DNA of 64,000 nt from Pseudanabaenaceae cyanobacterium SKYG29 (GTDB lineage: Bacteria; Cyanobacteriota; Cyanobacteriia; Pseudanabaenales; Pseudanabaenaceae), in assembly GCA_025055675.1 (NCBI GenBank), contig JANWWT010000006.1, forward strand, positions 58,839 to 122,838, written 5' to 3'. Positions 1 through 64,000 of the stretch are shown here, piece after piece. Position 1 is the stretch's first letter; every line of letters begins with the position of its first letter. Under the pieces are notes generated by a model. The model worked only from the letters and a program-made list of their open reading frames with translations. It ran no database searches and was not told the origin of the DNA. The position numbers were made by a program, and so were the translations under genes.

Positions 1-526
1 CTGACTCTTGCCGATCGGCATCCAAAACAAACTGAGCATAATACCCATCCGCACGGCGAATAATCCGCACTCTGTTTATTTTGAACCGCAAGATGTCCGC
101 TCTTGCCTCGGCGTTGCAGTACAAGGCAAACGTGCCCCCTTGAAAACCATCCGTCAGGGTGATACTCATGCCGTCAGGTGATAGTTTCCACCCTGATTGT
201 TTGTATTCCACACTGCGACAGTGTTTCTGAAACTTGGGATAGCCTTTCTTTGCCTCACCATTGCGGCAACGGATATAGAAGCGCGAGATAGCAGACCATG
301 CCCGTTCTGCACTAGCTTGTCGAGCAGTAGAGTTTAACTTCTTGGCAAAGGCAAACGCTTGGGCTAATTCTTTGCACACCTTGTACAACTGTGCTTTGTT
401 GACGCCTTGATTGTCCATCCAGTGGCGCAGACACTTGTTTCTGACAAACTGTGCGGTACGGATGGCTTCGTCTAAAGCCTGATACTGAGGTTGTGCGCCC
501 TTGAGTTTGCTTTCTCTGACTAGCAT
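1..526 (-). CDS. tnpB: TnpB (IS200/IS605-type OrfB), 3' part cut by window edge
   Basis: The first 175 codons of an RNA-guided nuclease/transposase-associated protein of the TnpB (OrfB_IS605) family. The reverse strand opens at ATG 526 and runs open to base 1. Visible N-terminal traits are a helix with LDEAIRTAQFVRNKCLRHWM, a lysine-rich KKGYPKFQKH segment, a KQSGWKLS stretch and, just before the edge, RIIRRADGYYAQFVLDAD. This order is typical of the wedge/REC part of TnpB. The RuvC residues and zinc finger would lie outside the window, so integrity cannot be judged. A hairpin-bearing element end follows at 553-613. No tnpA is visible here. In this family the guide RNA arises from the 3' end of the element, which is also outside. 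Confidence 0.9.
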   Translation of the reverse strand, partial: MLVRESKLKGAQPQYQALDEAIRTAQFVRNKCLRHWMDNQGVNKAQLYKVCKELAQAFAFAKKLNSTARQASAERAWSAISRFYIRCRNGEAKKGYPKFQKHCRSVEYKQSGWKLSPDGMSITLTDGFQGGTFALYCNAEARADILRFKINRVRIIRRADGYYAQFVLDADRQES

Positions 527-552
527 GGTGCTACTTTATCACAAAATCTCTA

Positions 553-613
553 CGTAAAGCCGCCCTATCGGTCGACGAGGCTCCCGAGTCGAAGGGCGGG
601 GCTTTAGACCCAA
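553..613 (-). mobile_element. Probable left end of the tnpB element, with hairpin
   Basis: Directly upstream of tnpB lies an imperfect inverted repeat: AAAGCCGCCCT (556-566) faces AGGGCGGGGCTTT (593-605), differing by two bulged bases. A shorter inner palindrome (GTCGA/TCGAC) sits in the loop. IS200/IS605 elements carry subterminal hairpins instead of terminal inverted repeats, so this is taken as the left end of the element. The exact boundary is inferred; beyond about 613 the sequence becomes the sat upstream region. Confidence 0.55.
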
Positions 614-683
614 TTTCTTGGTAACTTACTTTAGGCGGCTTAGTTTTGTTTTAGTATGTCTGGTTGTAGTACCAGGATTGTCT

Positions 684-1844
684 ATGGCTGATGTAATTCC
701 TGCCCATGGGGGCACCCTTGTTGACCGCATCTGTACTCCCACCCAGCGACAAGCTCTGCAAGAGCAGTCCGATCGTTTCCCTAGCCTCACTCTCTCTGAG
801 CGGGAGATTTCCGATTTAGAGATGATCGCCATTGGTGGGTTTAGCCCCCTGACAGGTTTTATGGGTGCCAAGGACTACCGATCGGTAGTGGAGGATATGC
901 ACCTAGATAATGGCTTGGCTTGGTCAATTCCCATTACTCTGTCGGTGTCCAAGGAGGTGGCAGACCGTTTACCCCTAGACAGCGTTGTTCGCCTCAACAA
1001 TCCCCAGGGGGAGTTTTGGGGGGTCTTGGAATTGCGGGAAAAATTTACCTATGACAAGGAAAGGGAAGCGCTGGCTGTCTACCGCACTACGGATGCAGCG
1101 CACCCAGGGGTAAAAGTCCTCTACGAACAAGGCGAAGTTTACCTAGGGGGTGACATTTGGCTGTTAGAACGTCATCCCCATCCCCTCTTCCCCCAGTATC
1201 AAATCGACCCTGCCCAATCACGGCAGCTGTTCCTGGCAAAGGGGTGGCAGACAATCGTGGGCTTTCAAACCCGTAACCCCATCCACCGCGCCCATGAGTA
1301 TATCCAAAAATGTGCCCTAGAAATTGTCGATGGACTATTCCTCCATCCCCTGGTGGGCGCCACCAAGAGCGATGACATTCCCGCCGATGTGCGCATGCGC
1401 TGCTATGAAATTGTCATTGACAAGTATTTCCCCCAGGATCGGGTGATTCTGGCTATCAACCCTGCTGCTATGCGCTATGCAGGACCACGGGAAGCAATTT
1501 TCCATGCCCTTGTCCGCAAAAACTACGGTTGTACCCACTTCATCGTGGGACGAGACCATGCGGGGGTGGGGAACTACTACGGCACCTACGATGCCCAGAA
1601 AATTTTTCAGGAATTTCGTCCCGAAGAGCTGGGGATTACGCCTTTAATGTTTGAGCACGCCTTCTACTGCACCCGCACCCAAAGTATGGCTACGACCAAA
1701 ACCAGCCCTAGCAAGCCAGAGGAGCGTATTCATCTATCGGGGACAAAGGTCAGGGAGATGCTCCGCCGTGGGGAATGCCCACCCCCAGAATTTTCCCGCC
1801 CTGAGGTAGCAGCGGAACTAGTGCGAGCAATGCGGGAACAGTAA
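684..1844 (+). CDS. sat: Sulfate adenylyltransferase (ATP sulfurylase)
   Basis: Catalyses ATP + sulfate to adenosine 5'-phosphosulfate + PPi, the first step of assimilatory sulfate reduction in the cytoplasm. The 386-residue product has the family signatures [12 protein letters not shown] (about residues 195-206, containing the HxxH nucleotide-binding motif) and GRDHAGVG (about 289-296); the length matches the bacterial monofunctional enzyme. I start at ATG 684, preceded by AGGA seven bases upstream, because [12 protein letters not shown] aligns with the usual N-terminus. An in-frame TTG at 618 adds a hydrophobic stretch that looks like a false signal peptide. No APS kinase domain is fused. 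The upstream region is only about 70 bp long, ending at a TnpB element. The 3' end faces the AIM24 gene with a 2-base gap. Confidence 0.95.
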
Positions 1845-1846
1845 AA

Positions 1847-2527
1847 TTAACGAGGGGGCAATTGGGGTCCAATTTCCAAGCCAAAGCGATGACGACTATG
1901 ACTTTGGCAAAAGAGTTTTCCCCGCCCCTTAAAGCGACAAACTAAACCCTCACCTCCTAAGAAGGTACTGATCCAATTGGAGCCAGGGGGTTTACCGATC
2001 GTGAAATTCAAAGTATTTTCAAAGGCAACAATATTGCCCGTATCTACAATATATTCCCCATCCACATCCACCTCATAAATAGCACCGAAGGAACTCAGCA
2101 ATAATGTACCCCTACCTGTGGCAGATAGCCAGAAGAGGGACTCTCCCGCAAACATGGACTTAAAGCCCCGCCAGCCCAAATCTATTTCCACAGAATCAGC
2201 ACAGGCAATATAAGAACCTGCTTGAATCACTAATTCCTTGCCCGTCATTTCATAGATGAGAATATCCCCCATCAATTTAGGAGCAATGTAGATTTCCGCC
2301 TCCCTACCTACAGCTTGGAATACACTGAGAAAGAGGGATTCTCCCCCCAACAAACGCTTGAGTCCCCCTAGAACTCCGCCCCCTCTGCCCCGCCTTAGGG
2401 TAGTTTCCACCCCCATATTTTCACTCATGGCAATCATGCAACCAGCTTCAGCTAGTAAAGTTTCATTGCGGCTTAAGGTAATTTTGGCAATGCGGCTACT
2501 AGTGTCGTGTAGTAGTTCAATTTCCAT
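1847..2527 (-). CDS. AIM24 / TIGR00266 family protein (second copy)
   Basis: A 226-residue protein of the AIM24 (formerly DUF124, TIGR00266) family, a beta-rich fold with internal repeats. Family traits are the opening EIELLHDTSSRIAKITL, AEAGCMIAMSENM, the glycine-rich GGGVLGGLKRLLGGESLFL segment, FAGESLFWLSATGRGTLLLSSFG, VDTGNIVAFE and FLGGEGLVCRFKGRGKLFCQSHS. The biochemical role is not settled; the yeast namesake is a mitochondrial inner-membrane protein, and bacterial members are uncharacterised. It lies 9 bases downstream of a paralogue (2537-3187) on the same strand, so the two are probably co-transcribed and arose by duplication. It differs from its partner mainly in the basic, glycine-rich insertion before GGES. 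Confidence 0.85.
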   Translation of the reverse strand: MEIELLHDTSSRIAKITLSRNETLLAEAGCMIAMSENMGVETTLRRGRGGGVLGGLKRLLGGESLFLSVFQAVGREAEIYIAPKLMGDILIYEMTGKELVIQAGSYIACADSVEIDLGWRGFKSMFAGESLFWLSATGRGTLLLSSFGAIYEVDVDGEYIVDTGNIVAFENTLNFTIGKPPGSNWISTFLGGEGLVCRFKGRGKLFCQSHSRHRFGLEIGPQLPPR

Positions 2528-2536
2528 GCTTTTCTC

Positions 2537-3187
2537 CTAGAATTTGGGTCGTAAAAAGCGCACTAGACCATCTTCACTGCGGGATTGCAAGTAGATTTTG
2601 CCCCTCCCTGTCAATTCCATAACTAAACCTTCCCCTGACTTAATTGAACCAATCCAACTCCCCGCCCAGCGGATTTTAATTTTTGTGTCAGGGTCATAGG
2701 CAACTAAATGTCCAGTATCTACAACAAATATTCCTGGAATTTGCCGCTCCGAAATGGCACCAAAGCAACCAATAAATGCCTTGCCCCTGCCTGTCAGTTT
2801 TAAGCGAAATAATCCTTCACCGCCAAAGAAACTCGCCCAACCTGCCCACTGCGCTCCTAGTTTTACATCAGGTGTACAGGCAACAAAGCCCCCCGATTGT
2901 ACACATAAACCCCTATTGTCTATCTCCACGCTAGCCATATCACCAATGTTAGCGGTACTAAACACGATCGTTTGGGGTTTGTGGGCAGTATTCTTAAACA
3001 CATTGATAAAAATTGACTCGCCGCCCAATAGACCCAGTAAAAAACTGTTCCAATCAATCCGCGTAGTCATAGTTATGCCCGCATCCATGCTTACCATTGC
3101 CCCTGGTTCGGCTACGATCGCTTCCCCTGGTTGCAAAGTGACAAATAGACTAGCAAAGGCGGGCTTAAACTTAATTTCGTAGTCCAT
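2537..3187 (-). CDS. AIM24 / TIGR00266 family protein (first copy)
   Basis: A 216-residue AIM24-family protein. The start at ATG 3187 gives MDYEIKFKPAFASLFV, the common family opening; an upstream in-frame start adds a poorly supported leader. Family blocks visible are AEPGAMVSMDAGITM, LLGGESIFINVFKNT, FFGGEGLFRLKLTGRGKAF, VVDTGHLVAYDPDTKIKIR, and a C-terminal GEGLVMELTGRGKIYLQSRS. It is the upstream gene of a two-gene tandem with 1847-2527. The divergent neighbour is a GT2-GtrA glycosyltransferase about 95 bp away. The function is unknown; the repeated GGEG/GRGK blocks indicate a duplicated beta scaffold rather than an active site I can point to. Confidence 0.85.
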   Translation of the reverse strand: MDYEIKFKPAFASLFVTLQPGEAIVAEPGAMVSMDAGITMTTRIDWNSFLLGLLGGESIFINVFKNTAHKPQTIVFSTANIGDMASVEIDNRGLCVQSGGFVACTPDVKLGAQWAGWASFFGGEGLFRLKLTGRGKAFIGCFGAISERQIPGIFVVDTGHLVAYDPDTKIKIRWAGSWIGSIKSGEGLVMELTGRGKIYLQSRSEDGLVRFLRPKF

Positions 3188-3281
3188 GATTTGTGGGATT
3201 ATCACTAGAATATAGCCTCTCACAAGGGGCACAATAGGCTACACTAATTTACAATTTGCAACACATCTGTCTACTGTTCTA

Positions 3282-4460
3282 ATGAAAATAACGCCTGAGT
3301 TTAATCCTCGCTGTCAGTTATCGCTGGTAGTTCCCACCTACAATGAGCGAGAAAATTTACCAGTTCTGGTCAGTGCTTTAGTAGAGATTTTGGCTGAAGT
3401 CATACCCGATCGGTTTGAGATAATAATTGTCGACGATGACAGTCCCGATGGGACATGGGAATTAGCCCAATCTCTGCAGAGTAATTATCAGCAGTTGCAG
3501 GTAGTACGGCGCACCAGAGAGCGGGGATTAGCTACCGCTGTCATATGTGGTTGGCAGATGGCACAGGGAGAAATTTTAGGAGTAATAGATGGAGACTTGC
3601 AACATCCGCCCGCAACACTGAAAAATATGTGGGCAGCCATCACAGAGGGAGCGGATTTAGTAGTAGCTAGTCGCTATACCAGGGGTGGTAGCGTCGGCAG
3701 TTGGAATAGCATTAGACAATTTTTATCCCGGGGAGCAGTGAACCTAGCTTTGTGGATTTTACCGGAAATTGCTGGATGTTTGAGTGACCCTATGAGTGGT
3801 TATTTTTTAGTCAAACGATCGGCAATTGCTGACTGTGAGTTATCTCCCATTGGTTACAAAATTCTCCTAGAAGTGATGGCGCGGGGTCAGATTGACCAAG
3901 TCAAAGAAGTACCCTATACATTTCGGGAAAGACGGGAAGGGAGTAGTAAAGTAACGTGGCGGCAATATGAGCAATACATTAGGCACTTGCTTAGCTTGCG
4001 CTTCGCTGTAGGCAGAGGAAAGGTGGCACCCTTGGGTAGATTTTTACGCTTTGCTGTCGTGGGTTTGAGTGGGGTTGTAGTTGATTTTTTCGTCCTCGCT
4101 ATTTGTAGTCGGATTTTCGGTTTTTCTCTCCTAGCTACCAAAACGGAGCTAGCTAACCTGCCTATTTTACTCAGTAAAATTCTAGCAGTGGAAATTGCCA
4201 TTATTAATAATTTCATCGGCAATGAATTCTGGACTTTTCGCGATACAACGATCGGTAAAACCTCTCCTAAACAGCGACTACAGCGCTTTGGAGCATTTAA
4301 TCTAGCCTGCACGATCGGGGCAGTCATCAACGTTGCCACCTTTTTATTTTTTGCTAAACTGGGAGTAGTAATAGGCGTAGCCAATTTACTAGCAATTGGA
4401 GTCTCCACCGCTTGGAACTATGTAATCAACTTAAAATTCAACTGGCGCAGCGATGGCTAA
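3282..4460 (+). CDS. GT2 polyprenyl-phosphate glycosyltransferase fused to GtrA membrane domain
   Basis: Residues 1-240 are a dolichol-phosphate-mannose-synthase-like GT-A glycosyltransferase: LSLVVPTYNERENLP at the start, VDDDSPDG for nucleotide-sugar binding, the metal-binding DGDLQHPP near residue 110, and SGYFLVKRSAI. Residues 255-390 hold four hydrophobic helices of the GtrA type, with the diagnostic FIGNEFWTFRD between helices two and three. The enzyme probably transfers a sugar from a nucleotide donor to a polyprenyl phosphate at the cytoplasmic face, with GtrA aiding membrane placement or flipping. Donor and acceptor cannot be told from sequence. The last 8 bases overlap the start of the next gene, so the two are translationally coupled. 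Confidence 0.9.
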   Translation: MKITPEFNPRCQLSLVVPTYNERENLPVLVSALVEILAEVIPDRFEIIIVDDDSPDGTWELAQSLQSNYQQLQVVRRTRERGLATAVICGWQMAQGEILGVIDGDLQHPPATLKNMWAAITEGADLVVASRYTRGGSVGSWNSIRQFLSRGAVNLALWILPEIAGCLSDPMSGYFLVKRSAIADCELSPIGYKILLEVMARGQIDQVKEVPYTFRERREGSSKVTWRQYEQYIRHLLSLRFAVGRGKVAPLGRFLRFAVVGLSGVVVDFFVLAICSRIFGFSLLATKTELANLPILLSKILAVEIAIINNFIGNEFWTFRDTTIGKTSPKQRLQRFGAFNLACTIGAVINVATFLFFAKLGVVIGVANLLAIGVSTAWNYVINLKFNWRSDG

Positions 4461-4800
4461 GTGGCAATGTGTGAAAAATTGTGGGGCTTGTTGCTATCTC
4501 AATCCAGAGGAGCGTCCCTACTTGCAGGAATTCTTAACCCCAGAGCAGCTAGAACTATATTACTCCCTAATTGGCACAGATGGCTGGTGCATTCACTTTG
4601 ATCACCCTACCAGACAGTGCAAAATTTATAACGACCGTCCCTACTTCTGTCGTGTAGAAGCCTCTGTATTTTGGGAACTTTACGGTGTACTTCCTGAGGA
4701 GCTGGATGAATTTGCCATTGAGTGTTGCTATGAACACATTATTGATATATATGGAGAAAACTCCCCTGAGTACCAGCAATTTTACCAAGCAATACAATAA
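4453..4800 (+). CDS. YkgJ-family cysteine-cluster protein
   Basis: A 115-residue protein with the YkgJ/CxxCxxCC layout: CVKNCGACC near the N-terminus, a single Cys at GWCIHFDHP, CKIYNDRPYFCR about residues 57-68, and a CC pair near residue 98. These cysteines are known or predicted to bind Zn or an Fe-S cluster in the family; no enzymatic activity is established. The gene overlaps the 3' end of the upstream glycosyltransferase by 8 bases, suggesting coupled expression. The length is typical for the cyanobacterial form. Its 3' end faces the restriction gene with only an 11-base gap and no terminator hairpin. Confidence 0.85.
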   Translation: MAKWQCVKNCGACCYLNPEERPYLQEFLTPEQLELYYSLIGTDGWCIHFDHPTRQCKIYNDRPYFCRVEASVFWELYGVLPEELDEFAIECCYEHIIDIYGENSPEYQQFYQAIQ

Positions 4801-4811
4801 AACTTGGTATC

Positions 4812-5942
4812 TTATTCCCTGTCCGACTCTGCCACTTGCCTCAAAATTAGAAATGCTTCTTTAAGAGACTGATTAACCGCACTATCTGGCTCACTCAAAA
4901 CTAACTCTTGATAAGCATCTAAAAACTTAGCACGCGATCTATGGAAAAAATGCAAGAAATGACGTAGAAAACCTATGCAATCTAGTACAGCAACTTCTGT
5001 ACCGCCAGTTTGTTCGTAGCAGCCTTTTGCTTGAGACTTGACTTCCTTGCTAATTACTTCAGTAGTAATAAAGATATAATTGTGTATTCTAGTGCTAGAT
5101 GAAGCAATTTTCTCCACAGCTTTATCAATATCACCTAATGTTACCCGTTTCATTTTCATTTCATAAATTGTTACCACTGAGTCCTCATTGGTGAGAGATA
5201 CTTCCAGATCACCTAGTGATCCTGTTTGAGTATCAGCAGCATTGTGCTTTTGTAGAGGTAATAATCTTTCCCCTAGCTTTTCTCCCACGGAATTGTAAGC
5301 AGCAGCTACAATTAAAACAGGTAATCTAGAAGAGTTTCTGCACTTAAGATGTTGCTCAATTAAATCAACAATCTCCTCTGACGATAGAGGTAAATTATCT
5401 TTGTATGTCCGCCTGCTAAGTAAATCACTTATTCTGTTTTGATTTTCGAATCGCATAAGTAATAATACACGTATTACTTCTGTCAGAACCTCCTCTGCCG
5501 TTACTCTATTTTGACAAACATCATCAAGTAATTCTAGGGTTTCCCTGTAAAGTTTTCTAGGGTTACCAACTAAATCTATATTTTTTGTTAAGGGCTGATT
5601 GATTGTGCGAAAAGCTGGCGTTAGAAACGCAGTTGTTGAATTAAGAGGCAGGCGATTTTGCCGAATAAAATTGGCTATATACTCTTCGTCATAAACACGA
5701 CCAGAAAAAGCATCAGGAGCATTAATTTCTGTATATGGTTTGCGAGGATCAACATGGGGCTGATGTACTTTAGCTAACAGGCAAGCCATTAGAAATCTAG
5801 CACAGGCTCTGTTGCTAGGTTCTCGACACGCGTTTTCAATTCGTTTACGAATTTCATCATTTGTGATAACTGAATTTGTCTGGGTAGCAGCCCGCTTAAG
5901 AATTTGAGTAAGAATCTCATCTGGTGTAGTTGGTGTAGTCAT
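4812..5942 (-). CDS. Probable type II restriction endonuclease (SacI-like)
   Basis: A 376-residue protein whose start codon overlaps the stop of a D12-class adenine methyltransferase by 4 bases (ATGA). A PD-(D/E)xK nuclease core is visible: GDLEV with D245 and E247, then YEMKMK with E261 and K263, giving the D...ExK spacing of many restriction enzymes. The layout (NAPDAFSGRVYDEEYI, TTAFLTPAF, LVGNPRKLY, LELLDDV) resembles my memory of the RE_SacI family, but that assignment is from recall, not a search. Gene order and overlap strongly suggest a methylase-endonuclease operon. The recognition site cannot be read from the sequence. Codon use is more AT-rich than in the flanking genes, consistent with acquisition by transfer. 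Confidence 0.75.
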   Translation of the reverse strand: MTTPTTPDEILTQILKRAATQTNSVITNDEIRKRIENACREPSNRACARFLMACLLAKVHQPHVDPRKPYTEINAPDAFSGRVYDEEYIANFIRQNRLPLNSTTAFLTPAFRTINQPLTKNIDLVGNPRKLYRETLELLDDVCQNRVTAEEVLTEVIRVLLLMRFENQNRISDLLSRRTYKDNLPLSSEEIVDLIEQHLKCRNSSRLPVLIVAAAYNSVGEKLGERLLPLQKHNAADTQTGSLGDLEVSLTNEDSVVTIYEMKMKRVTLGDIDKAVEKIASSSTRIHNYIFITTEVISKEVKSQAKGCYEQTGGTEVAVLDCIGFLRHFLHFFHRSRAKFLDAYQELVLSEPDSAVNQSLKEAFLILRQVAESDRE

Positions 5943-6799
5943 AAACTATTTCTAAAAAGTGGCTCGAACCTAAGTTTACCTGGATCATAATTTGTCCATA
6001 AAATTTCTGTTCTTTCGCCTTTAGTCGAATGTATAGTCTTAGTTGGTGCAATATTTTTATGCCACTTGGGAGCAGTATACAACTCACGCATTAGCTGACA
6101 ATCATAACCTGAAATAGCTACCAAGCCCTGTACAGAATTTAGTACCATCGCTAATTCTTGGTGTTCTATATCGCTCATTTCATAGGCATAAGCACTGCAA
6201 TCACCTCTCGCCTGATGAACATAGGGTGGGTCGCAATAAAACAGAGTGTTAGGTGAATCATACAAGCGAATAACTTCAATAGCAGGTCTATTTTCAATTT
6301 GTACTCGCAAAATACGCAACGCTATTTCTGGTAAGTCTTCCACTGCTCCTAACCAGCGAGAGACCGCACCTGCCATGCCTGACCTACTGGTATTTTTGCA
6401 ATTAGCCCACCGTCCAAGGGTTGCTGATTGAGCCAAGCCCGTCCGTACCTGCCGAGCGCGCACATAAAACCTTCTGGCACGTTCCAAAGGTTCCAAACAG
6501 GGATCAACTTCACAGGCTATAGCAAATTCCTCCCGTGAAAAAGGTGTGAGACCAATTGCTCTTATTAAAAGTTCTGGTTCATCTCTGAGGACCCGAAAAA
6601 AGTTAGTAACTTCGCCGTCAATATCGTTGTAAGTTTCTACGGGTGATGGTTCCCGATTCAACAACACAGCCGCTGAACCACCAAAGGGCTCGCAATAGTG
6701 GTGGCAGTTCGGTAACATAGGCAACAACCAGTCTAGATGGGAATACTTCCCACCATACCAACCAAATGCTATTATCCGTTTTCTACTTTGCCTGACCAC
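5939..6799 (-). CDS. D12-class DNA adenine N6-methyltransferase (Dam-like)
   Basis: Transfers a methyl group from SAM to adenine N6 in a specific DNA site. Motif I is seen as FGWYGGKYSH near the N-terminus, the SAM-pocket EPFGGSAAVLLN follows, and the catalytic motif IV is FYCDPPYVH; the order makes it a D12 (alpha-class) enzyme related to Dam. I place the start at GTG 6799, just before the conserved KRIIAFGWYGGK; an in-frame ATG at 6880 adds 27 hydrophobic residues not expected in the family. The stop overlaps the start of the putative endonuclease by 4 bases, so the methylase is translated first, as is common in restriction-modification operons. Whether it modifies GATC or the cognate restriction site is unknown. 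Confidence 0.85.
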   Translation of the reverse strand: MVRQSRKRIIAFGWYGGKYSHLDWLLPMLPNCHHYCEPFGGSAAVLLNREPSPVETYNDIDGEVTNFFRVLRDEPELLIRAIGLTPFSREEFAIACEVDPCLEPLERARRFYVRARQVRTGLAQSATLGRWANCKNTSRSGMAGAVSRWLGAVEDLPEIALRILRVQIENRPAIEVIRLYDSPNTLFYCDPPYVHQARGDCSAYAYEMSDIEHQELAMVLNSVQGLVAISGYDCQLMRELYTAPKWHKNIAPTKTIHSTKGERTEILWTNYDPGKLRFEPLFRNSL

Positions 6800-6916
6800 T
6801 GAGACTGAAGAAAAAGTGTACCATTGTAAGCATAGATGTAGCCATTTATAATAATCTACAGTTATTAAAACAAATACCAACCCTACACTATTTTTGATAG
6901 CCCAAACTACTACATT

Positions 6917-7309
6917 TCAATCCTGCAGTAATTCCTTAGGCATGGGTAACAAAGGCTGTTCCAAGGCTAAAATTAAGGGTTCTTCCTGTGCTTGCTGCCA
7001 ACTATAGCGTTGCGACACAAATACTCCTCCCCCTGCCAACAGACACATACCTAGCACAGCTAAAGTCCTAGTCAACCAGCGCTGTTGCTGTCGCCTTTGA
7101 ATATATTCCCAAGTAGCACTGACGGATGTAGCAGAAATAGTATTGTTAACAGGTACCCGCCACATTTGTTGAAGTCTCAATTGCTGTCGATAGCACGAAG
7201 CCATTTGGGGATCAGAACGCAACCATTCTTCTACTTGCGCTCTTTCTTGGGGAGATACCTCACCATCCAAATAACTGCTGAGTAGGGCAAACTTTTCGGG
7301 GTCAATCAT
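6917..7309 (-). CDS. Anti-sigma factor partner of SigG-type sigma factor
   Basis: A 130-residue protein with an N-terminal anti-sigma helical domain (FALLSSYLDGEVSPQERAQVEEWL) and one transmembrane helix around residues 80-100 (TLAVLGMCLLAGGGVFV), followed by a short extracytoplasmic tail. It probably holds the sigma factor encoded immediately upstream (8-base gap, same strand) at the membrane until a signal arrives. The zinc-binding HxxxCxxC of classical ZAS anti-sigmas is absent, so it would be a non-zinc variant. The function is inferred from domain shape and gene order. Confidence 0.8.
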   Translation of the reverse strand: MIDPEKFALLSSYLDGEVSPQERAQVEEWLRSDPQMASCYRQQLRLQQMWRVPVNNTISATSVSATWEYIQRRQQQRWLTRTLAVLGMCLLAGGGVFVSQRYSWQQAQEEPLILALEQPLLPMPKELLQD

Positions 7310-7317
7310 AGACGCTC

Positions 7318-7941
7318 CTACGCTCCCAAATAGGATTTTAACAGAGACTGCAACTTCAGGCGGGCACGGGCAATGCGGGATTTTACTGTACCGATCGATA
7401 CACCCGTAATTTGGGCGATTTCTTCGTAGGATAGACCCTCTACCTCCCGTAAGGTAATTGTCTCGCGAAAGGCACGGGGCAGGGTAGCGATCGCTCTTTG
7501 CAATTCCTCATAAAATTCCTGGCGGGACAGATGATCAACAGGGCTGAGGTCATCACTGGGTAAATCCCACTCTAAATCGCCATCTCCCACAGGTAAGGGG
7601 GCATCCAAAGAAATAGAGGGTTGCTGGCGCTTGCGTTTGCGCAATTCGTCATAGAATAAATTGGTAGTGATGCGGCTAATCCAACCGACAAACTTTTCTG
7701 GCTCCTGCAGACGCTTAATATTGCGGTAAACCCTGAGCCAAACTTCCTGGGCTAAATCTGCCCGATCGTTCCAATCCGGGGCTAGTTTATACAACAACTG
7801 GTCAACGTGGTGCTGGTAGCGGCGCATCAGACGGGTAAAATCGTCTTTATTGGGAGCGACACCCTGTTGACACAAACGGACTAAATCGGTGCTGGAAGGC
7901 TGGGGTTCAGACACGGCAGACCACGATAGGCTGTAGGTCAT
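7318..7941 (-). CDS. sigG: Group 3 (ECF-like) RNA polymerase sigma factor, SigG type
   Basis: A 207-residue sigma-70 family factor with only regions 2 and 4. Region 2 includes FTRLMRRYQHHVDQLLY and DLAQEVWLRVYRNI; region 4 includes LPRAFRETITLREVEGLSYEEI with the helix-turn-helix GVSIGTVKSRIARAR. The long acidic linker (DAPLPVGDGDLEWDLPSDD) is typical of cyanobacterial SigG. It would direct RNA polymerase to stress or envelope-response promoters. The downstream anti-sigma gene on the same strand supports this. ATG 7941 is chosen over the preceding in-frame GTG. The gene name rests on overall resemblance. Confidence 0.85.
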   Translation of the reverse strand: MTYSLSWSAVSEPQPSSTDLVRLCQQGVAPNKDDFTRLMRRYQHHVDQLLYKLAPDWNDRADLAQEVWLRVYRNIKRLQEPEKFVGWISRITTNLFYDELRKRKRQQPSISLDAPLPVGDGDLEWDLPSDDLSPVDHLSRQEFYEELQRAIATLPRAFRETITLREVEGLSYEEIAQITGVSIGTVKSRIARARLKLQSLLKSYLGA

Positions 7942-8005
7942 CACTATCGCACCCTTGGTAGAGAACTACAAGACAAGACGGCTAAATCGAGTTGCAGTTC
8001 CCCGC

Positions 8006-8030
8006 AAAAAACCCCCTGTAGCCAGGGGGC
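8006..8030 (-). terminator. Rho-independent terminator of the ferredoxin gene
   Basis: A 7-bp perfect stem (CCCCCTG 8012-8018 with CAGGGGG 8023-8029, loop TAGC) is followed on the reverse strand by six T (8011-8006). It sits about 20 bases past the ferredoxin stop and before the divergently placed sigma-factor region. Confidence 0.85.
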
Positions 8031-8050
8031 AAAAGTTAAGACCTAAATCA

Positions 8051-8356
8051 CTAGTAGAGAGCTTCCTCTTGGTGTGTGAGAATTTCTAGGTCAGAGCGGG
8101 GGTAAGCTACACAGGTCAGCACGTAACCATTTTCAATTTGTTCATCATCCAGGAAGGACTGATCCCCTTGGTCAACTTCGCCCCCGTTGGTGATTTTGCC
8201 AGCGCAGGAAGAGCAAGCCCCCGCACGGCAGGAGTAGGGCAGGTCCAGACCTTGGGCTTCCGCTACATCCAGGATGTATTCATCTTCGGGGACATCGAGG
8301 GTGACATCCAAGCCTTGGTCAGGGTTGTATAAACGTACTTTATAGGTTTTCGCCAT
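8051..8356 (-). CDS. petF: Plant-type [2Fe-2S] ferredoxin
   Basis: A 101-residue soluble electron carrier that takes electrons from photosystem I and passes them to FNR, nitrite reductase, glutamate synthase and others. The four cluster ligands are C43, C48 and C51 in [11 protein letters not shown] and C82 in VLTCVAYP. The C-terminus EEALY is the usual one for photosynthetic ferredoxin I. The start at ATG 8356 gives [12 protein letters not shown], the standard family beginning; an upstream in-frame extension has no support. It is monocistronic, with its own promoter (8400-8427) and terminator (8006-8030), as expected for a highly expressed gene. Confidence 0.95.
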
Positions 8357-8399
8357 AGAACTATTTCCTCTCCATAGATCAAATAGAGTATGCAATTGC

Positions 8400-8427
8400 A
8401 TCATAGCGCTCCCTACTGCAAAATCAA
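8400..8427 (-). promoter_or_regulatory. Probable sigma-70 promoter of petF
   Basis: On the reverse strand TTGATT (8427-8422) and TATGAT (8405-8400) are 16 bases apart. This places the transcript start near 8393, about 37 bases before the petF ATG, with GGAGAGGAAA as ribosome binding site. It is a good match to the consensus, found by eye only. Confidence 0.5.
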
Positions 8428-8667
8428 TCACTCCCATTAGAAAAAGTTTTCTCTCCTCCCCAAAGCAGATAAATTATGCCTATTGGCGTAAGATCGTCTC
8501 CCAGAAAGACTTTCAGCTCTGAAGACCTATGAGTATAACTTCCTAAGATATTAGTTTTTATAAGTTTTACTTATGATATTATTTGGCTTCATAGGTGGGA
8601 TAGCTTTCATAAGAAATTTGTATTGTCAAAGCCCCACTATACTAGAGGTAACTAGGGAGGTTAGTTT

Positions 8668-9060
8668 ATGAACAAGGTCTGGGGTTTAGTGATTTTGGCA
8701 GCGATCGGTGTAGGTCTGCCGGGGCGTAGTCAAGACCGCCTGAGTGAGTGCCTGGCGATTGCCAATGTGTTTCAGGAGGCGGGGCGGGGCTATGAGATGT
8801 CTCCGAATATTGGGGAAGCGATCAAATTGACCGATCGGTTAATTGTGGGGATGAAAAAGCTGAACCTAACTGATGCCAAGTTAAAGTCTTTACAGGGGCG
8901 CTATATTAGCTACTTTAACAGTTCCAATGAGCTATTAAAAAAGGGACAACGGGCACAGAACGACGAAGCTGCTCTCAATGCCTTGATGGATGCTGCCCGT
9001 GCTAGCAGTCTGATGGGGCAAAGATTGGGGCAAGAATTAGCAGAATATTGTTTGCAGTAA
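8668..9060 (+). CDS. Secreted small protein of unknown function
   Basis: I do not recognise a family. The 130-residue product begins with a short signal-like segment (MNKVWGLVILAAIGVGLPG), then a mature part predicted to be alpha-helical with two cysteines (LSECLAIANVF near the start and AEYCLQ at the very end) that could form a disulfide in the periplasm. A strong ribosome binding site, GGGAGG, lies seven bases before the ATG, and a TATACT -10 element is at 8638-8643. The stop TAA overlaps the ATG of the next gene by one base, so the two form a coupled pair. Helical hairpin repeats suggest a scaffold or binding role, which is a guess. Confidence 0.75.
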   Translation: MNKVWGLVILAAIGVGLPGRSQDRLSECLAIANVFQEAGRGYEMSPNIGEAIKLTDRLIVGMKKLNLTDAKLKSLQGRYISYFNSSNELLKKGQRAQNDEAALNALMDAARASSLMGQRLGQELAEYCLQ

Positions 9061-9503
9061 TGGATTTTCTTACTTTAGAGGAGGTACAGCAAATCGATCA
9101 GTGCGCCCTCAGTGGGCGAGAGAAATTCCTTACTCGCTTGGCGGTAATGGCATGGCATCTACTAGAGCACATTAGTGAAACCCGCTCCCAGTCGATCGCT
9201 GATTTACAGGTGGGGGACATCATTGAGTGGTTTATCACTGCCCAAGATTTGCCCTGGCAGGGGGAAGACCTCGATTTTCCTGACACTAGGCAGGATGAAG
9301 TGAGCGCCACCAACTTGCCTTCCTATCAAAAATTCCTCTGTCGCTTGGTGATCCAGGCACGGCTAGTGTTACTCACAATTGCCCAGGAGTTAAACACCCA
9401 ACCTGAAGCATTGACCCTTGCCCAGATACTGAGTTGGATTGAGCAAGAATGTGCCCAGAGGCGAGCGAGAGGAGAAGAGCCAGCTTTTTTAGCCGTTCAG
9501 TGA
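9060..9503 (+). CDS. Conserved hypothetical protein (cytoplasmic, helical)
   Basis: A 147-residue soluble protein without signal or membrane segments; I do not recognise it. The sequence is helix-rich with an acidic middle (GEDLDFPDTRQDEV) and a conserved-looking helix QARLVLLTIAQELNTQ. I start at ATG 9060, which overlaps the previous stop by one base (TAATG), giving MDFLTLEEVQQID; an ATG 12 bases earlier would lie inside the previous gene. The downstream gene is atpC, 43 bases away, but no link to ATP synthase can be read from the protein itself. Confidence 0.7.
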   Translation: MDFLTLEEVQQIDQCALSGREKFLTRLAVMAWHLLEHISETRSQSIADLQVGDIIEWFITAQDLPWQGEDLDFPDTRQDEVSATNLPSYQKFLCRLVIQARLVLLTIAQELNTQPEALTLAQILSWIEQECAQRRARGEEPAFLAVQ

Positions 9504-9546
9504 CAAACCAAGCTATGATCTCCTTGATGCAAAGCTAAAGCCGCCT

Positions 9547-9960
9547 ATGACATTGATGGTTCGTGTACTTGCCCCCGATCGGGTGATTCTTGACCAAGCT
9601 GCGGAAGAACTGGTGCTCCCCAGTACCACGGGGCAATTAGGGATTTTGACTGACCATGCTCCCCTGATGACTGCTTTGGACTACGGTGTACTGCGCTATC
9701 GGGTGCAGAATCACTGGTCAGCAATCGCTGTATTGGGAGGATTTGCCGAGATTGAGGAAAACGAAGTGACTGTTTTGGTCAACGAAGCCGAGATGGGAGA
9801 TACGATCGACCCAGAGCAGGCACAAAAGGAATTCACGGAAGCAGAAGCCCACTATCAGCAAGTTGCCAATGGTAACCCTGACCCTTTGGTGAAAATGCAA
9901 GCGGAGCGGGCGCTCAAGCGCGCTAGGGCTAGACTGCAAGCCACAACTAAATTAGAATAG
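9547..9960 (+). CDS. atpC: ATP synthase epsilon subunit
   Basis: A 137-residue F1 epsilon subunit that links catalytic head and rotor and inhibits ATP hydrolysis. The N-terminal beta-sandwich ([45 protein letters not shown]-type strands, [19 protein letters not shown]) and the C-terminal helical hairpin ([20 protein letters not shown]) are complete. In most cyanobacteria this gene directly follows the beta-subunit gene; here the upstream neighbours are two unknown small genes and the beta subunit is not in the window. trpB follows 23 bases downstream. The start ATG 9547 matches the family. Confidence 0.95.
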
Positions 9961-9983
9961 AACTATTGTCTTTCCCTCTACCT

Positions 9984-11186
9984 ATGACAGCTGGTATTGT
10001 TTCCCGTCCCGATCGGCTGGGGCGGTTTGGTATCTTTGGCGGCAAGTATGTCCCTGAAACCCTGATGAGTGCCCTGGAGGAACTGGAACAGGCGGCGCAG
10101 CAATACCAGCAAGACCCTGAATTTTTAGCAGAACTCGATCGTTATCTGCGGGAGTATGTGGGGCGACCTACCCCCCTCTATTTTGCCCAGCGGCTAACAG
10201 AGCACTATGGCTCCGCTCAGATTTACCTCAAACGGGAAGACCTCAACCACACTGGTGCCCACAAGATCAACAATGCCCTAGGACAAGTGTTGCTAGCTCT
10301 GCGGATGGGGAAAAAGCGGATTATCGCGGAAACTGGGGCAGGACAGCATGGGGTAGCTACTGCCACGGTCTGTGCTAGGTTTGGCTTGGAGTGTGTAATC
10401 TACATGGGAGTGGAGGACATGGCGCGGCAAGAATTAAACGTCTTTCGCATGCGCCTATTGGGAGCAGAAGTCCGACCTGTGAGTGCAGGCACCGGCACGC
10501 TGAAAGATGCCACCTCCGAAGCAATTAGAGATTGGGTGACCAATGTAGAAACTACCCATTACATTTTGGGATCGGTAGCAGGGCCCCATCCCTACCCCAT
10601 GATTGTGCGGGATTTCCAAGCAGTGATTGGCAGAGAAACAAGGCAACAATGCCTAGAGAGGTGGGGCGGCTTACCGGATGTACTGTTGGCTTGTGTAGGG
10701 GGCGGCTCCAACGCCATGGGGCTGTTCCATGAATTTGTCGAGGAACCCGCTGTGCGATTGATTGGCATTGAAGCAGCAGGGGAAGGCATAGACACCGATC
10801 GGCATGCTGCTACTCTCACCAAGGGCAAAATTGGTGTACTCCATGGGGCAATGAGTTACCTATTACAGGATGAGGAAGGACAGGTACAGGAAGCACATTC
10901 CATCAGTGCGGGGTTAGATTATCCAGGGGTGGGACCAGAACATAGCTACCTCAAAGACAGTGGCAGAGCCGAGTATTACAGTGTGACTGACCAAGAAGCC
11001 CTAGCTGCCTTTCAATTAGTAGCCCGTTTAGAAGGGATAATTCCTGCCCTGGAAACCGCCCATGCCTTTGCCTACCTGGAAAAACTCTGTCCCCAACTAA
11101 CACCTGCCCACCGCATAGTTATCAACTGCTCAGGTAGAGGAGATAAGGACGTACAGACTGCTATAAAGTATATCCAGGGGGGGTGA
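9984..11186 (+). CDS. trpB: Tryptophan synthase beta chain
   Basis: Condenses indole and L-serine to L-tryptophan with pyridoxal phosphate. The PLP lysine lies in [14 protein letters not shown], the phosphate loop is GGGSNAMG, and the monovalent-cation/serine region [14 protein letters not shown] is intact. The 400-residue length is normal. I start at ATG 9984 ([13 protein letters not shown]) rather than TTG 9966. The alpha chain gene is not adjacent, as usual in cyanobacteria, where trp genes are scattered. The stop TGA overlaps a possible GTG of the next gene, but that gene has a better start further on. Confidence 0.95.
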
Positions 11187-11236
11187 AGCAAGCATTACTC
11201 CTAAATCTACTACTGGTAGTCAAGGGAGTTACAGAT

Positions 11237-12472
11237 ATGAAACACGGGCGAGAAAGTGTCGATCGGAAAGAGACCATAATTTTCCTGCTATCTGCTTTTA
11301 TTTCTTTGCTGATTGGGGGGGTGATAGCCCTCTTTTTTTGGCGACCAGCTGCACAGCGTTTTGCTAACCCAACTAAACCCCAGAGTTCACCAGTGGCTAA
11401 TCCTGCTGGCGAAAAGCAAGTTGTGAGTCTAGGCGTGCTAGATGCTCCCAAGAAATATCAACCACTAGCGGATTACTTACGGGACTACCTCAGAGCAAAA
11501 AACAACAAGAACTATGAGGTAGTTGTTAACGGATACGATGGTATACCTTACCAAGAAGCAAAAGCTAAGATAGCCCAAAAAGAGTGGGATATTGTTTTTA
11601 CCTACTCCCCCATGCTGTCAATGGCGGCTAAAGACAATGGTTATGAATATAGTGGGTTGCGGATGTTTCCCGATCGGGAACCCTATTATTCCTCAGCCAT
11701 ATTTGTGCGGCGAGATAGTCCCATTAATTCCCTAGCAGACCTCAATGCTTCTACTAAAATTGCTCTGGGGGATTTTAACTCTGCTTCTAGTTTTTACATG
11801 CCTGTTTACGACCTATATGGCAAAACCGTGACTGTAACCCACGGGCATCGGGGCGCTAGCATTAGGGAAATGGTACTAAAAGGATTAGTGGCAGCGGGGG
11901 CAGGTGCTTACGAGCGCATTAAAGATGATCCCAGATACAAATTAATTCACATTAGTCGTAAGATACCAGGTCCGTCTGTGTATTTGTCACCCCAATTATC
12001 GCCAACAAAAAGGCAGCAAATCAAAGAAGCATTGGTCTCAGCTCCTGCAAACATTAAATCCGAGGCAGAGTTTGGGGAAAGTCCAGAGGTTGATTACACC
12101 GAGTTCCGTAAAATTACCCAACGGGTGGAGGCAGTGTTAGGTTGTGCTGATTTCACCAAACCCGTAGTCAAGCGCTTTTGTGGTGGAACAGCTACTGCGC
12201 CTGTAACTTCATCTAGCTTTATCCAAGGCAAAATAGAGGGATTTTCCGTCGTTAATGCTCAGCAAATTGCGTTTAACCTCATAACTCCAGAGAAGCGTTA
12301 TCGCCTAATTATCGATCGACAATTGCTTACCCAAGCGGGCTTTCCCCCACCCCTAGGTTGGCAAGGGAAAAATGTAACCATTTATGACACAAAACCAAAC
12401 CAGCAAGGGGAGTTAATTGGAACTAGTCCCCAAAAGATTGCTTTGTTGGGGGGGCGGGGCGGAAGCGAGTAA
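11237..12472 (+). CDS. PhnD-like periplasmic substrate-binding protein, membrane-anchored
   Basis: A 411-residue protein with one N-terminal membrane helix (FLLSAFISLLIGGVIALFF), a proline/asparagine-rich linker, then a type II periplasmic-binding domain of the phosphate/phosphite/phosphonate (PhnD) family: SLGVLDAPKKYQPLADYL, WDIVFTYSPMLS, FVRRDSPINSLADL, FNSASSFYMPVYDLYG, LKGLVAAGAGAYERI. A further domain of about 80 residues follows (SSSFIQGKIEGFSVVNAQQI onward) that I cannot name. No permease or ATPase gene is next to it; instead a GTPase and a hybrid kinase follow, so it may serve as a sensor rather than a transporter part. ATG 11237 is preceded by AGGGAG at good spacing. Confidence 0.8.
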   Translation: MKHGRESVDRKETIIFLLSAFISLLIGGVIALFFWRPAAQRFANPTKPQSSPVANPAGEKQVVSLGVLDAPKKYQPLADYLRDYLRAKNNKNYEVVVNGYDGIPYQEAKAKIAQKEWDIVFTYSPMLSMAAKDNGYEYSGLRMFPDREPYYSSAIFVRRDSPINSLADLNASTKIALGDFNSASSFYMPVYDLYGKTVTVTHGHRGASIREMVLKGLVAAGAGAYERIKDDPRYKLIHISRKIPGPSVYLSPQLSPTKRQQIKEALVSAPANIKSEAEFGESPEVDYTEFRKITQRVEAVLGCADFTKPVVKRFCGGTATAPVTSSSFIQGKIEGFSVVNAQQIAFNLITPEKRYRLIIDRQLLTQAGFPPPLGWQGKNVTIYDTKPNQQGELIGTSPQKIALLGGRGGSE

Positions 12473-12571
12473 ATTTTTTGCAAAGACTCTAGGCAAAAGA
12501 GGGAACAAAATCTATGATTAACCCTACGGTGTATGCTAAACTCCTAGTTTCTGTCATTTGTCTAGGGCAAA

Positions 12572-13054
12572 ATGAGTGTATTGACCCAAAAAATATGCCT
12601 GGTCGGAGATTTTGCAGTAGGGAAAACTAGCCTTATTCGCCGCTTTGTCGATCGTTCTTTTTCCGATCAGTATTTAACCACAGTGGGGGTAAAAATTTCT
12701 CGTAAATTAGTCAACCTGGAGTCGGGTTTAGCCATTCAGTTGGTGATTTGGGACTTGGAAGGAAGTACAAAATTCAAGGCAGTCAGTTCTACTTATTTGC
12801 AAGGAGCAGCAGGCGCAATTATTGTTGCTGATGCCACCAGACCAGACACAATCGATCACATTGATGACCATTGCCGCCAATTTTACAGTATCAATCCTGA
12901 CAAACCGATCGTTATTGCTCTCAACAAATACGACTTAGTGAGTGACCAGCTCCCTAATGTGTCCCAGGCACACATGACTTCGGCGAAAACAGGTTATGGT
13001 GTAGATGAGTTATTTTATAAACTAAGCCAGAAAATTTTAGGGGGAATGCCATGA
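12572..13054 (+). CDS. Rab/Ras-like small GTPase
   Basis: A 160-residue small GTP-binding protein with all core motifs: G1 GDFAVGKTS (residues 12-20), a switch I threonine in YLTTVGVKI, G3 as WDLEG (Gln61 position of Ras replaced, DLEG), G4 NKYD and G5 SAKTG. There is no prenylation CAAX box or membrane segment, as expected for a prokaryotic Rab-like protein. The stop overlaps the start of the hybrid kinase by 4 bases (ATGA), so the two are translationally coupled and likely act together, for example the GTPase switching the kinase or reporting its state. That functional link is inference. Confidence 0.85.
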   Translation: MSVLTQKICLVGDFAVGKTSLIRRFVDRSFSDQYLTTVGVKISRKLVNLESGLAIQLVIWDLEGSTKFKAVSSTYLQGAAGAIIVADATRPDTIDHIDDHCRQFYSINPDKPIVIALNKYDLVSDQLPNVSQAHMTSAKTGYGVDELFYKLSQKILGGMP

Positions 13055-15237
13055 ACATTCTGTTCAAAAAGCTGCTAGCCCCGCGCCAGCTAGAATATTT
13101 GTCCATCGATAGGAGTTTTAGAATTAAAGAATTTTCCAGTGGCTTGCAGAGATTTGCTGAACCTACCACGAGACTTGCTTTCAATATAGATGCTCGTCAT
13201 TCCTTTCCTGAGTTAGTGGGGTTAGAGAGCGTGCTCATTAGTTTGTTACTCCAGGACTTTCCCCATTTTGAAATGAAAGGCATCAGGCGCGAGGAAATTT
13301 TCTTTGATGTTCTATTTATCTCTGATCCAGATAATGAAACAATCTTGCTCGTGTTTGAAGATGTGACAGAAAGAATGAAATTAGAACAGGAGTTAGTCCA
13401 GCGGGCAAATGAAACTCTGCTGTTAATGGAGGCTGTATCTAATAGCAAGAAATACCTGGAACAAGTTATCGATGGCATTGCCGATATAATCCTAGTAACT
13501 ACAGAAGCAGGAATAGTTAAGCTATCCAATAAAGCGGCGCGGGAAATTTGGGGTAATAACATAGTTGGGCAAAGTATATCCAATTTAACCAAAGGTCAGA
13601 TCCAAGTTGCGGGGGACAACTCCGAAGTGACAATCAATAATACAGTGATTGCTTTCTCCCGTGCCCGTATTCCCATTAGCAACAATAGTTATGAGTTAAT
13701 TTTTTGTGGCAGAAACATTACAGAAGTTAGGGAGATGACTGCTGCCCTAGAAAAGGCAAGAGCAGAAGCAATCAGGAGTTCCCAAGCTAAAAGTGTATTC
13801 CTTGCCAATATGACCCATGAAATTCGCACACCAATGAATTCTGTATTAGGGATGGCGGAATTGCTGTTAGATACTAATCTGACCCCTGAACAGGAAGAAC
13901 TGATTGAGGGTATTCAAATTAGCGGGGAAATTCTCCTTGCCTTGATTAACGATATTTTAGACTTTTCCAAACTAGAAGCAGGGGAAGTTAAATTAGACCT
14001 AGTTAACTTTGAGCTACGCCCTACTGTAGAAGAGGTTATAGCAATGTTAGCTCCTTCAGCCCACCGCAAAGGTTTAGAAATTAATGCTTGGATTGATCAC
14101 CGTTTAGAGATGCAATTACGGGGTGACACCAGAAAGTTTAAGCAAATTCTAATCAATCTAGTCAATAATGCGATCAAATTTACTGAGAGAGGGGAAATTA
14201 ATCTGAGGGTAGAACTACAGGAGCAAACTCCTGAGTTAGTAACTATTAACACAAAAGTATCTGACACAGGTATAGGGATTCCTGTGGAATTTCGCGACCG
14301 CCTATTTCAACCTTTTTTCCAGCGGGATGTTAACTATAGTGGTACAGGATTGGGTCTATCAATTTCCCATCGCCTTGCCCGTTTGTTGGGGGGAAACTTG
14401 AGCTTATTAGAGTCTTCTGAGCAGGGTACTACTTTCTGTTTACAAGTGCCATTTACTATTGCCGAAGTTATTGCACTTCCTCCCGTAGATTATCACTGTA
14501 TTTTACTCACACCCCTGACAAACACGGTACAAGCAGTAGTAGAGTTGGGCTTGGTTTGTGGAGTCAGATTTAAGGTCATTGCCAGTCTCAGTGAATTAAC
14601 TAGTGATCCGGTAGATGCAATATTCATTGATAGCCTACTGACAGATGTTACTGCTGCTAGTGTAAAACAAGTTAACTCAGCGCCATTAGTATTGTTAGTG
14701 TCTGCCCATCAAATCGATCAGGGAAAAAACTATTTACAACAGGGCTTCGATTATTTTATCACTAAGCCTTTGCGGGGTGCCAGATTGAAACAGCTGCTAC
14801 AGAAAATTACTAAGCAAGCTACCAAATCAGTTCCTACTATCCAAACTGCGTCCCCTACTCCTCAAACCCTCAAAATTTTACTAGCGGAGGATAACCCTGC
14901 CAATCAGTTGGTGGCGCGCAAATTACTGGAGAAACTGGGCTATAAAATTGATGTTGTCAGTAGTGGTGTAGAGGCAGTGGCTATGTGGTCTAACTATGAC
15001 TTGATTTTTATGGATTGCCAGATGCCTGGTTTGGATGGCTACAATGCTACTAGACAAATTCGCCAACAGGAAACTAAGCGGAAAACCATCATTGTGGCTA
15101 TGACAGCCAATGCTAATGAAGAGGACCGCCAATATTGCCTGGAATGTGGCATGGATGAATACCTGACAAAGCCAATTTCTACGGAACAACTGCGCAGCAT
15201 CCTCCAATGGGCAGAACAGCAACTTGGATTAAAATAA
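13051..15237 (+). CDS. Hybrid sensor histidine kinase with PAS-like inputs and two receiver modules
   Basis: A 728-residue soluble kinase. Residues 1-235 hold two PAS-like sensor regions joined by a coiled coil ([15 protein letters not shown]). The HisKA phosphoacceptor is H256 in [11 protein letters not shown]. The HATPase_c domain follows with N box [12 protein letters not shown]1 DTGIGIP and G2 GTGLGLSIS. Residues about 484-590 look like a degenerate receiver (IFIDSLL, FITKPL kept but acidic pocket eroded). Residues 605-728 are a complete receiver with acidic ED pair in LLAEDNPAN and phosphoacceptor D655 in FMDCQMPG. There is no transmembrane segment, so the signal is cytoplasmic or arrives through the coupled GTPase. 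No output DNA-binding domain is present, so phosphate is passed on to another protein. Confidence 0.9.
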
Positions 15238-15262
15238 AGGAGTTTGGTGACTAAGATTGATT

Positions 15263-15832
15263 ATGGATGTAATGGAATTTTTCCAACGCAGTAGTGGCAG
15301 ATGGCTGTCGCGGCGTACTACTCATCACCTGGCGTTTCAACGCTCGGAAACGGGGGAATCCTACATTGAAATTACAGCCCTTGCTGCTGACCATCCCCAA
15401 ATTATTAGTACCTGTGAACTCCATGAAGTTGACCCGCAACTGGCGATCGGGGGGGCTTATGTCACTTGGAATGGTTCGATGGCTTGGGATAAAGAAGGGG
15501 AAAAACATGAGGGTTCCACTTTGTTTGCTCTGATTCCAGACCCCGCGGCTCCCCAACGGGGTAAGCTTTTGCGCGATCGGGGTTATGCGGAGACGGTGCC
15601 TGTGGCGGGTAGTTACCATATGGACAATGATTGTGAATTGGTATTGATTACGGAATATCCCTCTATGCACACGATCGAGCGCTTCTGGTTTACGGAACCT
15701 AATGTGCGGTTACGGACTAGTACCGTGCAATGGTTGGGGGGGATTACAACTGCTACTTTCTGTACAGAAACGCGATTAGATACAACTGTTCCGACTACTA
15801 GCTACGTGAAATTACCTGCCTTCTTTGGCTAG
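15263..15832 (+). CDS. cpcS: Phycobiliprotein chromophore lyase, CpcS/CpeS type
   Basis: Attaches phycocyanobilin to the Cys-84-equivalent of phycocyanin/allophycocyanin subunits. The 189-residue protein shows the CpcS fold signatures MEFFQRSSGRWLSRRTTHH at the start, EVDPQLAIGG, WNGSMAWDKEGEKHEGSTL, RGYAETVPVAGSYHMD, LITEYPSMHTIERFWF and NVRLRTSTVQ. ATG 15263 matches the family; an in-frame TTG two codons earlier is unnecessary. Its presence shows that the organism makes phycobilisomes. It follows the kinase by 25 bases but has no obvious functional link to it. The 3' end faces the RibD-like gene with a 5-base gap. Confidence 0.93.
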   Translation: MDVMEFFQRSSGRWLSRRTTHHLAFQRSETGESYIEITALAADHPQIISTCELHEVDPQLAIGGAYVTWNGSMAWDKEGEKHEGSTLFALIPDPAAPQRGKLLRDRGYAETVPVAGSYHMDNDCELVLITEYPSMHTIERFWFTEPNVRLRTSTVQWLGGITTATFCTETRLDTTVPTTSYVKLPAFFG

Positions 15833-15837
15833 GGCTG

Positions 15838-16515
15838 TCATGGGGATTCTCCCCATTTGATCCTGTAGCGTAGATAGATTTCGTTGTTGATCTGTTTAAC
15901 TGAGCAGCATTCTAACTTAATCCCCCTAACCAAACCCCCTTGTAAGATGGTAGGGCTGTTATCTCCACTCAAAACAGGAGCTAGGGTTAAGAACAGTTCT
16001 TCTCCTATATCTGCTGATAAAAGCAGATAGTTAAGTGTAGCTCCCCCCTCTACTAATAAGGTTTTAATTCCATAGCTCTGCCATAAAATAAATAACATCT
16101 CGGTTAGGCAGTTAACTTGGTGTATCTGGGCAGGTATTCCTGCCAGGTTTGTAGCTCTGGTCATGGTAAAAATTAGACGCTCCGATCGTTGGTTGTGCCA
16201 CAGGGGATGCTCCAGAGGCAGCATACCTGATCTCGTCCAGATGACAGCTATAGGCGATCGGTGAGCTAGGTCATTGGGTAATCGCAAAGCAATGGGGTCA
16301 GACCGAATTGTGCCCCCACCCCACACTACCGCATCAACAGCAGCGCGCAACTGTGCCATGACCCGCCGATCGGTAGCACTGGAAAATTTTACTCCCCCTC
16401 TGCCATCAACGGAGGCAATCATATTAAAAATGACATAGGGTCTTATCCTGTTTGCCTGGGGAAAGACTAACTCTAGCTGACTATACACATCTGCCGTAGA
16501 GGTCATAGACATCAC
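15838..16515 (-). CDS. RibD C-terminal-domain reductase (pyrimidine reductase-like)
   Basis: A 225-residue stand-alone RibD_C/dihydrofolate-reductase-fold protein. Visible motifs are [15 protein letters not shown] (substrate entry), [25 protein letters not shown] (NADPH binding) and [16 protein letters not shown]. It could catalyse the NADPH-dependent ribosyl reduction in riboflavin synthesis (5-amino-6-ribosylamino-uracil 5'-phosphate), but such solo domains also occur as paralogues of bifunctional RibD with unknown substrate. The start lies 35 bases inside the end of rimO, so translation is coupled to it. Confidence 0.8.
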
Positions 16516-17800
16516 AACCTGTAATCTCTACCTGGCAGAATTCCCCTATCTGACAGCGTTCCCCGTTCTCAATGTAAACAACACCATCAACATCAGGGGC
16601 AAACCTAGCAGAACGACCTATTGCCTTTTTGGTTTCGTAATGTTGCTCTTCCACCAACACTTGGACAACTTTACCAACTTCTTTTTGATTCTGTGCTAAG
16701 GAAATTGGCTGTTGCCTCAGCATTAGTTCTGCTTTTCTTGCTTGCTTAACTGCTTCAGGTACTTGATCAGGTAAAGTAAAGGCTGGTGTTCCTTCCTCTG
16801 GGGAAAAAGTGAAAACGCCTACGTGATCAAACTGGTGTCTTGCTACAAAGTCTAATAGATGTTGGAAATGTGCTTCTGTCTCTCCTGGAAAACCAACGAT
16901 AAAAGTTGTACGCAGCACTGCTTCTGGTAAGGCAGCTTTAATCTGGTCGATGATCCGATCGTTGACTCTGCCCTGCCAAGGACGATTCATTGCCCGCAAG
17001 ACTTCGGGATGGGAATGCTGCAAAGGTAAATCTAAATAGGGTAAAACGTTAGGTGTATCTTTGATTGCCTGCAACACTTTGGGTGTTAACCCTGTGGGAT
17101 AGGCGTAGTGCATCCGTATCCAGGGTACATCTACTTCCCCCAGGGCAACTAATAGTTCTGCTAGGCGGGGTTGTCCATACAAGTCGATACCATAGTTGGT
17201 CGTAATTTGGGAAACCAAGACGATTTCCTGTACCCCTTCTGCTGCTAGTTGGTGACATTCTTGCACAATTGACTCGATCGGGCGCGATCGTTGATTTCCG
17301 CGCAGATGGGGAATGATACAGAAAGCACAGCGATAGTCACACCCTTCCGCAATGCGGACATAGGCTACCGCACTGTGAGTGGTGCGATAACGGGGCACAG
17401 TTTCATCGGCAATATAGGTCAACTCTGCTGTCACAGCATTGACCCGCTCTCCTGCTTCTGCCCTTTGGATCACTTCCACAATTTTGTGATAATCGCCTGT
17501 GCCCACTAAAGCCACCGCTTCGGGAATTTCTGCTAACAGTTCCTGTTGAAAATGCTGCGCCAGGCACCCCGCAATCACCACCCGTTTGCCACATTCCGCT
17601 AACTCTAAAATGGTCCGTACTGACTCCCGTCTTGCTTCGGCAATGAAACTACAGGTGTTGACAATCACGTAGTCTGCCAGTTGTTCATCATCTGCTACAC
17701 GAAACCCCGCCTGCACTAATAAACCGAGCATGTGCTCTGTGTCAACACGGTTTTTGTCGCAACCAAGATGAGCAATGGCGATCGTGGGAGTAACTTCCAT
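16481..17800 (-). CDS. rimO: Ribosomal protein S12 methylthiotransferase
   Basis: A radical-SAM enzyme that adds a methylthio group to the conserved Asp of ribosomal protein S12. The 439-residue chain has an N-terminal UPF0004 domain with cysteines in [16 protein letters not shown] and AGCLAQ (second cluster), the radical-SAM triad [15 protein letters not shown], and a C-terminal TRAM domain ([19 protein letters not shown]). [18 protein letters not shown] marks it as RimO rather than MiaB. It sits 81 bases downstream of ffh in a long translation-related run and overlaps the next gene by 35 bases. Confidence 0.93.
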
Positions 17801-17881
17801 GGCAACAGTACAAGAATGGCACCTACGTATTATAGCTATGCCAAACCTTGGTAGTATTAAGCTTGGCTGTCGGGGATGTAT

Positions 17882-19267
17882 TTACAGTTCACCAAAACCT
17901 TTACGCTTTTTCTTTTTCTTGCCGTAATTGGGAGCGGGGGCAGCAGGTCGGGGTGGTGCCATGCCTAACATTTGATTCCGTCCCATGTTCTGCATGAGGG
18001 TACGCATTTTCTGAAAATCTGCCACTAACTTGGTGACATCCTGCATTTGATAGCCTGAACCTTTGGCAATACGCTGTTTGCGGCTGGGACTGCGGGCAAT
18101 GAGGTCGGGATTACGCCGCTCTTCGGGAGTCATAGAGGCAATCATAGCTTCTGCCCGTTTCAGATTCTGTTCTGCTTCCTGGAGTTGGGCTTCGTTGACT
18201 TTCATCCCGGGAATCATTTTGAGAATACTGCCAAATGACCCCATATTCTTAATCATGCGCGTATTCTTCAGGAAGTCCTCAAAGTCAAATTGGGCACTGA
18301 GGATTTTCTCCTGCATCTTGGCGGCATCTTCTAGGTTGACCTGCTCCTGCATCTTTTCCACCAGGGTCAGGACATCTCCCATACGCAATATCCGCGATGC
18401 CATCCGATCGGGGTGGAAGGGTTCTAAGGCTTCTACTTTTTCCCCCGTGCCAATGAACTTGATGGGTTGACCAGATACATAGCGAATGGAGAGGGCTGCT
18501 CCCCCTCTAGTGTCACCGTCTAATTTGGTGAGAATGGCACCAGTGATACCTACCTGTTCATGGAAGGTGCGGGTGAGATTGGCGGCTTCTTGCCCCGTCA
18601 TGGCATCTACCACGAGGAGCACTTCCGTCGGCTGTACCGCATCCCGTATGCGGATTAATTCTGCCATCATGGCTTCGTCAATTTGTAAGCGCCCCGCTGT
18701 GTCGATGATGACTGTATCAATGCCCTGTTCTTTTGCCTGAGCTACCCCTTGCTGGGCAATCTCGACGGGATCAACTGCCGTCCCCAAACTAAAAACCGGC
18801 ACCTCAATCTGTTTCCCCAGGGTGATCAACTGCTCGATCGCTGCTGGACGATAGACATCCGCCGCTACCAGAAGAGCCGATCGGTTAATTTTGCGCAAAT
18901 GCAACGCCAACTTAGCACTGGCTGTGGTTTTCCCTGTCCCCTGTAATCCTGCCATCAGTACCACAGTGGGTGGGGGGTCTGCCTGGGCGAGGGGAACGTT
19001 TTCTGAACCCATCAATGCCACCAGCTCATCGTAGACAACTTTGATGAATTGCTGTTCCGGCGTAACGCCCATGACCACATCTGTTCCCAGGGCACGCTGG
19101 CTCACCTTGGCGACAAATTCTTTGGCTACCTGTAGGTTGACATCCGCTTCCAACAGTGCCCGCCGCACTTCCCTAATCGCAGGCTGAATGTTGCTCTCCG
19201 TAATCCGATCGTGACCCCTTAGTTTCCGCCACGCCTGTTCAAATTTCTCTGTTATTTCATCAAACAT
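17882..19267 (-). CDS. ffh: Signal recognition particle GTPase Ffh (SRP54)
   Basis: Binds signal sequences of nascent membrane proteins together with 4.5S RNA and docks with FtsY. Order: N helical bundle (MFDEITEKFEQAWRKLRGHD), G domain with GLQGTGKTTASAKLA, DTAGRLQ, TKLDGDTRGG, then a methionine-rich M domain (GSFGSILKMIPGM, LIARSPSRKQRIAKGSG, MRTLMQNMGRNQMLGM) and a basic tail. The 461-residue length is standard. No SRP RNA gene is seen nearby. The gene is co-directional with rimO downstream and the phosphoesterase upstream (57-base gap). Confidence 0.96.
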   Translation of the reverse strand: MFDEITEKFEQAWRKLRGHDRITESNIQPAIREVRRALLEADVNLQVAKEFVAKVSQRALGTDVVMGVTPEQQFIKVVYDELVALMGSENVPLAQADPPPTVVLMAGLQGTGKTTASAKLALHLRKINRSALLVAADVYRPAAIEQLITLGKQIEVPVFSLGTAVDPVEIAQQGVAQAKEQGIDTVIIDTAGRLQIDEAMMAELIRIRDAVQPTEVLLVVDAMTGQEAANLTRTFHEQVGITGAILTKLDGDTRGGAALSIRYVSGQPIKFIGTGEKVEALEPFHPDRMASRILRMGDVLTLVEKMQEQVNLEDAAKMQEKILSAQFDFEDFLKNTRMIKNMGSFGSILKMIPGMKVNEAQLQEAEQNLKRAEAMIASMTPEERRNPDLIARSPSRKQRIAKGSGYQMQDVTKLVADFQKMRTLMQNMGRNQMLGMAPPRPAAPAPNYGKKKKKRKGFGEL

Positions 19268-19324
19268 CGATCGCTTCTAGGGTTGCCCATTACTCTCTCC
19301 CTCAGCATTCTAACCGATCGCCTC

Positions 19325-20404
19325 TTAACTAAGGTGCAGGGTGCATTCGTTGTCAGCGGGTGGGCGGTCGCTTAAACCTTCGACGAAGTCTTTGAGGGGA
19401 GAGGGGAACTGGGGAAAGGAAAAGTGAGCATCGCCGTTGGCAATATCAGCCCATAGATAGCGCAGGTGGGGCAGAAATTTGTCAATGTCTGCTTCTGACA
19501 AGTTTAGCTGGGCTTGTACTAGTAACTTTCTAAGAAAAACACCCGATCGTTCCCCCATCCACTCCCGGGAATACTGTTGCAGGTCGGGGCAGCCTGGTAC
19601 GGATTGGACGCGGAAGGATTGAATATGCAGTTGTCCCTGTTTAGGGTCATCCTGGAATTCGTAGGTGAGGTGGCGGTAGGGATGGGGAAAGCTGACTGTG
19701 GAGCCCGTGGTGATGTCGTAGAAGTCATACTGCTCACTATAAGCCACATCCTGCACATGGAGATGGCCCGTAAATGCCACTTTCACCCCGTGCCGCTGGA
19801 GGAGGGAGAGCAGTTCTGCCCCATTAGCCAACATGTAGCGTTTACCTAGGTGGCTGTTTTCCTGTCCTGGTAGGTGAGGCACAAGGTTGTGGTGAATCAT
19901 CACCCAGATCAGGTCTTGGGGGTGGGCTGCCAGTTCCTCTGTGAGCCATTGCAGTTGGTCAGTGGTCAGAGTACCTAATTGTTCTCCATCGGGGGCAAAG
20001 CAGTTGGAGTTCAAGCCGATCAGCCGAATACCAGGCGCGATCGTGGCACTGTAACAAAGGGGAGACTGTCCCTCTCGGTAACCAAACCCTCTGTAGAAGT
20101 AGCTGAATTGGGCAAGGGCTTGGGGAGTGGGTACATCGTGATTACCAGGGATGAGGTAGGCAGGTACAGGCAGTTGCCGCAACCGATCAGCTAACCACTG
20201 ATGATTTTCCGCTTCTCCATGTTGGGTGAGGTCACCAGGCAGGAGCAAAAAATCAATTCCCAAGTCCAGCAGGTGAGCCAGGGCAATCTCAAAGGCAGGA
20301 ATACTCCACTCCAACAAATGAAAGCGGCTGGGATGGTGCCAAAGGGTGTGGGGTAGAGTGATATGGGGGTCAGAGATAATACCAAAGCGCACCTGGTTGG
20401 TCAT
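19325..20404 (-). CDS. Calcineurin-like metallophosphoesterase (CpdA-like)
   Basis: A 359-residue cytoplasmic phosphoesterase with the full set of metal ligands: SDPHITLP (D and H), GDLTQHGEAE, GNHDVPTP, an HHNLVPHLPG block and GHLHVQD. The layout resembles cyclic-nucleotide phosphodiesterase CpdA/Icc, but the C-terminal 100 residues (from about residue 255) are an extra helical domain, so the substrate is uncertain. It is located between a methyltransferase and ffh, with gaps of about 55 bases on both sides. Confidence 0.85.
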   Translation of the reverse strand: MTNQVRFGIISDPHITLPHTLWHHPSRFHLLEWSIPAFEIALAHLLDLGIDFLLLPGDLTQHGEAENHQWLADRLRQLPVPAYLIPGNHDVPTPQALAQFSYFYRGFGYREGQSPLCYSATIAPGIRLIGLNSNCFAPDGEQLGTLTTDQLQWLTEELAAHPQDLIWVMIHHNLVPHLPGQENSHLGKRYMLANGAELLSLLQRHGVKVAFTGHLHVQDVAYSEQYDFYDITTGSTVSFPHPYRHLTYEFQDDPKQGQLHIQSFRVQSVPGCPDLQQYSREWMGERSGVFLRKLLVQAQLNLSEADIDKFLPHLRYLWADIANGDAHFSFPQFPSPLKDFVEGLSDRPPADNECTLHLS

Positions 20405-20458
20405 GGGACTGAAGCACCGCCACGGGTTTGCTAGCTTTACGATAGCATGGAACCGCTG

Positions 20459-21643
20459 TTAGTTTGCCTGGAACAAAATCAAGCGCTTCTGGAATAACGA
20501 TCGGGCTATTTGCAAATCTAGGGAGGGGTGCTGGGCAAGAATCTCTTGGGTGGTTAGTTCCTGATTTGCCTGTTGCATAAACAGAAATTCCGCTGGGCTG
20601 AGATTTATCACTTCATAATCAGGATTGAATAAACTAGTGCTCTCCCAACCAGTGAGGCAGGGATGTCTCAGGGGTTTAGCTGCTAATAAAACTTCGTCCC
20701 GATCGATAGCAAACCTGGGCAAGGGTGGCTTGTACAGGAAAAATTCATAGTGGGCGATGTCGGTGTCTAGTAATTCTAGGAGGCGGTACTGGGTACGTTG
20801 GGGCAACGCCTGGGCTTGGGCGAGTAACTCGGGATTTTTGCCTAGTAAGCGCTCTAGTTGCCACACCTTGGGATTAGAAAACCCCGCAAATTCTAAACCC
20901 GATCGGTCAATTAATCCAAACAAAGAATAAATATTAAATCTGATTTCGTGCGGGTGCAAATACATATCCGCAAAACATTCATCCTTGGTGTTTTCCAAAA
21001 ACCAACGAGTCTTTTCCCTTTGGAGTAGGCGATTATTTTCTGGTAGGGCGGCAAAAATTGCTCTTCCTAGTTTTACCCCCGCTGCAATGTCCCCTTTGTC
21101 GGGCAAGAGAATTTGGATTGCTTCCTGCATCAGGCTGATTTCCCATCTGCCAATTTCCGCATACAAAAACAGATGTAGTAATCCCCCTGGCTTTAATTTC
21201 TTGGCTAGCTCAGCTAAGCCCCGATCGGGATCAGCTAGGTGGTGCAATACCCCCACGCAATTAATTAACTCAAACTCCCCTGGTATCTGGGCTAAATCAT
21301 AGATACTGCACTGGTGGAACTGGATGCGATCGGTTTCTCCCACAGTTTTGGCAATTCTTTGTTTAGCTACTGCTAGTGTTCCTGCACTAATATCAATCGC
21401 CACAATTTCGGCTGCGGGATTTTGGTGGGCTAAATATTCCGTACTGACACCACTGCCACACCCAGCATCCAGAATTCTAACTTTGTCAGTAGGGGGAATT
21501 TGACCGTTAGTACAGAAAGCGTAGGCAGCTTGCCAGCTCCAGCGCCAGTTATGCCCAGGGGGTGGTTCATCGATCACGGGGTCAGGGGGAAAAGGATAAG
21601 CATCATACAAAGCTGCCACTGCCCGCGTCACTTCATCCGTCAT
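20459..21643 (-). CDS. Class I SAM-dependent methyltransferase with C-terminal extension
   Basis: A 394-residue protein. Residues about 45-180 form a Rossmann methyltransferase: motif I ILDAGCGSGVSTEYLA, acidic motif II VAIDIS, and NCVGVLHHLADPDRG followed by KPGGLLHLFLY. The N-terminus ALYDAYPFPPDP is typical of a family of cyanobacterial methyltransferases. The remaining 200 residues are mainly helical and not recognised; they may bind the substrate. The acceptor is unknown. It follows the coiled-coil gene with a 12-base gap. Confidence 0.8.
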   Translation of the reverse strand: MTDEVTRAVAALYDAYPFPPDPVIDEPPPGHNWRWSWQAAYAFCTNGQIPPTDKVRILDAGCGSGVSTEYLAHQNPAAEIVAIDISAGTLAVAKQRIAKTVGETDRIQFHQCSIYDLAQIPGEFELINCVGVLHHLADPDRGLAELAKKLKPGGLLHLFLYAEIGRWEISLMQEAIQILLPDKGDIAAGVKLGRAIFAALPENNRLLQREKTRWFLENTKDECFADMYLHPHEIRFNIYSLFGLIDRSGLEFAGFSNPKVWQLERLLGKNPELLAQAQALPQRTQYRLLELLDTDIAHYEFFLYKPPLPRFAIDRDEVLLAAKPLRHPCLTGWESTSLFNPDYEVINLSPAEFLFMQQANQELTTQEILAQHPSLDLQIARSLFQKRLILFQAN

Positions 21644-21655
21644 TGCCTACCCTCC

Positions 21656-22252
21656 CTACAAACTCTCTGTCCACGTCGATCGCCAAGCCTCCTCTGCCTC
21701 TAACACCAATTTAGCTTGCCGTTTTTCCTCTAGCTGCCCCTGCAGTCGTTCCCGTTGTGCTACTAACACCCGTAGTTCCCCCCGCTGGGACATGACATAG
21801 CGATCGGTAAACTCAATCTCCGCTAAACGCAGGATCACTCTGGGGGTATTTTCCGTAAGGGGTGGCAAAACCTGGAATTGCTGCAACAGAGCATTCACCC
21901 TGTGGGCATGTTCTTCTAGGCAGGTGTTCAGCAACCGATCGATTTCCTCTGCCCCTTTGTGCACTACCTCCCCAGCCAGAATCTCTCTTAGAGCCGACCC
22001 CAAAGTATCAGCAATCGCCACCACCCCCGACTGCAACGACTGCCGATCGGAAGGAGCTAACTGCAGAAATTGGGCGGGATACACATGGGTGCAGATGTTA
22101 AAAGCAGCGAGGATGAGCTGTTTGCGCGCCACCTGTGCCAGTACCTGGGCATACTCCCCATAGAGAACCTGAATGCGATGCTCTAAAGCAGCAATGGCTG
22201 AGGTGAGATCACGGATTTCCTGCTCCAACCGATCGGTTTTGCCCTGGGACAT
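21656..22252 (-). CDS. Coiled-coil hypothetical protein
   Basis: A 198-residue soluble protein with coiled coils at both ends: LEQEIRDLTSAIAALEHRIQ near the N-terminus and a QREQL/EEKRQAK-type heptad stretch at the C-terminus, with a helical middle (ICTHVYPAQFLQLAPSDRQ). I do not recognise the family. The start ATG 22252 is used because it gives MSQGKTDRLEQ and sits just past the tsf stop (12-base gap). It probably belongs to the rpsB-tsf transcript. Confidence 0.65.
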   Translation of the reverse strand: MSQGKTDRLEQEIRDLTSAIAALEHRIQVLYGEYAQVLAQVARKQLILAAFNICTHVYPAQFLQLAPSDRQSLQSGVVAIADTLGSALREILAGEVVHKGAEEIDRLLNTCLEEHAHRVNALLQQFQVLPPLTENTPRVILRLAEIEFTDRYVMSQRGELRVLVAQRERLQGQLEEKRQAKLVLEAEEAWRSTWTESL

Positions 22253-22264
22253 TAGGCAAGACAA

Positions 22265-23245
22265 CTACTTCTTCTTTTTCTTGCTGCTGGATTTTGCCTT
22301 GGGTTTCTCCTCTGGCTCAGGTGCTTTAGCTGTTTCCTCTGCTATTACATCTCCAGCTTGAGGAGAGACTGCTTCCGTGGACACAGGAGCCTCTTCTGTC
22401 ACTACGTCAGCAGGTTGAGGAGAGACTGTTTCCGTAGGTGCAGGAGCCTCTTCTACCACGGGAGTTTGTTCCGTTACCACATCAGTAGGCTGAGCAGAGA
22501 CTGTTTCCGTAGGTGCGGAAGCTTCTTCTACCACCCCGTCGCTGGGTTGAGCTGAGAGTGTTTCCGTAGCAGGAGGAGCTGTTGCCACTGCTGCAGGCTT
22601 GCTAGCTTCTGGTTGAGTCGCGCTTGGGACAATTTCACCAGGGATTTCCTCACCCACGGCATAGCGTACAAACCGCCGCACGCGGATATTTTCTTTCAAA
22701 ACCGCGATCGTTTGTTTGATCAATTCATCAACAGTAATCGTCTGGTCTTTGATGTAGGGCTGATCCAGCAGGCTCATTTCCTTAAGGCGCTTTTCAATCC
22801 GTCCTTGGACGATCTTTTCCCGTACAGCAGGGGGCTTGTTGGCAATGTCATCCTTGGCAGACTCGATCGCTCTTTCCTTTTCCACCACCTCAGGGGGAAT
22901 GTGTGCCACACTGACATATTCCACACCAGGGCAAGCAGCAATTTGTTTAGCGATGTTATCTGCCAGCTCCTTGAACTCCTCCCGTTTGGCGACAAAATCC
23001 GTTTCGCAGTTGAGTTCTAGCAATACACCTACCTGGCTACCGAAGTGAATATAGCTGTGGACAATGCCTTGGGCGGTAGTGCGATCGGCTTTTTCCCCGG
23101 CCTTGGTGATGCCCCGCTTGCGCAACCACTCGATCGCTTTTTGCATGTCCCCATCGCTTTCCTCCAAGGCTCTTTTGCAGTCCTTGATGCCCGCCTGCGT
23201 CCGACTACGCAACTCACTAACTAACTGGGGTGAAATTTCAGCCAT
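22265..23245 (-). CDS. tsf: Elongation factor Ts with repetitive C-terminal tail
   Basis: GDP/GTP exchange factor of EF-Tu. Residues 1-205 are a standard short cyanobacterial/chloroplast EF-Ts: UBA-like helices [20 protein letters not shown], the EF-Tu-contacting [17 protein letters not shown], and [17 protein letters not shown]. Residues 206-326 are a low-complexity Pro/Glu/Thr/Val tail with four imperfect repeats starting at about 227, 246, 271 and 290, ending in a run of lysines. The tail is not needed for the known fold. tsf lies 30 bases after rpsB, the universal order. Confidence 0.95.
22310..22570 (-). repeat. Tandem repeats coding the EF-Ts tail
   Basis: The tail is encoded by four imperfect in-frame units of roughly 57-75 bases. 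At the protein level each has the form TETVSxQPxDVVxEExP; DNA copies share GAGACTGTTTCCGTAGGTGC-like blocks on the plus strand. Such a structure expands and contracts by slippage, so its length should vary between strains. Confidence 0.7.
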
Positions 23246-23275
23246 GACCTTATTCCCTACAATCGCTCTCCATTG

Positions 23276-24064
23276 TTACATATCGTCATCTTCTGCACCA
23301 ATATCTAGGTCGGATAAATCCACTTCCTCCCCTTCCACTGTGCCTTCGTAGGGTGTGCCCTCCGCATCATAATCGATCGTTTGCCCCTGCTTGCCTTCGA
23401 TAATCGCATCGGCTAGTTTGCCAATAATTAGTTTGACCGCGCGAATGGCATCATCGTTACTGGGAATGGGCACATCGACCAAATCGGGGTCGCAGTTAGT
23501 ATCCAGCATTGCCACAATGGGAATTTGTAGGCGTTGACACTCCTGGACAGCGTTGTACTCCCGCTTCTGGTCAACAATCACCACGATGTCAGGGAGCTTG
23601 CGCATGGTTTTGATCCCACTGAGGTATTTGCGTAGGCGCTCTAGTTCTGCCCGCAGGCGGGATGCTTCTTTTTTAGGCAGCCGAGACAGGGCCCCAGTTT
23701 CCTCCCGGCGTTCTAGCTCCTTGAGGCGGTCAATTCTGGTGCGGATGGTAGCCCAGTTGGTGAGCATACCCCCCAGCCAGCGTTGGTTGACGTAATAGCT
23801 GTTGCAACGTCTAGCCTCTTCCTCGATGATCCCTGCTGCTTGGCGCTTCGTACCCACAAATAGGGTTTTCTTGCCCTGCTCCGTCATACGCCGCATGTAG
23901 TTGTAAGCCTCCTCCAGGCACTGAGCAGTCTGCACTAAGTCAATAATGTGGACACCGTTGCGCTCAGTAAAAATGTAAGGCTCCATTTTAGGATTCCAGC
24001 GGCGGGTTTGATGCCCAAAGTGAACTCCTGCCTCTAACAGTTCGTTGAGGGTAATAATTGCCAT
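23276..24064 (-). CDS. rpsB: 30S ribosomal protein S2
   Basis: A 262-residue S2 with the signatures [19 protein letters not shown] at the N-terminus, [43 protein letters not shown] and an acidic C-terminal extension typical of cyanobacteria. The start ATG 24064 ([13 protein letters not shown]) is preceded by AAGGAG; an earlier in-frame start would run through the structured leader and is rejected. First gene of the rpsB-tsf operon, probably autoregulated through the pseudoknot upstream. Confidence 0.96.
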
Positions 24065-24068
24065 ATTC

Positions 24069-24129
24069 GCTCCTTGTGTTCGGGTTTGACCTGGCATCTG
24101 GGCGTGACAAGCACCCGAATCCCCAGATG
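24069..24129 (-). promoter_or_regulatory. Candidate S2-binding pseudoknot leader of rpsB
   Basis: On the reverse strand CATCTGGG (24129-24122) pairs perfectly with CCCAGATG (24102-24095). The 19-base loop contains TTCGGGT (24119-24113), which is complementary to ACCCGAA (24085-24079) downstream of the stem. The two helices of 8 and 7 bp form an H-type pseudoknot ending five bases before the AAGGAG ribosome binding site (24074-24069). A pseudoknot just upstream of the Shine-Dalgarno is known for S2 feedback control in E. coli rpsB; the same role here is inferred. Confidence 0.65.
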
Positions 24130-24234
24130 TGTGAATTGAAAAAACTCTATTAATTTAGCACAAATGGCAGAAATTGGGGAGCTTTTGCAGGGGCTGTGGG
24201 GGGGATATAATCGTGGAGGGGGGTAGGGAGAGCA

Positions 24235-24630
24235 ATGATGAAGGGGCTAAGTTGGGTAAAGTGGGCGCAGTTTGGGGGGATTGGTCTAGGGTTTCTGATA
24301 ATTCTTCTGGCAGTGACTAATCCTTCGCGGGAAGCCTATTTAGAATATGCCACTTTTAAGTTGGCTGACGATGTGAAAGAGGAAATTTGTGGCGCAAAAG
24401 ACCTAAAGAATTTGTTGGGGGAAGTGGCTAATTTAATAGCAGGTATTTGTCGCACAGGGGTGGATGTCCAACGGGAGAAAATTCGCGATTTTATTAGTAA
24501 TGCTTCCCGTCGCCGCAATTTAGTAATTTTTAGTATCTACCGCACGGATGTCCTCGATCGGCGTTATACCACTATTGCTATTTTGGGCAATTTTCACACT
24601 TCCGTTGCTAAAACAACCAGCCGAAATTAG
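24235..24630 (+). CDS. DUF4359-family membrane-anchored protein
   Basis: A 131-residue protein with one N-terminal helix (FGGIGLGFLIILLAVTNPS) followed by a small extracytoplasmic or periplasmic domain: EAYLEYATFKLADDVKEEIC, a second cysteine in GICRTGVD, and the C-terminal FSIYRTDVLDRRYTTIAILG. This arrangement fits the cyanobacterial DUF4359 family (NPSREAYLEYA is characteristic). The function is unknown. The gene is divergent from rpsB, and its last 23 bases overlap the 3' end of the gene on the other strand. Confidence 0.75.
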   Translation: MMKGLSWVKWAQFGGIGLGFLIILLAVTNPSREAYLEYATFKLADDVKEEICGAKDLKNLLGEVANLIAGICRTGVDVQREKIRDFISNASRRRNLVIFSIYRTDVLDRRYTTIAILGNFHTSVAKTTSRN

Positions 24631-25573
24631 CAGGATGGGGTTCTTGACTGCGGAGATACATTTCACAGTCTCTGATGGGGTAAATCATTCTGTCCCAACG
24701 GGTATCGGGGAGAGCGAGGGGGCGGGTTTCATCTAGGAGCCAACGACTAATTTGATCAGGGGTTGCCTGACAAGTAGGAGAAATTTCTATGCGTACTAGA
24801 CCAAAATGTATGTCGTCCCCACTGCCTTCCCGTAAACGTAAGTACCAACTACAAACCGATCGGGGGGGGGAATTCTGATCAAATAAGATCAGCAGGCAGA
24901 AGGTGCTAGAACGTTCCCCCGCCTTGAGGTTTTGGATGATTTGTTGTTCCTGCCAGCTGAAGAATTGGGTGTTGTGGGTTTTGATGATGCCAATGACCCG
25001 ATCGTGACTTGCTATTGCCCCTGTAGCCCTAATTGAACCATCTATAACTAACCAGCCTGGACAGTTCTGTTGCATCCAGGTGGCGGCGAGTTGGGTTTCT
25101 AGTTGTTGTCGATCGCTGCTGATTTTGTCCCTCGCTATTTTGGTCAGGTCGGGGGGAACTACTGTTGTTTCTCCTAGGGTATCAATGATGGGAATTTCTT
25201 TTAGGGCTTGGCTTTCAGAGCAGAGACGGGTGGGTAGGTAGAGGGCTTCTTGCTGGCGGTGTTGCCAGGTGGAGAGGACACGATCGGTTCTGGCTCTGAT
25301 TACTGCCGCTGTATAGCCGTAATAGACAGGTACACCTTCTACATAGTAGAGCAACCAACTGCGCTGAATGCCATCGAGGAAGTGGGTAAAGGGGCTAGGT
25401 TCTGGCTCACCCACCGGAATGGCTCTGAAAGGGTGCTCCAGTAGTTCCGCGTCTCCCTGCTTGGGGTTGTCGGCAAAGCCCTGTTGTTCTTCGTACTGGC
25501 GAGGGCGGAGGAATTGGCGTGCACGATCGGTTTGTCTGAGGTAGCGCTGCAGGCGGCTGAGCAGTAGTGACAT
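24608..25573 (-). CDS. Hypothetical protein, possibly NurA-like nuclease fold
   Basis: A 321-residue cytoplasmic protein not firmly recognised. Two DG motifs, THFLDGIQRSWL near residue 65 and WLVIDGSIRATG near residue 175, followed by VIGIIKTHNTQFF and CSWYLRLREG, loosely recall the NurA/RNase-H-like nuclease fold with paired acidic residues. This is a guess from motif spacing, not a homology result. It is conserved-looking, with no membrane segments, divergent from ndhL by 38 bases. Its 3' end overlaps DUF4359 by 23 bases. Confidence 0.6.
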   Translation of the reverse strand: MSLLLSRLQRYLRQTDRARQFLRPRQYEEQQGFADNPKQGDAELLEHPFRAIPVGEPEPSPFTHFLDGIQRSWLLYYVEGVPVYYGYTAAVIRARTDRVLSTWQHRQQEALYLPTRLCSESQALKEIPIIDTLGETTVVPPDLTKIARDKISSDRQQLETQLAATWMQQNCPGWLVIDGSIRATGAIASHDRVIGIIKTHNTQFFSWQEQQIIQNLKAGERSSTFCLLILFDQNSPPRSVCSWYLRLREGSGDDIHFGLVRIEISPTCQATPDQISRWLLDETRPLALPDTRWDRMIYPIRDCEMYLRSQEPHPANFGWLF

Positions 25574-25611
25574 TTTTTGCTACATTAGAAAAGAACAGTC
25601 GGTAGAAACAG

Positions 25612-25818
25612 ATGGAAGTTCTTCTTACTTATATCATCCTAGGTGGGGCGTATTTGCTAGTTATTCCTTTGCTATTGATGTTTTACTTCCAGGCGCGCTG
25701 GTTTAAGACCGGTTCTTGGGAAAGAGTCTTTATTTGTTTTGTAGCTTTCTTCTTTTTCCCTGGGTTGTTATTAATTTCTCCCTTTTTGAATTTTCGTCCT
25801 GAGGTGCGGAAACTGTAA
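25612..25818 (+). CDS. ndhL: NAD(P)H-quinone oxidoreductase subunit L
   Basis: A 68-residue thylakoid membrane subunit of the cyanobacterial NDH-1 complex, required for respiration and CO2 uptake. Two transmembrane helices (YIILGGAYLLVIPLLLMFYF and a second at FICFVAFFFFPGLLLISPF) flank the loop QARWFKTGSWERV. Length and pattern match NdhL; the C-terminus NFRPEVRKL is usual. The stop codon overlaps the ATG of the next gene by one base, a conserved pairing in cyanobacteria. Confidence 0.9.
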   Translation: MEVLLTYIILGGAYLLVIPLLLMFYFQARWFKTGSWERVFICFVAFFFFPGLLLISPFLNFRPEVRKL

Positions 25819-26111
25819 TGCGACGGATTGATGCGTTGCTCCTTGCCTTTGCCTTTTTCCTGTTTGGGGGGATGAGTTACATGGTCTTGCGCATTATCGG
25901 TCTCCCAGGGGAAACGGCGGGCATCTGGAGTCAGGTAATTGTCTTGCTGGGATTGCTGGGTTGGTTGTCTACCTATTTATTTCGCGTGGCAACGGGTAAT
26001 ATGACACTCCACCAACAGATGGAACGCTACAAAACCGCTCTGTTGCGCCAGCGTCTGGCGGAAATGACCCCTGAAGAACTAGCTGAGTTGGAGACCTCCT
26101 CTGAGGATTGA
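25818..26111 (+). CDS. DUF3007-family membrane protein
   Basis: A 97-residue protein with two membrane helices (ALLLAFAFFLFGGMSYMVLR and VIVLLGLLGWLSTYLFRV) and a charged C-terminal helix (LHQQMERYKTALLRQRLAEM). The family (DUF3007) is found in cyanobacteria and plastids, usually next to ndhL, which suggests but does not prove an NDH-1 role. ATG overlaps the ndhL stop by one base; the TGA overlaps the TTG start of the next gene, so three genes are coupled. Confidence 0.85.
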   Translation: MRRIDALLLAFAFFLFGGMSYMVLRIIGLPGETAGIWSQVIVLLGLLGWLSTYLFRVATGNMTLHQQMERYKTALLRQRLAEMTPEELAELETSSED

Positions 26112-27475
26112 TTCCCCTAGCGCCTCTGTTTCATCCCCGTGTTCTCCAGGAGCATTGCCTTAAGTTTGCCTACCCCCAGGATTTGACCGATCGGTTTGGT
26201 CTGTTTTGGGGGCAGCTGGTGGCAGCCCAGGCAAGTGATAATCCCCTGGACAAATGGCAGGCAATTCATGATTTGTTTTGCGGGGTTTTGGGCTACCGAT
26301 CTCCCTTTGCTGAGGGTGACTCCTGGGAACTAGATTTAACCGATCGGATTTTTTGGGGCTATTTCAGCCCTAGCATTTATCAGCCCCAGGGTGAGATTTT
26401 AGTTAGTAGTGCCCCTGTGCCCCTCATTTTCCCTGCTAGTATCGATTGGTTGATTGTTACTGACCTCAATTCTATTGCCCTTTACTATCGGGAATATGGG
26501 ATAGTCTTTAGCCAGGTTTTTCAGTTTGCCCAACTCCACGATCGGGAGCAATTGGAGCGTTTCTATGCCCTATTCTGCCGCCGCAATTTGTTAGGTAATC
26601 CCAGCCAGCCCCGTCAAGCTAAAGTCTATCAACTCTTGGAACTAACAGAGGCAACGGAAGAGGAATTGGGGCAAAATTTCTATCGTTACTGCACCCAACT
26701 CTACCACAATTTAACGAAAGATATGCACCATCGCCTGGCGCAACTGGGCGTCCTCACACCTCAACTAGACCAACAAATCACCCGTCTCCTCCTCCACCGT
26801 CTTTTGATCGTGCAAGCTTTTACCGATCGGGGTCTGCTTCCCCCCCGCCTCCTCCAGGATGCCTATAACTTTATTAACCCCTACGTCCATCAACCAGTAT
26901 GGGTAAATTTTCGCGCTGTTTTTCGCTGGCTAGACCAAGGGAATAGACAACAAAATATCTCTCCCTTGGGTATTAAGTTTTTCCAGTTTAATGAAATACT
27001 CGATAGATTAATTCACATCGGGGATGAACTGTGCCGTCAAATGAAAGAAGTTGGACAATTTAATCTGCAACAGGATGTTCATCCCGTGCTACTGATCTTT
27101 ATTTTGCAACGTATATACCATCACAAAAAGCTGACTCTCAAACGGTGGCGCAGTCACAAATTGTGGCAGCAAGCAACCAACACTTGGAATCGCCTGCTAA
27201 ACCAACTACAAAACCGATCGGTGACTGAAATGCAGCAAGTTAAATTCTATGCCCCCCATCCCAGTATAGGTGTGTCTTTAGCAGTGGTGTTTGTCCTACT
27301 GCAAACCCTCTACGGCAATGCCTCTCCCCCTACAATTGTTCAACAACTCCGCAGTGACGACCCAGAATTGCCCTCCCTCTTCTTCTCCCTTGCCTTTGGT
27401 CAAAACTTACTCCCTAGCAACTCTATCCCAGGAGAGAGGGAAGATCAGCATTTAGTTTATCTGGACTGCGGCTAA
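26108..27475 (+). CDS. Protein resembling the N-terminal part of type IIG restriction-modification enzymes
   Basis: A 455-residue protein without a catalytic motif that I can find. The middle (SIDWLIVTDLNSIALYYRE, then REQLERFYALFCRRNLLGN) and LLLHRLLIVQAFTDRGLLP at about residues 228-246 strongly resemble the non-catalytic region that precedes the methyltransferase domain in Eco57I/PglX-type enzymes, where LLNRLLFxxFxEDRGLLP is common. No NPPY or SAM motif and no PD-(D/E)xK follows; hslO begins right after. Translation starts at TTG 26108, overlapping the DUF3007 stop, the only sensible start. It may be a domesticated relict or a DNA-binding module; the resemblance is from recall. Confidence 0.6.
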   Translation: MIPLAPLFHPRVLQEHCLKFAYPQDLTDRFGLFWGQLVAAQASDNPLDKWQAIHDLFCGVLGYRSPFAEGDSWELDLTDRIFWGYFSPSIYQPQGEILVSSAPVPLIFPASIDWLIVTDLNSIALYYREYGIVFSQVFQFAQLHDREQLERFYALFCRRNLLGNPSQPRQAKVYQLLELTEATEEELGQNFYRYCTQLYHNLTKDMHHRLAQLGVLTPQLDQQITRLLLHRLLIVQAFTDRGLLPPRLLQDAYNFINPYVHQPVWVNFRAVFRWLDQGNRQQNISPLGIKFFQFNEILDRLIHIGDELCRQMKEVGQFNLQQDVHPVLLIFILQRIYHHKKLTLKRWRSHKLWQQATNTWNRLLNQLQNRSVTEMQQVKFYAPHPSIGVSLAVVFVLLQTLYGNASPPTIVQQLRSDDPELPSLFFSLAFGQNLLPSNSIPGEREDQHLVYLDCG

Positions 27476-27512
27476 CATGAGCTATATTGGAGTCCTGGGG
27501 AGGAGGGGAAGC

Positions 27513-28406
27513 ATGGCGGATGAGATGATTCGGGTGACAGCAGCCAACGGTGGCATCAGAGCGGTGGGAATCACAGGCAAGGGTTTTGTGGAAGAAGCCA
27601 GGAAACGACACAATCTCTCGGCAGTGGGCAGTGCGGCTTTGGGGCAGGCAATGATTGCTACTTTACTCCTGGCATCTGGGATGAAAACTCCCCAAGCACG
27701 AGTCAGCTTGCAAATTATGGGGGACGGTCCTTTGGGCAAAGTTTTTGCTGATGCAGGGGCAGATGGGACAGTGCGTGGCTTCGTCAAAAATCCCCAGGTG
27801 GAAATTCCCCTCAACGACAACAACGGTTTGGATGTGGGACAAGCGATCGGGCACAACGGCTTTCTCTGTGTGATTCGGGATGAAGGAATCGGCATTCCCT
27901 ACACTAGTACGGTGGAGTTAGCTTCGGGGGAGGTAGGGCAGGCAGTAGCTCACTATCTTTACACTTCAGAGCAAACCCCCTCGGTAGTTCTAGTGGGAGT
28001 CCATGTCAACAGTGAAGGGATTGAGGCAGCGGGAGGAGCACTCTTGCAACTCATGCCCCAGGAAGCAGAGAATGATACCCTCATTGATTTACTGGAAGAG
28101 CGAGTGCGGAATTTCCATGGTTTTTCGCGGCTATTGCGGTCTGGCAGTTCCCCTGCCCAGATTCTGGTAAACATGTTGGATGGGTTGCACCCGGAAGTTT
28201 TGCCTGAGGTAACACCCTTGCGCTTTGCCTGTCCCTGTTCTCTCGATCGGGTTCTTAGTGCCTTGCGCATGCTCAGTATTTCCGAGCTACGGGAGATGAT
28301 GGAGAAAGACGGTGGGGCAGAGGTAGTTTGTCAGTTCTGTGGCAAGGTTTACCACATCGATCGGTTTGACTTAGGCAAGATTATTATGAACATGGAGGCA
28401 AGGTAG
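27513..28406 (+). CDS. hslO: 33 kDa redox-regulated chaperonin Hsp33
   Basis: A holdase chaperone activated by oxidation. The N-terminal domain (VTAANGGIRAVGITGKGFVE, LGQAMIATLLLASGMK, GDGPLGKVFADAG) is complete, and the C-terminal zinc switch has the four cysteines CPCS and CQFC. The start ATG 27513 gives MADEMIRVTAANG and is preceded by a strong GGAGG; an in-frame ATG at 27477 lies only 2 bases after the previous stop and would add 12 residues. Length 297 is normal. Confidence 0.94.
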   Translation: MADEMIRVTAANGGIRAVGITGKGFVEEARKRHNLSAVGSAALGQAMIATLLLASGMKTPQARVSLQIMGDGPLGKVFADAGADGTVRGFVKNPQVEIPLNDNNGLDVGQAIGHNGFLCVIRDEGIGIPYTSTVELASGEVGQAVAHYLYTSEQTPSVVLVGVHVNSEGIEAAGGALLQLMPQEAENDTLIDLLEERVRNFHGFSRLLRSGSSPAQILVNMLDGLHPEVLPEVTPLRFACPCSLDRVLSALRMLSISELREMMEKDGGAEVVCQFCGKVYHIDRFDLGKIIMNMEAR

Positions 28407-28419
28407 GGGCAGGTGCATC

Positions 28420-29334
28420 ATGTTTGCCATTGTTTATTCAGAAGAGTTCCTCCAACACAACACAGGGCGTTTTCATCCAGAAAATGGGGGCAGGTTGACA
28501 GCGATCCGTCAGTATTTATTGCAGCAGGACTGGTCTAATCAGTTGTTGTGGTTGACTCCCAGCGATCGGGATGTACTGCCGTTTATTCTACAGGTGCACA
28601 GCCGTGATTATGTTTTAGCGGTAGAGGCAATGTGTGAGAAAGGGGGGGGGTACCTAGACCACGATACCCCTGTTTCCAGAGACAGTTTTCGGGTGGCTTG
28701 TCGGGCGGTGGGGGCTTGGTTAGATGGAGTCGATCGGGTTTTAGCTACTAACCAACCAGTCTTTTGTCTCTGTCGTCCCCCAGGACATCATGCAAGGCGC
28801 ACAACGGGGATGGGTTTCTGTGTGTTTGCTAATGCCGCCATTGCAGCTTTCTACGCTTTGCAGTTTGTCGATCGGGTGTGCATCCTAGACTGGGACGTAC
28901 ATCATGGCAACGGCACCCAGGAAATTGTCTGGGACGAACCCAAAATTCGCTTTATTTCTAGCCACCAATCTTTCTTCTATCCAGGCACAGGTTTTGCCGA
29001 GGAAAGGGGTAACCACAACAACATCTTCAATTTCCCGATTCGTGCTGGTACCTCTGGCAAGGCTTTCCTGGAAGTCTTCCGTCAGGAAATTCTTCCCCTC
29101 ATGCAAGAGTTCCAACCTCATATTCTCATTGTCAGTGCAGGATTTGATGCCAATGCCGATGACCCCCTCGGTGGCTTGAAATTTTTGCCCGAAGACTACG
29201 GTGAAATGACTAGGTGTTGTTTGCAGGTGACTCCCAGAATTGTCTTTGGGTTGGAGGGGGGCTATGACTACGACAGCCTGTCCCGATCGGTGGCTTCTGT
29301 CATCTACAGTTGTTTAGGTGTTAGCAGCCCGTAG
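28420..29334 (+). CDS. Histone-deacetylase-family protein (class II-like)
   Basis: A zinc-dependent deacetylase of the arginase/HDAC fold, 304 residues. Seen are RFHPENGGRLTAI, RPPGHHARRTTGMGFCVFAN (tandem catalytic histidines), the metal ligands ILDWDVHHGNGTQ, SAGFDANADDPLGG and FGLEGGYDYDSLSRS with the transition-state Tyr position. Bacterial members act on acetylpolyamines or other acyl-amines; the substrate is unknown here. 13 bases after hslO. Its last 21 bases overlap the ClC gene on the opposite strand. Confidence 0.9.
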   Translation: MFAIVYSEEFLQHNTGRFHPENGGRLTAIRQYLLQQDWSNQLLWLTPSDRDVLPFILQVHSRDYVLAVEAMCEKGGGYLDHDTPVSRDSFRVACRAVGAWLDGVDRVLATNQPVFCLCRPPGHHARRTTGMGFCVFANAAIAAFYALQFVDRVCILDWDVHHGNGTQEIVWDEPKIRFISSHQSFFYPGTGFAEERGNHNNIFNFPIRAGTSGKAFLEVFRQEILPLMQEFQPHILIVSAGFDANADDPLGGLKFLPEDYGEMTRCCLQVTPRIVFGLEGGYDYDSLSRSVASVIYSCLGVSSP

Positions 29335-31923
29335 GAGAATGACCGTACAGGGACTACCCCTAGCAATAGTTTCGGGGATGTTGCCTTGCACCACTTGTCT
29401 GAGAAACCCTTCCCTGCTAGCGCCTAGGACGATCGTGTCAATTTCTAGTTGACGGGCACAGTCAATAATACTTTCCGCAACTGCAGGGGAGATAATCTTG
29501 TTGGTATGGACAGGGCAATGGGTTCTGGCTCGGAGGAAGTCAGCGTCAGCGTGCATCAACTTGTCATCTGTAATGTCCTGTTCCCGGCGGAAAACTTGAC
29601 AGAGTTCAATGTGGGGGGCATTGCCCAATTTGACCAAACCTGGTAGAAACTCTTGAATTGCTACTTGGGCGTTGGGACCACCTGCCACAGGCACTAACCA
29701 GCGATTCCACTCCCCCACTGGCTTGGACTCCTTATCCAACCGCACCACTAACACATGGCAGGGAGCTTGGCGAATCAAGGTATCCACGACATCCCCAAAT
29801 ACTCGCCCCGGGGTAAAATCCTGCCCCCGCCAACCCAACAAAATTACACCGATGCGGTCTTCCCTGGTGACATCCAAAACTGCTTGTACGACATCATGAG
29901 CTGTGCGAATCTGGGTGTGCAAATCTATGCCCCATTGTTTTGCCCATTTCTGACAATCCCGCAACAACCGCCGCGCTTTGCCAATAGTTACAGGAGTTTC
30001 CATGGGGGCACGGGCACGATGGACAGTAATGACATGGAGACATTCGATTTCGTAATCCTGCACTTGGGCGATCGATCGGGCAATGTGCATCAGGGTCGCT
30101 ACTGTCTTGGGGTTGTTGACCAGGACGAGGATTTTGCGCCGACCGAGGGAAGGAGCACGGGTTTGATAGATGCAGTAGGAAGGCTGGCGGTAATGTAGTA
30201 CCTGCCCGCTCAATTTCTCCGACTCTGCCCGAATGATGTCACTGCGGGTGATGATGCCCACTAACTCTCGCCCTAGGGTCACAGGCAGGCGACTGATTTG
30301 ATAGTGATTCAGTAAGTACAGCACTTCACGCAAAGAGGCTTGGGGAGGGACAGTCAGGGGATCAGGGGTCATCACCTCCCGGAGGGGGGTGTGGGGGGGT
30401 AAGTTTTTCCCCTGGGCAATAGCTAGGTCGGTCTCGGTGACAATCCCTACTAATTTGCCTTGACTGAGGACAGGGAAGCCACGATGGTGGGAGTTAGTAA
30501 AAGCAACGATCGTTTCTTCTAGGGTCATACTACTATCCAAGGTTTCCACCGCCTGCACCATTACGTCCCCCGCTGTCAGGTTAGCTAGGATGGATTCTTC
30601 CTTGTCCGCTTTGCTAGTGAGGTCAATGCCATTTGCCCGCAGAATGTGGTCGTAGATGGAGTTGGGATAGACCTTCTCCGCCGTGAAGTAGGCAACTACC
30701 GACACAATCATCAGGGGTAGGACAATTTCAAAGTTCCCCACCAGTTCAAAGATGATGATCACCGCGGAAATGGGTGTACGGGCCACACCACAGAAAAAGC
30801 CCCCACCCCCCACCAAAGCAAAGGTCTTGACATGATGCACCAAATGCCACCAGTTGGCGATATGTCCCACCAATAATCCCAAGCCACTACCAATAATCAC
30901 ACTGGGAGCAGTCAATCCTCCTGGGGAACCAGAGCCAAAGGCAATAAGAGTTAAACTGGTGTGGACAGCTATAGCCAAAGCAGTTAGGGAAATGTCAGTC
31001 TCGCCAGCACTAACTAGAGACTTCAAGCCCGCATGGTCACGGAAAGTGGGTGGTAGTGCCGCAATAATTGCTCCGCAGATAAAGCCCGCCACTGCTATCC
31101 TCGCTGGCACAGGTAGGTTAACTCCCCGCCGAAATACCTTGCTGCTGAGCATTAACGCGCGGTTGAATAGTGCCCCTCCCATCCCCGTCAAAACACCAAC
31201 CACCACATACAGGGGTATCTCATTGGCGTAGAAATGAATTCCTTCAGCATAGCGACTAGCAGGTGTACCATTTAGGGAAAGCTCTTCTCCCCCCAGATAG
31301 CGAGAAATCAAAGCCCCAATGAAGGCTGCCAGTACACCTGTACCCAGGGAAAAGCTAGATGCGTCCTGCAACAGAGCTTCCACCACAAACAGTACCCCAG
31401 TAATAGGGGTATTAAAGGCTGCTGCTAACCCTGCACTTGCCCCCGCCGCAATCAATTGCCGCCGATACTCAGGAGAAGTAGGAAACCATTGACTTAACTG
31501 TGCTGCCAGTGCCGCCCCTACCTGAATCGTGGGGCCTTCTCGCCCCAGAACAATCCCCGACCCGATCGATATAACTGCTGCCAACAACTTGCCCAGGGCT
31601 ATGCGCAAGTCCAACACTAAGGGCACACGGGCTAACACAGCTTTCACCTGGGGTACACCACTACCATAGGCTTCCGGGGCTACCCATTGGATGATTACCC
31701 CTGCCAGCAATCCACCCAGAGCACCCCCGATCGGTAGCACGTACTCCGGTAAACCCATCCCTGCCAAGCGCACACGCCAGCCCCCCAACCAGCCAACTCC
31801 TGTCTTAATGACAATGGCTGCTATCCCTGCCACAATCCCAATCACCACTGCTTCTAGGAGAGCAAACCGCTTGGGCAAAAACAGACGGCGAATTTGACTG
31901 GGAATTTCCGAATGGTAGGACAT
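29314..31923 (-). CDS. ClC chloride channel/antiporter with CBS pair and tandem USP domains
   Basis: An 869-residue membrane protein. Residues about 1-430 are a ClC core with the selectivity motifs GSGIVLGREGPTIQ and FGSGSPGGLTAPSVIIG. Residues 450-570 hold two CBS domains (GDVMVQAVETLDSSMTLEET; REVMTPDPLTVPPQASLREV). From residue 610 onward are two universal-stress-protein domains (KILVLVNNPKTVATLMHIAR; then a second ending IDTIVLGASREGFLRQVVQG). Such ClC-CBS-USP fusions are known in cyanobacteria; CBS and USP parts probably bind adenine nucleotides and gate transport. The gluE position in GREGP is kept. Confidence 0.92.
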   Translation of the reverse strand: MSYHSEIPSQIRRLFLPKRFALLEAVVIGIVAGIAAIVIKTGVGWLGGWRVRLAGMGLPEYVLPIGGALGGLLAGVIIQWVAPEAYGSGVPQVKAVLARVPLVLDLRIALGKLLAAVISIGSGIVLGREGPTIQVGAALAAQLSQWFPTSPEYRRQLIAAGASAGLAAAFNTPITGVLFVVEALLQDASSFSLGTGVLAAFIGALISRYLGGEELSLNGTPASRYAEGIHFYANEIPLYVVVGVLTGMGGALFNRALMLSSKVFRRGVNLPVPARIAVAGFICGAIIAALPPTFRDHAGLKSLVSAGETDISLTALAIAVHTSLTLIAFGSGSPGGLTAPSVIIGSGLGLLVGHIANWWHLVHHVKTFALVGGGGFFCGVARTPISAVIIIFELVGNFEIVLPLMIVSVVAYFTAEKVYPNSIYDHILRANGIDLTSKADKEESILANLTAGDVMVQAVETLDSSMTLEETIVAFTNSHHRGFPVLSQGKLVGIVTETDLAIAQGKNLPPHTPLREVMTPDPLTVPPQASLREVLYLLNHYQISRLPVTLGRELVGIITRSDIIRAESEKLSGQVLHYRQPSYCIYQTRAPSLGRRKILVLVNNPKTVATLMHIARSIAQVQDYEIECLHVITVHRARAPMETPVTIGKARRLLRDCQKWAKQWGIDLHTQIRTAHDVVQAVLDVTREDRIGVILLGWRGQDFTPGRVFGDVVDTLIRQAPCHVLVVRLDKESKPVGEWNRWLVPVAGGPNAQVAIQEFLPGLVKLGNAPHIELCQVFRREQDITDDKLMHADADFLRARTHCPVHTNKIISPAVAESIIDCARQLEIDTIVLGASREGFLRQVVQGNIPETIARGSPCTVILLRAANT

Positions 31924-32007
31924 GGCAAGTTTTAGTTCGCTGTAGCCGCTGTAGCAATTTTTCCCTTCTTTTAACTGTATGATGAAGCGGTATCCTCCTG
32001 TGCGCCT

Positions 32008-32436
32008 ATGGTCTCAACTTTTACTCCTGCGGAAGTCCTATTTCTAGAAGGTGCAGACAAAGTTGATCTGTTGCAATTGCAAGCCCTATTCGATCGCTCG
32101 GCTTTTTGGGCGCGGGGAAGGACAATAGAAGATTTGGCTACTGCCTTGGGCAACTCGGAACCTGTGATTACGCTCTGGCACGGGGAGAAATTAATTGGGC
32201 ATGGACGGGCGACTTCCGATGGAGTGTATCGGGCAACTATTTGGGATGTGGTAATTGCCCCTGAATTTCGGGGTACAGGCTTGGGGCGGAAACTAGTGGA
32301 AAAAATTCTCGCCCACCCCAAAGTCCACCGTGTTGAGCGGGTCTACTTGATGACCACCTACCAGCAAGAATTCTATCTACGCCTGGGCTTCCAGTACAAC
32401 CAAACTACCACGATGGTGCGTTACCAAGCCCCCTGA
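32008..32436 (+). CDS. GNAT-family N-acetyltransferase (Ycf52/NSI-like)
   Basis: A 142-residue acetyltransferase with the acetyl-CoA loop RGTGLGRKLVEKIL and the flanking strands YRATIWDVVIAPEF and VERVYLMTTYQQEFYLRLGF. The pattern resembles the cyanobacterial/plastid Ycf52 (NSI/SNAT-type) group, which acetylates lysines or amines. The substrate is not determined. It is divergent from the ClC gene. Its 3' end overlaps cobA by 32 bases. Confidence 0.82.
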   Translation: MVSTFTPAEVLFLEGADKVDLLQLQALFDRSAFWARGRTIEDLATALGNSEPVITLWHGEKLIGHGRATSDGVYRATIWDVVIAPEFRGTGLGRKLVEKILAHPKVHRVERVYLMTTYQQEFYLRLGFQYNQTTTMVRYQAP

Positions 32437-33157
32437 GTTCCGGGGCTAGTGCCACAACTTTGCCAATAACCACGATCGCAGGGGGTTCCAACTTTGCTCC
32501 CATATCCAACACCGTACCGAGAGTGCAGTAAAAGTTGACTTGTTCGGGCAATGTTCCTTGTTGAAGGACTGCTACGGGGGTTTGGGGAGATAGTCCTGCT
32601 TCTAGGAGCGTGGGCACAATCGTGGGCAAATTGTGTAAACCCATGTAAATCACGATCGTTTCTGACCCCTGGGCGATCGCTTGCCAATTCACAGAGGGAC
32701 GGTATTTCCCTGCCGCTTCGTGCCCCGTGACAAAAGTGACACTAGAACTAAACTCCCGATGGGTAATGGGAATACCCGCATAGGCTGGTACAGCAATCCC
32801 CGCTGTGATCCCTGGCACTACCTCTACGGCAATCCCTGCCCTAAGCAAATCCGCCATCTCCTCTCCCCCCCTGCCAAACACGAAGGGATCGCCTCCCTTC
32901 AAGCGCACGATCCTGTCATGACTGTCTGCTAGCTTAATTAACAGAGCCGTTGTTTCTTCCTGTAGCAGCGTGTGCCTGCCCCTCCGTTTGCCCACAAAAT
33001 AGCGATCGGCTTGGGGGTTAATCAGCGCCAAAACACCCTCACTCACCAAGGCATCATAGACCACCACATCACAGCTCTCTAGGAGACGCTTACCTTTTAG
33101 CGTAATTAACTCAGGGTCGCCCGGACCAGCTCCCACTAAGTAGACCTTTCCTTTCAC
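32405..33157 (-). CDS. cobA: Uroporphyrinogen-III C-methyltransferase
   Basis: Methylates uroporphyrinogen III twice (SAM) to precorrin-2 for siroheme and cobalamin. The 250-residue monofunctional enzyme has VYLVGAGPGDPELITLKG at the N-terminus, the RLKGGDPFVFGRGGEE loop, PGITAGIAVPAYAGIPITHR and the C-terminal PPAIVVIGKVV. No CysG-type dehydrogenase domain is fused. It probably feeds siroheme for nitrite and sulfite reductases. Confidence 0.94.
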   Translation of the reverse strand: MKGKVYLVGAGPGDPELITLKGKRLLESCDVVVYDALVSEGVLALINPQADRYFVGKRRGRHTLLQEETTALLIKLADSHDRIVRLKGGDPFVFGRGGEEMADLLRAGIAVEVVPGITAGIAVPAYAGIPITHREFSSSVTFVTGHEAAGKYRPSVNWQAIAQGSETIVIYMGLHNLPTIVPTLLEAGLSPQTPVAVLQQGTLPEQVNFYCTLGTVLDMGAKLEPPAIVVIGKVVALAPELRGLGNAPSW

Positions 33158-33379
33158 ATCTCTTCCTTGGGACTAGGTAGAATATTCTAGCCTTACTAGT
33201 CGGTATGCTGTACTAATAGAGAACATCTAGGAGTTTTGGCGGTCAATGTTACTTTAGCGCTTTTTAACGGGAAAGAGCAGGTGACTTGTGTTAAATGCTG
33301 AACTTTGTGTCCCGATCGATTGGAAGCTGGTTCCCACAGCCTGATAGGTTTAGCGCCACAGCAACATACAAGTGCTGTA

Positions 33380-34300
33380 CTAGCATTCTGATATTTTCCT
33401 TGCAAGAAATCCCACCAATGCATCCTTATCCATTACCTGGTCGTACATCTCTTTCCTCACTTCTTTAATACTCATGTCTGTTTTTATCCGCCACAAAAAC
33501 TCACTGAAGTCTGGATTAATCCTAGATAACTTGTTTACAGTATCCCAATCAACAGTTTCTTTTGCCCTCGCTGGGAGAATAATTTCTGTAGAGTCAGGGT
33601 CACGAATATCTAACTTAATAATACCTATACCAAACGCTGTTGATAGCCTCTTTAACTCACTCATAAAGTCATCATCTTCATTGTCAATATTAGCTGCTGC
33701 CAAATATCCTTCATTTGCCCATGATGAATTGGAAACAGCCTGAAAAAATGCTTCTCGTAAATTACTAACTGACAATTCTCGCTTTAGTTCAAATGAGTAA
33801 AGCTTGACCGCAGTGTTTCCCATCATATTGCTGAGTTCTACCACTTCCCTATCCCAATCATGAAAAGGAAAGTAACAGCCAACAATGTCTGGATGAACCC
33901 ATTCACCGAAGGCTTTTTTGTCTGATTTATTATGGTTGATTGTCTTTAGATACGCTTTCAAGTAATAAAAGCCATAATAAACCATCAAGGGATGCAAATC
34001 TTTTTCGAGTAAAGTTATACTCTTAGGTCTTGTTGGTGGCGGGTTTGTTCCCGTTATGTTTTGACCCTTGAGGAAAAAACGCCTTGGTCGTCCCTCAATT
34101 GTCTTAAACACTGTTGAAGGGTTATCTCGTACATCCACATAGAGTCTTGCCCCTAGGGTCTTCTCAGGTGTTTTACCTTTGTAATCAACCAGCTTGTCAT
34201 AACCTTTACTTACAGCATTTTGCCAAATTTCCAACACTGTAAGGGGTTGTTTTACTTCCTTCAAAATCTTTTGCGCCATCTCTAGAAATGTCATTGACAT
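33380..34300 (-). CDS. HARE-HTH protein with candidate PD-(D/E)xK nuclease domain (COG2958-like)
   Basis: A 306-residue protein. Residues 1-75 form a HARE-type winged helix (FLEMAQKILKEVKQPLTVLE, TLGARLYVDVRDNPSTVF, RRFFLKG). The second half has HPDIVG (P137-D138) and YSFELKREL (E171-K173), a PD...ExK spacing, followed by LREAFFQAVSNSSWANEGYL and DPDSTEIILPARAKE. This matches my memory of COG2958, a family suspected of nuclease function and often near restriction genes. Target and action are unknown. It is more AT-rich than the neighbours and separated from them by about 220-250 bp gaps. Confidence 0.72.
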   Translation of the reverse strand: MSMTFLEMAQKILKEVKQPLTVLEIWQNAVSKGYDKLVDYKGKTPEKTLGARLYVDVRDNPSTVFKTIEGRPRRFFLKGQNITGTNPPPTRPKSITLLEKDLHPLMVYYGFYYLKAYLKTINHNKSDKKAFGEWVHPDIVGCYFPFHDWDREVVELSNMMGNTAVKLYSFELKRELSVSNLREAFFQAVSNSSWANEGYLAAANIDNEDDDFMSELKRLSTAFGIGIIKLDIRDPDSTEIILPARAKETVDWDTVNKLSRINPDFSEFLWRIKTDMSIKEVRKEMYDQVMDKDALVGFLARKISEC

Positions 34301-34549
34301 TTTGTTATTACCTCATCGCCAGAAACAGGCCAAAAATGTATCCATGTCTATCACAATACCCTGTCTTATTTTGTAAATTCTTTCACCGACACATTATGAC
34401 TGGACGCCTGACAGTAGTCATCATCTACTGCCCTCGATCGTTTTAACCTACCAGTGGCAAGCTGGGAACAATTAGCCAATGAGTTTTTACTGTAGCCAGA
34501 TTGTCTGGCGTGGTGGTTGCTCACCGCCTGTAGTTCTTCCTACCCTCTG

Positions 34550-34948
34550 TTACTCGCTTGGCTCAGCAAATGTACAACGAATCCCTTTTTCACGACAAAC
34601 TTTGCGGATTAAGGTTTTATTTTTAACTGTGCCGAACAAGTGAATGCGCAGACGGTGATGGGGATATGCCTGAGCATAAATTTGCACTTGCCCAATTGCT
34701 TGTTTCCATTGAGTTGCTCGCTTCACTTCGATCACTTCTGTCGGTGTGAGAATGTCAATCCGACCATAGGGCGTCGGCACCTCAATTTGACTCCCCGGAA
34801 TCCTTTGAGCGAGATGGTCGCGAACAACAGCTTCTGGTGAAGGTTTATGCGGAGATGGGACGGTAGTAACCTGGCGGACCAACTTGCCTGCCAGTCGCTT
34901 GTAACCTGGGGGTGCTAGTACTTGCGCAATGTCAGCCCAGAGATTCAT
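34550..34948 (-). CDS. Small PD-(D/E)xK nuclease-like protein
   Basis: A 132-residue protein with a compact nuclease core: GRIDILTPTEVIEVKRATQW has D65, E74 and K76 with typical strand-turn-strand spacing, followed by Q87 in GQVQIYAQAYP, the helix that often carries a conserved Gln in RecB-like nucleases. The N-terminal 40 residues are a helical lead (LWADIAQVLAPPGYKRL). Similar small proteins occur scattered in cyanobacteria. No partner gene is adjacent; the HARE-HTH gene lies 249 bases downstream on the same strand. Function: possible DNA endonuclease of unknown role. Confidence 0.72.
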   Translation of the reverse strand: MNLWADIAQVLAPPGYKRLAGKLVRQVTTVPSPHKPSPEAVVRDHLAQRIPGSQIEVPTPYGRIDILTPTEVIEVKRATQWKQAIGQVQIYAQAYPHHRLRIHLFGTVKNKTLIRKVCREKGIRCTFAEPSE

Positions 34949-35214
34949 GTAATCTCGCTGCGTAATTTGTCAAGATTATAGCGCAGAAGATTGTGTGATA
35001 GGGAAAATCGGTAGCACCCACCCACTGTTAATTATTGAAGCTTTGCAGTATATATCAATTTTCAGCGTGTAAGTGCTGAGGGCAAAACTGGGCACAATTT
35101 CAACCGATCGGTTTCCCTTGCCAACGGGAAGACAAAGACTTTGCAGTAAACCTCCTAATCTGCGAGGGGCATAGCAGACGTGCTAAACTACAAAACGGTG
35201 CGAAGCCCAAAGCT

Positions 35215-35928
35215 GTGAACTTTTCGTCCTTGGATTTCTTTCGCAACCTCCGCAACGAAGCTCCCCGCCAGTTTGCAGTAATTGGTTTGGGGCGCTTTGG
35301 CAAAGCTGTTTGCAAAACTCTCCACTCCCAGGGCTATGAAGTCCTGGCTGCCGACAAAGACCAAGAGCGAGTAGACCAAATTTTGGCAGAGCACCTGGCT
35401 TCCCACTGTATTCAACTGGACAGCACTAACCCCCTCGCTCTCAAGGAGGCGGGCATTTTGGAATTTGAGACAGTGATTGTAGCGATTGGCAACTACTTGG
35501 AAGAGAGCATCATTACTACCCTCAATCTGAAGGAAGGGGGGGTGAAGTGGGTAGCAGCGAAAGCTTCCTCGGAAATTCACGGCACATTGTTGAAAAAAGT
35601 GGGAGCAGACCATGTGGTCTATCCTGAAGCAGAGATGGGTTGTGCCCTTGCCCGTTCCCTCACCCAACGGGGTATTCTAGAGCGGTTTGAATTAGACCCC
35701 GACCATAGCATTGTGGAAATTGTGGTACCCGAAGCCTTCAATGGTAAAACTTTATTGGAATTGAACCTCCGCCGCCGCTATGGAGTCAGTGTCCTAGCAG
35801 TAAGCCGCGATGGCAAGTTTGAAATTAACCCCGACCCCAACGTGAAATTGCAGGCAGGCTCAGCGATCGTGGTAATTGGCAAGAACAAGGACATTCAAAA
35901 ATTACCCACTGTGGATCATGTCCGTTAA
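35215..35928 (+). CDS. ktrA: TrkA/KtrA-family potassium channel regulatory subunit
   Basis: A 237-residue RCK protein. The TrkA_N Rossmann domain starts FAVIGLGRFGKAVCKTLHSQ (GxGxxG) with acidic D in LAADKDQERVD, binding NAD(H) or ATP; the TrkA_C domain (HSIVEIVVPEAFNGKTLLEL, AVSRDGKFEINPDPNVKLQ) closes the chain. It gates a K+ membrane subunit, which is not in the window. The start is GTG 35215 with a poor ribosome binding site; the upstream region is otherwise empty. The 3' end overlaps the next gene by 11 bases. Confidence 0.88.
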   Translation: MNFSSLDFFRNLRNEAPRQFAVIGLGRFGKAVCKTLHSQGYEVLAADKDQERVDQILAEHLASHCIQLDSTNPLALKEAGILEFETVIVAIGNYLEESIITTLNLKEGGVKWVAAKASSEIHGTLLKKVGADHVVYPEAEMGCALARSLTQRGILERFELDPDHSIVEIVVPEAFNGKTLLELNLRRRYGVSVLAVSRDGKFEINPDPNVKLQAGSAIVVIGKNKDIQKLPTVDHVR

Positions 35929-36772
35929 ATTTGCTCTGCTTTCCCTGCTAGCTCTAGCCCAGGTACAGCCCGATCGGTTTTGTGCTCCGCCCCCCCTGCA
36001 ACAAGTCCGCCCCCACACTGTCCAACCGGGAGAGACTCTCGCTAGCATTGCCCAGACCTACAAACTCTCCCCTGCCAGTATCATGGGCTTGAACCCCCCT
36101 GTGCGCAACGGGCAAGTCAAACCAGGGCAAATCTTACAAATTCCCCCCGCCGATGGCATCTTCCATCACCTTAAGGACGAAGAGAACTACAAAACGATCG
36201 CTCAGACCTACAACACCCGCCCCGATGTCCTGTTTGAGAAGAATGGCTGTCAGCCCAGTCCCGAAGTGGTGTTTGTCCCTGGCGTACTGTGGAAACCCAA
36301 GCCCGAACTCCCCCCCCTGCCCAACTTCACCCCCGAAAGCGCTGTTGTCATCATTGCCAGTGGCGGCTACCCTCTCCCCTACGTTGTCCCCGTCACTTCT
36401 GGTTTTGGCTGGCGCACCAATCCTGTTACGGGAGAATGGGCATTCCATAGCGGCATTGACCTTGGCGCTCCCCACGGCACACCGGTTCTAGCTACTAGCG
36501 ATGGCATTGTGGAATTTGCTGATTGGGCAGGGGGCTATGGCAACTTAGTAGAAATTCGACACAGCCGCGCCCGCACCCGCTATGCTCACCTCTCCCTCAT
36601 CACCGTCCGCCCAGGGCAGAAAGTTGTCCAAGGGCAACAAATCGGTCTGGTGGGATCAACAGGGCGATCGACGGGACCTCACCTCCACTTTGAAATTCTT
36701 TCCCCCACCGCTGATGGCTGGATTGCTGTCAACCCTGCCCCCTACCTCGATCGTTTAGCCCTGAGCCGCTAG
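35918..36772 (+). CDS. LysM-M23 peptidoglycan endopeptidase
   Basis: A secreted 284-residue murein hydrolase. Signal peptide about residues 1-17 (MSVKFALLSLLALAQVQP), LysM domain about 33-76 (HTVQPGETLASIAQTYKLSP), a second LysM-like remnant (NYKTIAQTYNTRPDVLFEKN), and an M23 domain with HSGIDLGAPHGTPV (H and D of HxxxD) and GPHLHFE (HxH). ATG 35918 is inside the end of ktrA (11-base overlap); starts further upstream have no signal peptide. It probably cleaves peptide crosslinks in division or growth. The last 18 bases overlap the opposite CSP41b-like gene. Confidence 0.9.
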   Translation: MSVKFALLSLLALAQVQPDRFCAPPPLQQVRPHTVQPGETLASIAQTYKLSPASIMGLNPPVRNGQVKPGQILQIPPADGIFHHLKDEENYKTIAQTYNTRPDVLFEKNGCQPSPEVVFVPGVLWKPKPELPPLPNFTPESAVVIIASGGYPLPYVVPVTSGFGWRTNPVTGEWAFHSGIDLGAPHGTPVLATSDGIVEFADWAGGYGNLVEIRHSRARTRYAHLSLITVRPGQKVVQGQQIGLVGSTGRSTGPHLHFEILSPTADGWIAVNPAPYLDRLALSR

Positions 36773-37699
36773 GATCATATCATCTGTAGCAAAGCTAACC
36801 CCCGATCGGTCTTGTTGGAGGTAGTCCTGCTCATAGGAAGTACGTAGCCCTGAGACCAAGTCGTATTCTGGCTCCCAGTCCAGGTCATTGAGGGCTTTAT
36901 CGATGGAACAGAAGAAATGTTGCAGGCGAAAGGGAAAAGCTTTGCGTTTACCAAAGTCAAATTTATCGGGGTCATAGAAAACAAACTCCAGGTCATCCGG
37001 GGATTTACCCATCGCCTCTGCGCAAGCTCTAGCAATGCCTATATAAGTGACATAGCGCATGTCCGAGATATTGTAGACTTCTCCGATCGCCTGGCTATTG
37101 CCCAACACTGCCACCATGGCTGCCGCCAAATCCGCCACATGCCCTAACTGGGTAATGAACTTACCGTCGCCGGGGATAGGAAGTGGGCGCCCCTGACTGA
37201 TGCGGTCAAAAAACCACGCCTCCACATCGTTGTAATTGCCTGGACCGTAGATGTAGACAGGACGAATCGCCGTATAGGGAAACCCATTTTCCTGGTAAGC
37301 CTGGTGCAAATACATTTCCGTCTCCCACTTCCCCCTGTGACGACTCTTGGGGTCAATGGCATCCCCCTCAAAGTGGGGCAACAGCTCCGACTCCTGATAC
37401 ACCCCCGCCGAACTGACATAGACAAAATGACGAATCCGATCGCGGAATAACTCCACCAACGGCTGCGTATCCCTCAACTCCCTACCGCTGTTGTCAAAAA
37501 TAGCATCGAAAGACTCATGGGCTAGGGCAGCCTTCAAAGCCTCAGGTTGCGTCCGATCGCAAATAATAGTACGTAGTCCAGGTACAGGCGGTGGATTATT
37601 CCCCCGGTTTAACAGCACCACCTCATGTCCCGCTGCTACTAGCAACTTCGTTAACGCCACCCCAATAAACCGCGTACCCCCCAAAATCAAAATACGCAT
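36755..37699 (-). CDS. NAD-dependent epimerase/dehydratase, CSP41b-like
   Basis: A 314-residue short-chain Rossmann protein with RILILGGTRFIGVALTKLL at the N-terminus and VYVSSAGVYQES. The usual YxxxK is replaced around RGKWETEMYLHQ, as in the atypical chloroplast CSP41 group, and IRPVYIYGPGNYNDVEAWFF and FDFGKRKAFPFRLQHF fit that group well. Plant CSP41 proteins bind or cleave stem-loop RNA and stabilise transcripts; the cyanobacterial role is unclear. The start is ATG 37699; a GTG two codons earlier is possible. Confidence 0.82.
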   Translation of the reverse strand: MRILILGGTRFIGVALTKLLVAAGHEVVLLNRGNNPPPVPGLRTIICDRTQPEALKAALAHESFDAIFDNSGRELRDTQPLVELFRDRIRHFVYVSSAGVYQESELLPHFEGDAIDPKSRHRGKWETEMYLHQAYQENGFPYTAIRPVYIYGPGNYNDVEAWFFDRISQGRPLPIPGDGKFITQLGHVADLAAAMVAVLGNSQAIGEVYNISDMRYVTYIGIARACAEAMGKSPDDLEFVFYDPDKFDFGKRKAFPFRLQHFFCSIDKALNDLDWEPEYDLVSGLRTSYEQDYLQQDRSGVSFATDDMILAAQG

Positions 37700-37783
37700 A
37701 CTCACCTCAGCAATAATTCCAGGTGGAGTTTAGCATCTACACCCCCAGGAAAAAACGATCGGGCGATCGGCTAGTTTTTGATC

Positions 37784-37789
37784 TACAAT
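37784..37789 (+). promoter_or_regulatory. -10 element before secE
   Basis: TACAAT lies 58 bases before the secE ATG in the gap between the CSP41b-like gene and secE. No clear -35 is visible. It would start the secE-nusG-rplK transcript. Confidence 0.4.
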
Positions 37790-37846
37790 AGAGTTTACTG
37801 TTCAAAAGCCGTGCCATCGGCTCAATTTAGTTTGGGGGTAAAGATC

Positions 37847-38080
37847 ATGACCAAAGGAGAAGCTAAGACAACCATACAAGAGCAAGAAAAGAAGCCAAGC
37901 TTTGTCTTAGTCGATTTTCTCCGCAACACCAAAGCAGAGTTGGACAAAGTTGTGTGGCCCACCCGCCAGCAACTGATAGCTGAATCTGCCGTGGTGATTA
38001 TCATGGTTGTGATCGCTGCCCTCCTGATTACTGGAGTTGACTGGATTTTTGCCAAACTCGCCCAAATCATCTTCAAGTAG
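37847..38080 (+). CDS. secE: Preprotein translocase subunit SecE
   Basis: A 77-residue SecE with a single transmembrane helix at the C-terminus (AVVIIMVVIAALLITGVDWI) preceded by the family signature VDFLRNTKAELDKVVWPTRQQ. Clamps SecY halves in the translocon. ATG 37847 is chosen because upstream codons in frame give no homologous residues. It is 3 bases before nusG. No tRNA-Trp gene is found upstream, although it is often present in other bacteria. Confidence 0.93.
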   Translation: MTKGEAKTTIQEQEKKPSFVLVDFLRNTKAELDKVVWPTRQQLIAESAVVIIMVVIAALLITGVDWIFAKLAQIIFK

Positions 38081-38083
38081 GTT

Positions 38084-38692
38084 ATGCAGGCTGAAGCTGA
38101 AAACCCCCAAGGGTACAATTACCGTTGGTATGCCGTCCAAGTGGGGTCGGGTTGCGAAAAACGGGTGAAAATGAGCCTGGAACAGCGCATCCCCACCCTG
38201 GAGGACTACTACGAAGACCTGCGGCAAAAAATTGTCCAGATCGAAATTCCCCAAACTCCTGTGGTCAAAATCCGCAAGGATGGTTCTCGGCATACAGATC
38301 AGGAAAAGGTCTTCCCTGGCTACGTCCTGATTAGAATGCACCTGGACGATGACACCTGGCAGGTGGTAAAAAACACTCCCCATGTGATCAACTTTGTGGG
38401 CACGGAAAAGCGCCGCCAATCAGGCAAGGGCAGAGGGCATGTGGAACCCAAGCCCCTAAGTGACCAGGAGGCAGAGCGTATCTTCCGTGTAACTACAGAG
38501 CAAGAACCAGTTGTCAGGGTGGATATGGCTCCAGGAGACAAGATCAAGGTATTGGCAGGGCCGTTCAAAGATTTCTGTGGGGAAGTGATCGAAGTCAGCC
38601 CCGAACGGAACAAGCTCAAAGCCCTGCTTTCCATCTTTGGGCGGGATACGCCCGTTGAGTTAGAGTTCAATCAAGTCGAGAAAAATGGCTAA
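38084..38692 (+). CDS. nusG: Transcription termination/antitermination protein NusG
   Basis: A 202-residue NusG: NGN domain ([46 protein letters not shown]) and C-terminal KOW ([20 protein letters not shown]). Binds RNA polymerase and couples it with the ribosome. It overlaps rplK by 8 bases. An insertion of about 20 residues rich in charge ([20 protein letters not shown]) in the NGN is usual for cyanobacteria. Confidence 0.95.
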
Positions 38693-39107
38693 AGAAGTTG
38701 TTGCTGTTGTTAAGCTTGCCCTCACAGCAGGAAAAGCTAACCCTGCTCCCCCTGTAGGTCCCGCCCTTGGTCAGCACGGCGTAAATATCATGGCATTTTG
38801 CAAAGAATACAACGCCAAGACTCAGGACAAAGCAGGGATGATCATCCCAGTGGAAATTACTATCTACAAGGACAAAACTTTCACTTTCGTCCTCAAGACT
38901 CCCCCCGCCTCGGTGCTACTGGCTAAGGCTGCAGGTGTGAGCAAAGGCTCGGATACGCCCAACCGTAAGCGCGTCGGCACAATTACGCGGGATCAACTAC
39001 GGGAAATTGCCCAAATCAAGATGCCTGACCTCAACGCCAACGACATTGAAGCAGCGATGCGCATCATCGAGGGCACAGCCCGCAATATGGGTATTGCTAT
39101 CGTCTAA
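38685..39107 (+). CDS. rplK: 50S ribosomal protein L11
   Basis: A 140-residue L11 with [29 protein letters not shown] and [18 protein letters not shown]; the C-terminal RNA-binding part [19 protein letters not shown] is intact. It is part of the GTPase-associated centre. The ATG lies inside the end of nusG (8-base overlap). rplA follows after a 72-base gap with a small hairpin. Confidence 0.96.
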
Positions 39108-39120
39108 GTTTCTGCTATTA

Positions 39121-39179
39121 TTAGACTTTGTTCCATTTAGGGAGGGAGGGGGTAACCCCCGTCAGTACCTCTAGGAGTT
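39121..39179 (+). promoter_or_regulatory. Candidate leader hairpin before rplA
   Basis: The rplK-rplA gap contains GGGGGTAACCCCC (39148-39160), a 5-bp G-C stem with three-base loop within a G-rich stretch. CTAGGAG provides the ribosome binding site directly after. L1 in other bacteria represses its own operon by binding a leader hairpin; this is a candidate, not a match to the known L1 motif. Confidence 0.35.
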
Positions 39180-39890
39180 ATGAAACGAGTATCCAAACGT
39201 TTTAAGCAAGCCCAAAGTCTGGTTGAAGCGCGCCCCTATGAACCCCTAGAGGCAATGAAGCTTCTTAAGCAGACAGCAACGGCGAAGTTCGTGGAATCGG
39301 CAGAAGCCCATGTCAGGTTAGGGATTGACCCCAAGTATGCTGACCAGCAGTTGCGGACGACAGTCTCTCTACCTAAGGGTACGGGTCAGACTATTCGGGT
39401 AGCGGTGATTGCCAGAGGGGAAAAGGTCTCAGAGGCAACGGCAGCAGGAGCAGATGTAGCTGGTTCAGAAGACCTCATCGACGAAATCAGCAAGGGCAGG
39501 CTGGACTTTGACCTCCTGATTGCTACGCCCGACATGATGCCCCAGGTGGCAAAGTTGGGTAAGTTACTCGGTCCTAAGGGTCTGATGCCTTCCCCCAAAG
39601 GTGGTACGGTGACTTTTGATCTGGCTACTGCTATCTCGGAGTTCAAGAAGGGTAAAGTGGAGTTCCGCGCCGATCGCACTGGTATTGTCCATGTCATGTT
39701 CGGTAAGGTGGACTTCCCGCCCGAAGATTTACTGATCAACCTCAAAGCACTGCAGGAAACGATCGACCGTAACCGTCCGTCGGGGGCGAAGGGCAAGTAT
39801 TGGCGGTCACTGTATGTGGCAGCTTCCATGGGTCCATCCATCGAGGTGGACGTGCAGGCATTACGGGAAATGAAAATAGGAGGGGCATAG
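39180..39890 (+). CDS. rplA: 50S ribosomal protein L1
   Basis: A 236-residue L1, intact from [16 protein letters not shown] to the end. Family blocks are [58 protein letters not shown] and [18 protein letters not shown]. It forms the L1 stalk near the E site. Immediately downstream lies the long L10 leader (39891-40053). Confidence 0.96.
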
Positions 39891-40053
39891 ACGCAACAGT
39901 TGAGTGTCTCTACAACTGCATAGACCGCAGACAGCAGGGGTAGTTACTACTTAAAAGTTTCCTGCCGAGGTCATTTCCAAGGGTAATACACCTGAGGGGG
40001 TGTCTCGGTACCATTTGTGAAGCCGAGATTTTTTATTTTAAGGAGGTGAGAAC
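39891..40053 (+). promoter_or_regulatory. Ribosomal L10 leader region
   Basis: A 163-base non-coding stretch between rplA and rplJ with several potential stems, including GGTCATTTCCAAGGG and ACCTGAGGGGGT, ending in the attenuator at 40003-40034. Its position and length fit the L10 (L12-L10) leader, which binds the L10-L12 complex to feed back on rplJL in many bacteria. I did not match the Rfam model. Confidence 0.55.
40003..40034 (+). terminator. Attenuator-type terminator before rplJ
   Basis: TCTCGG (40003-40008) pairs with CCGAGA (40023-40028) across a 14-base loop, followed by six T (40029-40034) and a few bases later the rplJ ribosome binding site AAGGAGGT. Because it lies between rplA and rplJ it would end transcription prematurely unless the leader folds otherwise. 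Confidence 0.6.
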
Positions 40054-40626
40054 ATGAGCCGCAGTCTGGAGAGCAAAATTGCCTATAGGGAGGACTTAGA
40101 AAAAGAACTAAGTCAAGCCCAAATGGTGATGGTGGTAGATTTTACGGGTCTCACAGTGGCGGAAATTACGGCTCTACGGCGCAAACTCCGACCGATCGGG
40201 ACTTCTGCCCGTGTTACCAAAAACACCATCATGAAAAAGGCGATCGCTGAGCAAGCCAAGTGGAAACCGATCGAGTCCTATCTCAAGGGACCGAGTGTCT
40301 GTCTATTTGTGCGCAAGGACATCGGGGAGACCCTAAAAGCCTATCAAGCCTTCGCCAAGGAAGTTAAAAAGACAGAATTACGGGGGGGAGTATTTGACGG
40401 ACGCGCCTTTGCCCCTGACCAAATCAAGGCTGTAGCGGACTTGCCCCCCAAAGAAGTGCTCCTGGCTCAGATTCTGGGCTTACTCAACAATGTGCCTTCC
40501 CGTTTGGCGGGCACTGTCAAGGAAGTACCTGCATCTGTGGCGCGGAGTATCAACGAAGTCCCTGCCTCCCTGGCACGGGCAATCAAAGCCATGCAAGAAA
40601 AGCAAAGTGCTGGTCAACCTGGTTAG
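40054..40626 (+). CDS. rplJ: 50S ribosomal protein L10
   Basis: A 190-residue L10: the N-terminal rRNA-binding domain ([33 protein letters not shown]) and [21 protein letters not shown], followed by C-terminal helices with the repeated [17 protein letters not shown] that bind L12 dimers. AAGGAGGTGA precedes ATG 40054. The extra helical repeats at the end suggest more than two L12 dimers on the stalk. Confidence 0.95.
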
Positions 40627-40655
40627 TTTGGTTCATTTCGTTTAAGGAGGAGATC

Positions 40656-41069
40656 ATGTCCAGAGTACAAGAAGCGTTTGATTTGATTACCAGTCTGAGC
40701 GTGTTAGAGGCCGCTGAGCTGGTTAAGTTGATGGAGGAAAAACTGGGTATTTCTGCCGCTGCTCCCGCGGGTGTACCTATGATGGCCATGCCGGCTGTGG
40801 CTGGTGCCCCTGCTGCGGCGCCGGCGGAAGCTCCCCCTGAACCCGTAGAAGAAAAGACCGCCTTCGACTTGGTGTTGGAAGAAGTACCAGCGGACAAGAA
40901 GATTGCTGTTTTGAAGGTAGTACGGGAATTGACAGGCTTGGGTCTCAAGGAAGCCAAGGAAGCGGTGGAATCTACCCCCAAAACTGTCAAGGAAGGTATT
41001 CCCAAGGAAGAGGCAGAAAAAGCCAAGAAGCAGTTGGAAGAAGCTGGTGCCAAGGTCTCCATCAAGTAG
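40656..41069 (+). CDS. rplL: 50S ribosomal protein L7/L12
   Basis: A 137-residue stalk protein. The N-terminal dimerisation part ([22 protein letters not shown]), an Ala/Pro-rich hinge ([19 protein letters not shown]), and the C-terminal factor-binding domain [36 protein letters not shown] are intact. It recruits translational GTPases. TTTAAGGAGGAG precedes the ATG. The apparent long reading frame on the opposite strand is a composition artefact. Confidence 0.96.
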
Positions 41070-41084
41070 GCAGGAGGGGTGGTC

Positions 41085-42167
41085 ATGTATCGTATCGTTT
41101 TGCTCCCTGGGGACGGTATTGGTCCCGAAATCATGGCGGTGGCAGAAAGAGTCCTAGCTGCGATTGCCCAAAAGTTCCAGCTTGCCTTTGACTGCCAGAC
41201 TGCTTTGGTGGGGGGGGCGGCGATCGATGCTGTGGGTCACCCCTTACCGCCTGCAACTCTGGAATTGTGCCAAAAATCTGATGCGGTGCTGTTAGCTGCT
41301 GTGGGGGGGGAGAAGTGGGATAGCTTGCCCAGTCACCTCCGCCCCGAACAGGCATTGCTGGGACTCCGATCGGGTCTACAATTGTTCGCCAACATCCGCC
41401 CCGCCAAAATTCTGCCCCAGCTGATCGATGCCTCTACGCTCAAACGGGAAGTAGTGGAAGGGGTGGATTTAGTAGTAGTTCGGGAGTTGACAGGGGGTAT
41501 TTACTTCGGTCAACCGAAGGGCATTTTTACTGACAGTCATGGCGTGCGGCGGGGGGTCAACACTATGGCTTATTTGGAGACAGAAATCGATCGGATTGCC
41601 CATGTTGCCTTCCAAACAGCCAGGCTTCGACGAAAACAGGTTTGTTCGGTGGACAAGTCGAATGTCCTAGAAGTTTCCCAGCTCTGGCGAGAACGGGTGA
41701 CAGCTGTTAGCCAAGCATATCCTGATGTAACTCTGACCCATATGTATGTGGATAACTGTGCCATGCAGTTGGTGCGTAACCCCCGCCAGTTTGATGTGAT
41801 TTTAACAGGAAACCTATTTGGCGACATTCTGTCTGATGAAGCTGCCATGCTGACAGGGAGTATTGGTATGTTGCCCTCTGCCAGTTTGGGGGAAGCAGGT
41901 AAACCAGGTCTATTTGAGCCTGTCCATGGTTCTGCCCCTGACATCGCTGGTAAAGACATCGCTAACCCGATCGCTCAAGTCCTGAGTGTGGCGATGATGC
42001 TGCGCTACGGACTCCAACAACCGCAGGCTGCTGATGCCATTGAACTAGCCGTTAGTCAAGTCCTCGATCAGGGTAAACGTACAGGCGATATTATGGCTCC
42101 TGGTTGTGAACGGGTTGGCTGCCAGGCAATGGGAGAAGCGATCGTGGCTCAAATTCAGGCTTTGTAA
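41085..42167 (+). CDS. leuB: 3-isopropylmalate dehydrogenase
   Basis: Oxidises 3-isopropylmalate with NAD+ in leucine synthesis. The 360-residue enzyme has [20 protein letters not shown], the metal/substrate region [24 protein letters not shown], and [25 protein letters not shown] lies seven bases before ATG 41085; a GTG six bases earlier is possible. Only 15 bases follow rplL, so it may share the ribosomal transcript, which is unusual for a biosynthetic gene. Confidence 0.94.
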
Positions 42168-42520
42168 TTCCTAACTTAGTCCTTGTCGTTATATATCTTC
42201 CAATTCTTGCCCAGATAACACTAGATGAAGGTGTTCTCACAAAAACTGGGATGGCAAGGGTTTTATAATGTGACAAGAGAAATAATAGGGGCTATTACTA
42301 TCAGTTTGTGGGTGCAGTAGGGTCGATTGCTTTAACTTTGTCAGTAAACTAGAGATAGATGAGTACAGGTATCAGCCACTGACCGTGCCAGAACTTTTGC
42401 CGTGCCCCAGGGTAAACACCTTTCCTGTGTTACCCATAGAATTTAGGGAGCGTTGCCATCATTCTAGGTAGGAATTGGCAGTGCTGTTGTACTAGAAACC
42501 TGCAGATTACTGTTAATGGT
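42168..42520. other. Intergenic region between leuB and the CDF transporter
   Basis: 353 bases without a supported gene. It contains an imperfect hairpin, GGGTAAACAC (42410-42419) with GTGTTACCC (42427-42435), nine pairs with one bulged A, about 85 bases before the transporter start. A 31-codon reading frame at 42225-42320 has no ribosome binding site and is not called. Nothing matches a known riboswitch that I can name. Confidence 0.6.
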
Positions 42521-43432
42521 ATGGGTGGACAAATACAGCCTGATAACCGCTCGATCGTGCAGCGGGTCTTATTAATTACTTTGGGGTTAAATCTGGCAGT
42601 TTTATGCTTAAAATTGGCAGTGAGCTGGGCAACAGGTTCATTGAGCTTATTCGCTGATGCTTTGCACAGTGTCACCGATAGTGCAAACAATATTGTGGGG
42701 CTAATTGCCGTTAGGTTTGCTTCCCCCAGACCCGATCGGGAACATCCCTATGGTCACCACAAGTTTGAGGCAGTGGGAGCCTTTGCTATTGCTGCCTTTT
42801 TAGGAGTTGCCTGTTTAGAGATTATTAGGGGAGCAATTAGTAGTCTGGTTGAGCAAAAACACACTGTCAGTTTGGGGAAATTTGACCTTGCTTTGTTACT
42901 ACTGGTACTAGCAGTCAACATTTTTGTGGCTTGGTATGAGCGGTGGGTGGGCAAAAAGATCAATAGTCCAATCCTGCTCGCTGATGCCCATCACACTTTG
43001 GGGGATATTTGGGTCACGATCGGTGTAATTATGAGCCTAGTTATCGTCAGCAGTGGTATAGACTATTTGCAATGGCTGGATGTGATTGTGGCAATTCCTG
43101 TGACTGGTCTAGTACTATGGAGTGGCTATCAAATTTTGCAAGCTAATTTACCTATACTGGTTGACCAGGCAGCTATTCCCCCGGAAAAAATCTATGACCT
43201 GGTCATGACGGTGGAGGGAGTAATTAACTGCCATGATATAGCTTCTAGGGGAATATTGGGACAACAAGTGTTTATTGAAATGCACATCGTGGTTGCGGTA
43301 GAGGACATAGCCACTGCCCACAGCATCACTGATAAAATTGAAGCAATCCTCGACAGTAACTATGCCCCTGTAAGAGTGACTATCCACGTGGAACCGCCCG
43401 ATTTTATCTCCGATCGGATTACCTATGAGTAG
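42521..43432 (+). CDS. Cation diffusion facilitator (CDF) metal exporter
   Basis: A 303-residue membrane transporter. N-terminal helices include GLNLAVLCLKLAVSWATGSL and DALHSVTDSANNIVGLIAVR, where HSVTD supplies the HxxxD metal site; DREHPYGHHKFEAVGAFA and the second DAHHTLGDIWVTIG carry the other site. A C-terminal cytoplasmic domain with IHVEPPDF follows. Exports Zn, Mn or Fe by proton antiport; the metal is not determinable, though HD-HD sites are common for Zn/Fe. A 10-base 3' overlap with the opposite permease gene. Confidence 0.9.
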   Translation: MGGQIQPDNRSIVQRVLLITLGLNLAVLCLKLAVSWATGSLSLFADALHSVTDSANNIVGLIAVRFASPRPDREHPYGHHKFEAVGAFAIAAFLGVACLEIIRGAISSLVEQKHTVSLGKFDLALLLLVLAVNIFVAWYERWVGKKINSPILLADAHHTLGDIWVTIGVIMSLVIVSSGIDYLQWLDVIVAIPVTGLVLWSGYQILQANLPILVDQAAIPPEKIYDLVMTVEGVINCHDIASRGILGQQVFIEMHIVVAVEDIATAHSITDKIEAILDSNYAPVRVTIHVEPPDFISDRITYE

Positions 43433-44169
43433 TGATAGAAGCGATCGGAAACCAGCATACCTACTGCCAGGCAGATTAACAGTAAGCGGATAATTTGTTT
43501 GAAGCGATCGGGTTGAATTTTAGCCCCCCAATACTCGCCGATAAACGTACCGGCTACCGAGGCAGGGATAGTATAGAAAAAGTATTGCCAGACGGGGAAG
43601 GTAAGTAACCCCGACACTTGATAGGCTAGCAAAGAAATCGCACCCGTGATACCGAAATAAGCGGGTAGGTTGCTGCGGAATTCATCCTTATTCCAATCCT
43701 GCAGACTGGCCCAAATTACCAAGGGAGGGCCGTTACTACTCAGAGCCGCCCCCAGACAGCCGGCAACAAATCCTACTGCCATTCCCCACCAGTTGGATAG
43801 ATGTAAATGCACTTCCGGTTGCCAGTAGGAATAGACAGAGTAGGAAATGATGAGCACAGCCAAACCAAATTTGAGCACATCAAGGGGGGTGTAGTCCAAA
43901 ATTAACACACCAAAAGGTATACCCAAAATCGCCCCCAAAACTAGGGGAAGGAGATACTGGGCGCGGAAATATTGCCTTAAACTAAACACTAAACGGGAGT
44001 TGATCACCAAACCCGACAGGGTAACCAGAGGTGCAACGATTTTAGCGTTATCTAGGAGGAGGAGCAGGCTAGGTACAGCAATCAGAGAAGAACCAAATCC
44101 TACCAAAGCCTGAACTAGGGAGGCGACGAAGGCAATCACCTCCAGCAAGACAAAAGATTCGAAGGACAT
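43423..44169 (-). CDS. TauE/SafE-family permease
   Basis: A 248-residue membrane protein with about eight helices. Start: VLLEVIAFVASLVQALVGFGSSLIAVP, a TauE hallmark (GxGSSL); the mirrored second half has WWGMAVGFVAGCLGAALSSNGPPLVIW. Family members are putative exporters of sulfite, sulfoacetate or similar anions. It is divergent from aspS, and its end overlaps the CDF gene. Confidence 0.85.
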   Translation of the reverse strand: MSFESFVLLEVIAFVASLVQALVGFGSSLIAVPSLLLLLDNAKIVAPLVTLSGLVINSRLVFSLRQYFRAQYLLPLVLGAILGIPFGVLILDYTPLDVLKFGLAVLIISYSVYSYWQPEVHLHLSNWWGMAVGFVAGCLGAALSSNGPPLVIWASLQDWNKDEFRSNLPAYFGITGAISLLAYQVSGLLTFPVWQYFFYTIPASVAGTFIGEYWGAKIQPDRFKQIIRLLLICLAVGMLVSDRFYHYS

Positions 44170-44255
44170 AAACCTAGGGGACAGGGGACGCTAAAGGCTA
44201 TTATAGGGACACGTTGTTGTCGTTTCTTTGTTCTGTTTACCGACCTATTTACTGT

Positions 44256-46034
44256 ATGCGTACTCACTATTGCGGACATCTCCAGGAAGCCCATATCGAT
44301 CAAATTGTGTCTGTCTGTGGCTGGATCGATCGTACCCGTGATCACGGCGGCGTTATCTTTTTAGACGTGCGGGACCGCAGTGGCATTGTCCAAGTAGTGA
44401 GTGACCCCAGTCGGACACCTGAGTCTTATCCCGTTGCCGGGCAAGTGCGCAATGAATATGTGGTGCGGGTAACAGGGAAGGTTTTGGCGCGCCCCCTTGA
44501 TTCCATCAACCCCAAACTGGCGTCAGGTAAGATAGAAATCTATGCCGATCGGATCGAGATTCTCAACCCTGTCCATCGTTCCTTACCTTTTCTCATCTCC
44601 GACACAGGGGAAGTGCGGGAGGAACTGCGCCTCAAGTATCGCTATTTGGACTTACGCAGCGAGAGATTAGCCAACAATCTGAATTTACGCTGTGAAGTAG
44701 TCAAAGTCATCCGCCGTTACTTAGAAGATGAATGCGGCTTTCGCGAAGTAGAAACACCCATCCTCTGTCGCTCGACCCCCGAGGGAGCTAGGGATTATCT
44801 TGTGCCCAGTCGCGTCCACCCAGGGGAATGGTATGCCCTGCCCCAGTCACCCCAGTTGTTTAAGCAGTTGTTGATGGTGGGGGGTTGGGACCGCTATTAC
44901 CAGATTGCCAGATGTTTTCGCGATGAAGACTTAAGAGCCGATCGGCAACCAGAGTTTACCCAACTGGATATGGAGATGAGCTTCATGTCCCAGGAAGAAA
45001 TCCTGCAGTTGAATGAGGGGCTAATCCGTCACATTTTTAAGAAAATCAAGGGTATTGACCTGCCACCCTTTCCCCGTCTGACTTATAAAGAGGCAATGGA
45101 CCGCTATGGCTGCGATCGTCCGGATACCAGGTTTGGTTTGGAATTGGTGGATGTCTCTGATTTATTTGCCAACTCTAGCTTCAAAGTGTTCAGCAGTGCC
45201 GTAGCAGCGGGGGGCATTGTCAAAGTGTTGCCCGTGCCAGGGGGAGATAGTGCCATTTCCAATACCCGCATCAAACCAGGGGGTGACCTGGCTAATTTGG
45301 TGGCTCAGTATGGTGCTAAGGGACTAGCTTTTATCCGCGTGCGTCCAGGGGAAACGATCGATGCCATCGGTGCTTTGAAAGACAGTCTCACCCCTGAAAT
45401 AAAAGCAGAGTTACTACGGCGGACGCAGGCAGAAGCAGGGCATCTGTTATTGTTTGGGGCAGGACCGAGTGGGATCGTCAACGAATCCCTCAATCGTCTG
45501 CGGTTAGCTCTGGGCAAGGAGTTGGGTTTGATCGATGAAAACAAAATCCACATCCTGTGGGTAACAGACTTTCCCATGTTCGAATGGAATGAAGAAGAAC
45601 AACGCTTGGAAGCTCTCCATCACCCCTTTACTTCCCCCAACCCGGAAGACCTCAAAGACGGTAAGCCCCTAGGCCTAGAAACCCGTGCCCTGGCTTATGA
45701 TCTAATTTTCAATGGCATAGAGGTGGGGGGTGGTTCTCTCCGTATTTACCAAAGGGATATACAGGAAAAGGTTTTCGCTGCCATTGGTCTTTCCCAGGAA
45801 GAAGCGAGGGATAAGTTTGGCTTTTTACTCGATGCCTTTGACTTTGGGACACCCCCCCACGGCGGCATTGCCTACGGTCTCGATCGTTTAGTCATGCTCT
45901 TGGCTGGTGTTGATACAATCCGAGATGTGATTGCCTTCCCCAAAACCCAGCAGGCAAGGGATTTACTCACTGAGGCTCCTGCCAGAGTGACAGACAAACA
46001 ACTGAAAGAATTACATGTCAAATCCCTAGCATGA
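44256..46034 (+). CDS. aspS: Aspartyl-tRNA synthetase
   Basis: A 592-residue class II synthetase. Anticodon-binding OB fold ([21 protein letters not shown]), motif 2 [23 protein letters not shown] insertion domain (about residues 285-420) and motif 3 [15 protein letters not shown]. Bacterial type with the GAD domain; in cyanobacteria it may charge tRNA-Asp and tRNA-Asn depending on presence of an AsnRS. ATG 44256 starts [13 protein letters not shown], typical. The stop overlaps the next gene by 4 bases. Confidence 0.96.
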
Positions 46035-46837
46035 TTCCGATTTACTACGTAGATGCCTTTACCGATCGTCTATTTACAGGCAACCCAGCAGCAGTCTGTA
46101 TTTTGGCGGAGTGGTTACCCGATGCAGTTTTACAGGCGATTGCGGCAGAAAACAATCTCTCGGAGACCGCCTTTGTCGTACCCCAAGAAGAGAGGTGGGA
46201 ACTGCGATGGTTTACGCCGACTACGGAAGTGGATTTGTGCGGTCATGCTACCCTAGCGACAGCTCACGTTTTGTTCCATCATTACTGTTGCCAGGGGGAG
46301 CGCCTAATTTTTCACACTAAAAGCGGTGATTTAACTGTCCTGCAGGCTGGAGATTTCCTTACCCTAGATTTCCCTGCTCTGCCCCCCCGCCCCTGCTCTT
46401 ATCCTTCTTTGTTAGTGGCAGCCCTGGGAGAACCACCCCTAGAGGTACTCTGTAGTCACGACTATTTAGTGGTGTATGACCAGGAAGAAACGATCGTTAA
46501 CCTAAGACCTGACCTGGCATTACTGCCACAGCTAGATTTGCGGGGAGTGATTATCACAGCTAGGGGAAAAGAGGTAGATTTTGTCAGTCGCTTCTTTGCG
46601 CCCAAGTTAGGCATCCCTGAGGACCCGGTGACAGGTTCTGCCCACTGCACCCTCATACCCTACTGGGGGGGAAAACTAGGCAAGGGGAGATTAAAAGCCC
46701 GCCAACTTTCCCGGCGGGGTGGTTACCTAGAGGGAGAACTGCAGGGGGAAAGGGTGCTCCTCGCCGGACAAGCAGTCACCTATATGCAAGGAACTATTGA
46801 CTGCCCGCTAAGCGCAAACCTTCCACCGACTCCCTGA
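46031..46837 (+). CDS. PhzF-family isomerase-like protein
   Basis: A 268-residue diaminopimelate-epimerase-fold protein. Visible are [19 protein letters not shown] at the N-terminus with the active-site Glu in NLSETAFV (E45 region), [17 protein letters not shown], and [20 protein letters not shown]. PhzF proteins catalyse proton transfers; the substrate is unknown. It overlaps the aspS stop by 4 bases (ATGA), so it is translationally coupled to it. Its 3' end overlaps ccmK4 by 44 bases on the opposite strand, the longest such overlap here. Confidence 0.88.
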
Positions 46838-47141
46838 ATTTTTGCACACTGGCGGAGAAATCGATCGGTAATACCGCCACCACATTTTCATGGGGACGGG
46901 GAATAATTACCCAGGATTCCAGCACACCACCGTAGCAGCTTTCTGCCGCCACAACCCCTGCATCCATTGCCATCTTCACTTCTGAGACATCGCCGCGGAT
47001 CATAACGCAAAACCGGGCACTGCCACAGCGCAAATAGCCCACCAGGACAACCCGACCTGCCTTGACCATCGCATCTGCGGCGGCTAATACGCCAGGAAAG
47101 CCTTTTGTTTCTAATGCGCCGACTGCCTGTTGACCTGCCAT
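46794..47141 (-). CDS. ccmK4: Carboxysome shell hexamer protein CcmK4
   Basis: A 115-residue BMC-domain protein with AVGALETKGFPGVLAAADAM, AGRVVLVGYLRCGSARFCVM, RGDVSEVKMAMDAG and IIPRPHENVVAVLPIDFS, which fits CcmK4 rather than CcmK1/2. ATG 47141 gives MAGQQAVGAL. With CcmK3 it forms mixed shell hexamers in beta-carboxysomes, probably tuning pore traffic. The gene follows ccmK3 with a 4-base gap, the usual satellite pair apart from the main ccm cluster. Confidence 0.93.
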   Translation of the reverse strand: MAGQQAVGALETKGFPGVLAAADAMVKAGRVVLVGYLRCGSARFCVMIRGDVSEVKMAMDAGVVAAESCYGGVLESWVIIPRPHENVVAVLPIDFSASVQKFRESVEGLRLAGSQ

Positions 47142-47145
47142 ATTG

Positions 47146-47457
47146 TTAGTTCTCCATAAATGCCTGGACTTTTTCACTAAAGTTAATGGGTAACACTTCT
47201 ACCACATTGTCAGTGGGGTTAGGAATAATGTAATAGGTGATAACCTGACCGCCGTGGGAGTTGTTGCCCGCCTCGATCCCCGCTGCCACCGCCCGCTTTA
47301 CCTCTGCCACAATACCTCTTACCGCCACAAAAAAGCGCGCACTTTCCGCCATTTCAAAACTGACCAGGGTTACTCTTCCCGCCTTGAGCATGGCATCCGC
47401 GGCTGCCAATACCGCAGGAAACCCCTGGGTTTCAATTACACCAACTGCTAGAGCCAT
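47146..47457 (-). CDS. ccmK3: Carboxysome shell protein CcmK3
   Basis: A 103-residue BMC protein (AVGVIETQGFPAVLAAADAM, AGRVTLVSFEMAESARFFVA, RGIVAEVKRAVAAG, IPNPTDNVVEVLPINFSE). It has the CcmK3 features AESARFFV and PNPTDNV instead of the PRPHENV seen in CcmK4. CcmK3 does not form stable homohexamers in known species but joins CcmK4. It is the first gene of the ccmK3-ccmK4 pair. Confidence 0.92.
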   Translation of the reverse strand: MALAVGVIETQGFPAVLAAADAMLKAGRVTLVSFEMAESARFFVAVRGIVAEVKRAVAAGIEAGNNSHGGQVITYYIIPNPTDNVVEVLPINFSEKVQAFMEN

Positions 47458-47658
47458 TTTGCTAAAACAGACATCGTAGTTATTTTAGAACTGATGCCCA
47501 GGTTTTGGGGTATTTTTGTCAGTTTAGCAACAGTGATAAAGCAGATTTGCCAAAATTATGAACTACCTTTTACACTCCTAGACCCATCGCTGTTTGTATT
47601 GAACCTAGACCGAGGGAATTTTGCAGTATCTTAAAGACTAGCTGTTAACGGATTGCCT

Positions 47659-49230
47659 ATGCTCCCCTCTCCCATCTATCCCTATCCTGCCTATAGCTTG
47701 CGTGGACTAGCCTGGTATCAGGGGAAAGCGGTCTGTGTGGATAGCTATCGTGGCTACTTGTTGGTAATTGATCCCCAAACGGAAAGCACGATCGTGATCA
47801 ACCAACTTACCACGCGGGAATTTGTGGATGTGACGGATATAGCCATCAGTGAGCAGACAGTCTGGGTAGTGCGGGGTAGACAAATCAACTATTGTCAATG
47901 GGGGGACTTCTGTCTACAGCTGTATTTAGAACTGCCGGAACCCGTAGAGGGGATTACCGTCTCAGAAGGGGGGGTTTACGTCAGTTGTAGCAAGAAGGGG
48001 GAGATTTTAGTATTTGGGCGCTCTACCCGTAATCTACTCCGCCGTATACCCGCCCCTGGGCAGGGGGAGGAAAAACTAACCTTGCGGGGGCAGGAACTGT
48101 GGGTAGCTGATAATCTAGAGGAAACCATCTATTGCCTAGACAGTAAAACCGGCTATATCCGTCACCGTGCCCTCACTCCCTATCCCCACCCCCAGGGCTT
48201 AGATTTTCACAAAGACCACCTCTATGTGTTACAGAGTGGAAGGGAATTCTACGTCCGTGACAATCCCAATGACCCTCGCCATCCAGAGATAGAAGAGCGG
48301 GATAAGTCCTTCATTTACCCCCAAGTAGTTATTCCCAAGGGCAAATATACCCTCTCTAATGGCTATCTGGTGGAAATGACCTATGTGGAGGAAATTCTGC
48401 CTGAAGAACCGCGCACTGTTGACCACCTCACTTGGAAAATTGCTCTGCCTGCCAATACCCACCGCCAAAAGTTACGATCGGTAAAGTTTATGGGACATCC
48501 GTTTCAGACCGAGGAGGTAGGAGACCAACAGGTCGCCGTTTTTACCCTGGGGAAATTATTACCCCATCAGCGTTGTTGTTTTGGCTGGAAGGCGGTCTTG
48601 GAACTGCGGGGCATTAAGTACGAAATTGACACGACCCAACTGGAACCCCAGCCCGTACCGCCAGACTTGCAAGCCCGCTATTTAGTGGATGACGATGACT
48701 TGAGCATGGACCACCCTGTGGTGCGGGAAGCTGCCAGAGAAGCGGTAGGGGATGCCCAGGATGTGGTAACCAAAATGCTCAACATTCGCAACTATGTCTA
48801 CGATCGGTTGGAATACCGCATGGAGTCCTTTGACAGCCCTGAGGTGGTGCTGAGACGGGGTTATGGCGGCTGCGGCGAGTATGTGGGAGTCCTACTGGCA
48901 TTAGCGCGCCTCAATGGTATTCCCTGTCGCACAGTGGGGCGCTATAAATGCCCGCAAGTGGCGGAACAGAAGGGTGTAATTTTGCATCAATACTACAACC
49001 ACGTCTGGCTGGAGTTTTATATACCAGGTTATGGCTGGGTGCCTCTGGAATCTAATCCCGACGACACTGGTCGTCCCCCCTATCCCACCCGCTTCTTTAT
49101 GGGGTTACCCTGGTATCATGTGGAGCTAGGTAAGGGCATCCCCTTTGAAACGATCGAGCCGGCTGACCTCTCTATTGGCTCCCTTGCCATCAACCACATT
49201 CGCTTTCGTATCTTGGAGGAATTGGATTGA
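47659..49230 (+). CDS. Beta-propeller protein with transglutaminase-like domain
   Basis: A 523-residue soluble protein. Residues 1-200 have repeats typical of a six- or seven-bladed propeller (GLAWYQGKAVCVDSYRGYLL, ELWVADNLEETIYCLDSKTG). Residues about 375-490 are a transglutaminase/protease core: GGCGEYVGVLLALARLNG with the catalytic Cys, HVWLEFYIPGYGWV with His, and ESNPDDTG with Asp. It starts at ATG 47659. There is no signal peptide. Such propeller-TGase proteins are rare in my experience; the activity (crosslinking or proteolysis) is unknown. Confidence 0.78.
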   Translation: MLPSPIYPYPAYSLRGLAWYQGKAVCVDSYRGYLLVIDPQTESTIVINQLTTREFVDVTDIAISEQTVWVVRGRQINYCQWGDFCLQLYLELPEPVEGITVSEGGVYVSCSKKGEILVFGRSTRNLLRRIPAPGQGEEKLTLRGQELWVADNLEETIYCLDSKTGYIRHRALTPYPHPQGLDFHKDHLYVLQSGREFYVRDNPNDPRHPEIEERDKSFIYPQVVIPKGKYTLSNGYLVEMTYVEEILPEEPRTVDHLTWKIALPANTHRQKLRSVKFMGHPFQTEEVGDQQVAVFTLGKLLPHQRCCFGWKAVLELRGIKYEIDTTQLEPQPVPPDLQARYLVDDDDLSMDHPVVREAAREAVGDAQDVVTKMLNIRNYVYDRLEYRMESFDSPEVVLRRGYGGCGEYVGVLLALARLNGIPCRTVGRYKCPQVAEQKGVILHQYYNHVWLEFYIPGYGWVPLESNPDDTGRPPYPTRFFMGLPWYHVELGKGIPFETIEPADLSIGSLAINHIRFRILEELD

Positions 49231-49426
49231 AGGCGTAGGATTGACATTGGTTGTAGGGGAACTAGCCAAATTTGGCATGGCTTTCCAGTGCTTTACTGTT
49301 AAGGACATCCCGCTTCTATTCACTTTGTTAATCTGGCAAAATTCCCCAAGGTAGTAAAACTTTGTTTTGCGTGCCAAGTAATATGAGGCTGATCAGAATT
49401 GCTTACCTATTTTTGTCCAACCCCAT

Positions 49427-50122
49427 CTAGTTCTTGTTGCCAACTCTGTCAGTATTTTGGCGAAAAGCTTGTGCGTCTGCCATAGCAGCAAAGACCTGAG
49501 ACTCGGTTAACTTAGATTTTAGAAAGACGCTGACAAACTGTTTTTCCACTACATCTTTGATAGTTTCCATATCCACAGAGAGGAAGTCTACTACATTGGC
49601 AACTGGACAATCAGGAATACCACAGGGCACGATCGGTTGAAATCCCTCCTTATCCACACTGACATTGAGGGCAAAACCATGCATCGTAATCCAGCGACTG
49701 ACCTTGATACCGATTTGGGCAATTTTCCCTGTCTCCACCCATACTCCCGTCAAACCTGGTCTTCTTTCTGCCTGGATACCAAGTGTTGCCAGTGCCTGGA
49801 TGATTACCTCTTCCAAACTTCTGAGATACCAATGTAAATCAGGTTGATAATGGCGCAGATTGACAATAGGATAACCCACCAACTGACCAGGGGCATGGTA
49901 AGTCACTTCTCCCCCCCGTTCCGTCTTGATGTAGTCCACGGATTGTTTGAAAAATGCCAAATTACTACCTTGACCGATCGTGTATACCGCTGGATGCTCC
50001 AATAGCAGCAAGACATCTGGCAGATGGGGGTTTTGTTTCCGCTCCTGCACCAATTCTTTTTGCCATTGCCATGCCAGGTGATAGGGAATCAAGGGGCGAC
50101 AGCGATAGACCAACAGGGTCAT
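49427..50122 (-). CDS. lipB: Octanoyltransferase (lipoate biosynthesis)
   Basis: Transfers the octanoyl group from acyl carrier protein to lipoyl domains of dehydrogenases. The 231-residue enzyme has ERGGEVTYHAPGQLVGYPIV, the catalytic Lys in AQIGIKVSRWITMHGFALNV and the catalytic Cys in IVPCGIPDCPV. HAPGQ replaces the more common HGPGQ. It lies after the glycosyltransferase with a one-base overlap. Confidence 0.93.
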   Translation of the reverse strand: MTLLVYRCRPLIPYHLAWQWQKELVQERKQNPHLPDVLLLLEHPAVYTIGQGSNLAFFKQSVDYIKTERGGEVTYHAPGQLVGYPIVNLRHYQPDLHWYLRSLEEVIIQALATLGIQAERRPGLTGVWVETGKIAQIGIKVSRWITMHGFALNVSVDKEGFQPIVPCGIPDCPVANVVDFLSVDMETIKDVVEKQFVSVFLKSKLTESQVFAAMADAQAFRQNTDRVGNKN

Positions 50123-50958
50123 TACTTCTTCTCAAAAGTTAGCCAGGTCAAGAGGAAATACAAACTCTGCACCAAAAAGCCAAACAGCCCCCACAGGTGG
50201 TAACGGTACCACAAGATATAAAACTTAGCTTTCAGATTGAAGGGAGACTTAGGATGGAAAAAAACTGCCCTAAAACTGCGGTCATTCGTCTGCTGCAAAT
50301 ACTTAGGAAAAGGAGGGACAAACTGATAACTACTGAGCACAGTTGCCATCGCCGTTCCTAGAATGATCCCCTTGTACCCCGCCCTAGTTGCCCGCAATGT
50401 GTAAATAGTATCAGCGCCATAGTTAGGAATTTGTCTGGGATTGGGCGTGCCAATCTTGTCGACGATCGAGCTGGGAAAACCCACACAAAAACCATACATA
50501 CTCTCTACCAACACATCTTGCCCCTCCCTGAAGGCAATCGGCGTGCCCCCCCGTAAACCCGTAGGCAGCAAACGGGCATCTGTTTCGCTATAGCAACTGG
50601 CACTGACATAGGCACGCTCCTGACCCCGCAAATATTTCAGCAATTGGGTCAAAGTATCAGGGGCAGGTAGACAATCGGGTAACAACCAAAAAATATACTT
50701 AGTATCCAGGGTATGAGCATATTCCATGCCCCTAGCGATCGCTCCTGCCCAGTACAAACTCCCATCCCCCCGCAACAGGGTCACATTCCCGTAGCGCTGC
50801 CGAATAGAAGCTTCTGTCCCGTCCGTAGAGCCATCGTCTACGACAATTACTTCAAAGCGATTTAATTCCCCCAACTTTTGCAAGTGATCAAGACAGCGGA
50901 GAGTAACCTGCTTACGGTTTTGCACAGGAATAATCAGACAGGGGAGAGACTCTGCCAC
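50122..50958 (-). CDS. Family 2 glycosyltransferase
   Basis: A 278-residue GT-A enzyme: CLIIPVQNRKQVTLRCLDHL, VVDDGSTDGTEASI, GDGSLYWAGAIARGMEYAHT and the DCLPAPDTLT metal region, with PNYGADTIYTLRATRAGYKG. The C-terminal hydrophobic helix (LWGLFGFLVQSLYFLLTWL) anchors it to the membrane. Likely in exopolysaccharide or lipopolysaccharide synthesis. It is 3 bases after the small conserved gene upstream. Confidence 0.87.
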   Translation of the reverse strand: MAESLPCLIIPVQNRKQVTLRCLDHLQKLGELNRFEVIVVDDGSTDGTEASIRQRYGNVTLLRGDGSLYWAGAIARGMEYAHTLDTKYIFWLLPDCLPAPDTLTQLLKYLRGQERAYVSASCYSETDARLLPTGLRGGTPIAFREGQDVLVESMYGFCVGFPSSIVDKIGTPNPRQIPNYGADTIYTLRATRAGYKGIILGTAMATVLSSYQFVPPFPKYLQQTNDRSFRAVFFHPKSPFNLKAKFYILWYRYHLWGLFGFLVQSLYFLLTWLTFEKK

Positions 50959-50961
50959 AGA

Positions 50962-51240
50962 TTAATCTCCGTAGTAAAAGGCAATCTCCTTGTCTTTGAG
51001 GGGCGCAAACCCCGCCTCCACCAGCATGCTATTTAATTCCGCTTGGGGGATATGCTTTGCCCCAATCCTGACAATCCGCGATCGCATTGTATTCTTCACA
51101 CCGCTGCGTTGCCGCCCTGCCTCTAGTTCCATGACCTTGTGATAGAGAGCTAACATGGCGGGGGGAATGGGTGTGCCGTCAAAGTCCACGCCTTGGGCAA
51201 TGGCTTGGTCGACTGCATCAGCACCTGTACTCATAGTCAT
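50962..51240 (-). CDS. Small conserved cyanobacterial protein
   Basis: A 92-residue soluble protein, not assigned by me. It has TPIPPAMLALYHKVMELEAG and the C-terminal LNSMLVEAGFAPLKDKEIAF with an acidic tail YYGD. It looks like a compact helical protein, and the KNTMRSRIVRIGAKHIPQ stretch is basic enough for nucleic acid binding. It lies downstream of the glnA terminator and heads a three-gene unit with GT2 and lipB. Confidence 0.7.
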   Translation of the reverse strand: MTMSTGADAVDQAIAQGVDFDGTPIPPAMLALYHKVMELEAGRQRSGVKNTMRSRIVRIGAKHIPQAELNSMLVEAGFAPLKDKEIAFYYGD

Positions 51241-51276
51241 TCAAGATAGGCTTTGCCGTATTTTACCACTTAAAGG

Positions 51277-51302
51277 AAAAACTCCCCTGGCAGTCAGGAG
51301 AG
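51277..51302 (-). terminator. Rho-independent terminator of glnA
   Basis: On the reverse strand CTCTCCTG (51302-51295) pairs with CAGGGGAG (51289-51282), 8 pairs with one G-T, loop of five, followed by TTTTT (51281-51277). It lies 33 bases beyond the glnA stop. Confidence 0.8.
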
Positions 51303-51334
51303 CTAGTGGGACGGTAACTATGACAGACAACAAT

Positions 51335-52756
51335 TCAACAATCGTAGTACAGGGCAAATTCGTAGGGGTGGGGACGGATACTAACAGGGATAACCTCTGT
51401 GTCCAGTTTGTAGGAAATCCAGGTTTTAATTAAATCTTCCGAGAAGACATTGCCCTGCAACAGGAATTGGTGGTCTTTCTCTAGGTTTTCTAGCGCTTCC
51501 AACAGAGAACCAGGGGTAGAGGGAATCGTAGCTAGTTCCTCAGGGGAAAGGGAATAAATATCCTTATCCATGGGTGCCCCAGGGTCGATCTCATTTTTAA
51601 TGCCATCAATTCCTGCCAACAGCATAGCCGCAAAGGCAAGATAGGGGTTACAGCTAGCATCAGGGCAGCGGAACTCTAACCGTTTCGCCTTGGGATTGGT
51701 GCCCGTGAGAGGAATACGGATGGAAGCCGATCGGTTGCCCTGGGAGTACGCCAAGTTAACAGGAGCTTCGTAGCCAGGCACTAGCCGCTTGTAGGAATTA
51801 GTAGTCGGGTTAGTGATTGCCAGCAGAGCAGGAGCGTGTTTGAGGAGACCACCGATATAATGCAGCGCCAGTTTACTCAAGTTGGCATAGCCGTCACCGT
51901 AGAAGGTGGGTTGCCCGTTCTTCCAGATAGATTGATGGGTGTGCATCCCCGAACCATTGTCCCCAAACAGGGGCTTGGGCATAAAGGTGACTGTCTTACC
52001 ATGCTTCTTGGCAACATTTTTAATCACATACTTGTAGGTCATCAGGTAGTCTGCTGCCTCCACCAGCGAAGCAAACCGGAAGCCTAATTCTGCCTGTCCT
52101 CCCGTCCCCACCTCGTGGTGGTGCTTTTCAATGGGCAAACCGCACTTCTGCATTGTGAGTAACATTTCGGTGCGGATGTCTTGGTAAATATCAGAAGGGG
52201 AAACAGGGAAATAGCCCTGCTTGTTGCGAATCTTGTAACCAAGGTTGCCATTGGCTTCCTTACGCCCTGTATTCCAGAGACCTTCCGCCGAATCCACTTC
52301 GTAGTGACCAAAATTGATGCCTTGGTCGTAGGTCACGCTGTCAAAAATATAAAACTCCGCTTCCGGACCAAAGTAAGCCTCATCCCCGATGCCAGTTGCA
52401 CGCAGGAACTCGATCGCTTTTTGGGCAATACTGCGGGGGCACCGCTCGTAAGCTTGACCGCTGCGGGGTTCTTTGATACTGCAGATCATACTGAGGGTGG
52501 GAACTTCCATGAAGGGGTCAATCCAGGCAGTATTGGGGTCAGGTACCATTGCCATATCCGATTCATTAATGGTCTTCCACCCGCGAATACTAGAGCCATC
52601 GAAGGGTACGCCGTCCGTGAAGGAAGATTCCGATAACTGGTCGTAATAACAGCTAAAATGTTGCCAAATTCCAGGGAGATCAATAAACTTGAGGTCGATC
52701 ATCTGGATATTTTGGTCGCGAATCATGCGCAGAATGTCATCGGGGGTCTTGGTCAT
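51335..52756 (-). CDS. glnA: Glutamine synthetase type I
   Basis: ATP-dependent amidation of glutamate, the main ammonium assimilation step. The 473-residue GSI has [52 protein letters not shown] and the adenylylation-type loop [20 protein letters not shown]. Cyanobacteria usually control this enzyme by small inactivating proteins rather than adenylylation; none is present in the window. The gene has its own NtcA-type promoter and terminator. Confidence 0.97.
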
Positions 52757-52786
52757 GGGGTCTTTTCCTTACTGTTGTGATGCTTC

Positions 52787-52828
52787 ATCCTAAACAGCAG
52801 TGTACAGAGGTTTTGTAATCTGCTATAC
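52787..52828 (-). promoter_or_regulatory. NtcA-activated promoter of glnA
   Basis: GTA-N8-TAC at 52815-52828 (palindromic consensus) is followed on the reverse strand, exactly 22 bases later, by TAGGAT (52792-52787), a TAN3T -10 box. This is the canonical class II NtcA arrangement with the site centred near -41.5. The start would be near 52780, about 24 bases before ATG. NtcA with 2-oxoglutarate would activate glnA under nitrogen shortage. Confidence 0.88.
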
Positions 52829-52855
52829 AGTTTCTTTATATTCTTGGCAACTAGC

Positions 52856-52861
52856 TATAAT
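52856..52861 (+). promoter_or_regulatory. -10 element of the PucC-type gene
   Basis: TATAAT, perfect to consensus, 24 bases before ATG 52886, without an evident -35. The NtcA site of glnA lies upstream at 27 bases distance, longer than the usual 22. Confidence 0.5.
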
Positions 52862-52885
52862 AACCCTAGACACTAGCGTAGGGAC

Positions 52886-54331
52886 ATGACAGCAACAGTT
52901 AATCCACCAAAACTTCCCCTCAGGGAGATGTTTCGCCTTGGTCTGTTTCAGCTGGGCTTGGGTATTATGAACCTCCTCACCTTGGGTTTACTCAACCGTG
53001 TCATGATCAATGAATTGGCAATTCCCCCAGCGATCGCGGCGGGTTTGAGTGCTATTCCCCTGTTTATGTCCCCAGCGCGGGTGTGGTTTGGGCAGTTGTC
53101 AGACAGTAAACCTCTGTGGGGGTATCACCGCAGCAGCTATGTCTGGTTGGGTTCAGCCCTGTTTAGTTTTTCTGTGTGGTTAGCCTTGCAATCTCTCTGG
53201 CAATTGGGGGAAAGTTTATACACCCAGGATTGGTCTGCTTTGACAATTACTTGGTTGATTGTACTAGCTTTGCTGTTTGCTGTTTTTGGTCTGACCTTGA
53301 GCATGAGTTCTACCCCCTTTGCTGCCCTACTGGTGGACATTACCGATGAGGAAGAGCGATCGCGGCTAGTAGGGGTTGTCTGGTCTTTGTTGATGGTGGG
53401 AATTGTCATTGGGGCAATCACTGTTGCCCGCTTGCTGGGTACTCCCGCTGCCGAAGTGAACCCCAAAGAAGCGATCAGTGTCTTTAGTGATCCCATTAGA
53501 GCCACGGCGTTGCGGGGAGCGATCGATCGGGTGTTTATTATCGTTCCCAGTGTTGTGGTGGCTTTGAGTTTCCTGGCTACCTGGGGCATAGAGAAGCGCT
53601 ATTCCCGCTTTGGGGAGCGCATAGTCGATCGGGAGGATCAAATTGGGTTACGGCAAGCCCTGAAAATCCTGACCACTAGCCGCCAGACCACCAAGTTTTT
53701 TGTCTTCCTCATATTTATGACCCTAGGAATATTCATGCAGGATGCGGTGCTAGAACCTTACGGGGCAACAGTTTTTGGTATGAGTATTGGGGAGACCACG
53801 AAGTTGAATGCTCCCTTTGGTATTGGCACCCTACTAGGGATTAGTTTAAGTGGCTTTTTAATTGCCCCCAGCATCGGCAAACAGAATACGGCTCGCCTAG
53901 GTTGCACATCCACAATAGGGACATTGATTTTATTGATCCTAGTAGGAGAAACAGTAGACAAGAATTTACTGCGCCTAGTAGTTCTGTTCTTTGGTTTTGC
54001 CTCTGGCATTACTACCACAGGGGCAATTAGTTTGATGTTAGATTTAACAGCAGTCGCCACAGCAGGCACCTTTATTGGGGCTTGGGGGTTAGCTCAGGCA
54101 ATTGCCCGCGGGTCAGCAACCTTTTTGGGCGGGTTAACCTTAGAAATCGGTAAACAAATTTTTCCCACTCATCTTTTTCCCACTCCTCTGCTTGCCTACA
54201 GCTTTGTTTTTAGTTTACAAATTGTAATGATGGCTTTGGCTATTCTCTTGCTCAATCAAGTTAATGTCAAGGAATTCCAGGAAACTACTAAGAAGGCGAT
54301 TTTGGAGGTAATTGCCAGCGATGTAGAGTGA
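52886..54331 (+). CDS. PucC/LhaA-family transporter (chlorophyll-related MFS)
   Basis: A 481-residue membrane protein with about twelve helices. The PucC-family start REMFRLGLFQLGLGIMNLLT, LPLFMSPARVWFGQLSDSKP (here IPLFMSPAR...), and GYHRSSYVWLGSAL are present; EEERSRLVGVVWSLLMVGIV follows. In purple bacteria PucC and LhaA help assemble light-harvesting complexes by handling bacteriochlorophyll. Cyanobacterial members are thought to act on chlorophyll or its proteins; function here is inferred. The 3' end abuts the response-regulator gene without a gap. Confidence 0.88.
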   Translation: MTATVNPPKLPLREMFRLGLFQLGLGIMNLLTLGLLNRVMINELAIPPAIAAGLSAIPLFMSPARVWFGQLSDSKPLWGYHRSSYVWLGSALFSFSVWLALQSLWQLGESLYTQDWSALTITWLIVLALLFAVFGLTLSMSSTPFAALLVDITDEEERSRLVGVVWSLLMVGIVIGAITVARLLGTPAAEVNPKEAISVFSDPIRATALRGAIDRVFIIVPSVVVALSFLATWGIEKRYSRFGERIVDREDQIGLRQALKILTTSRQTTKFFVFLIFMTLGIFMQDAVLEPYGATVFGMSIGETTKLNAPFGIGTLLGISLSGFLIAPSIGKQNTARLGCTSTIGTLILLILVGETVDKNLLRLVVLFFGFASGITTTGAISLMLDLTAVATAGTFIGAWGLAQAIARGSATFLGGLTLEIGKQIFPTHLFPTPLLAYSFVFSLQIVMMALAILLLNQVNVKEFQETTKKAILEVIASDVE

Positions 54332-54715
54332 CTATTTCCAGTTAAGAATTCGGGCAATTTGTTCGGCGAGGTGGATAGCACTAAAGGGTTTAGCAATGAC
54401 CCCTGCCACGTCTAGCTCCTGGTAACGCTTATAGTCTTTGTTACTGACTTTAGCAGTGATGAGAATAACTGGTATGCCTTTTAATTTATCATTTTCCTTT
54501 ATTCTTTTGTAGACGGAAATACCGTCCAAGTGAGGCATGGACACATCTAGTAAAATCACATCAAAAGTAAATGTATTTAGAAAATCTAAACCTTGCTCTC
54601 CTGAATAGGTACTGACTACATTCCAACCCGCCAGTTCTTCCAGGGCGGCTTGAATAATGAGGCACATGTCAGGTTGGTCATCAATCACCAGTACATTCTT
54701 ATTTTTAGGTACCAT
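54332..54715 (-). CDS. Single-domain response regulator
   Basis: A 127-residue CheY-like receiver with no output domain. Acidic pair in VLVIDDQPDMCL, phosphoacceptor Asp in DVILLDVSMPHLDG (about D57), Thr in PVILITAKVSNKD and the conserved Lys in VIAKPFS. It presumably acts through protein contacts. Last gene of a three-gene operon with a MinD-like ATPase (6-base gap) and a TolC-type protein. Confidence 0.9.
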   Translation of the reverse strand: MVPKNKNVLVIDDQPDMCLIIQAALEELAGWNVVSTYSGEQGLDFLNTFTFDVILLDVSMPHLDGISVYKRIKENDKLKGIPVILITAKVSNKDYKRYQELDVAGVIAKPFSAIHLAEQIARILNWK

Positions 54716-54721
54716 ATACCC

Positions 54722-55528
54722 TCAGCGTCGTTGGAATAGATTTTTCAAAAAAGGATTAGCTTCCCCACTGCTAGGTTGGTGAATCTGTTGAGCGATCGCT
54801 TGGTAGGCTTGACTTAAAACATGGTCAGGGTAACGTAAATAGAATAAATCCCGACTTGCCAATTCCATCATTTCTTCGCTGTTGGGCAACAGAGCAGCCA
54901 CTTTCGCTTGATAGGTTTTTTCCACTTGTTCTTTTACTTGTTCTGGTATGAATTTAGCTGGTACACGATTGACTACTAACAGTAGACGATTGACATTCAA
55001 CCGACGGGCAATATCGACAATTACGGCTGTCCCCTGAAAATCTTGCTGGTCAGGGCGCAGTATAACTACTAGGGTATGGGCTAAGCTAAGGGACAGGAGT
55101 GTTTCTTCATTGATGCCAGGGTGAGTATCAATAAACAAATAATCTAATTTCAATTGCTCCCCTACCTTCTTTAAGCCGTCCTGTAGTCGTTTAACATTGT
55201 AACCGTCCCGTAAAATCTTGCTGATTTCCGAAATATCCATACTGGCGGGGATCAGGAGAATTTGCCCCTTTTTTGCCTTGATCGGTGCAGGGGTGACATC
55301 GTAGCTGCTTTCCTGCAGGGTACAGCGATTCCACAAATAGTCATTTAAGGTCTTCTTCACACTTTTAGGGGAAAGGTTGAATAAAATATGAATGCCCGGA
55401 GATTGAATGTCCGTGTCTATGATCCCCACTTTCTGTCCCATCGCCGCTACAGCAGTAGCTACATTAGCGGTGGTGTTAGATTTGCCTGTCCCACCCCGAA
55501 AAGAATGTACTGGTATAATCTTAGTCAT
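54722..55528 (-). CDS. MinD/ParA-like ATPase with atypical Walker A
   Basis: A 268-residue P-loop ATPase. The deviant Walker A reads SFRGGTGKSNTTANVA: the signature Lys of KGGxGK is Arg (R11), while K16 remains. Other motifs are IIDTDIQSPGIHILF (switch I), LFIDTHPGINEETLL (switch II-like, D-T-H-P-G) and VVNRVPAKF. MinD and ParA position cell structures using ATP-driven dimers on membrane or DNA; no C-terminal amphipathic MinD helix is seen. Starts ATG 55528, 4 bases after the TolC stop. Confidence 0.88.
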   Translation of the reverse strand: MTKIIPVHSFRGGTGKSNTTANVATAVAAMGQKVGIIDTDIQSPGIHILFNLSPKSVKKTLNDYLWNRCTLQESSYDVTPAPIKAKKGQILLIPASMDISEISKILRDGYNVKRLQDGLKKVGEQLKLDYLFIDTHPGINEETLLSLSLAHTLVVILRPDQQDFQGTAVIVDIARRLNVNRLLLVVNRVPAKFIPEQVKEQVEKTYQAKVAALLPNSEEMMELASRDLFYLRYPDHVLSQAYQAIAQQIHQPSSGEANPFLKNLFQRR

Positions 55529-55532
55529 AGGT

Positions 55533-57413
55533 TTATGGTGCTGTAGATTGTGCGGTAGCCCCGATCGCTCGTTGCAAAGCGGCAAAAGCGCGGTTGTAGT
55601 CTAAAATAGCACGGCTGAGGTTCACCTGCGCCTGGGTTAACTGAGTCTCCGAAGTGAGGGTTTCAATTTGCGTACCTACTCCTGCCTGGAAGCGGAGACG
55701 AGCTAAACGCAGGGCATTCTCCCCCTGTTCTACCACTAAGCGAGCTGCTTCTACATTTCTGGCACTGGCTTGCAGTTGGGCGTAGGCTTCCCTTACTTCC
55801 CGTTGGATTTGGTTCTTAATTTGTTCTAGGCGTAGGAGAGCGATTTCCTGGGACTTGTCCGCCTGTTCAGCTCTGTTTTTTGCCCTGCCCCAGTCAATTA
55901 AATTCCAGGTTAAATTTACCCCTAGGGCATAACCTGCTCCTAGTCCCCTAGCAGCACTCTCACTCCTACTATCAGTATTAGTAAATACGGTACTAAAGGA
56001 AGCGGATAAATTGAGATTGGGGGAGAGTTCCGCCAGGGCACGGGCTTTTTGTTCACGGAAGAATTGACTCTGCTCTAGTTGTTGCAGCAGTTCCAGGCGG
56101 TTCTGTAAAGCTAACTCGATCGTTTCCGCTAAAGTTTTATCCCAAGTTGCCGCCAAACGGGTCGGGGGATCCGCGGGTTCAGGCAGGACATTAGGGGGCA
56201 AATTGAGTAACTCCGCCAGACGACTAGCAGCTATCTGTACTTGGGACTGGGCCCGTACTAACCTTTGTAAAACGTTCCCCTGTTGCACAGAAGCACTCAG
56301 TTCATCAAATCTAGTGCCCAAACCTGCTTCCTTAAGGGCGGTAGCATCTGACCTACTGCGGTTGGCTTCCTTGAGGGCAGCTTCCTCAATGCGGATTTGT
56401 TCTTTGGCATCCTGCAGTTCGTAATAGGCATTGCTGATATTTAACCGCAAATTCGCCCGAATAATTTTGACTGCCAAATCGGCAATATTGACCTGAATTG
56501 CTGCCGCTTTGACATCTCGTTCCCGCCGCCCAAAACTGGATATGTTGTAGGAGACAGTAAAATCCGCCTGCACTCTGGTTGTGGGAGATGCCCCCCCACC
56601 GATAAGACTTAAAGCCTGACTTTGCTGTTGCTGGGCATTATTCAGTTCTTCTCGAATAGCTTGTAGTTGTTGTTCCCGTTGCATGAAACCGATCGGGTCA
56701 GCAAACTGGTCTGGCGCTGGCTGGGACTGGAGGAAGGAGAGCTGATTATTGAGTTCACCTATCCGTTGTTGGGCAAAGCTGAAATTGCGCAAGCCTTGGG
56801 AGCGACCAACCTGGGCGGCAATATCTTCATCAGCACTGAGAGTACGATTTAGACCTAAGTTAAAATCCAAGCTAGGGAAAAATCCCAGCTTAATTTCCTG
56901 TAAACTTAGTTGCGCCCGTTCTAATTCTTTGCGGGCAATTTTTAATTCCTGACTTTCTGCCTCTCCCCTGGCGATCGCTTCCTCTAGAGTGAAAGGGATC
57001 GTTTCTGGTTTGGCGGAAGCAACCTGAGTAGGTACAGGGTCGGAAGGGGATTTATTAATAATCGTTGGGTCGCTGCCACCCCGTACTATATCTATCTGCA
57101 CTACCTCGATCGGCATAAACTCCCCTGCCAGGATCAAACTTGGTTCGTATACCTCTAACCACCGACTATCAATCTGTTCCTGTAGTCTCTCGTGAGTTAG
57201 CAAAACTTGTGTTGCAGGTTGACTGCCCAGGGGTAGTTGCTCCTTACCTAAGCTCCCTATCTCGGCTCCCACTGGTAAACTCGGCTCGTAGATTGCCTGT
57301 GACCAGCTATCGATTTGCTCCCGCAGAACTAGCCTAGGGAATAACTCTGCTCTTCCAGCTCCCACCCATCCTAGCCAGAAGAGCGACATTCCGGCTGCCC
57401 ACCAACTCCTCAT
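55533..57413 (-). CDS. TolC-family outer-membrane efflux protein
   Basis: A 626-residue trimeric outer-membrane channel. Signal-like start (MSLFWLGWVGAGRAELF), a linker of about 130 residues with a twice-repeated QIDSWSQAIYEPSLPVG/IDSRWLEVYEPSLIL element, then two OEP repeats with long helices (SQELKIARKELERAQLSLQE; LARLRFQAGVGTQIETLTSE). The usual TolC is about 450-500, so the N-terminal linker is an extension. It would export proteins or drugs with unseen inner-membrane partners. First gene of the operon with the MinD-like ATPase and receiver. Confidence 0.9.
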   Translation of the reverse strand: MRSWWAAGMSLFWLGWVGAGRAELFPRLVLREQIDSWSQAIYEPSLPVGAEIGSLGKEQLPLGSQPATQVLLTHERLQEQIDSRWLEVYEPSLILAGEFMPIEVVQIDIVRGGSDPTIINKSPSDPVPTQVASAKPETIPFTLEEAIARGEAESQELKIARKELERAQLSLQEIKLGFFPSLDFNLGLNRTLSADEDIAAQVGRSQGLRNFSFAQQRIGELNNQLSFLQSQPAPDQFADPIGFMQREQQLQAIREELNNAQQQQSQALSLIGGGASPTTRVQADFTVSYNISSFGRRERDVKAAAIQVNIADLAVKIIRANLRLNISNAYYELQDAKEQIRIEEAALKEANRSRSDATALKEAGLGTRFDELSASVQQGNVLQRLVRAQSQVQIAASRLAELLNLPPNVLPEPADPPTRLAATWDKTLAETIELALQNRLELLQQLEQSQFFREQKARALAELSPNLNLSASFSTVFTNTDSRSESAARGLGAGYALGVNLTWNLIDWGRAKNRAEQADKSQEIALLRLEQIKNQIQREVREAYAQLQASARNVEAARLVVEQGENALRLARLRFQAGVGTQIETLTSETQLTQAQVNLSRAILDYNRAFAALQRAIGATAQSTAP

Positions 57414-57661
57414 CCCGGAAAATCATAAACCACCGTCAAAATCTTACATTAGTTCGGTTACACCAGTCTAGCTAGCACTTCCCACCTAGCTCCCCCTATT
57501 AGTTCAAGGAAATTTACATCAATTACAGTTAGTAACTTGATAAAAGTTAAGCAAAATTAAGAAACATTACGCTATACACCAAAAAATAAAGAAAACAAGA
57601 AATATACTGCCAAAGCCAATCGATCGGAGTAAAGATACTCATAGAGCGCTAAATAACAGCT

Positions 57662-60073
57662 ATGACAGTCGCAACCTTTGCTGAAAAGGAGACCCTCTCC
57701 CCCGAAGAACTAGAGAAAATACATGCCTACTGGCGTGCCTGCAACTATTTGGCAGTGGGGATGATCTACCTGCGGGACAATCCCTTGTTGAAGGAGCCAT
57801 TAAAGCCAGAGCACGTCAAGTATCGGCTGCTGGGACACTGGGGGTCAACACCGGGCTTAAGTTTCATCTATGTCCACCTCAATCGTTTGATCAAGAAATA
57901 TGACCTCAACATGATTTTCTTGGCAGGGCCTGGGCATGGGGCACCCGGCGTATTAGCGCCTGTCTATCTGGAAGGTACTTATTCCGAGGTTTATCCCGAC
58001 AAAAGCGAAGATGAGGAGGGAATGCAGAAATTTTTCAAGCAATTTTCCTTCCCAGGGCACATTGGCAGCCACGTCACCCCCGAAACCCCCGGCTCTATCC
58101 ATGAGGGGGGCGAACTCGGTTACAGTCTGTCCCATGCTTTTGGTGCTGTATTTGACAATCCTGACCTCATTGCTGCCTGTGTAGTAGGAGACGGGGAAGC
58201 GGAAACAGGACCCTTGGCAACAGCTTGGCACTCTAATAAATTCCTCAATCCTATCCGCGATGGTGCAGTTTTGCCTATCCTGCATTTGAACGGGTACAAA
58301 ATTGCTAACCCCACCCTGTTATCCCGCATTTCCCATGAGGAATTAGAGTCCCTCTTCCGTGGGTATGGCTACACCCCCTATTTTGTGGAAGGGTCAGAGC
58401 CGATGGAGATGCATCAAAAGATGGCAAGGGTGCTAGAGGATTGCATTACCCAAATTCGCCAAATCCAACTAGAGGCAAGGAGTACGGGCAAGCCCTTCCG
58501 TCCCAAGTGGCCCATGATTGTCCTCCGCACCCCCAAGGGTTGGACTGGTCCCCAGGAAGTAGATGGTCACAAAGTAGAGGGATTCTGGCGTTCCCACCAA
58601 GTACCGCTGTCAGGGATGCATAAAAATCCTGAGCATCTTAGACTCCTGGAACAGTGGCTAAAGAGCTATAAGCCAGAGGACTTGTTCGATGAGAACGGTC
58701 GCTTACGCCCCGAACTAAAGGAACTGGCTCCCAAGGGCAATCGCCGTATGAGTGCCAATCCCGTCACCAATGGCGGTGTCGTGCGCAAGGACTTAGTGAT
58801 GCCTGATTTTCGCGATTATGCCGTTGATGTTCCCAGCCCTGGGGTGGTGGAGGCGGAAAATACCAAAATTATGGGCATCTTCCTGCGGGACGTGATGAAG
58901 AAGAATATGCACAATTTCCGTGTCTTCGGTCCCGATGAAACAGCTTCCAATAAACTCCATGCCCTCTACGAGGTGACTAAGAAAGCTTGGTTGGCGGATT
59001 ATTTACCGGAGGATGAGGACGGTGGTCATCTCTCCCCCGATGGACGGGTGATGGAAATGTTGAGTGAGCACACCCTAGAAGGTTGGTTAGAGGGCTATTT
59101 GCTCACGGGGCGGCATGGCTTATTCCACACCTACGAAGCTTTTGCCCATGTGATTGACTCCATGGTGAATCAGCACGCTAAATGGTTGGACATCTGTCGC
59201 CATGAAGTGCCTTGGCGTTCCCCTATCTCCTCATTGAATATCCTGCTATCTTCGGTGGTGTGGCGGCAAGACCACAATGGTTTTAGCCATCAAGACCCTG
59301 GGTTTATTGACCTAGTTACTAACAAAAGTGCAGCTGTTACCCGCATCTATTTGCCCCCGGATGCTAACTGTCTCCTGTCGGTCACGGACCACTGTCTGCG
59401 CAGTAAGGGCTATGTCAATGTCATTGTCGCCGATAAGCAAATGCACCTGCAGTACCTGACGATGGAGGAGGCAATTAAGCACTGCACCAAGGGGATCGGT
59501 ATCTGGGAGTGGGCTAGTAATGATGACTGCGGTAAGGAACCGGATATTCCCGATGTGGTCATGGCTTGCTGTGGTGATATTCCCACGATGGAGTCTCTGG
59601 CAGCAACGGCAATCCTACGGGAGGAATTCCCTGAGCTGAAGGTGCGCTTTATAAATGTCGTGGACTTGTTTAAGTTGCAACCGGAAACGGAACACCCCCA
59701 CGGACTCTCCGATCGGGATTTCGATACCCTATTCACACCCGACAAGCCGGTTATCTTCAACTTCCACGGCTATCCCTGGCTCATTCACAAGCTCACCTAC
59801 CGCCGTACTAACCAAGAGCGCATTCATGTGCGGGGCTACAAGGAGGAGGGGAATATTAATACGCCTTTGGAACTAGCTATCCGCAACCAAATCGATCGGT
59901 TCAACCTGGTCATTGATGTCATCGATCGGGTGCCGAAGTTACAATCCCGCGCTGCCTATGTCAAGGAACGGATGAAGAACGCCATCATTGACAATCTCAA
60001 CTATGCGCGGGAGCATGGCATTGACAAAGAGGAGATTACTAACTGGAAGTGGCCCTACGGTCGCGAGTGTTAG
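57662..60073 (+). CDS. xfp: Phosphoketolase (xylulose-5-P/fructose-6-P)
   Basis: TPP-dependent cleavage of xylulose 5-phosphate (or fructose 6-phosphate) with phosphate to acetyl-phosphate and glyceraldehyde (or erythrose) phosphate, a carbon bypass to acetyl-CoA. 803 residues: [19 protein letters not shown]-like start ([19 protein letters not shown]), [22 protein letters not shown] motif [16 protein letters not shown], and [13 protein letters not shown]. Full length. Preceded by a 247-base AT-rich promoter region; ends at a strong terminator. Confidence 0.96.
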
Positions 60074-60096
60074 CTAGTTTTTATTGCCAAACTGGG

Positions 60097-60118
60097 GGAG
60101 CCGCTAGGCTCCTTTTTT
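60097..60118 (+). terminator. Rho-independent terminator of xfp
   Basis: GGAGCC (60097-60102), loop GCTA, GGCTCC (60107-60112), then six T (60113-60118). It lies 24 bases after the xfp stop and overlaps the aat stop on the opposite strand by two bases. Confidence 0.9.
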
Positions 60119-60740
60119 AGTCTAGAAAGCAACATTTTTGCTTGATTGCCCTCTGCAGCAGCTGGCGGTATTCCCTATCCGGAATTTCGTAGGCACCAAA
60201 GCGGGCGAGATGGGGATTCATCAACTGGGCATCAAAGAGGAGAAATTGCCGTGCTCGTAGGTGCTCTACCAGCTTGACCATAGCCACCTTGGAGCCATCG
60301 GGAATGCGGTAGAACATCGACTCACCAATGAAAGCACAGCCGATCGTGATCCCCAGAATCCCCCCCGCTAATTCCTCTCCCTGCCAGGTCTCAAAACTAT
60401 GGGCATAGCCCCGCTGCCGTAACTCCCCGTAAATTTGCTTCAGTTCTGGCGAAATCCACGTATCTACCCGATCGGCGCATCCTTCTACTACCCGAGGGAA
60501 TGCCTGGTTGATCCCCACTGTAAACCAGTTTTGGTTGAGGGCACGACGCAGGGATTTGGGGTAGCGAAACCTCCCATCCAGGGGGATCAAGGTACGTACT
60601 TTGGTGCCGTACCATCCCAATTGCCCCCTTTCATCCGCCATGAGGAAGTAGCCCTGGCTATAGCCCGCTAAAATTTCCCCTATTTCCAAGCCCCGCTCCC
60701 ACACTAAAAAGGGGGATAAAAACACGCTCCCCCACGACAT
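60117..60740 (-). CDS. aat: Leucyl/phenylalanyl-tRNA-protein transferase
   Basis: Adds Leu or Phe from aminoacyl-tRNA to proteins with N-terminal Arg or Lys, marking them for ClpS-ClpAP (N-end rule). The 207-residue enzyme has [73 protein letters not shown] and [17 protein letters not shown]. Complete. Its stop lies in the xfp terminator region. Confidence 0.93.
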
Positions 60741-60931
60741 ACTATATTGTTTTTGACGTTCAAGACCTTTATTAAGCTGGTCCCGTTTGAATCTGTACTC
60801 ATTCTGACGTAAAAATTTGCTAACCTGGGGATCACTTAATCTTTTTTTTATATTCCCCTAGAGGGATGATATTTTAGGTCAAAGTACTTAAGCCCTTGGG
60901 TAGGGATCGGCGTAAGGGGGCAGATTTTGTC

Positions 60932-60937
60932 TATAAT
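60932..60937 (+). promoter_or_regulatory. -10 element of rpsU
   Basis: TATAAT at 60932-60937, 28 bases before the rpsU ATG. A purine-rich AAAAGGA gives the ribosome binding site. The -35 region is weak. A stretch of T with a short inverted repeat (CCCCTAGAGGG) lies further upstream. Confidence 0.5.
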
Positions 60938-60964
60938 AGGAAAGCAATCTAGTAAAAGGACTGT

Positions 60965-61153
60965 ATGACCCAGATCATTGTCGGGGAAAACGAAGGGATC
61001 GAGTCGGCACTGCGGCGGTTTAAGAAGAAAATCCAAAAGGCAGGCTTAATTGCTGATGTGAGACGGTGTCAGCACTACGAAACTCCTGCCGAAAAACGTA
61101 AGCGCAAAGCCGAGAATGCCCGCCGCCGTAATCGCTTCCGTCGCCCGTTGTAG
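60965..61153 (+). CDS. rpsU: 30S ribosomal protein S21
   Basis: A 62-residue S21 with [39 protein letters not shown] and the basic tail. It helps 16S rRNA pair with the Shine-Dalgarno. The gene stands alone with its own promoter; its stop faces the AMIN-M23 gene with a 2-base gap. Confidence 0.95.
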
Positions 61154-61155
61154 GT

Positions 61156-61998
61156 TTAACTAGCAGCTACATCAAACAAAATATAACGCAGGGGTAGGAC
61201 TGCCAAGGGGTCAAGGAGTTGCTCCTCTTTAATAACTTCAAAGTGCAAGTGGGGACCCGTGCTCCTGCCAGTGCTACCTACCTCCGCGATCGGTTGCCCC
61301 TGTTTAACGGTCTGCCCTACACTGACAAACAAACGGTTGTTGTGGGCATAGAGAGTTTCCGTGCCGTCAAAGTGCCTAATCACTACTTTGTTGCCATAAC
61401 CGCCGTCATCCCAACCTGCTTCCTTGACTACACCGTCGGCAGCGGCAAGGATGGGAGTACCGATGGGAGCAGCAATATCAATCCCTTTATGTAGTCGTCT
61501 GTCCCCTGTGATGGGATGAATCCGCCATCCAAATCCTGCTGTTAATTCACCAATAAGGGGCCAGATAAAACTACTCTTTACCCTGTGGTGCAGAGCTGCT
61601 ACCTGGTTGGGTAACTGGACTGTCCAGTGTTTGGGGCTGAGGGGTGTTAAATAAAGGGGATCATTGCCGATCGGGAAATCGGGCGCAAATTCGACCACCA
61701 GACGGGTCGTGCCTGGTTCAGGTTGTCCCACACGCACTTCCTGGATAGCGTTACCAATGGGGCGTTTGACCGTAGGACGATGGAAAACTGTCCCTGGCAA
61801 ATCGATGACCAATCTAGTAGGGTCAGTAATCACCATCCCCCTGGGTTGTACTTCTGCCTGAGTGGAAAACTCAAGACGATTTTCTGACAGATTGAAGACA
61901 AAAGTTTCTAACCGATTGGATTTGGCAAGGGCTGCATCAGCCGCCATAATGGCTCCCGCACAGGTAGCAGAAACTAGAGACAAAAATTTGCGCATCAT
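61156..61998 (-). CDS. AMIN-M23 peptidoglycan endopeptidase
   Basis: A secreted 280-residue protein. Signal peptide about residues 1-25 (MMRKFLSLVSATCAGAIMAA), an AMIN domain about 27-125 (RLETFVFNLSENRLEFSTQA, DPTRLVIDLPGTVFHRP, RVGQPEPGTTRLVVEFAPDF) that targets to septal murein, and an M23 domain with HKGIDIAAPIGTP (HxxxD) and GPHLHFEVI (HxH). Zinc endopeptidase of cell division. ATG 61998 (MMRKF); an upstream in-frame start has no signal peptide. Confidence 0.9.
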   Translation of the reverse strand: MMRKFLSLVSATCAGAIMAADAALAKSNRLETFVFNLSENRLEFSTQAEVQPRGMVITDPTRLVIDLPGTVFHRPTVKRPIGNAIQEVRVGQPEPGTTRLVVEFAPDFPIGNDPLYLTPLSPKHWTVQLPNQVAALHHRVKSSFIWPLIGELTAGFGWRIHPITGDRRLHKGIDIAAPIGTPILAAADGVVKEAGWDDGGYGNKVVIRHFDGTETLYAHNNRLFVSVGQTVKQGQPIAEVGSTGRSTGPHLHFEVIKEEQLLDPLAVLPLRYILFDVAAS

Positions 61999-62127
61999 AG
62001 TCTTTCCTGTCGGTATGGGGACAAAGGCAGGCAAATTTGCCAGAAAGGGCACTGCCTAATCCCGTGTTAGCATACACCAAGTTGCCGAATGTGACTACTG
62101 TTTTTGGCAAAGTCAGGAGAGTAATGC

Positions 62128-64000
62128 TCAGCCTTTTGGCAGGGGTGCCACATCCTTACAGGGGAGGGTCATTTTCAGGGTGCCCAGCCGGACGGAGATT
62201 TCCCCTGCCCCATTGGGAGCCGTAAGGACTTGTCCAACTTTATCAAGGGGAATAATCTTCACCCGATCGCCTACCTGGGGTATATATTCCTGCTCTGTGG
62301 CTGGGGGAGGGGGAGGCAGATGGCGTTTTTGCAGCTCTTCCACTCGTTTTTCTGCCCATTGCACATCAGCCACAGTTTGATTGCTGTTTTGCAGTTTGCG
62401 GATGACGCGGGCAATTTCCTTTTTCGCTTGGGCGATTGCCTGTTTAACTTCCTGTTCCTGCTGGCGACGTAGTTCCTGGTACTGAGTGCGCAGATTACCC
62501 GACTTGAGGAGAATTTCCTGATGGAGGCGCTCCGTATCCTTGAGGAGTTGGGTGACCAGGGCGGTTTTTTGCTCCTGTTCCCGCCGTTGCTGTTCGAGGG
62601 CACCGATAACGCGGTTAATCTCTTCTGTCCCCAAACCGACTTGCGCCTGCGCCCGTTCTAAGATGGATTGTGGTACCCCTAATCTCTTAGCAATAATGAG
62701 GGCTTTCGATCGTCCTGGGATACCCCATAGGAGGCGATAGGTGGGAGCTAAGGAAACATCGTCAAACTCAACAGAAGCGTTTTCAAAGCGGGGGTCGCGA
62801 TACTTGAGGGCTTTCAGTTCGCCAAAGTGGGTAGTAGCAACGGTGAGGCGAGCATGCCCAGCAAAGTGTTCGAGGAGGGCGGCAGCCAGAGCACTGCCTT
62901 CTGTGGGGTCTGTACCCGCTCCCACTTCGTCCAACAGTACTAGAGATTGGGGAGTAGCTTGGTGCAGTATGCGCACAATGCGAGTGATGTGCCCCGAAAA
63001 GGTGGAGAGGTTTTGCTCCAAGGACTGCTCATCGCCGATGTCGGCTAATACATGGTCAAACCAGGGCAGACAAACTGGCTCCTGGGCAGGGATGAATAAC
63101 CCCGCCTTTGCCATCAGGGCAGCTAGTCCCAAGGTTTTGAGCGTGGCAGTTTTCCCACCTGTGTTGGGACCAGTGATGACAACAGCGGTGACTGTGGGCG
63201 GGATTTTGATGTCGATGGGTACAACGGGGTGTCCCTGTTCATGGCGTTCTTGCCATACCAGGAGTGGGTGACGCAGTTGCTGGAGATTAATAGGTGTATC
63301 CCGATCGCCAAACTGAGGGGGAGATGCCTGTAACCAATAGGCGTAGCGGGCACGGGCAAGGGCTAGGTCAATCTTGGTGACCACTTCCACCATGTACAGG
63401 AGATCGGAGGCAACAGCGGTGACTTTTTCGCTGAGATGTCGTAATATCTGGGCAATTTCCCGCTCTTCCTGGGCTTGCAGTTGCCGTAGTTGATTATTTT
63501 TCGGTACGAGGGCTTCTGGTTCTACAAATAGGGTCATGCCACTACTAGAGCTGTCATGGACTACCCCTGGAATTTGGTCTTTATGGCTGGCTTTAACCGC
63601 AAGGACGTAACGATCGTTTCTCTGCATCACCACCAATTCCTGTAGGGCGGAGGCTTTCCGCTGCATGAGGGCTTGCAAACTTTGCCAGATGTGGTCTTTG
63701 AGGGTGCGTAGATTCTGGCGGATGCTAGCTAACTTATCAGAGGCTCGTTCCAGAACAGTGCCACTTTCATCAATACAGTGGTAGATTGCCTGCTCTAGTT
63801 CGGGATAGGTACGCAAGTCACCCACCATACTTTGCAACAGGGGAAACCCATCCCGATTTTCCAGGCTGCGGCGTAACTGGCGTGCACCATTGAGGGTACT
63901 GGCTATATCCACCAGCTCCATGGCTGAGAGGGTTCCCTGCCGTTCTGCCCGCTTCAAGGCATCGGTAATGTCGCGAATCCCCTCTAGGGATAGACCACCT
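62128..64000 (-). CDS. mutS2: MutS2-family ATPase, 5' end cut by window edge, no Smr domain
   Basis: A 623-residue C-terminal part of a MutS2 protein; the frame is open to the window edge. Walker A lies in VVITGPNTGGKTATLKTL, Walker B in LVLLDEVGAGTDPTEGSALA, a helical clamp and coiled coil (EEINRVIGALEQQRREQEQK) follow, and then a KOW-like segment (YIPQVGDRVKIIPLDKVGQV). The chain stops at TGA 62130-62128 right after this, without the C-terminal Smr nuclease domain present in most MutS2. MutS2 suppresses recombination or rescues collided ribosomes. Confidence 0.9.
   Translation of the reverse strand, partial: GGLSLEGIRDITDALKRAERQGTLSAMELVDIASTLNGARQLRRSLENRDGFPLLQSMVGDLRTYPELEQAIYHCIDESGTVLERASDKLASIRQNLRTLKDHIWQSLQALMQRKASALQELVVMQRNDRYVLAVKASHKDQIPGVVHDSSSSGMTLFVEPEALVPKNNQLRQLQAQEEREIAQILRHLSEKVTAVASDLLYMVEVVTKIDLALARARYAYWLQASPPQFGDRDTPINLQQLRHPLLVWQERHEQGHPVVPIDIKIPPTVTAVVITGPNTGGKTATLKTLGLAALMAKAGLFIPAQEPVCLPWFDHVLADIGDEQSLEQNLSTFSGHITRIVRILHQATPQSLVLLDEVGAGTDPTEGSALAAALLEHFAGHARLTVATTHFGELKALKYRDPRFENASVEFDDVSLAPTYRLLWGIPGRSKALIIAKRLGVPQSILERAQAQVGLGTEEINRVIGALEQQRREQEQKTALVTQLLKDTERLHQEILLKSGNLRTQYQELRRQQEQEVKQAIAQAKKEIARVIRKLQNSNQTVADVQWAEKRVEELQKRHLPPPPPATEQEYIPQVGDRVKIIPLDKVGQVLTAPNGAGEISVRLGTLKMTLPCKDVAPLPKG

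Follow-up and report, generated by a model that had tools for sequence, protein, structure and literature searches.

Operon and genomic setting

The window, a 64,000-nucleotide stretch of DNA from Pseudanabaenaceae cyanobacterium SKYG29, whose genome (G000) comprises 2.56 Mb across 18 contigs, carries a compact operon of three minus-strand genes, encoding in order an outer-membrane channel, an ATPase, and a receiver and separated by 4 and 6 bases; the coordinates bear out the layout read in the first-pass annotation. The first gene (55533-57413) specifies a 626-residue outer-membrane channel of the TolC/OEP family (OMF), matched by Pfam OEP; the second (54722-55528) a MinD/ParA-type ATPase of 268 residues counted from its ATG, with an Arg in the Walker motif and matches to Pfam AAA_31 and ParA; and the third (54332-54715) a stand-alone receiver of 127 residues with a Pfam Response_reg domain. 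A TTG located 57 bases upstream of the ATG would extend the ATPase into the OMF; the ATG is chosen as the start because all 12 aligned orthologues share M1. Outside the operon are two plus-strand genes, one for a PUCC-family/MFS transporter, the end of which abuts that of the receiver gene, and the other for a phosphoketolase. No promoter-like or terminator-like site in the operon region exceeds shuffle expectation.

The Arg-Walker ATPase

The P-loop of the ATPase reads FRGGTGKS, with Arg11 (codon at 55496..55498, minus strand) in the position of the MinD/ParA signature Lys, confirming the replacement reported in the first-pass annotation. By the terms of the same annotation, a lone sequence quirk at R11, with Lys in the closest relatives, would have counted against its reading. 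That objection falls away because R11 is conserved: it is invariant in the 12 and in the 41 aligned sequences, RGGTGKS occurs in 141 of 154 distinct ATPase relatives, the remaining 13 deviate further within or close to this motif, and Lys is found at the signature position in none. Arg11 is a family trait of these ATPases. BcsQ probably also has an Arg in its P-loop. K16, D38, D40, and D134, which we take to be the P-loop Lys and the Walker A' and B Asp residues, respectively, are present and invariant in the 41-sequence alignment, from which L071, L074, L087, L095, L105, and L114 were left out and in which others were shortened.

A SIMIBI P-loop fold is supported by matches to AAA_31 (66.6 bits), ParA (65.7 bits), and CbiA, all above curated cut-offs, and by an AlphaFold2 model made with the 41 sequences (mean pLDDT 86.1), whose top PDB match is archaeal MinD 1hyq (Z 29.7, rmsd 1.9, 226 residues). 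The top sequence-profile match is also 1hyq (4.7e-23). Further structural matches include other MinD chains (Z 27.5-28.2), FleN (Z 27.1), FlhG (Z 26.2), Soj, McdA (Z 24.4), and BcsQ chains (Z about 24), in a listing where the omission of a protein is no evidence of its absence. The protein is not called MinD, since the NCBIfam MinD models score under their cut-offs (TIGR01969, 107.1 of 201.75; TIGR01968, 67.9 of 212.9).

MinD has a membrane-targeting sequence at its C-terminus, and the basic, hydrophobic tail NPFLKNLFQRR of the ATPase (54725..54757, minus strand) appears to resemble it. A helix is predicted at residues 259-266 after a linker with pLDDT under 50, and the hydrophobic moment of the tail, 0.34, is moderate and not exceptional within the ATPase; given this moderate moment and the low-confidence helix, the membrane-tail reading is a lead only. 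Similar tails are also seen in the four closest relatives from beyond the genus, namely GGLKKLFGR (L036), GGLGNLFNLSK (L141), VLSKLRWPGR (L142), and VFSKFKWPGR (L143), and such a tail is absent from the nine other orthologues of the 12-sequence alignment. Membrane-targeting sequences of this type are described in an excerpt of PMC7439463. Together, the modelled structure and the tail point to a putative MinD-like membrane ATPase.

The outer-membrane channel

Like TolC and other OMFs of type I secretion, the channel has an OEP domain matched by Pfam (166.2 bits, above the cut-off of 22), but it falls below the cut-off of TIGR01844, the model for type I secretion TolC (111.6 bits against 225.15), and OMFs linked to the ATPase are divergent. 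Its N-terminal extension (approximately residues 1-130; 57024..57413, minus strand) is lineage-specific, as judged from the sequence and OMF comparison, and contains the element LxEQIDS...YEPSL twice. The first-pass annotation had regarded this extension, with its repeated EPSL, as unusual; the repeat is real, but the extension now looks less remarkable, because EPSL is not kept in the OMFs of the two other members of the genus and a comparable doubled element is present in the genome's other OMF, L132. In the OMF tree, a single clade of ATPase-adjacent OMFs was considered and set aside as weak (support 73/81, long branches), the group consisting of nine distinct proteins because the L159 OMF was entered twice, under two start calls.

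Conservation in the family

A search of 38 genomes of the family (E<=1e-50) recovers the ATPase in eight, and in six of these, three from the source genus and three from another genus, the OMF is directly upstream on the same strand. A few bases separate the two genes in the source genus, compared with some 80 to 125 in the second genus. In another family, two genomes (L191 and L192) likewise have the two genes adjacent and co-directional. Of the tolC-minD-REC order that the first-pass annotation proposed to look for, the first two members hold together in 6/8 genomes, whereas the receiver accompanies them in only 2/6 loci.

The receiver itself is well formed, scoring above the curated cut-off of Response_reg (90.4 bits) and retaining D12, D13, D57, T87, and K109, whose roles we assume from receivers generally, D57 presumably being the phospho-acceptor. 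It is present in the operon locus of G000 and G002 only (81% for the G002 orthologue). In G001, a 90% complete genome, it has no match at E<=1e-20 and an aldo/keto reductase gene follows the ATPase, and no counterpart is encoded in the family's remaining three OMF-ATPase loci. The lone receiver had been treated as a defining member of the unit, a view that does not survive these absences; with presence in just two of the six family loci, it is rejected as a core part of the system and taken as a local add-on, a recent input.

In the other genus, the OMF-ATPase pair (L117, L118, and L119) is flanked by DUF7005, cNMP, HlyD, and C39-ABC genes, with LanM in L117 and L119 and none in the covered stretch of L118. 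Strong C39 domains (E<1e-30) occur in all six pair-bearing genomes of the family and in one of the 32 others (G006), an association with a Fisher value of 2.5e-6 that ignores kinship and uses a threshold set post hoc.

Linkage to peptide exporters across the class

Genome contigs searched with the ATPase gave at least 592 matching stretches, of which 578 among those listed encode relatives; 79 distinct ATPase loci, mostly from Cyanobacteria and Chloroflexota, were kept among the matches listed, and these, with the fetched regions, supplied the 154 distinct relatives. The ATPase is found in at least 158 of 388 class genomes (E<=1e-60) and the C39 peptidase-ABC protein TIGR03796 (ABC1) in at least 113 (E<=1e-180), at least 99 of which exceed its cut-off. 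Both are present in 77 genomes among the matches listed (odds ratio 5.1, from genome lists transcribed by hand and with kinship and genome size ignored). Given that 36 of the 113 ABC1-bearing genomes, among the matches listed, are without the ATPase at E<=1e-60, the ATPase is not essential to such exporters.

The two are nonetheless close far more often than random placement predicts. Within 55 genomes with an over-cut-off exporter, 16 of the 76 listed ATPase hits lie no more than 12 kb from TIGR03796, against an expectation of 0.37 that ignores kinship and a distance limit set after the positions, transcribed by hand, had been seen; simulated placement produces at most 5 in 200,000 simulations. 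An extra same-contig pair is found in G267, about 20 kb apart, and the remaining 60 of the 76 hits are not exporter-linked.

ATPase and exporter genes occur together in 26 fetched loci, eight of which also have an OMF. The 26 include two weak members, L086, without a HlyD or cNMP match, and L190, with only an ABC match; they are a tally and not a rate, because the regions were partly picked for closeness or linkage. The arrangement is recurrent but not uniform. A one-strand order of ATPase-DUF7005-cNMP-HlyD-ABC1-ABC2 is present in L183, L186, L201, and L203, from several families, and with extra genes interposed in L181 and L182. The ATPase is divergent from the exporter operon in L193, as is the OMF-ATPase pair in L191 and L192; the OMF is on the opposite strand, past two further genes, in L201 and L203, and convergent with the ATPase in L159. 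OMFs that align over the full length to that of L191 are exporter-linked in 6/15 cases versus 3/~140 among the matches listed (Fisher 2e-5, tallied by eye). This association is weak, because all 15 regions were already among the fetched loci and seven of the 15 (L205-L211) best match the L120-type OMF, with no exporter seen.

The exporter of the source genome

A profile search for partner ABC and HlyD genes, suggested at the outset, located an NHLM/PCAT exporter in the source genome, on another contig. On contig C4 of G000, a 402-aa receiver-domain protein, a TIGR03896 cNMP protein, TIGR03794 HlyD (338.9 bits), TIGR03796 ABC1 (1116.3 bits), and TIGR03797 ABC2 (959.1 bits) are encoded in a row, the last four all above their NCBIfam cut-offs. 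Opposite these genes are five tandem ORFs of 182-197 aa; all three scanned with NCBIfam match TIGR03793, the NHLP precursor model, above its cut-off, and a fourth, scanned with Pfam, is an NHase_alpha match. The same exporter layout is present in G002. In G001, where no TIGR03796 match at E<=1e-180 is found among the matches listed, ABC1 consists of two ORFs, so the gene may be broken or misassembled.

Because relatives of the ATPase, some together with a channel, adjoin such exporters elsewhere, the OMF and ATPase probably serve this NHLM/PCAT-type peptide exporter. The first-pass proposal of regulated spatial control of an export apparatus is upheld in part: OMF and ATPase share one export context, the pair being conserved and the ATPase recurrently exporter-linked, but the receiver is not supported as a defining part, and positioning would be just one possible action of the ATPase, beside assembly and gating. 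An unlikely alternative is that in this genus the two proteins serve another transporter (an efflux pump or a different HlyD/ABC system), the NHLM link having been lost on relocation. It would account for the position of the pair on contig C6, outside the exporter cluster on C4, and the genome has five HlyD_D23 matches; another OMF, encoded on contig C1, might be the one that the exporter uses. Yet no partner transporter gene adjoins the pair, whose neighbours are the PUCC/MFS and phosphoketolase genes, and in the family pairs occur only in genomes with a strong C39 exporter. That the pair does not adjoin the exporter in any of the three genomes of the genus, together with the availability of a second OMF, is the strongest point against assigning it to the peptide exporter.

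Phylogeny and sensor neighbours of the ATPase

In a quick ATPase tree restricted to sequences with RGGTGKS and a length of 235-330 (141 of 154), the source genus groups with L036 and L141 (95) and then with L142 and L143 (90). L142 and L143, among the nearest relatives outside the genus with readable context, are exporter-linked; L036 is a short contig, and L141, the closest relative, has split CHASE2 genes upstream and its exporter on another contig. Exporter-linked ATPases are spread over several regions of the tree, with no exporter label on any Chloroflexota row. Given this scatter, the link has been either gained more than once or lost often.

Common neighbours of the ATPase are membrane sensors, for example, Tll0287-HAMP, CHASE2, and Cache proteins, according to domain tables covering a selection of 24 upstream and 43 downstream same-strand neighbours. 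The genes (335-356 aa) just upstream of the exporter-linked ATPases L153, L169, L184, L185, and L188 encode Tll0287-like proteins with HAMP in 5/5 cases, the HAMP match of L169 being below cut-off; Pfam detects no output domain in any of the five proteins. Tll0287-type domains are described as c-type-heme Cache sensors, and NO or redox sensing has been proposed for the domain family, in an excerpt of PMC12889525. These arrangements suggest that Tll0287-HAMP receptors may use the ATPase as their output.

Such neighbours would also suit a general signalling or regulatory MinD-type protein, similar to FleN or FlhG, that would influence expression or enzyme activity and lie near exporters merely through co-regulation. 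Members of the ATPase family occur in both Cyanobacteria and Chloroflexota, their neighbours are diverse and include many membrane sensors, and FleN and FlhG are among the structural matches; this account, however, leaves the repeated tight linkage to one exporter gene set unexplained and is considered quite improbable. Chance neighbourhood in a compact genome, a notion with which the unconserved receiver agrees, is contradicted by the OMF-ATPase pair, which recurs in two genera of the source family and again in a second family, and can be dismissed as extremely improbable. With regard to assignment of the pair to the peptide exporter, further points against it are that most ATPase relatives are unlinked, that the ATPase-adjacent channels are not firmly grouped in the OMF tree, and that the sensors suit a general signalling ATPase. 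A broader and more tentative proposal, on balance doubtful, is that MinD-type ATPases with the Arg-Walker motif constitute a broad signalling class, in which the cyanobacterial members may place or gate inner-membrane type I peptide exporters, driven by output-less sensors such as heme-Cache Tll0287-HAMP proteins, or by the receiver in the source genus.

A putative role in peptide export

The best explanation, with a probability of roughly two in three, is that the operon encodes the outer-membrane end and the cytoplasmic ATPase switch of a RiPP-exporting type I secretion system of the NHLM/PCAT type. The exporter would comprise the C39 peptidase-ABC protein TIGR03796, the ABC protein TIGR03797, the HlyD protein TIGR03794, and the cyclic-nucleotide-domain protein TIGR03896. 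Docked on the HlyD adaptor, the OMF would provide the outer-membrane exit for peptides. The ATPase would bind ATP and dimerise, with its C-terminal tail anchoring it to the inner membrane. As the OMF is out of its reach, it might act on the inner-membrane or cytoplasmic parts of the exporter, assisting in assembly, placement, or gating. In two species of the source genus, the receiver would have been added as an input. That this OMF and ATPase serve the exporter, like each step of the mechanism, is an inference, whereas gene order, protein families, the conservation of Arg11, the linkage elsewhere, and the exporter in G000 are directly observed. No report of an ATPase-exporter link was found in the openly licensed PMC literature.

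If this holds, a dedicated outer-membrane channel and a MinD-type ATPase have been overlooked as components of cyanobacterial RiPP exporters, the outer-membrane crossing of modified peptides in cyanobacteria becomes testable, and type I secretion joins the machines served by MinD-like ATPases. In addition, the uniform substitution of Arg for Lys offers a natural test of the function of the signature lysine.

Relation to known systems

The closest known system is the NHLM/NHLP export system (Haft et al. 2010, PMC2887384), which the source genome possesses above curated cut-offs along with NHLP precursors, and with which other cyanobacteria keep the ATPase, and sometimes the OMF, in the same cluster; the source genome differs in that its OMF and ATPase are apart from the exporter. 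A term search of that paper returned neither TolC nor an ATPase, the six matches to 'para' in the excerpt shown being words such as paralogous and parallel.

Among the ATPases, archaeal and bacterial MinD proteins share with the operon's protein the fold, with 1hyq as best match, and the catalytic Asp positions, and may share a membrane-targeting tail, but differ in having the signature Lys where the latter has Arg, and the MinD models score it below cut-off. BcsQ of enterobacterial cellulose secretion, as presented in an excerpt of PMC7439463, is likewise a MinD-type SIMIBI ATPase serving a secretion machine, and differs in machine and substrate, with 14% identity to the ATPase. McdA, which positions carboxysomes, is another ParA-type ATPase of cyanobacteria that lacks the signature Lys, the Synechococcus elongatus protein reportedly having Ser at this position according to an excerpt of PMC6328274; it acts on the nucleoid with McdB, whereas the tail of the operon's ATPase suggests the membrane. 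The third gene product resembles CheY-like receivers in being a receiver domain with D57.

Neighbourhood and P-loop variants of the ATPase

In five loci (L153, L169, L184, L185 and L188), the gene directly 5' of the Arg-Walker MinD/ParA-type ATPase encodes a Tll0287-like heme-Cache receptor with a HAMP domain, and the NHLM/PCAT peptide exporter is also present in each of them. No Pfam output domain was found in these five receptors. In Anaerolineales loci, including L039, L051, L053, L056 and others, a recurring block lies 3' of the ATPase, in which the latter is followed by unknown proteins of approximately 110 and 690 aa, and often also by one of approximately 403 aa. The P-loop differs from RGGTGKS in 13 of the 154 ATPase relatives, and in some of these it is clearly broken.

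Exporter genes and paralogues

On contig C4 of the window's genome (L133), the NHLM operon, whose first gene encodes a 402-aa receiver-domain protein, is faced by five tandem NHLP-type precursor ORFs. In G001, another genome of the genus, the gene for the exporter's peptidase-ABC protein, ABC1 (L135:5439-7627), reads as two overlapping ORFs and is either broken or misassembled. The other TolC-type outer-membrane factor of the window's genome (L132:6649-8352) carries a doubled N-terminal element similar to that of its counterpart in the window, and a partial paralogue of the stand-alone receiver (G000:C1:947827-948078) shares 50% identity with it over residues 44-127.
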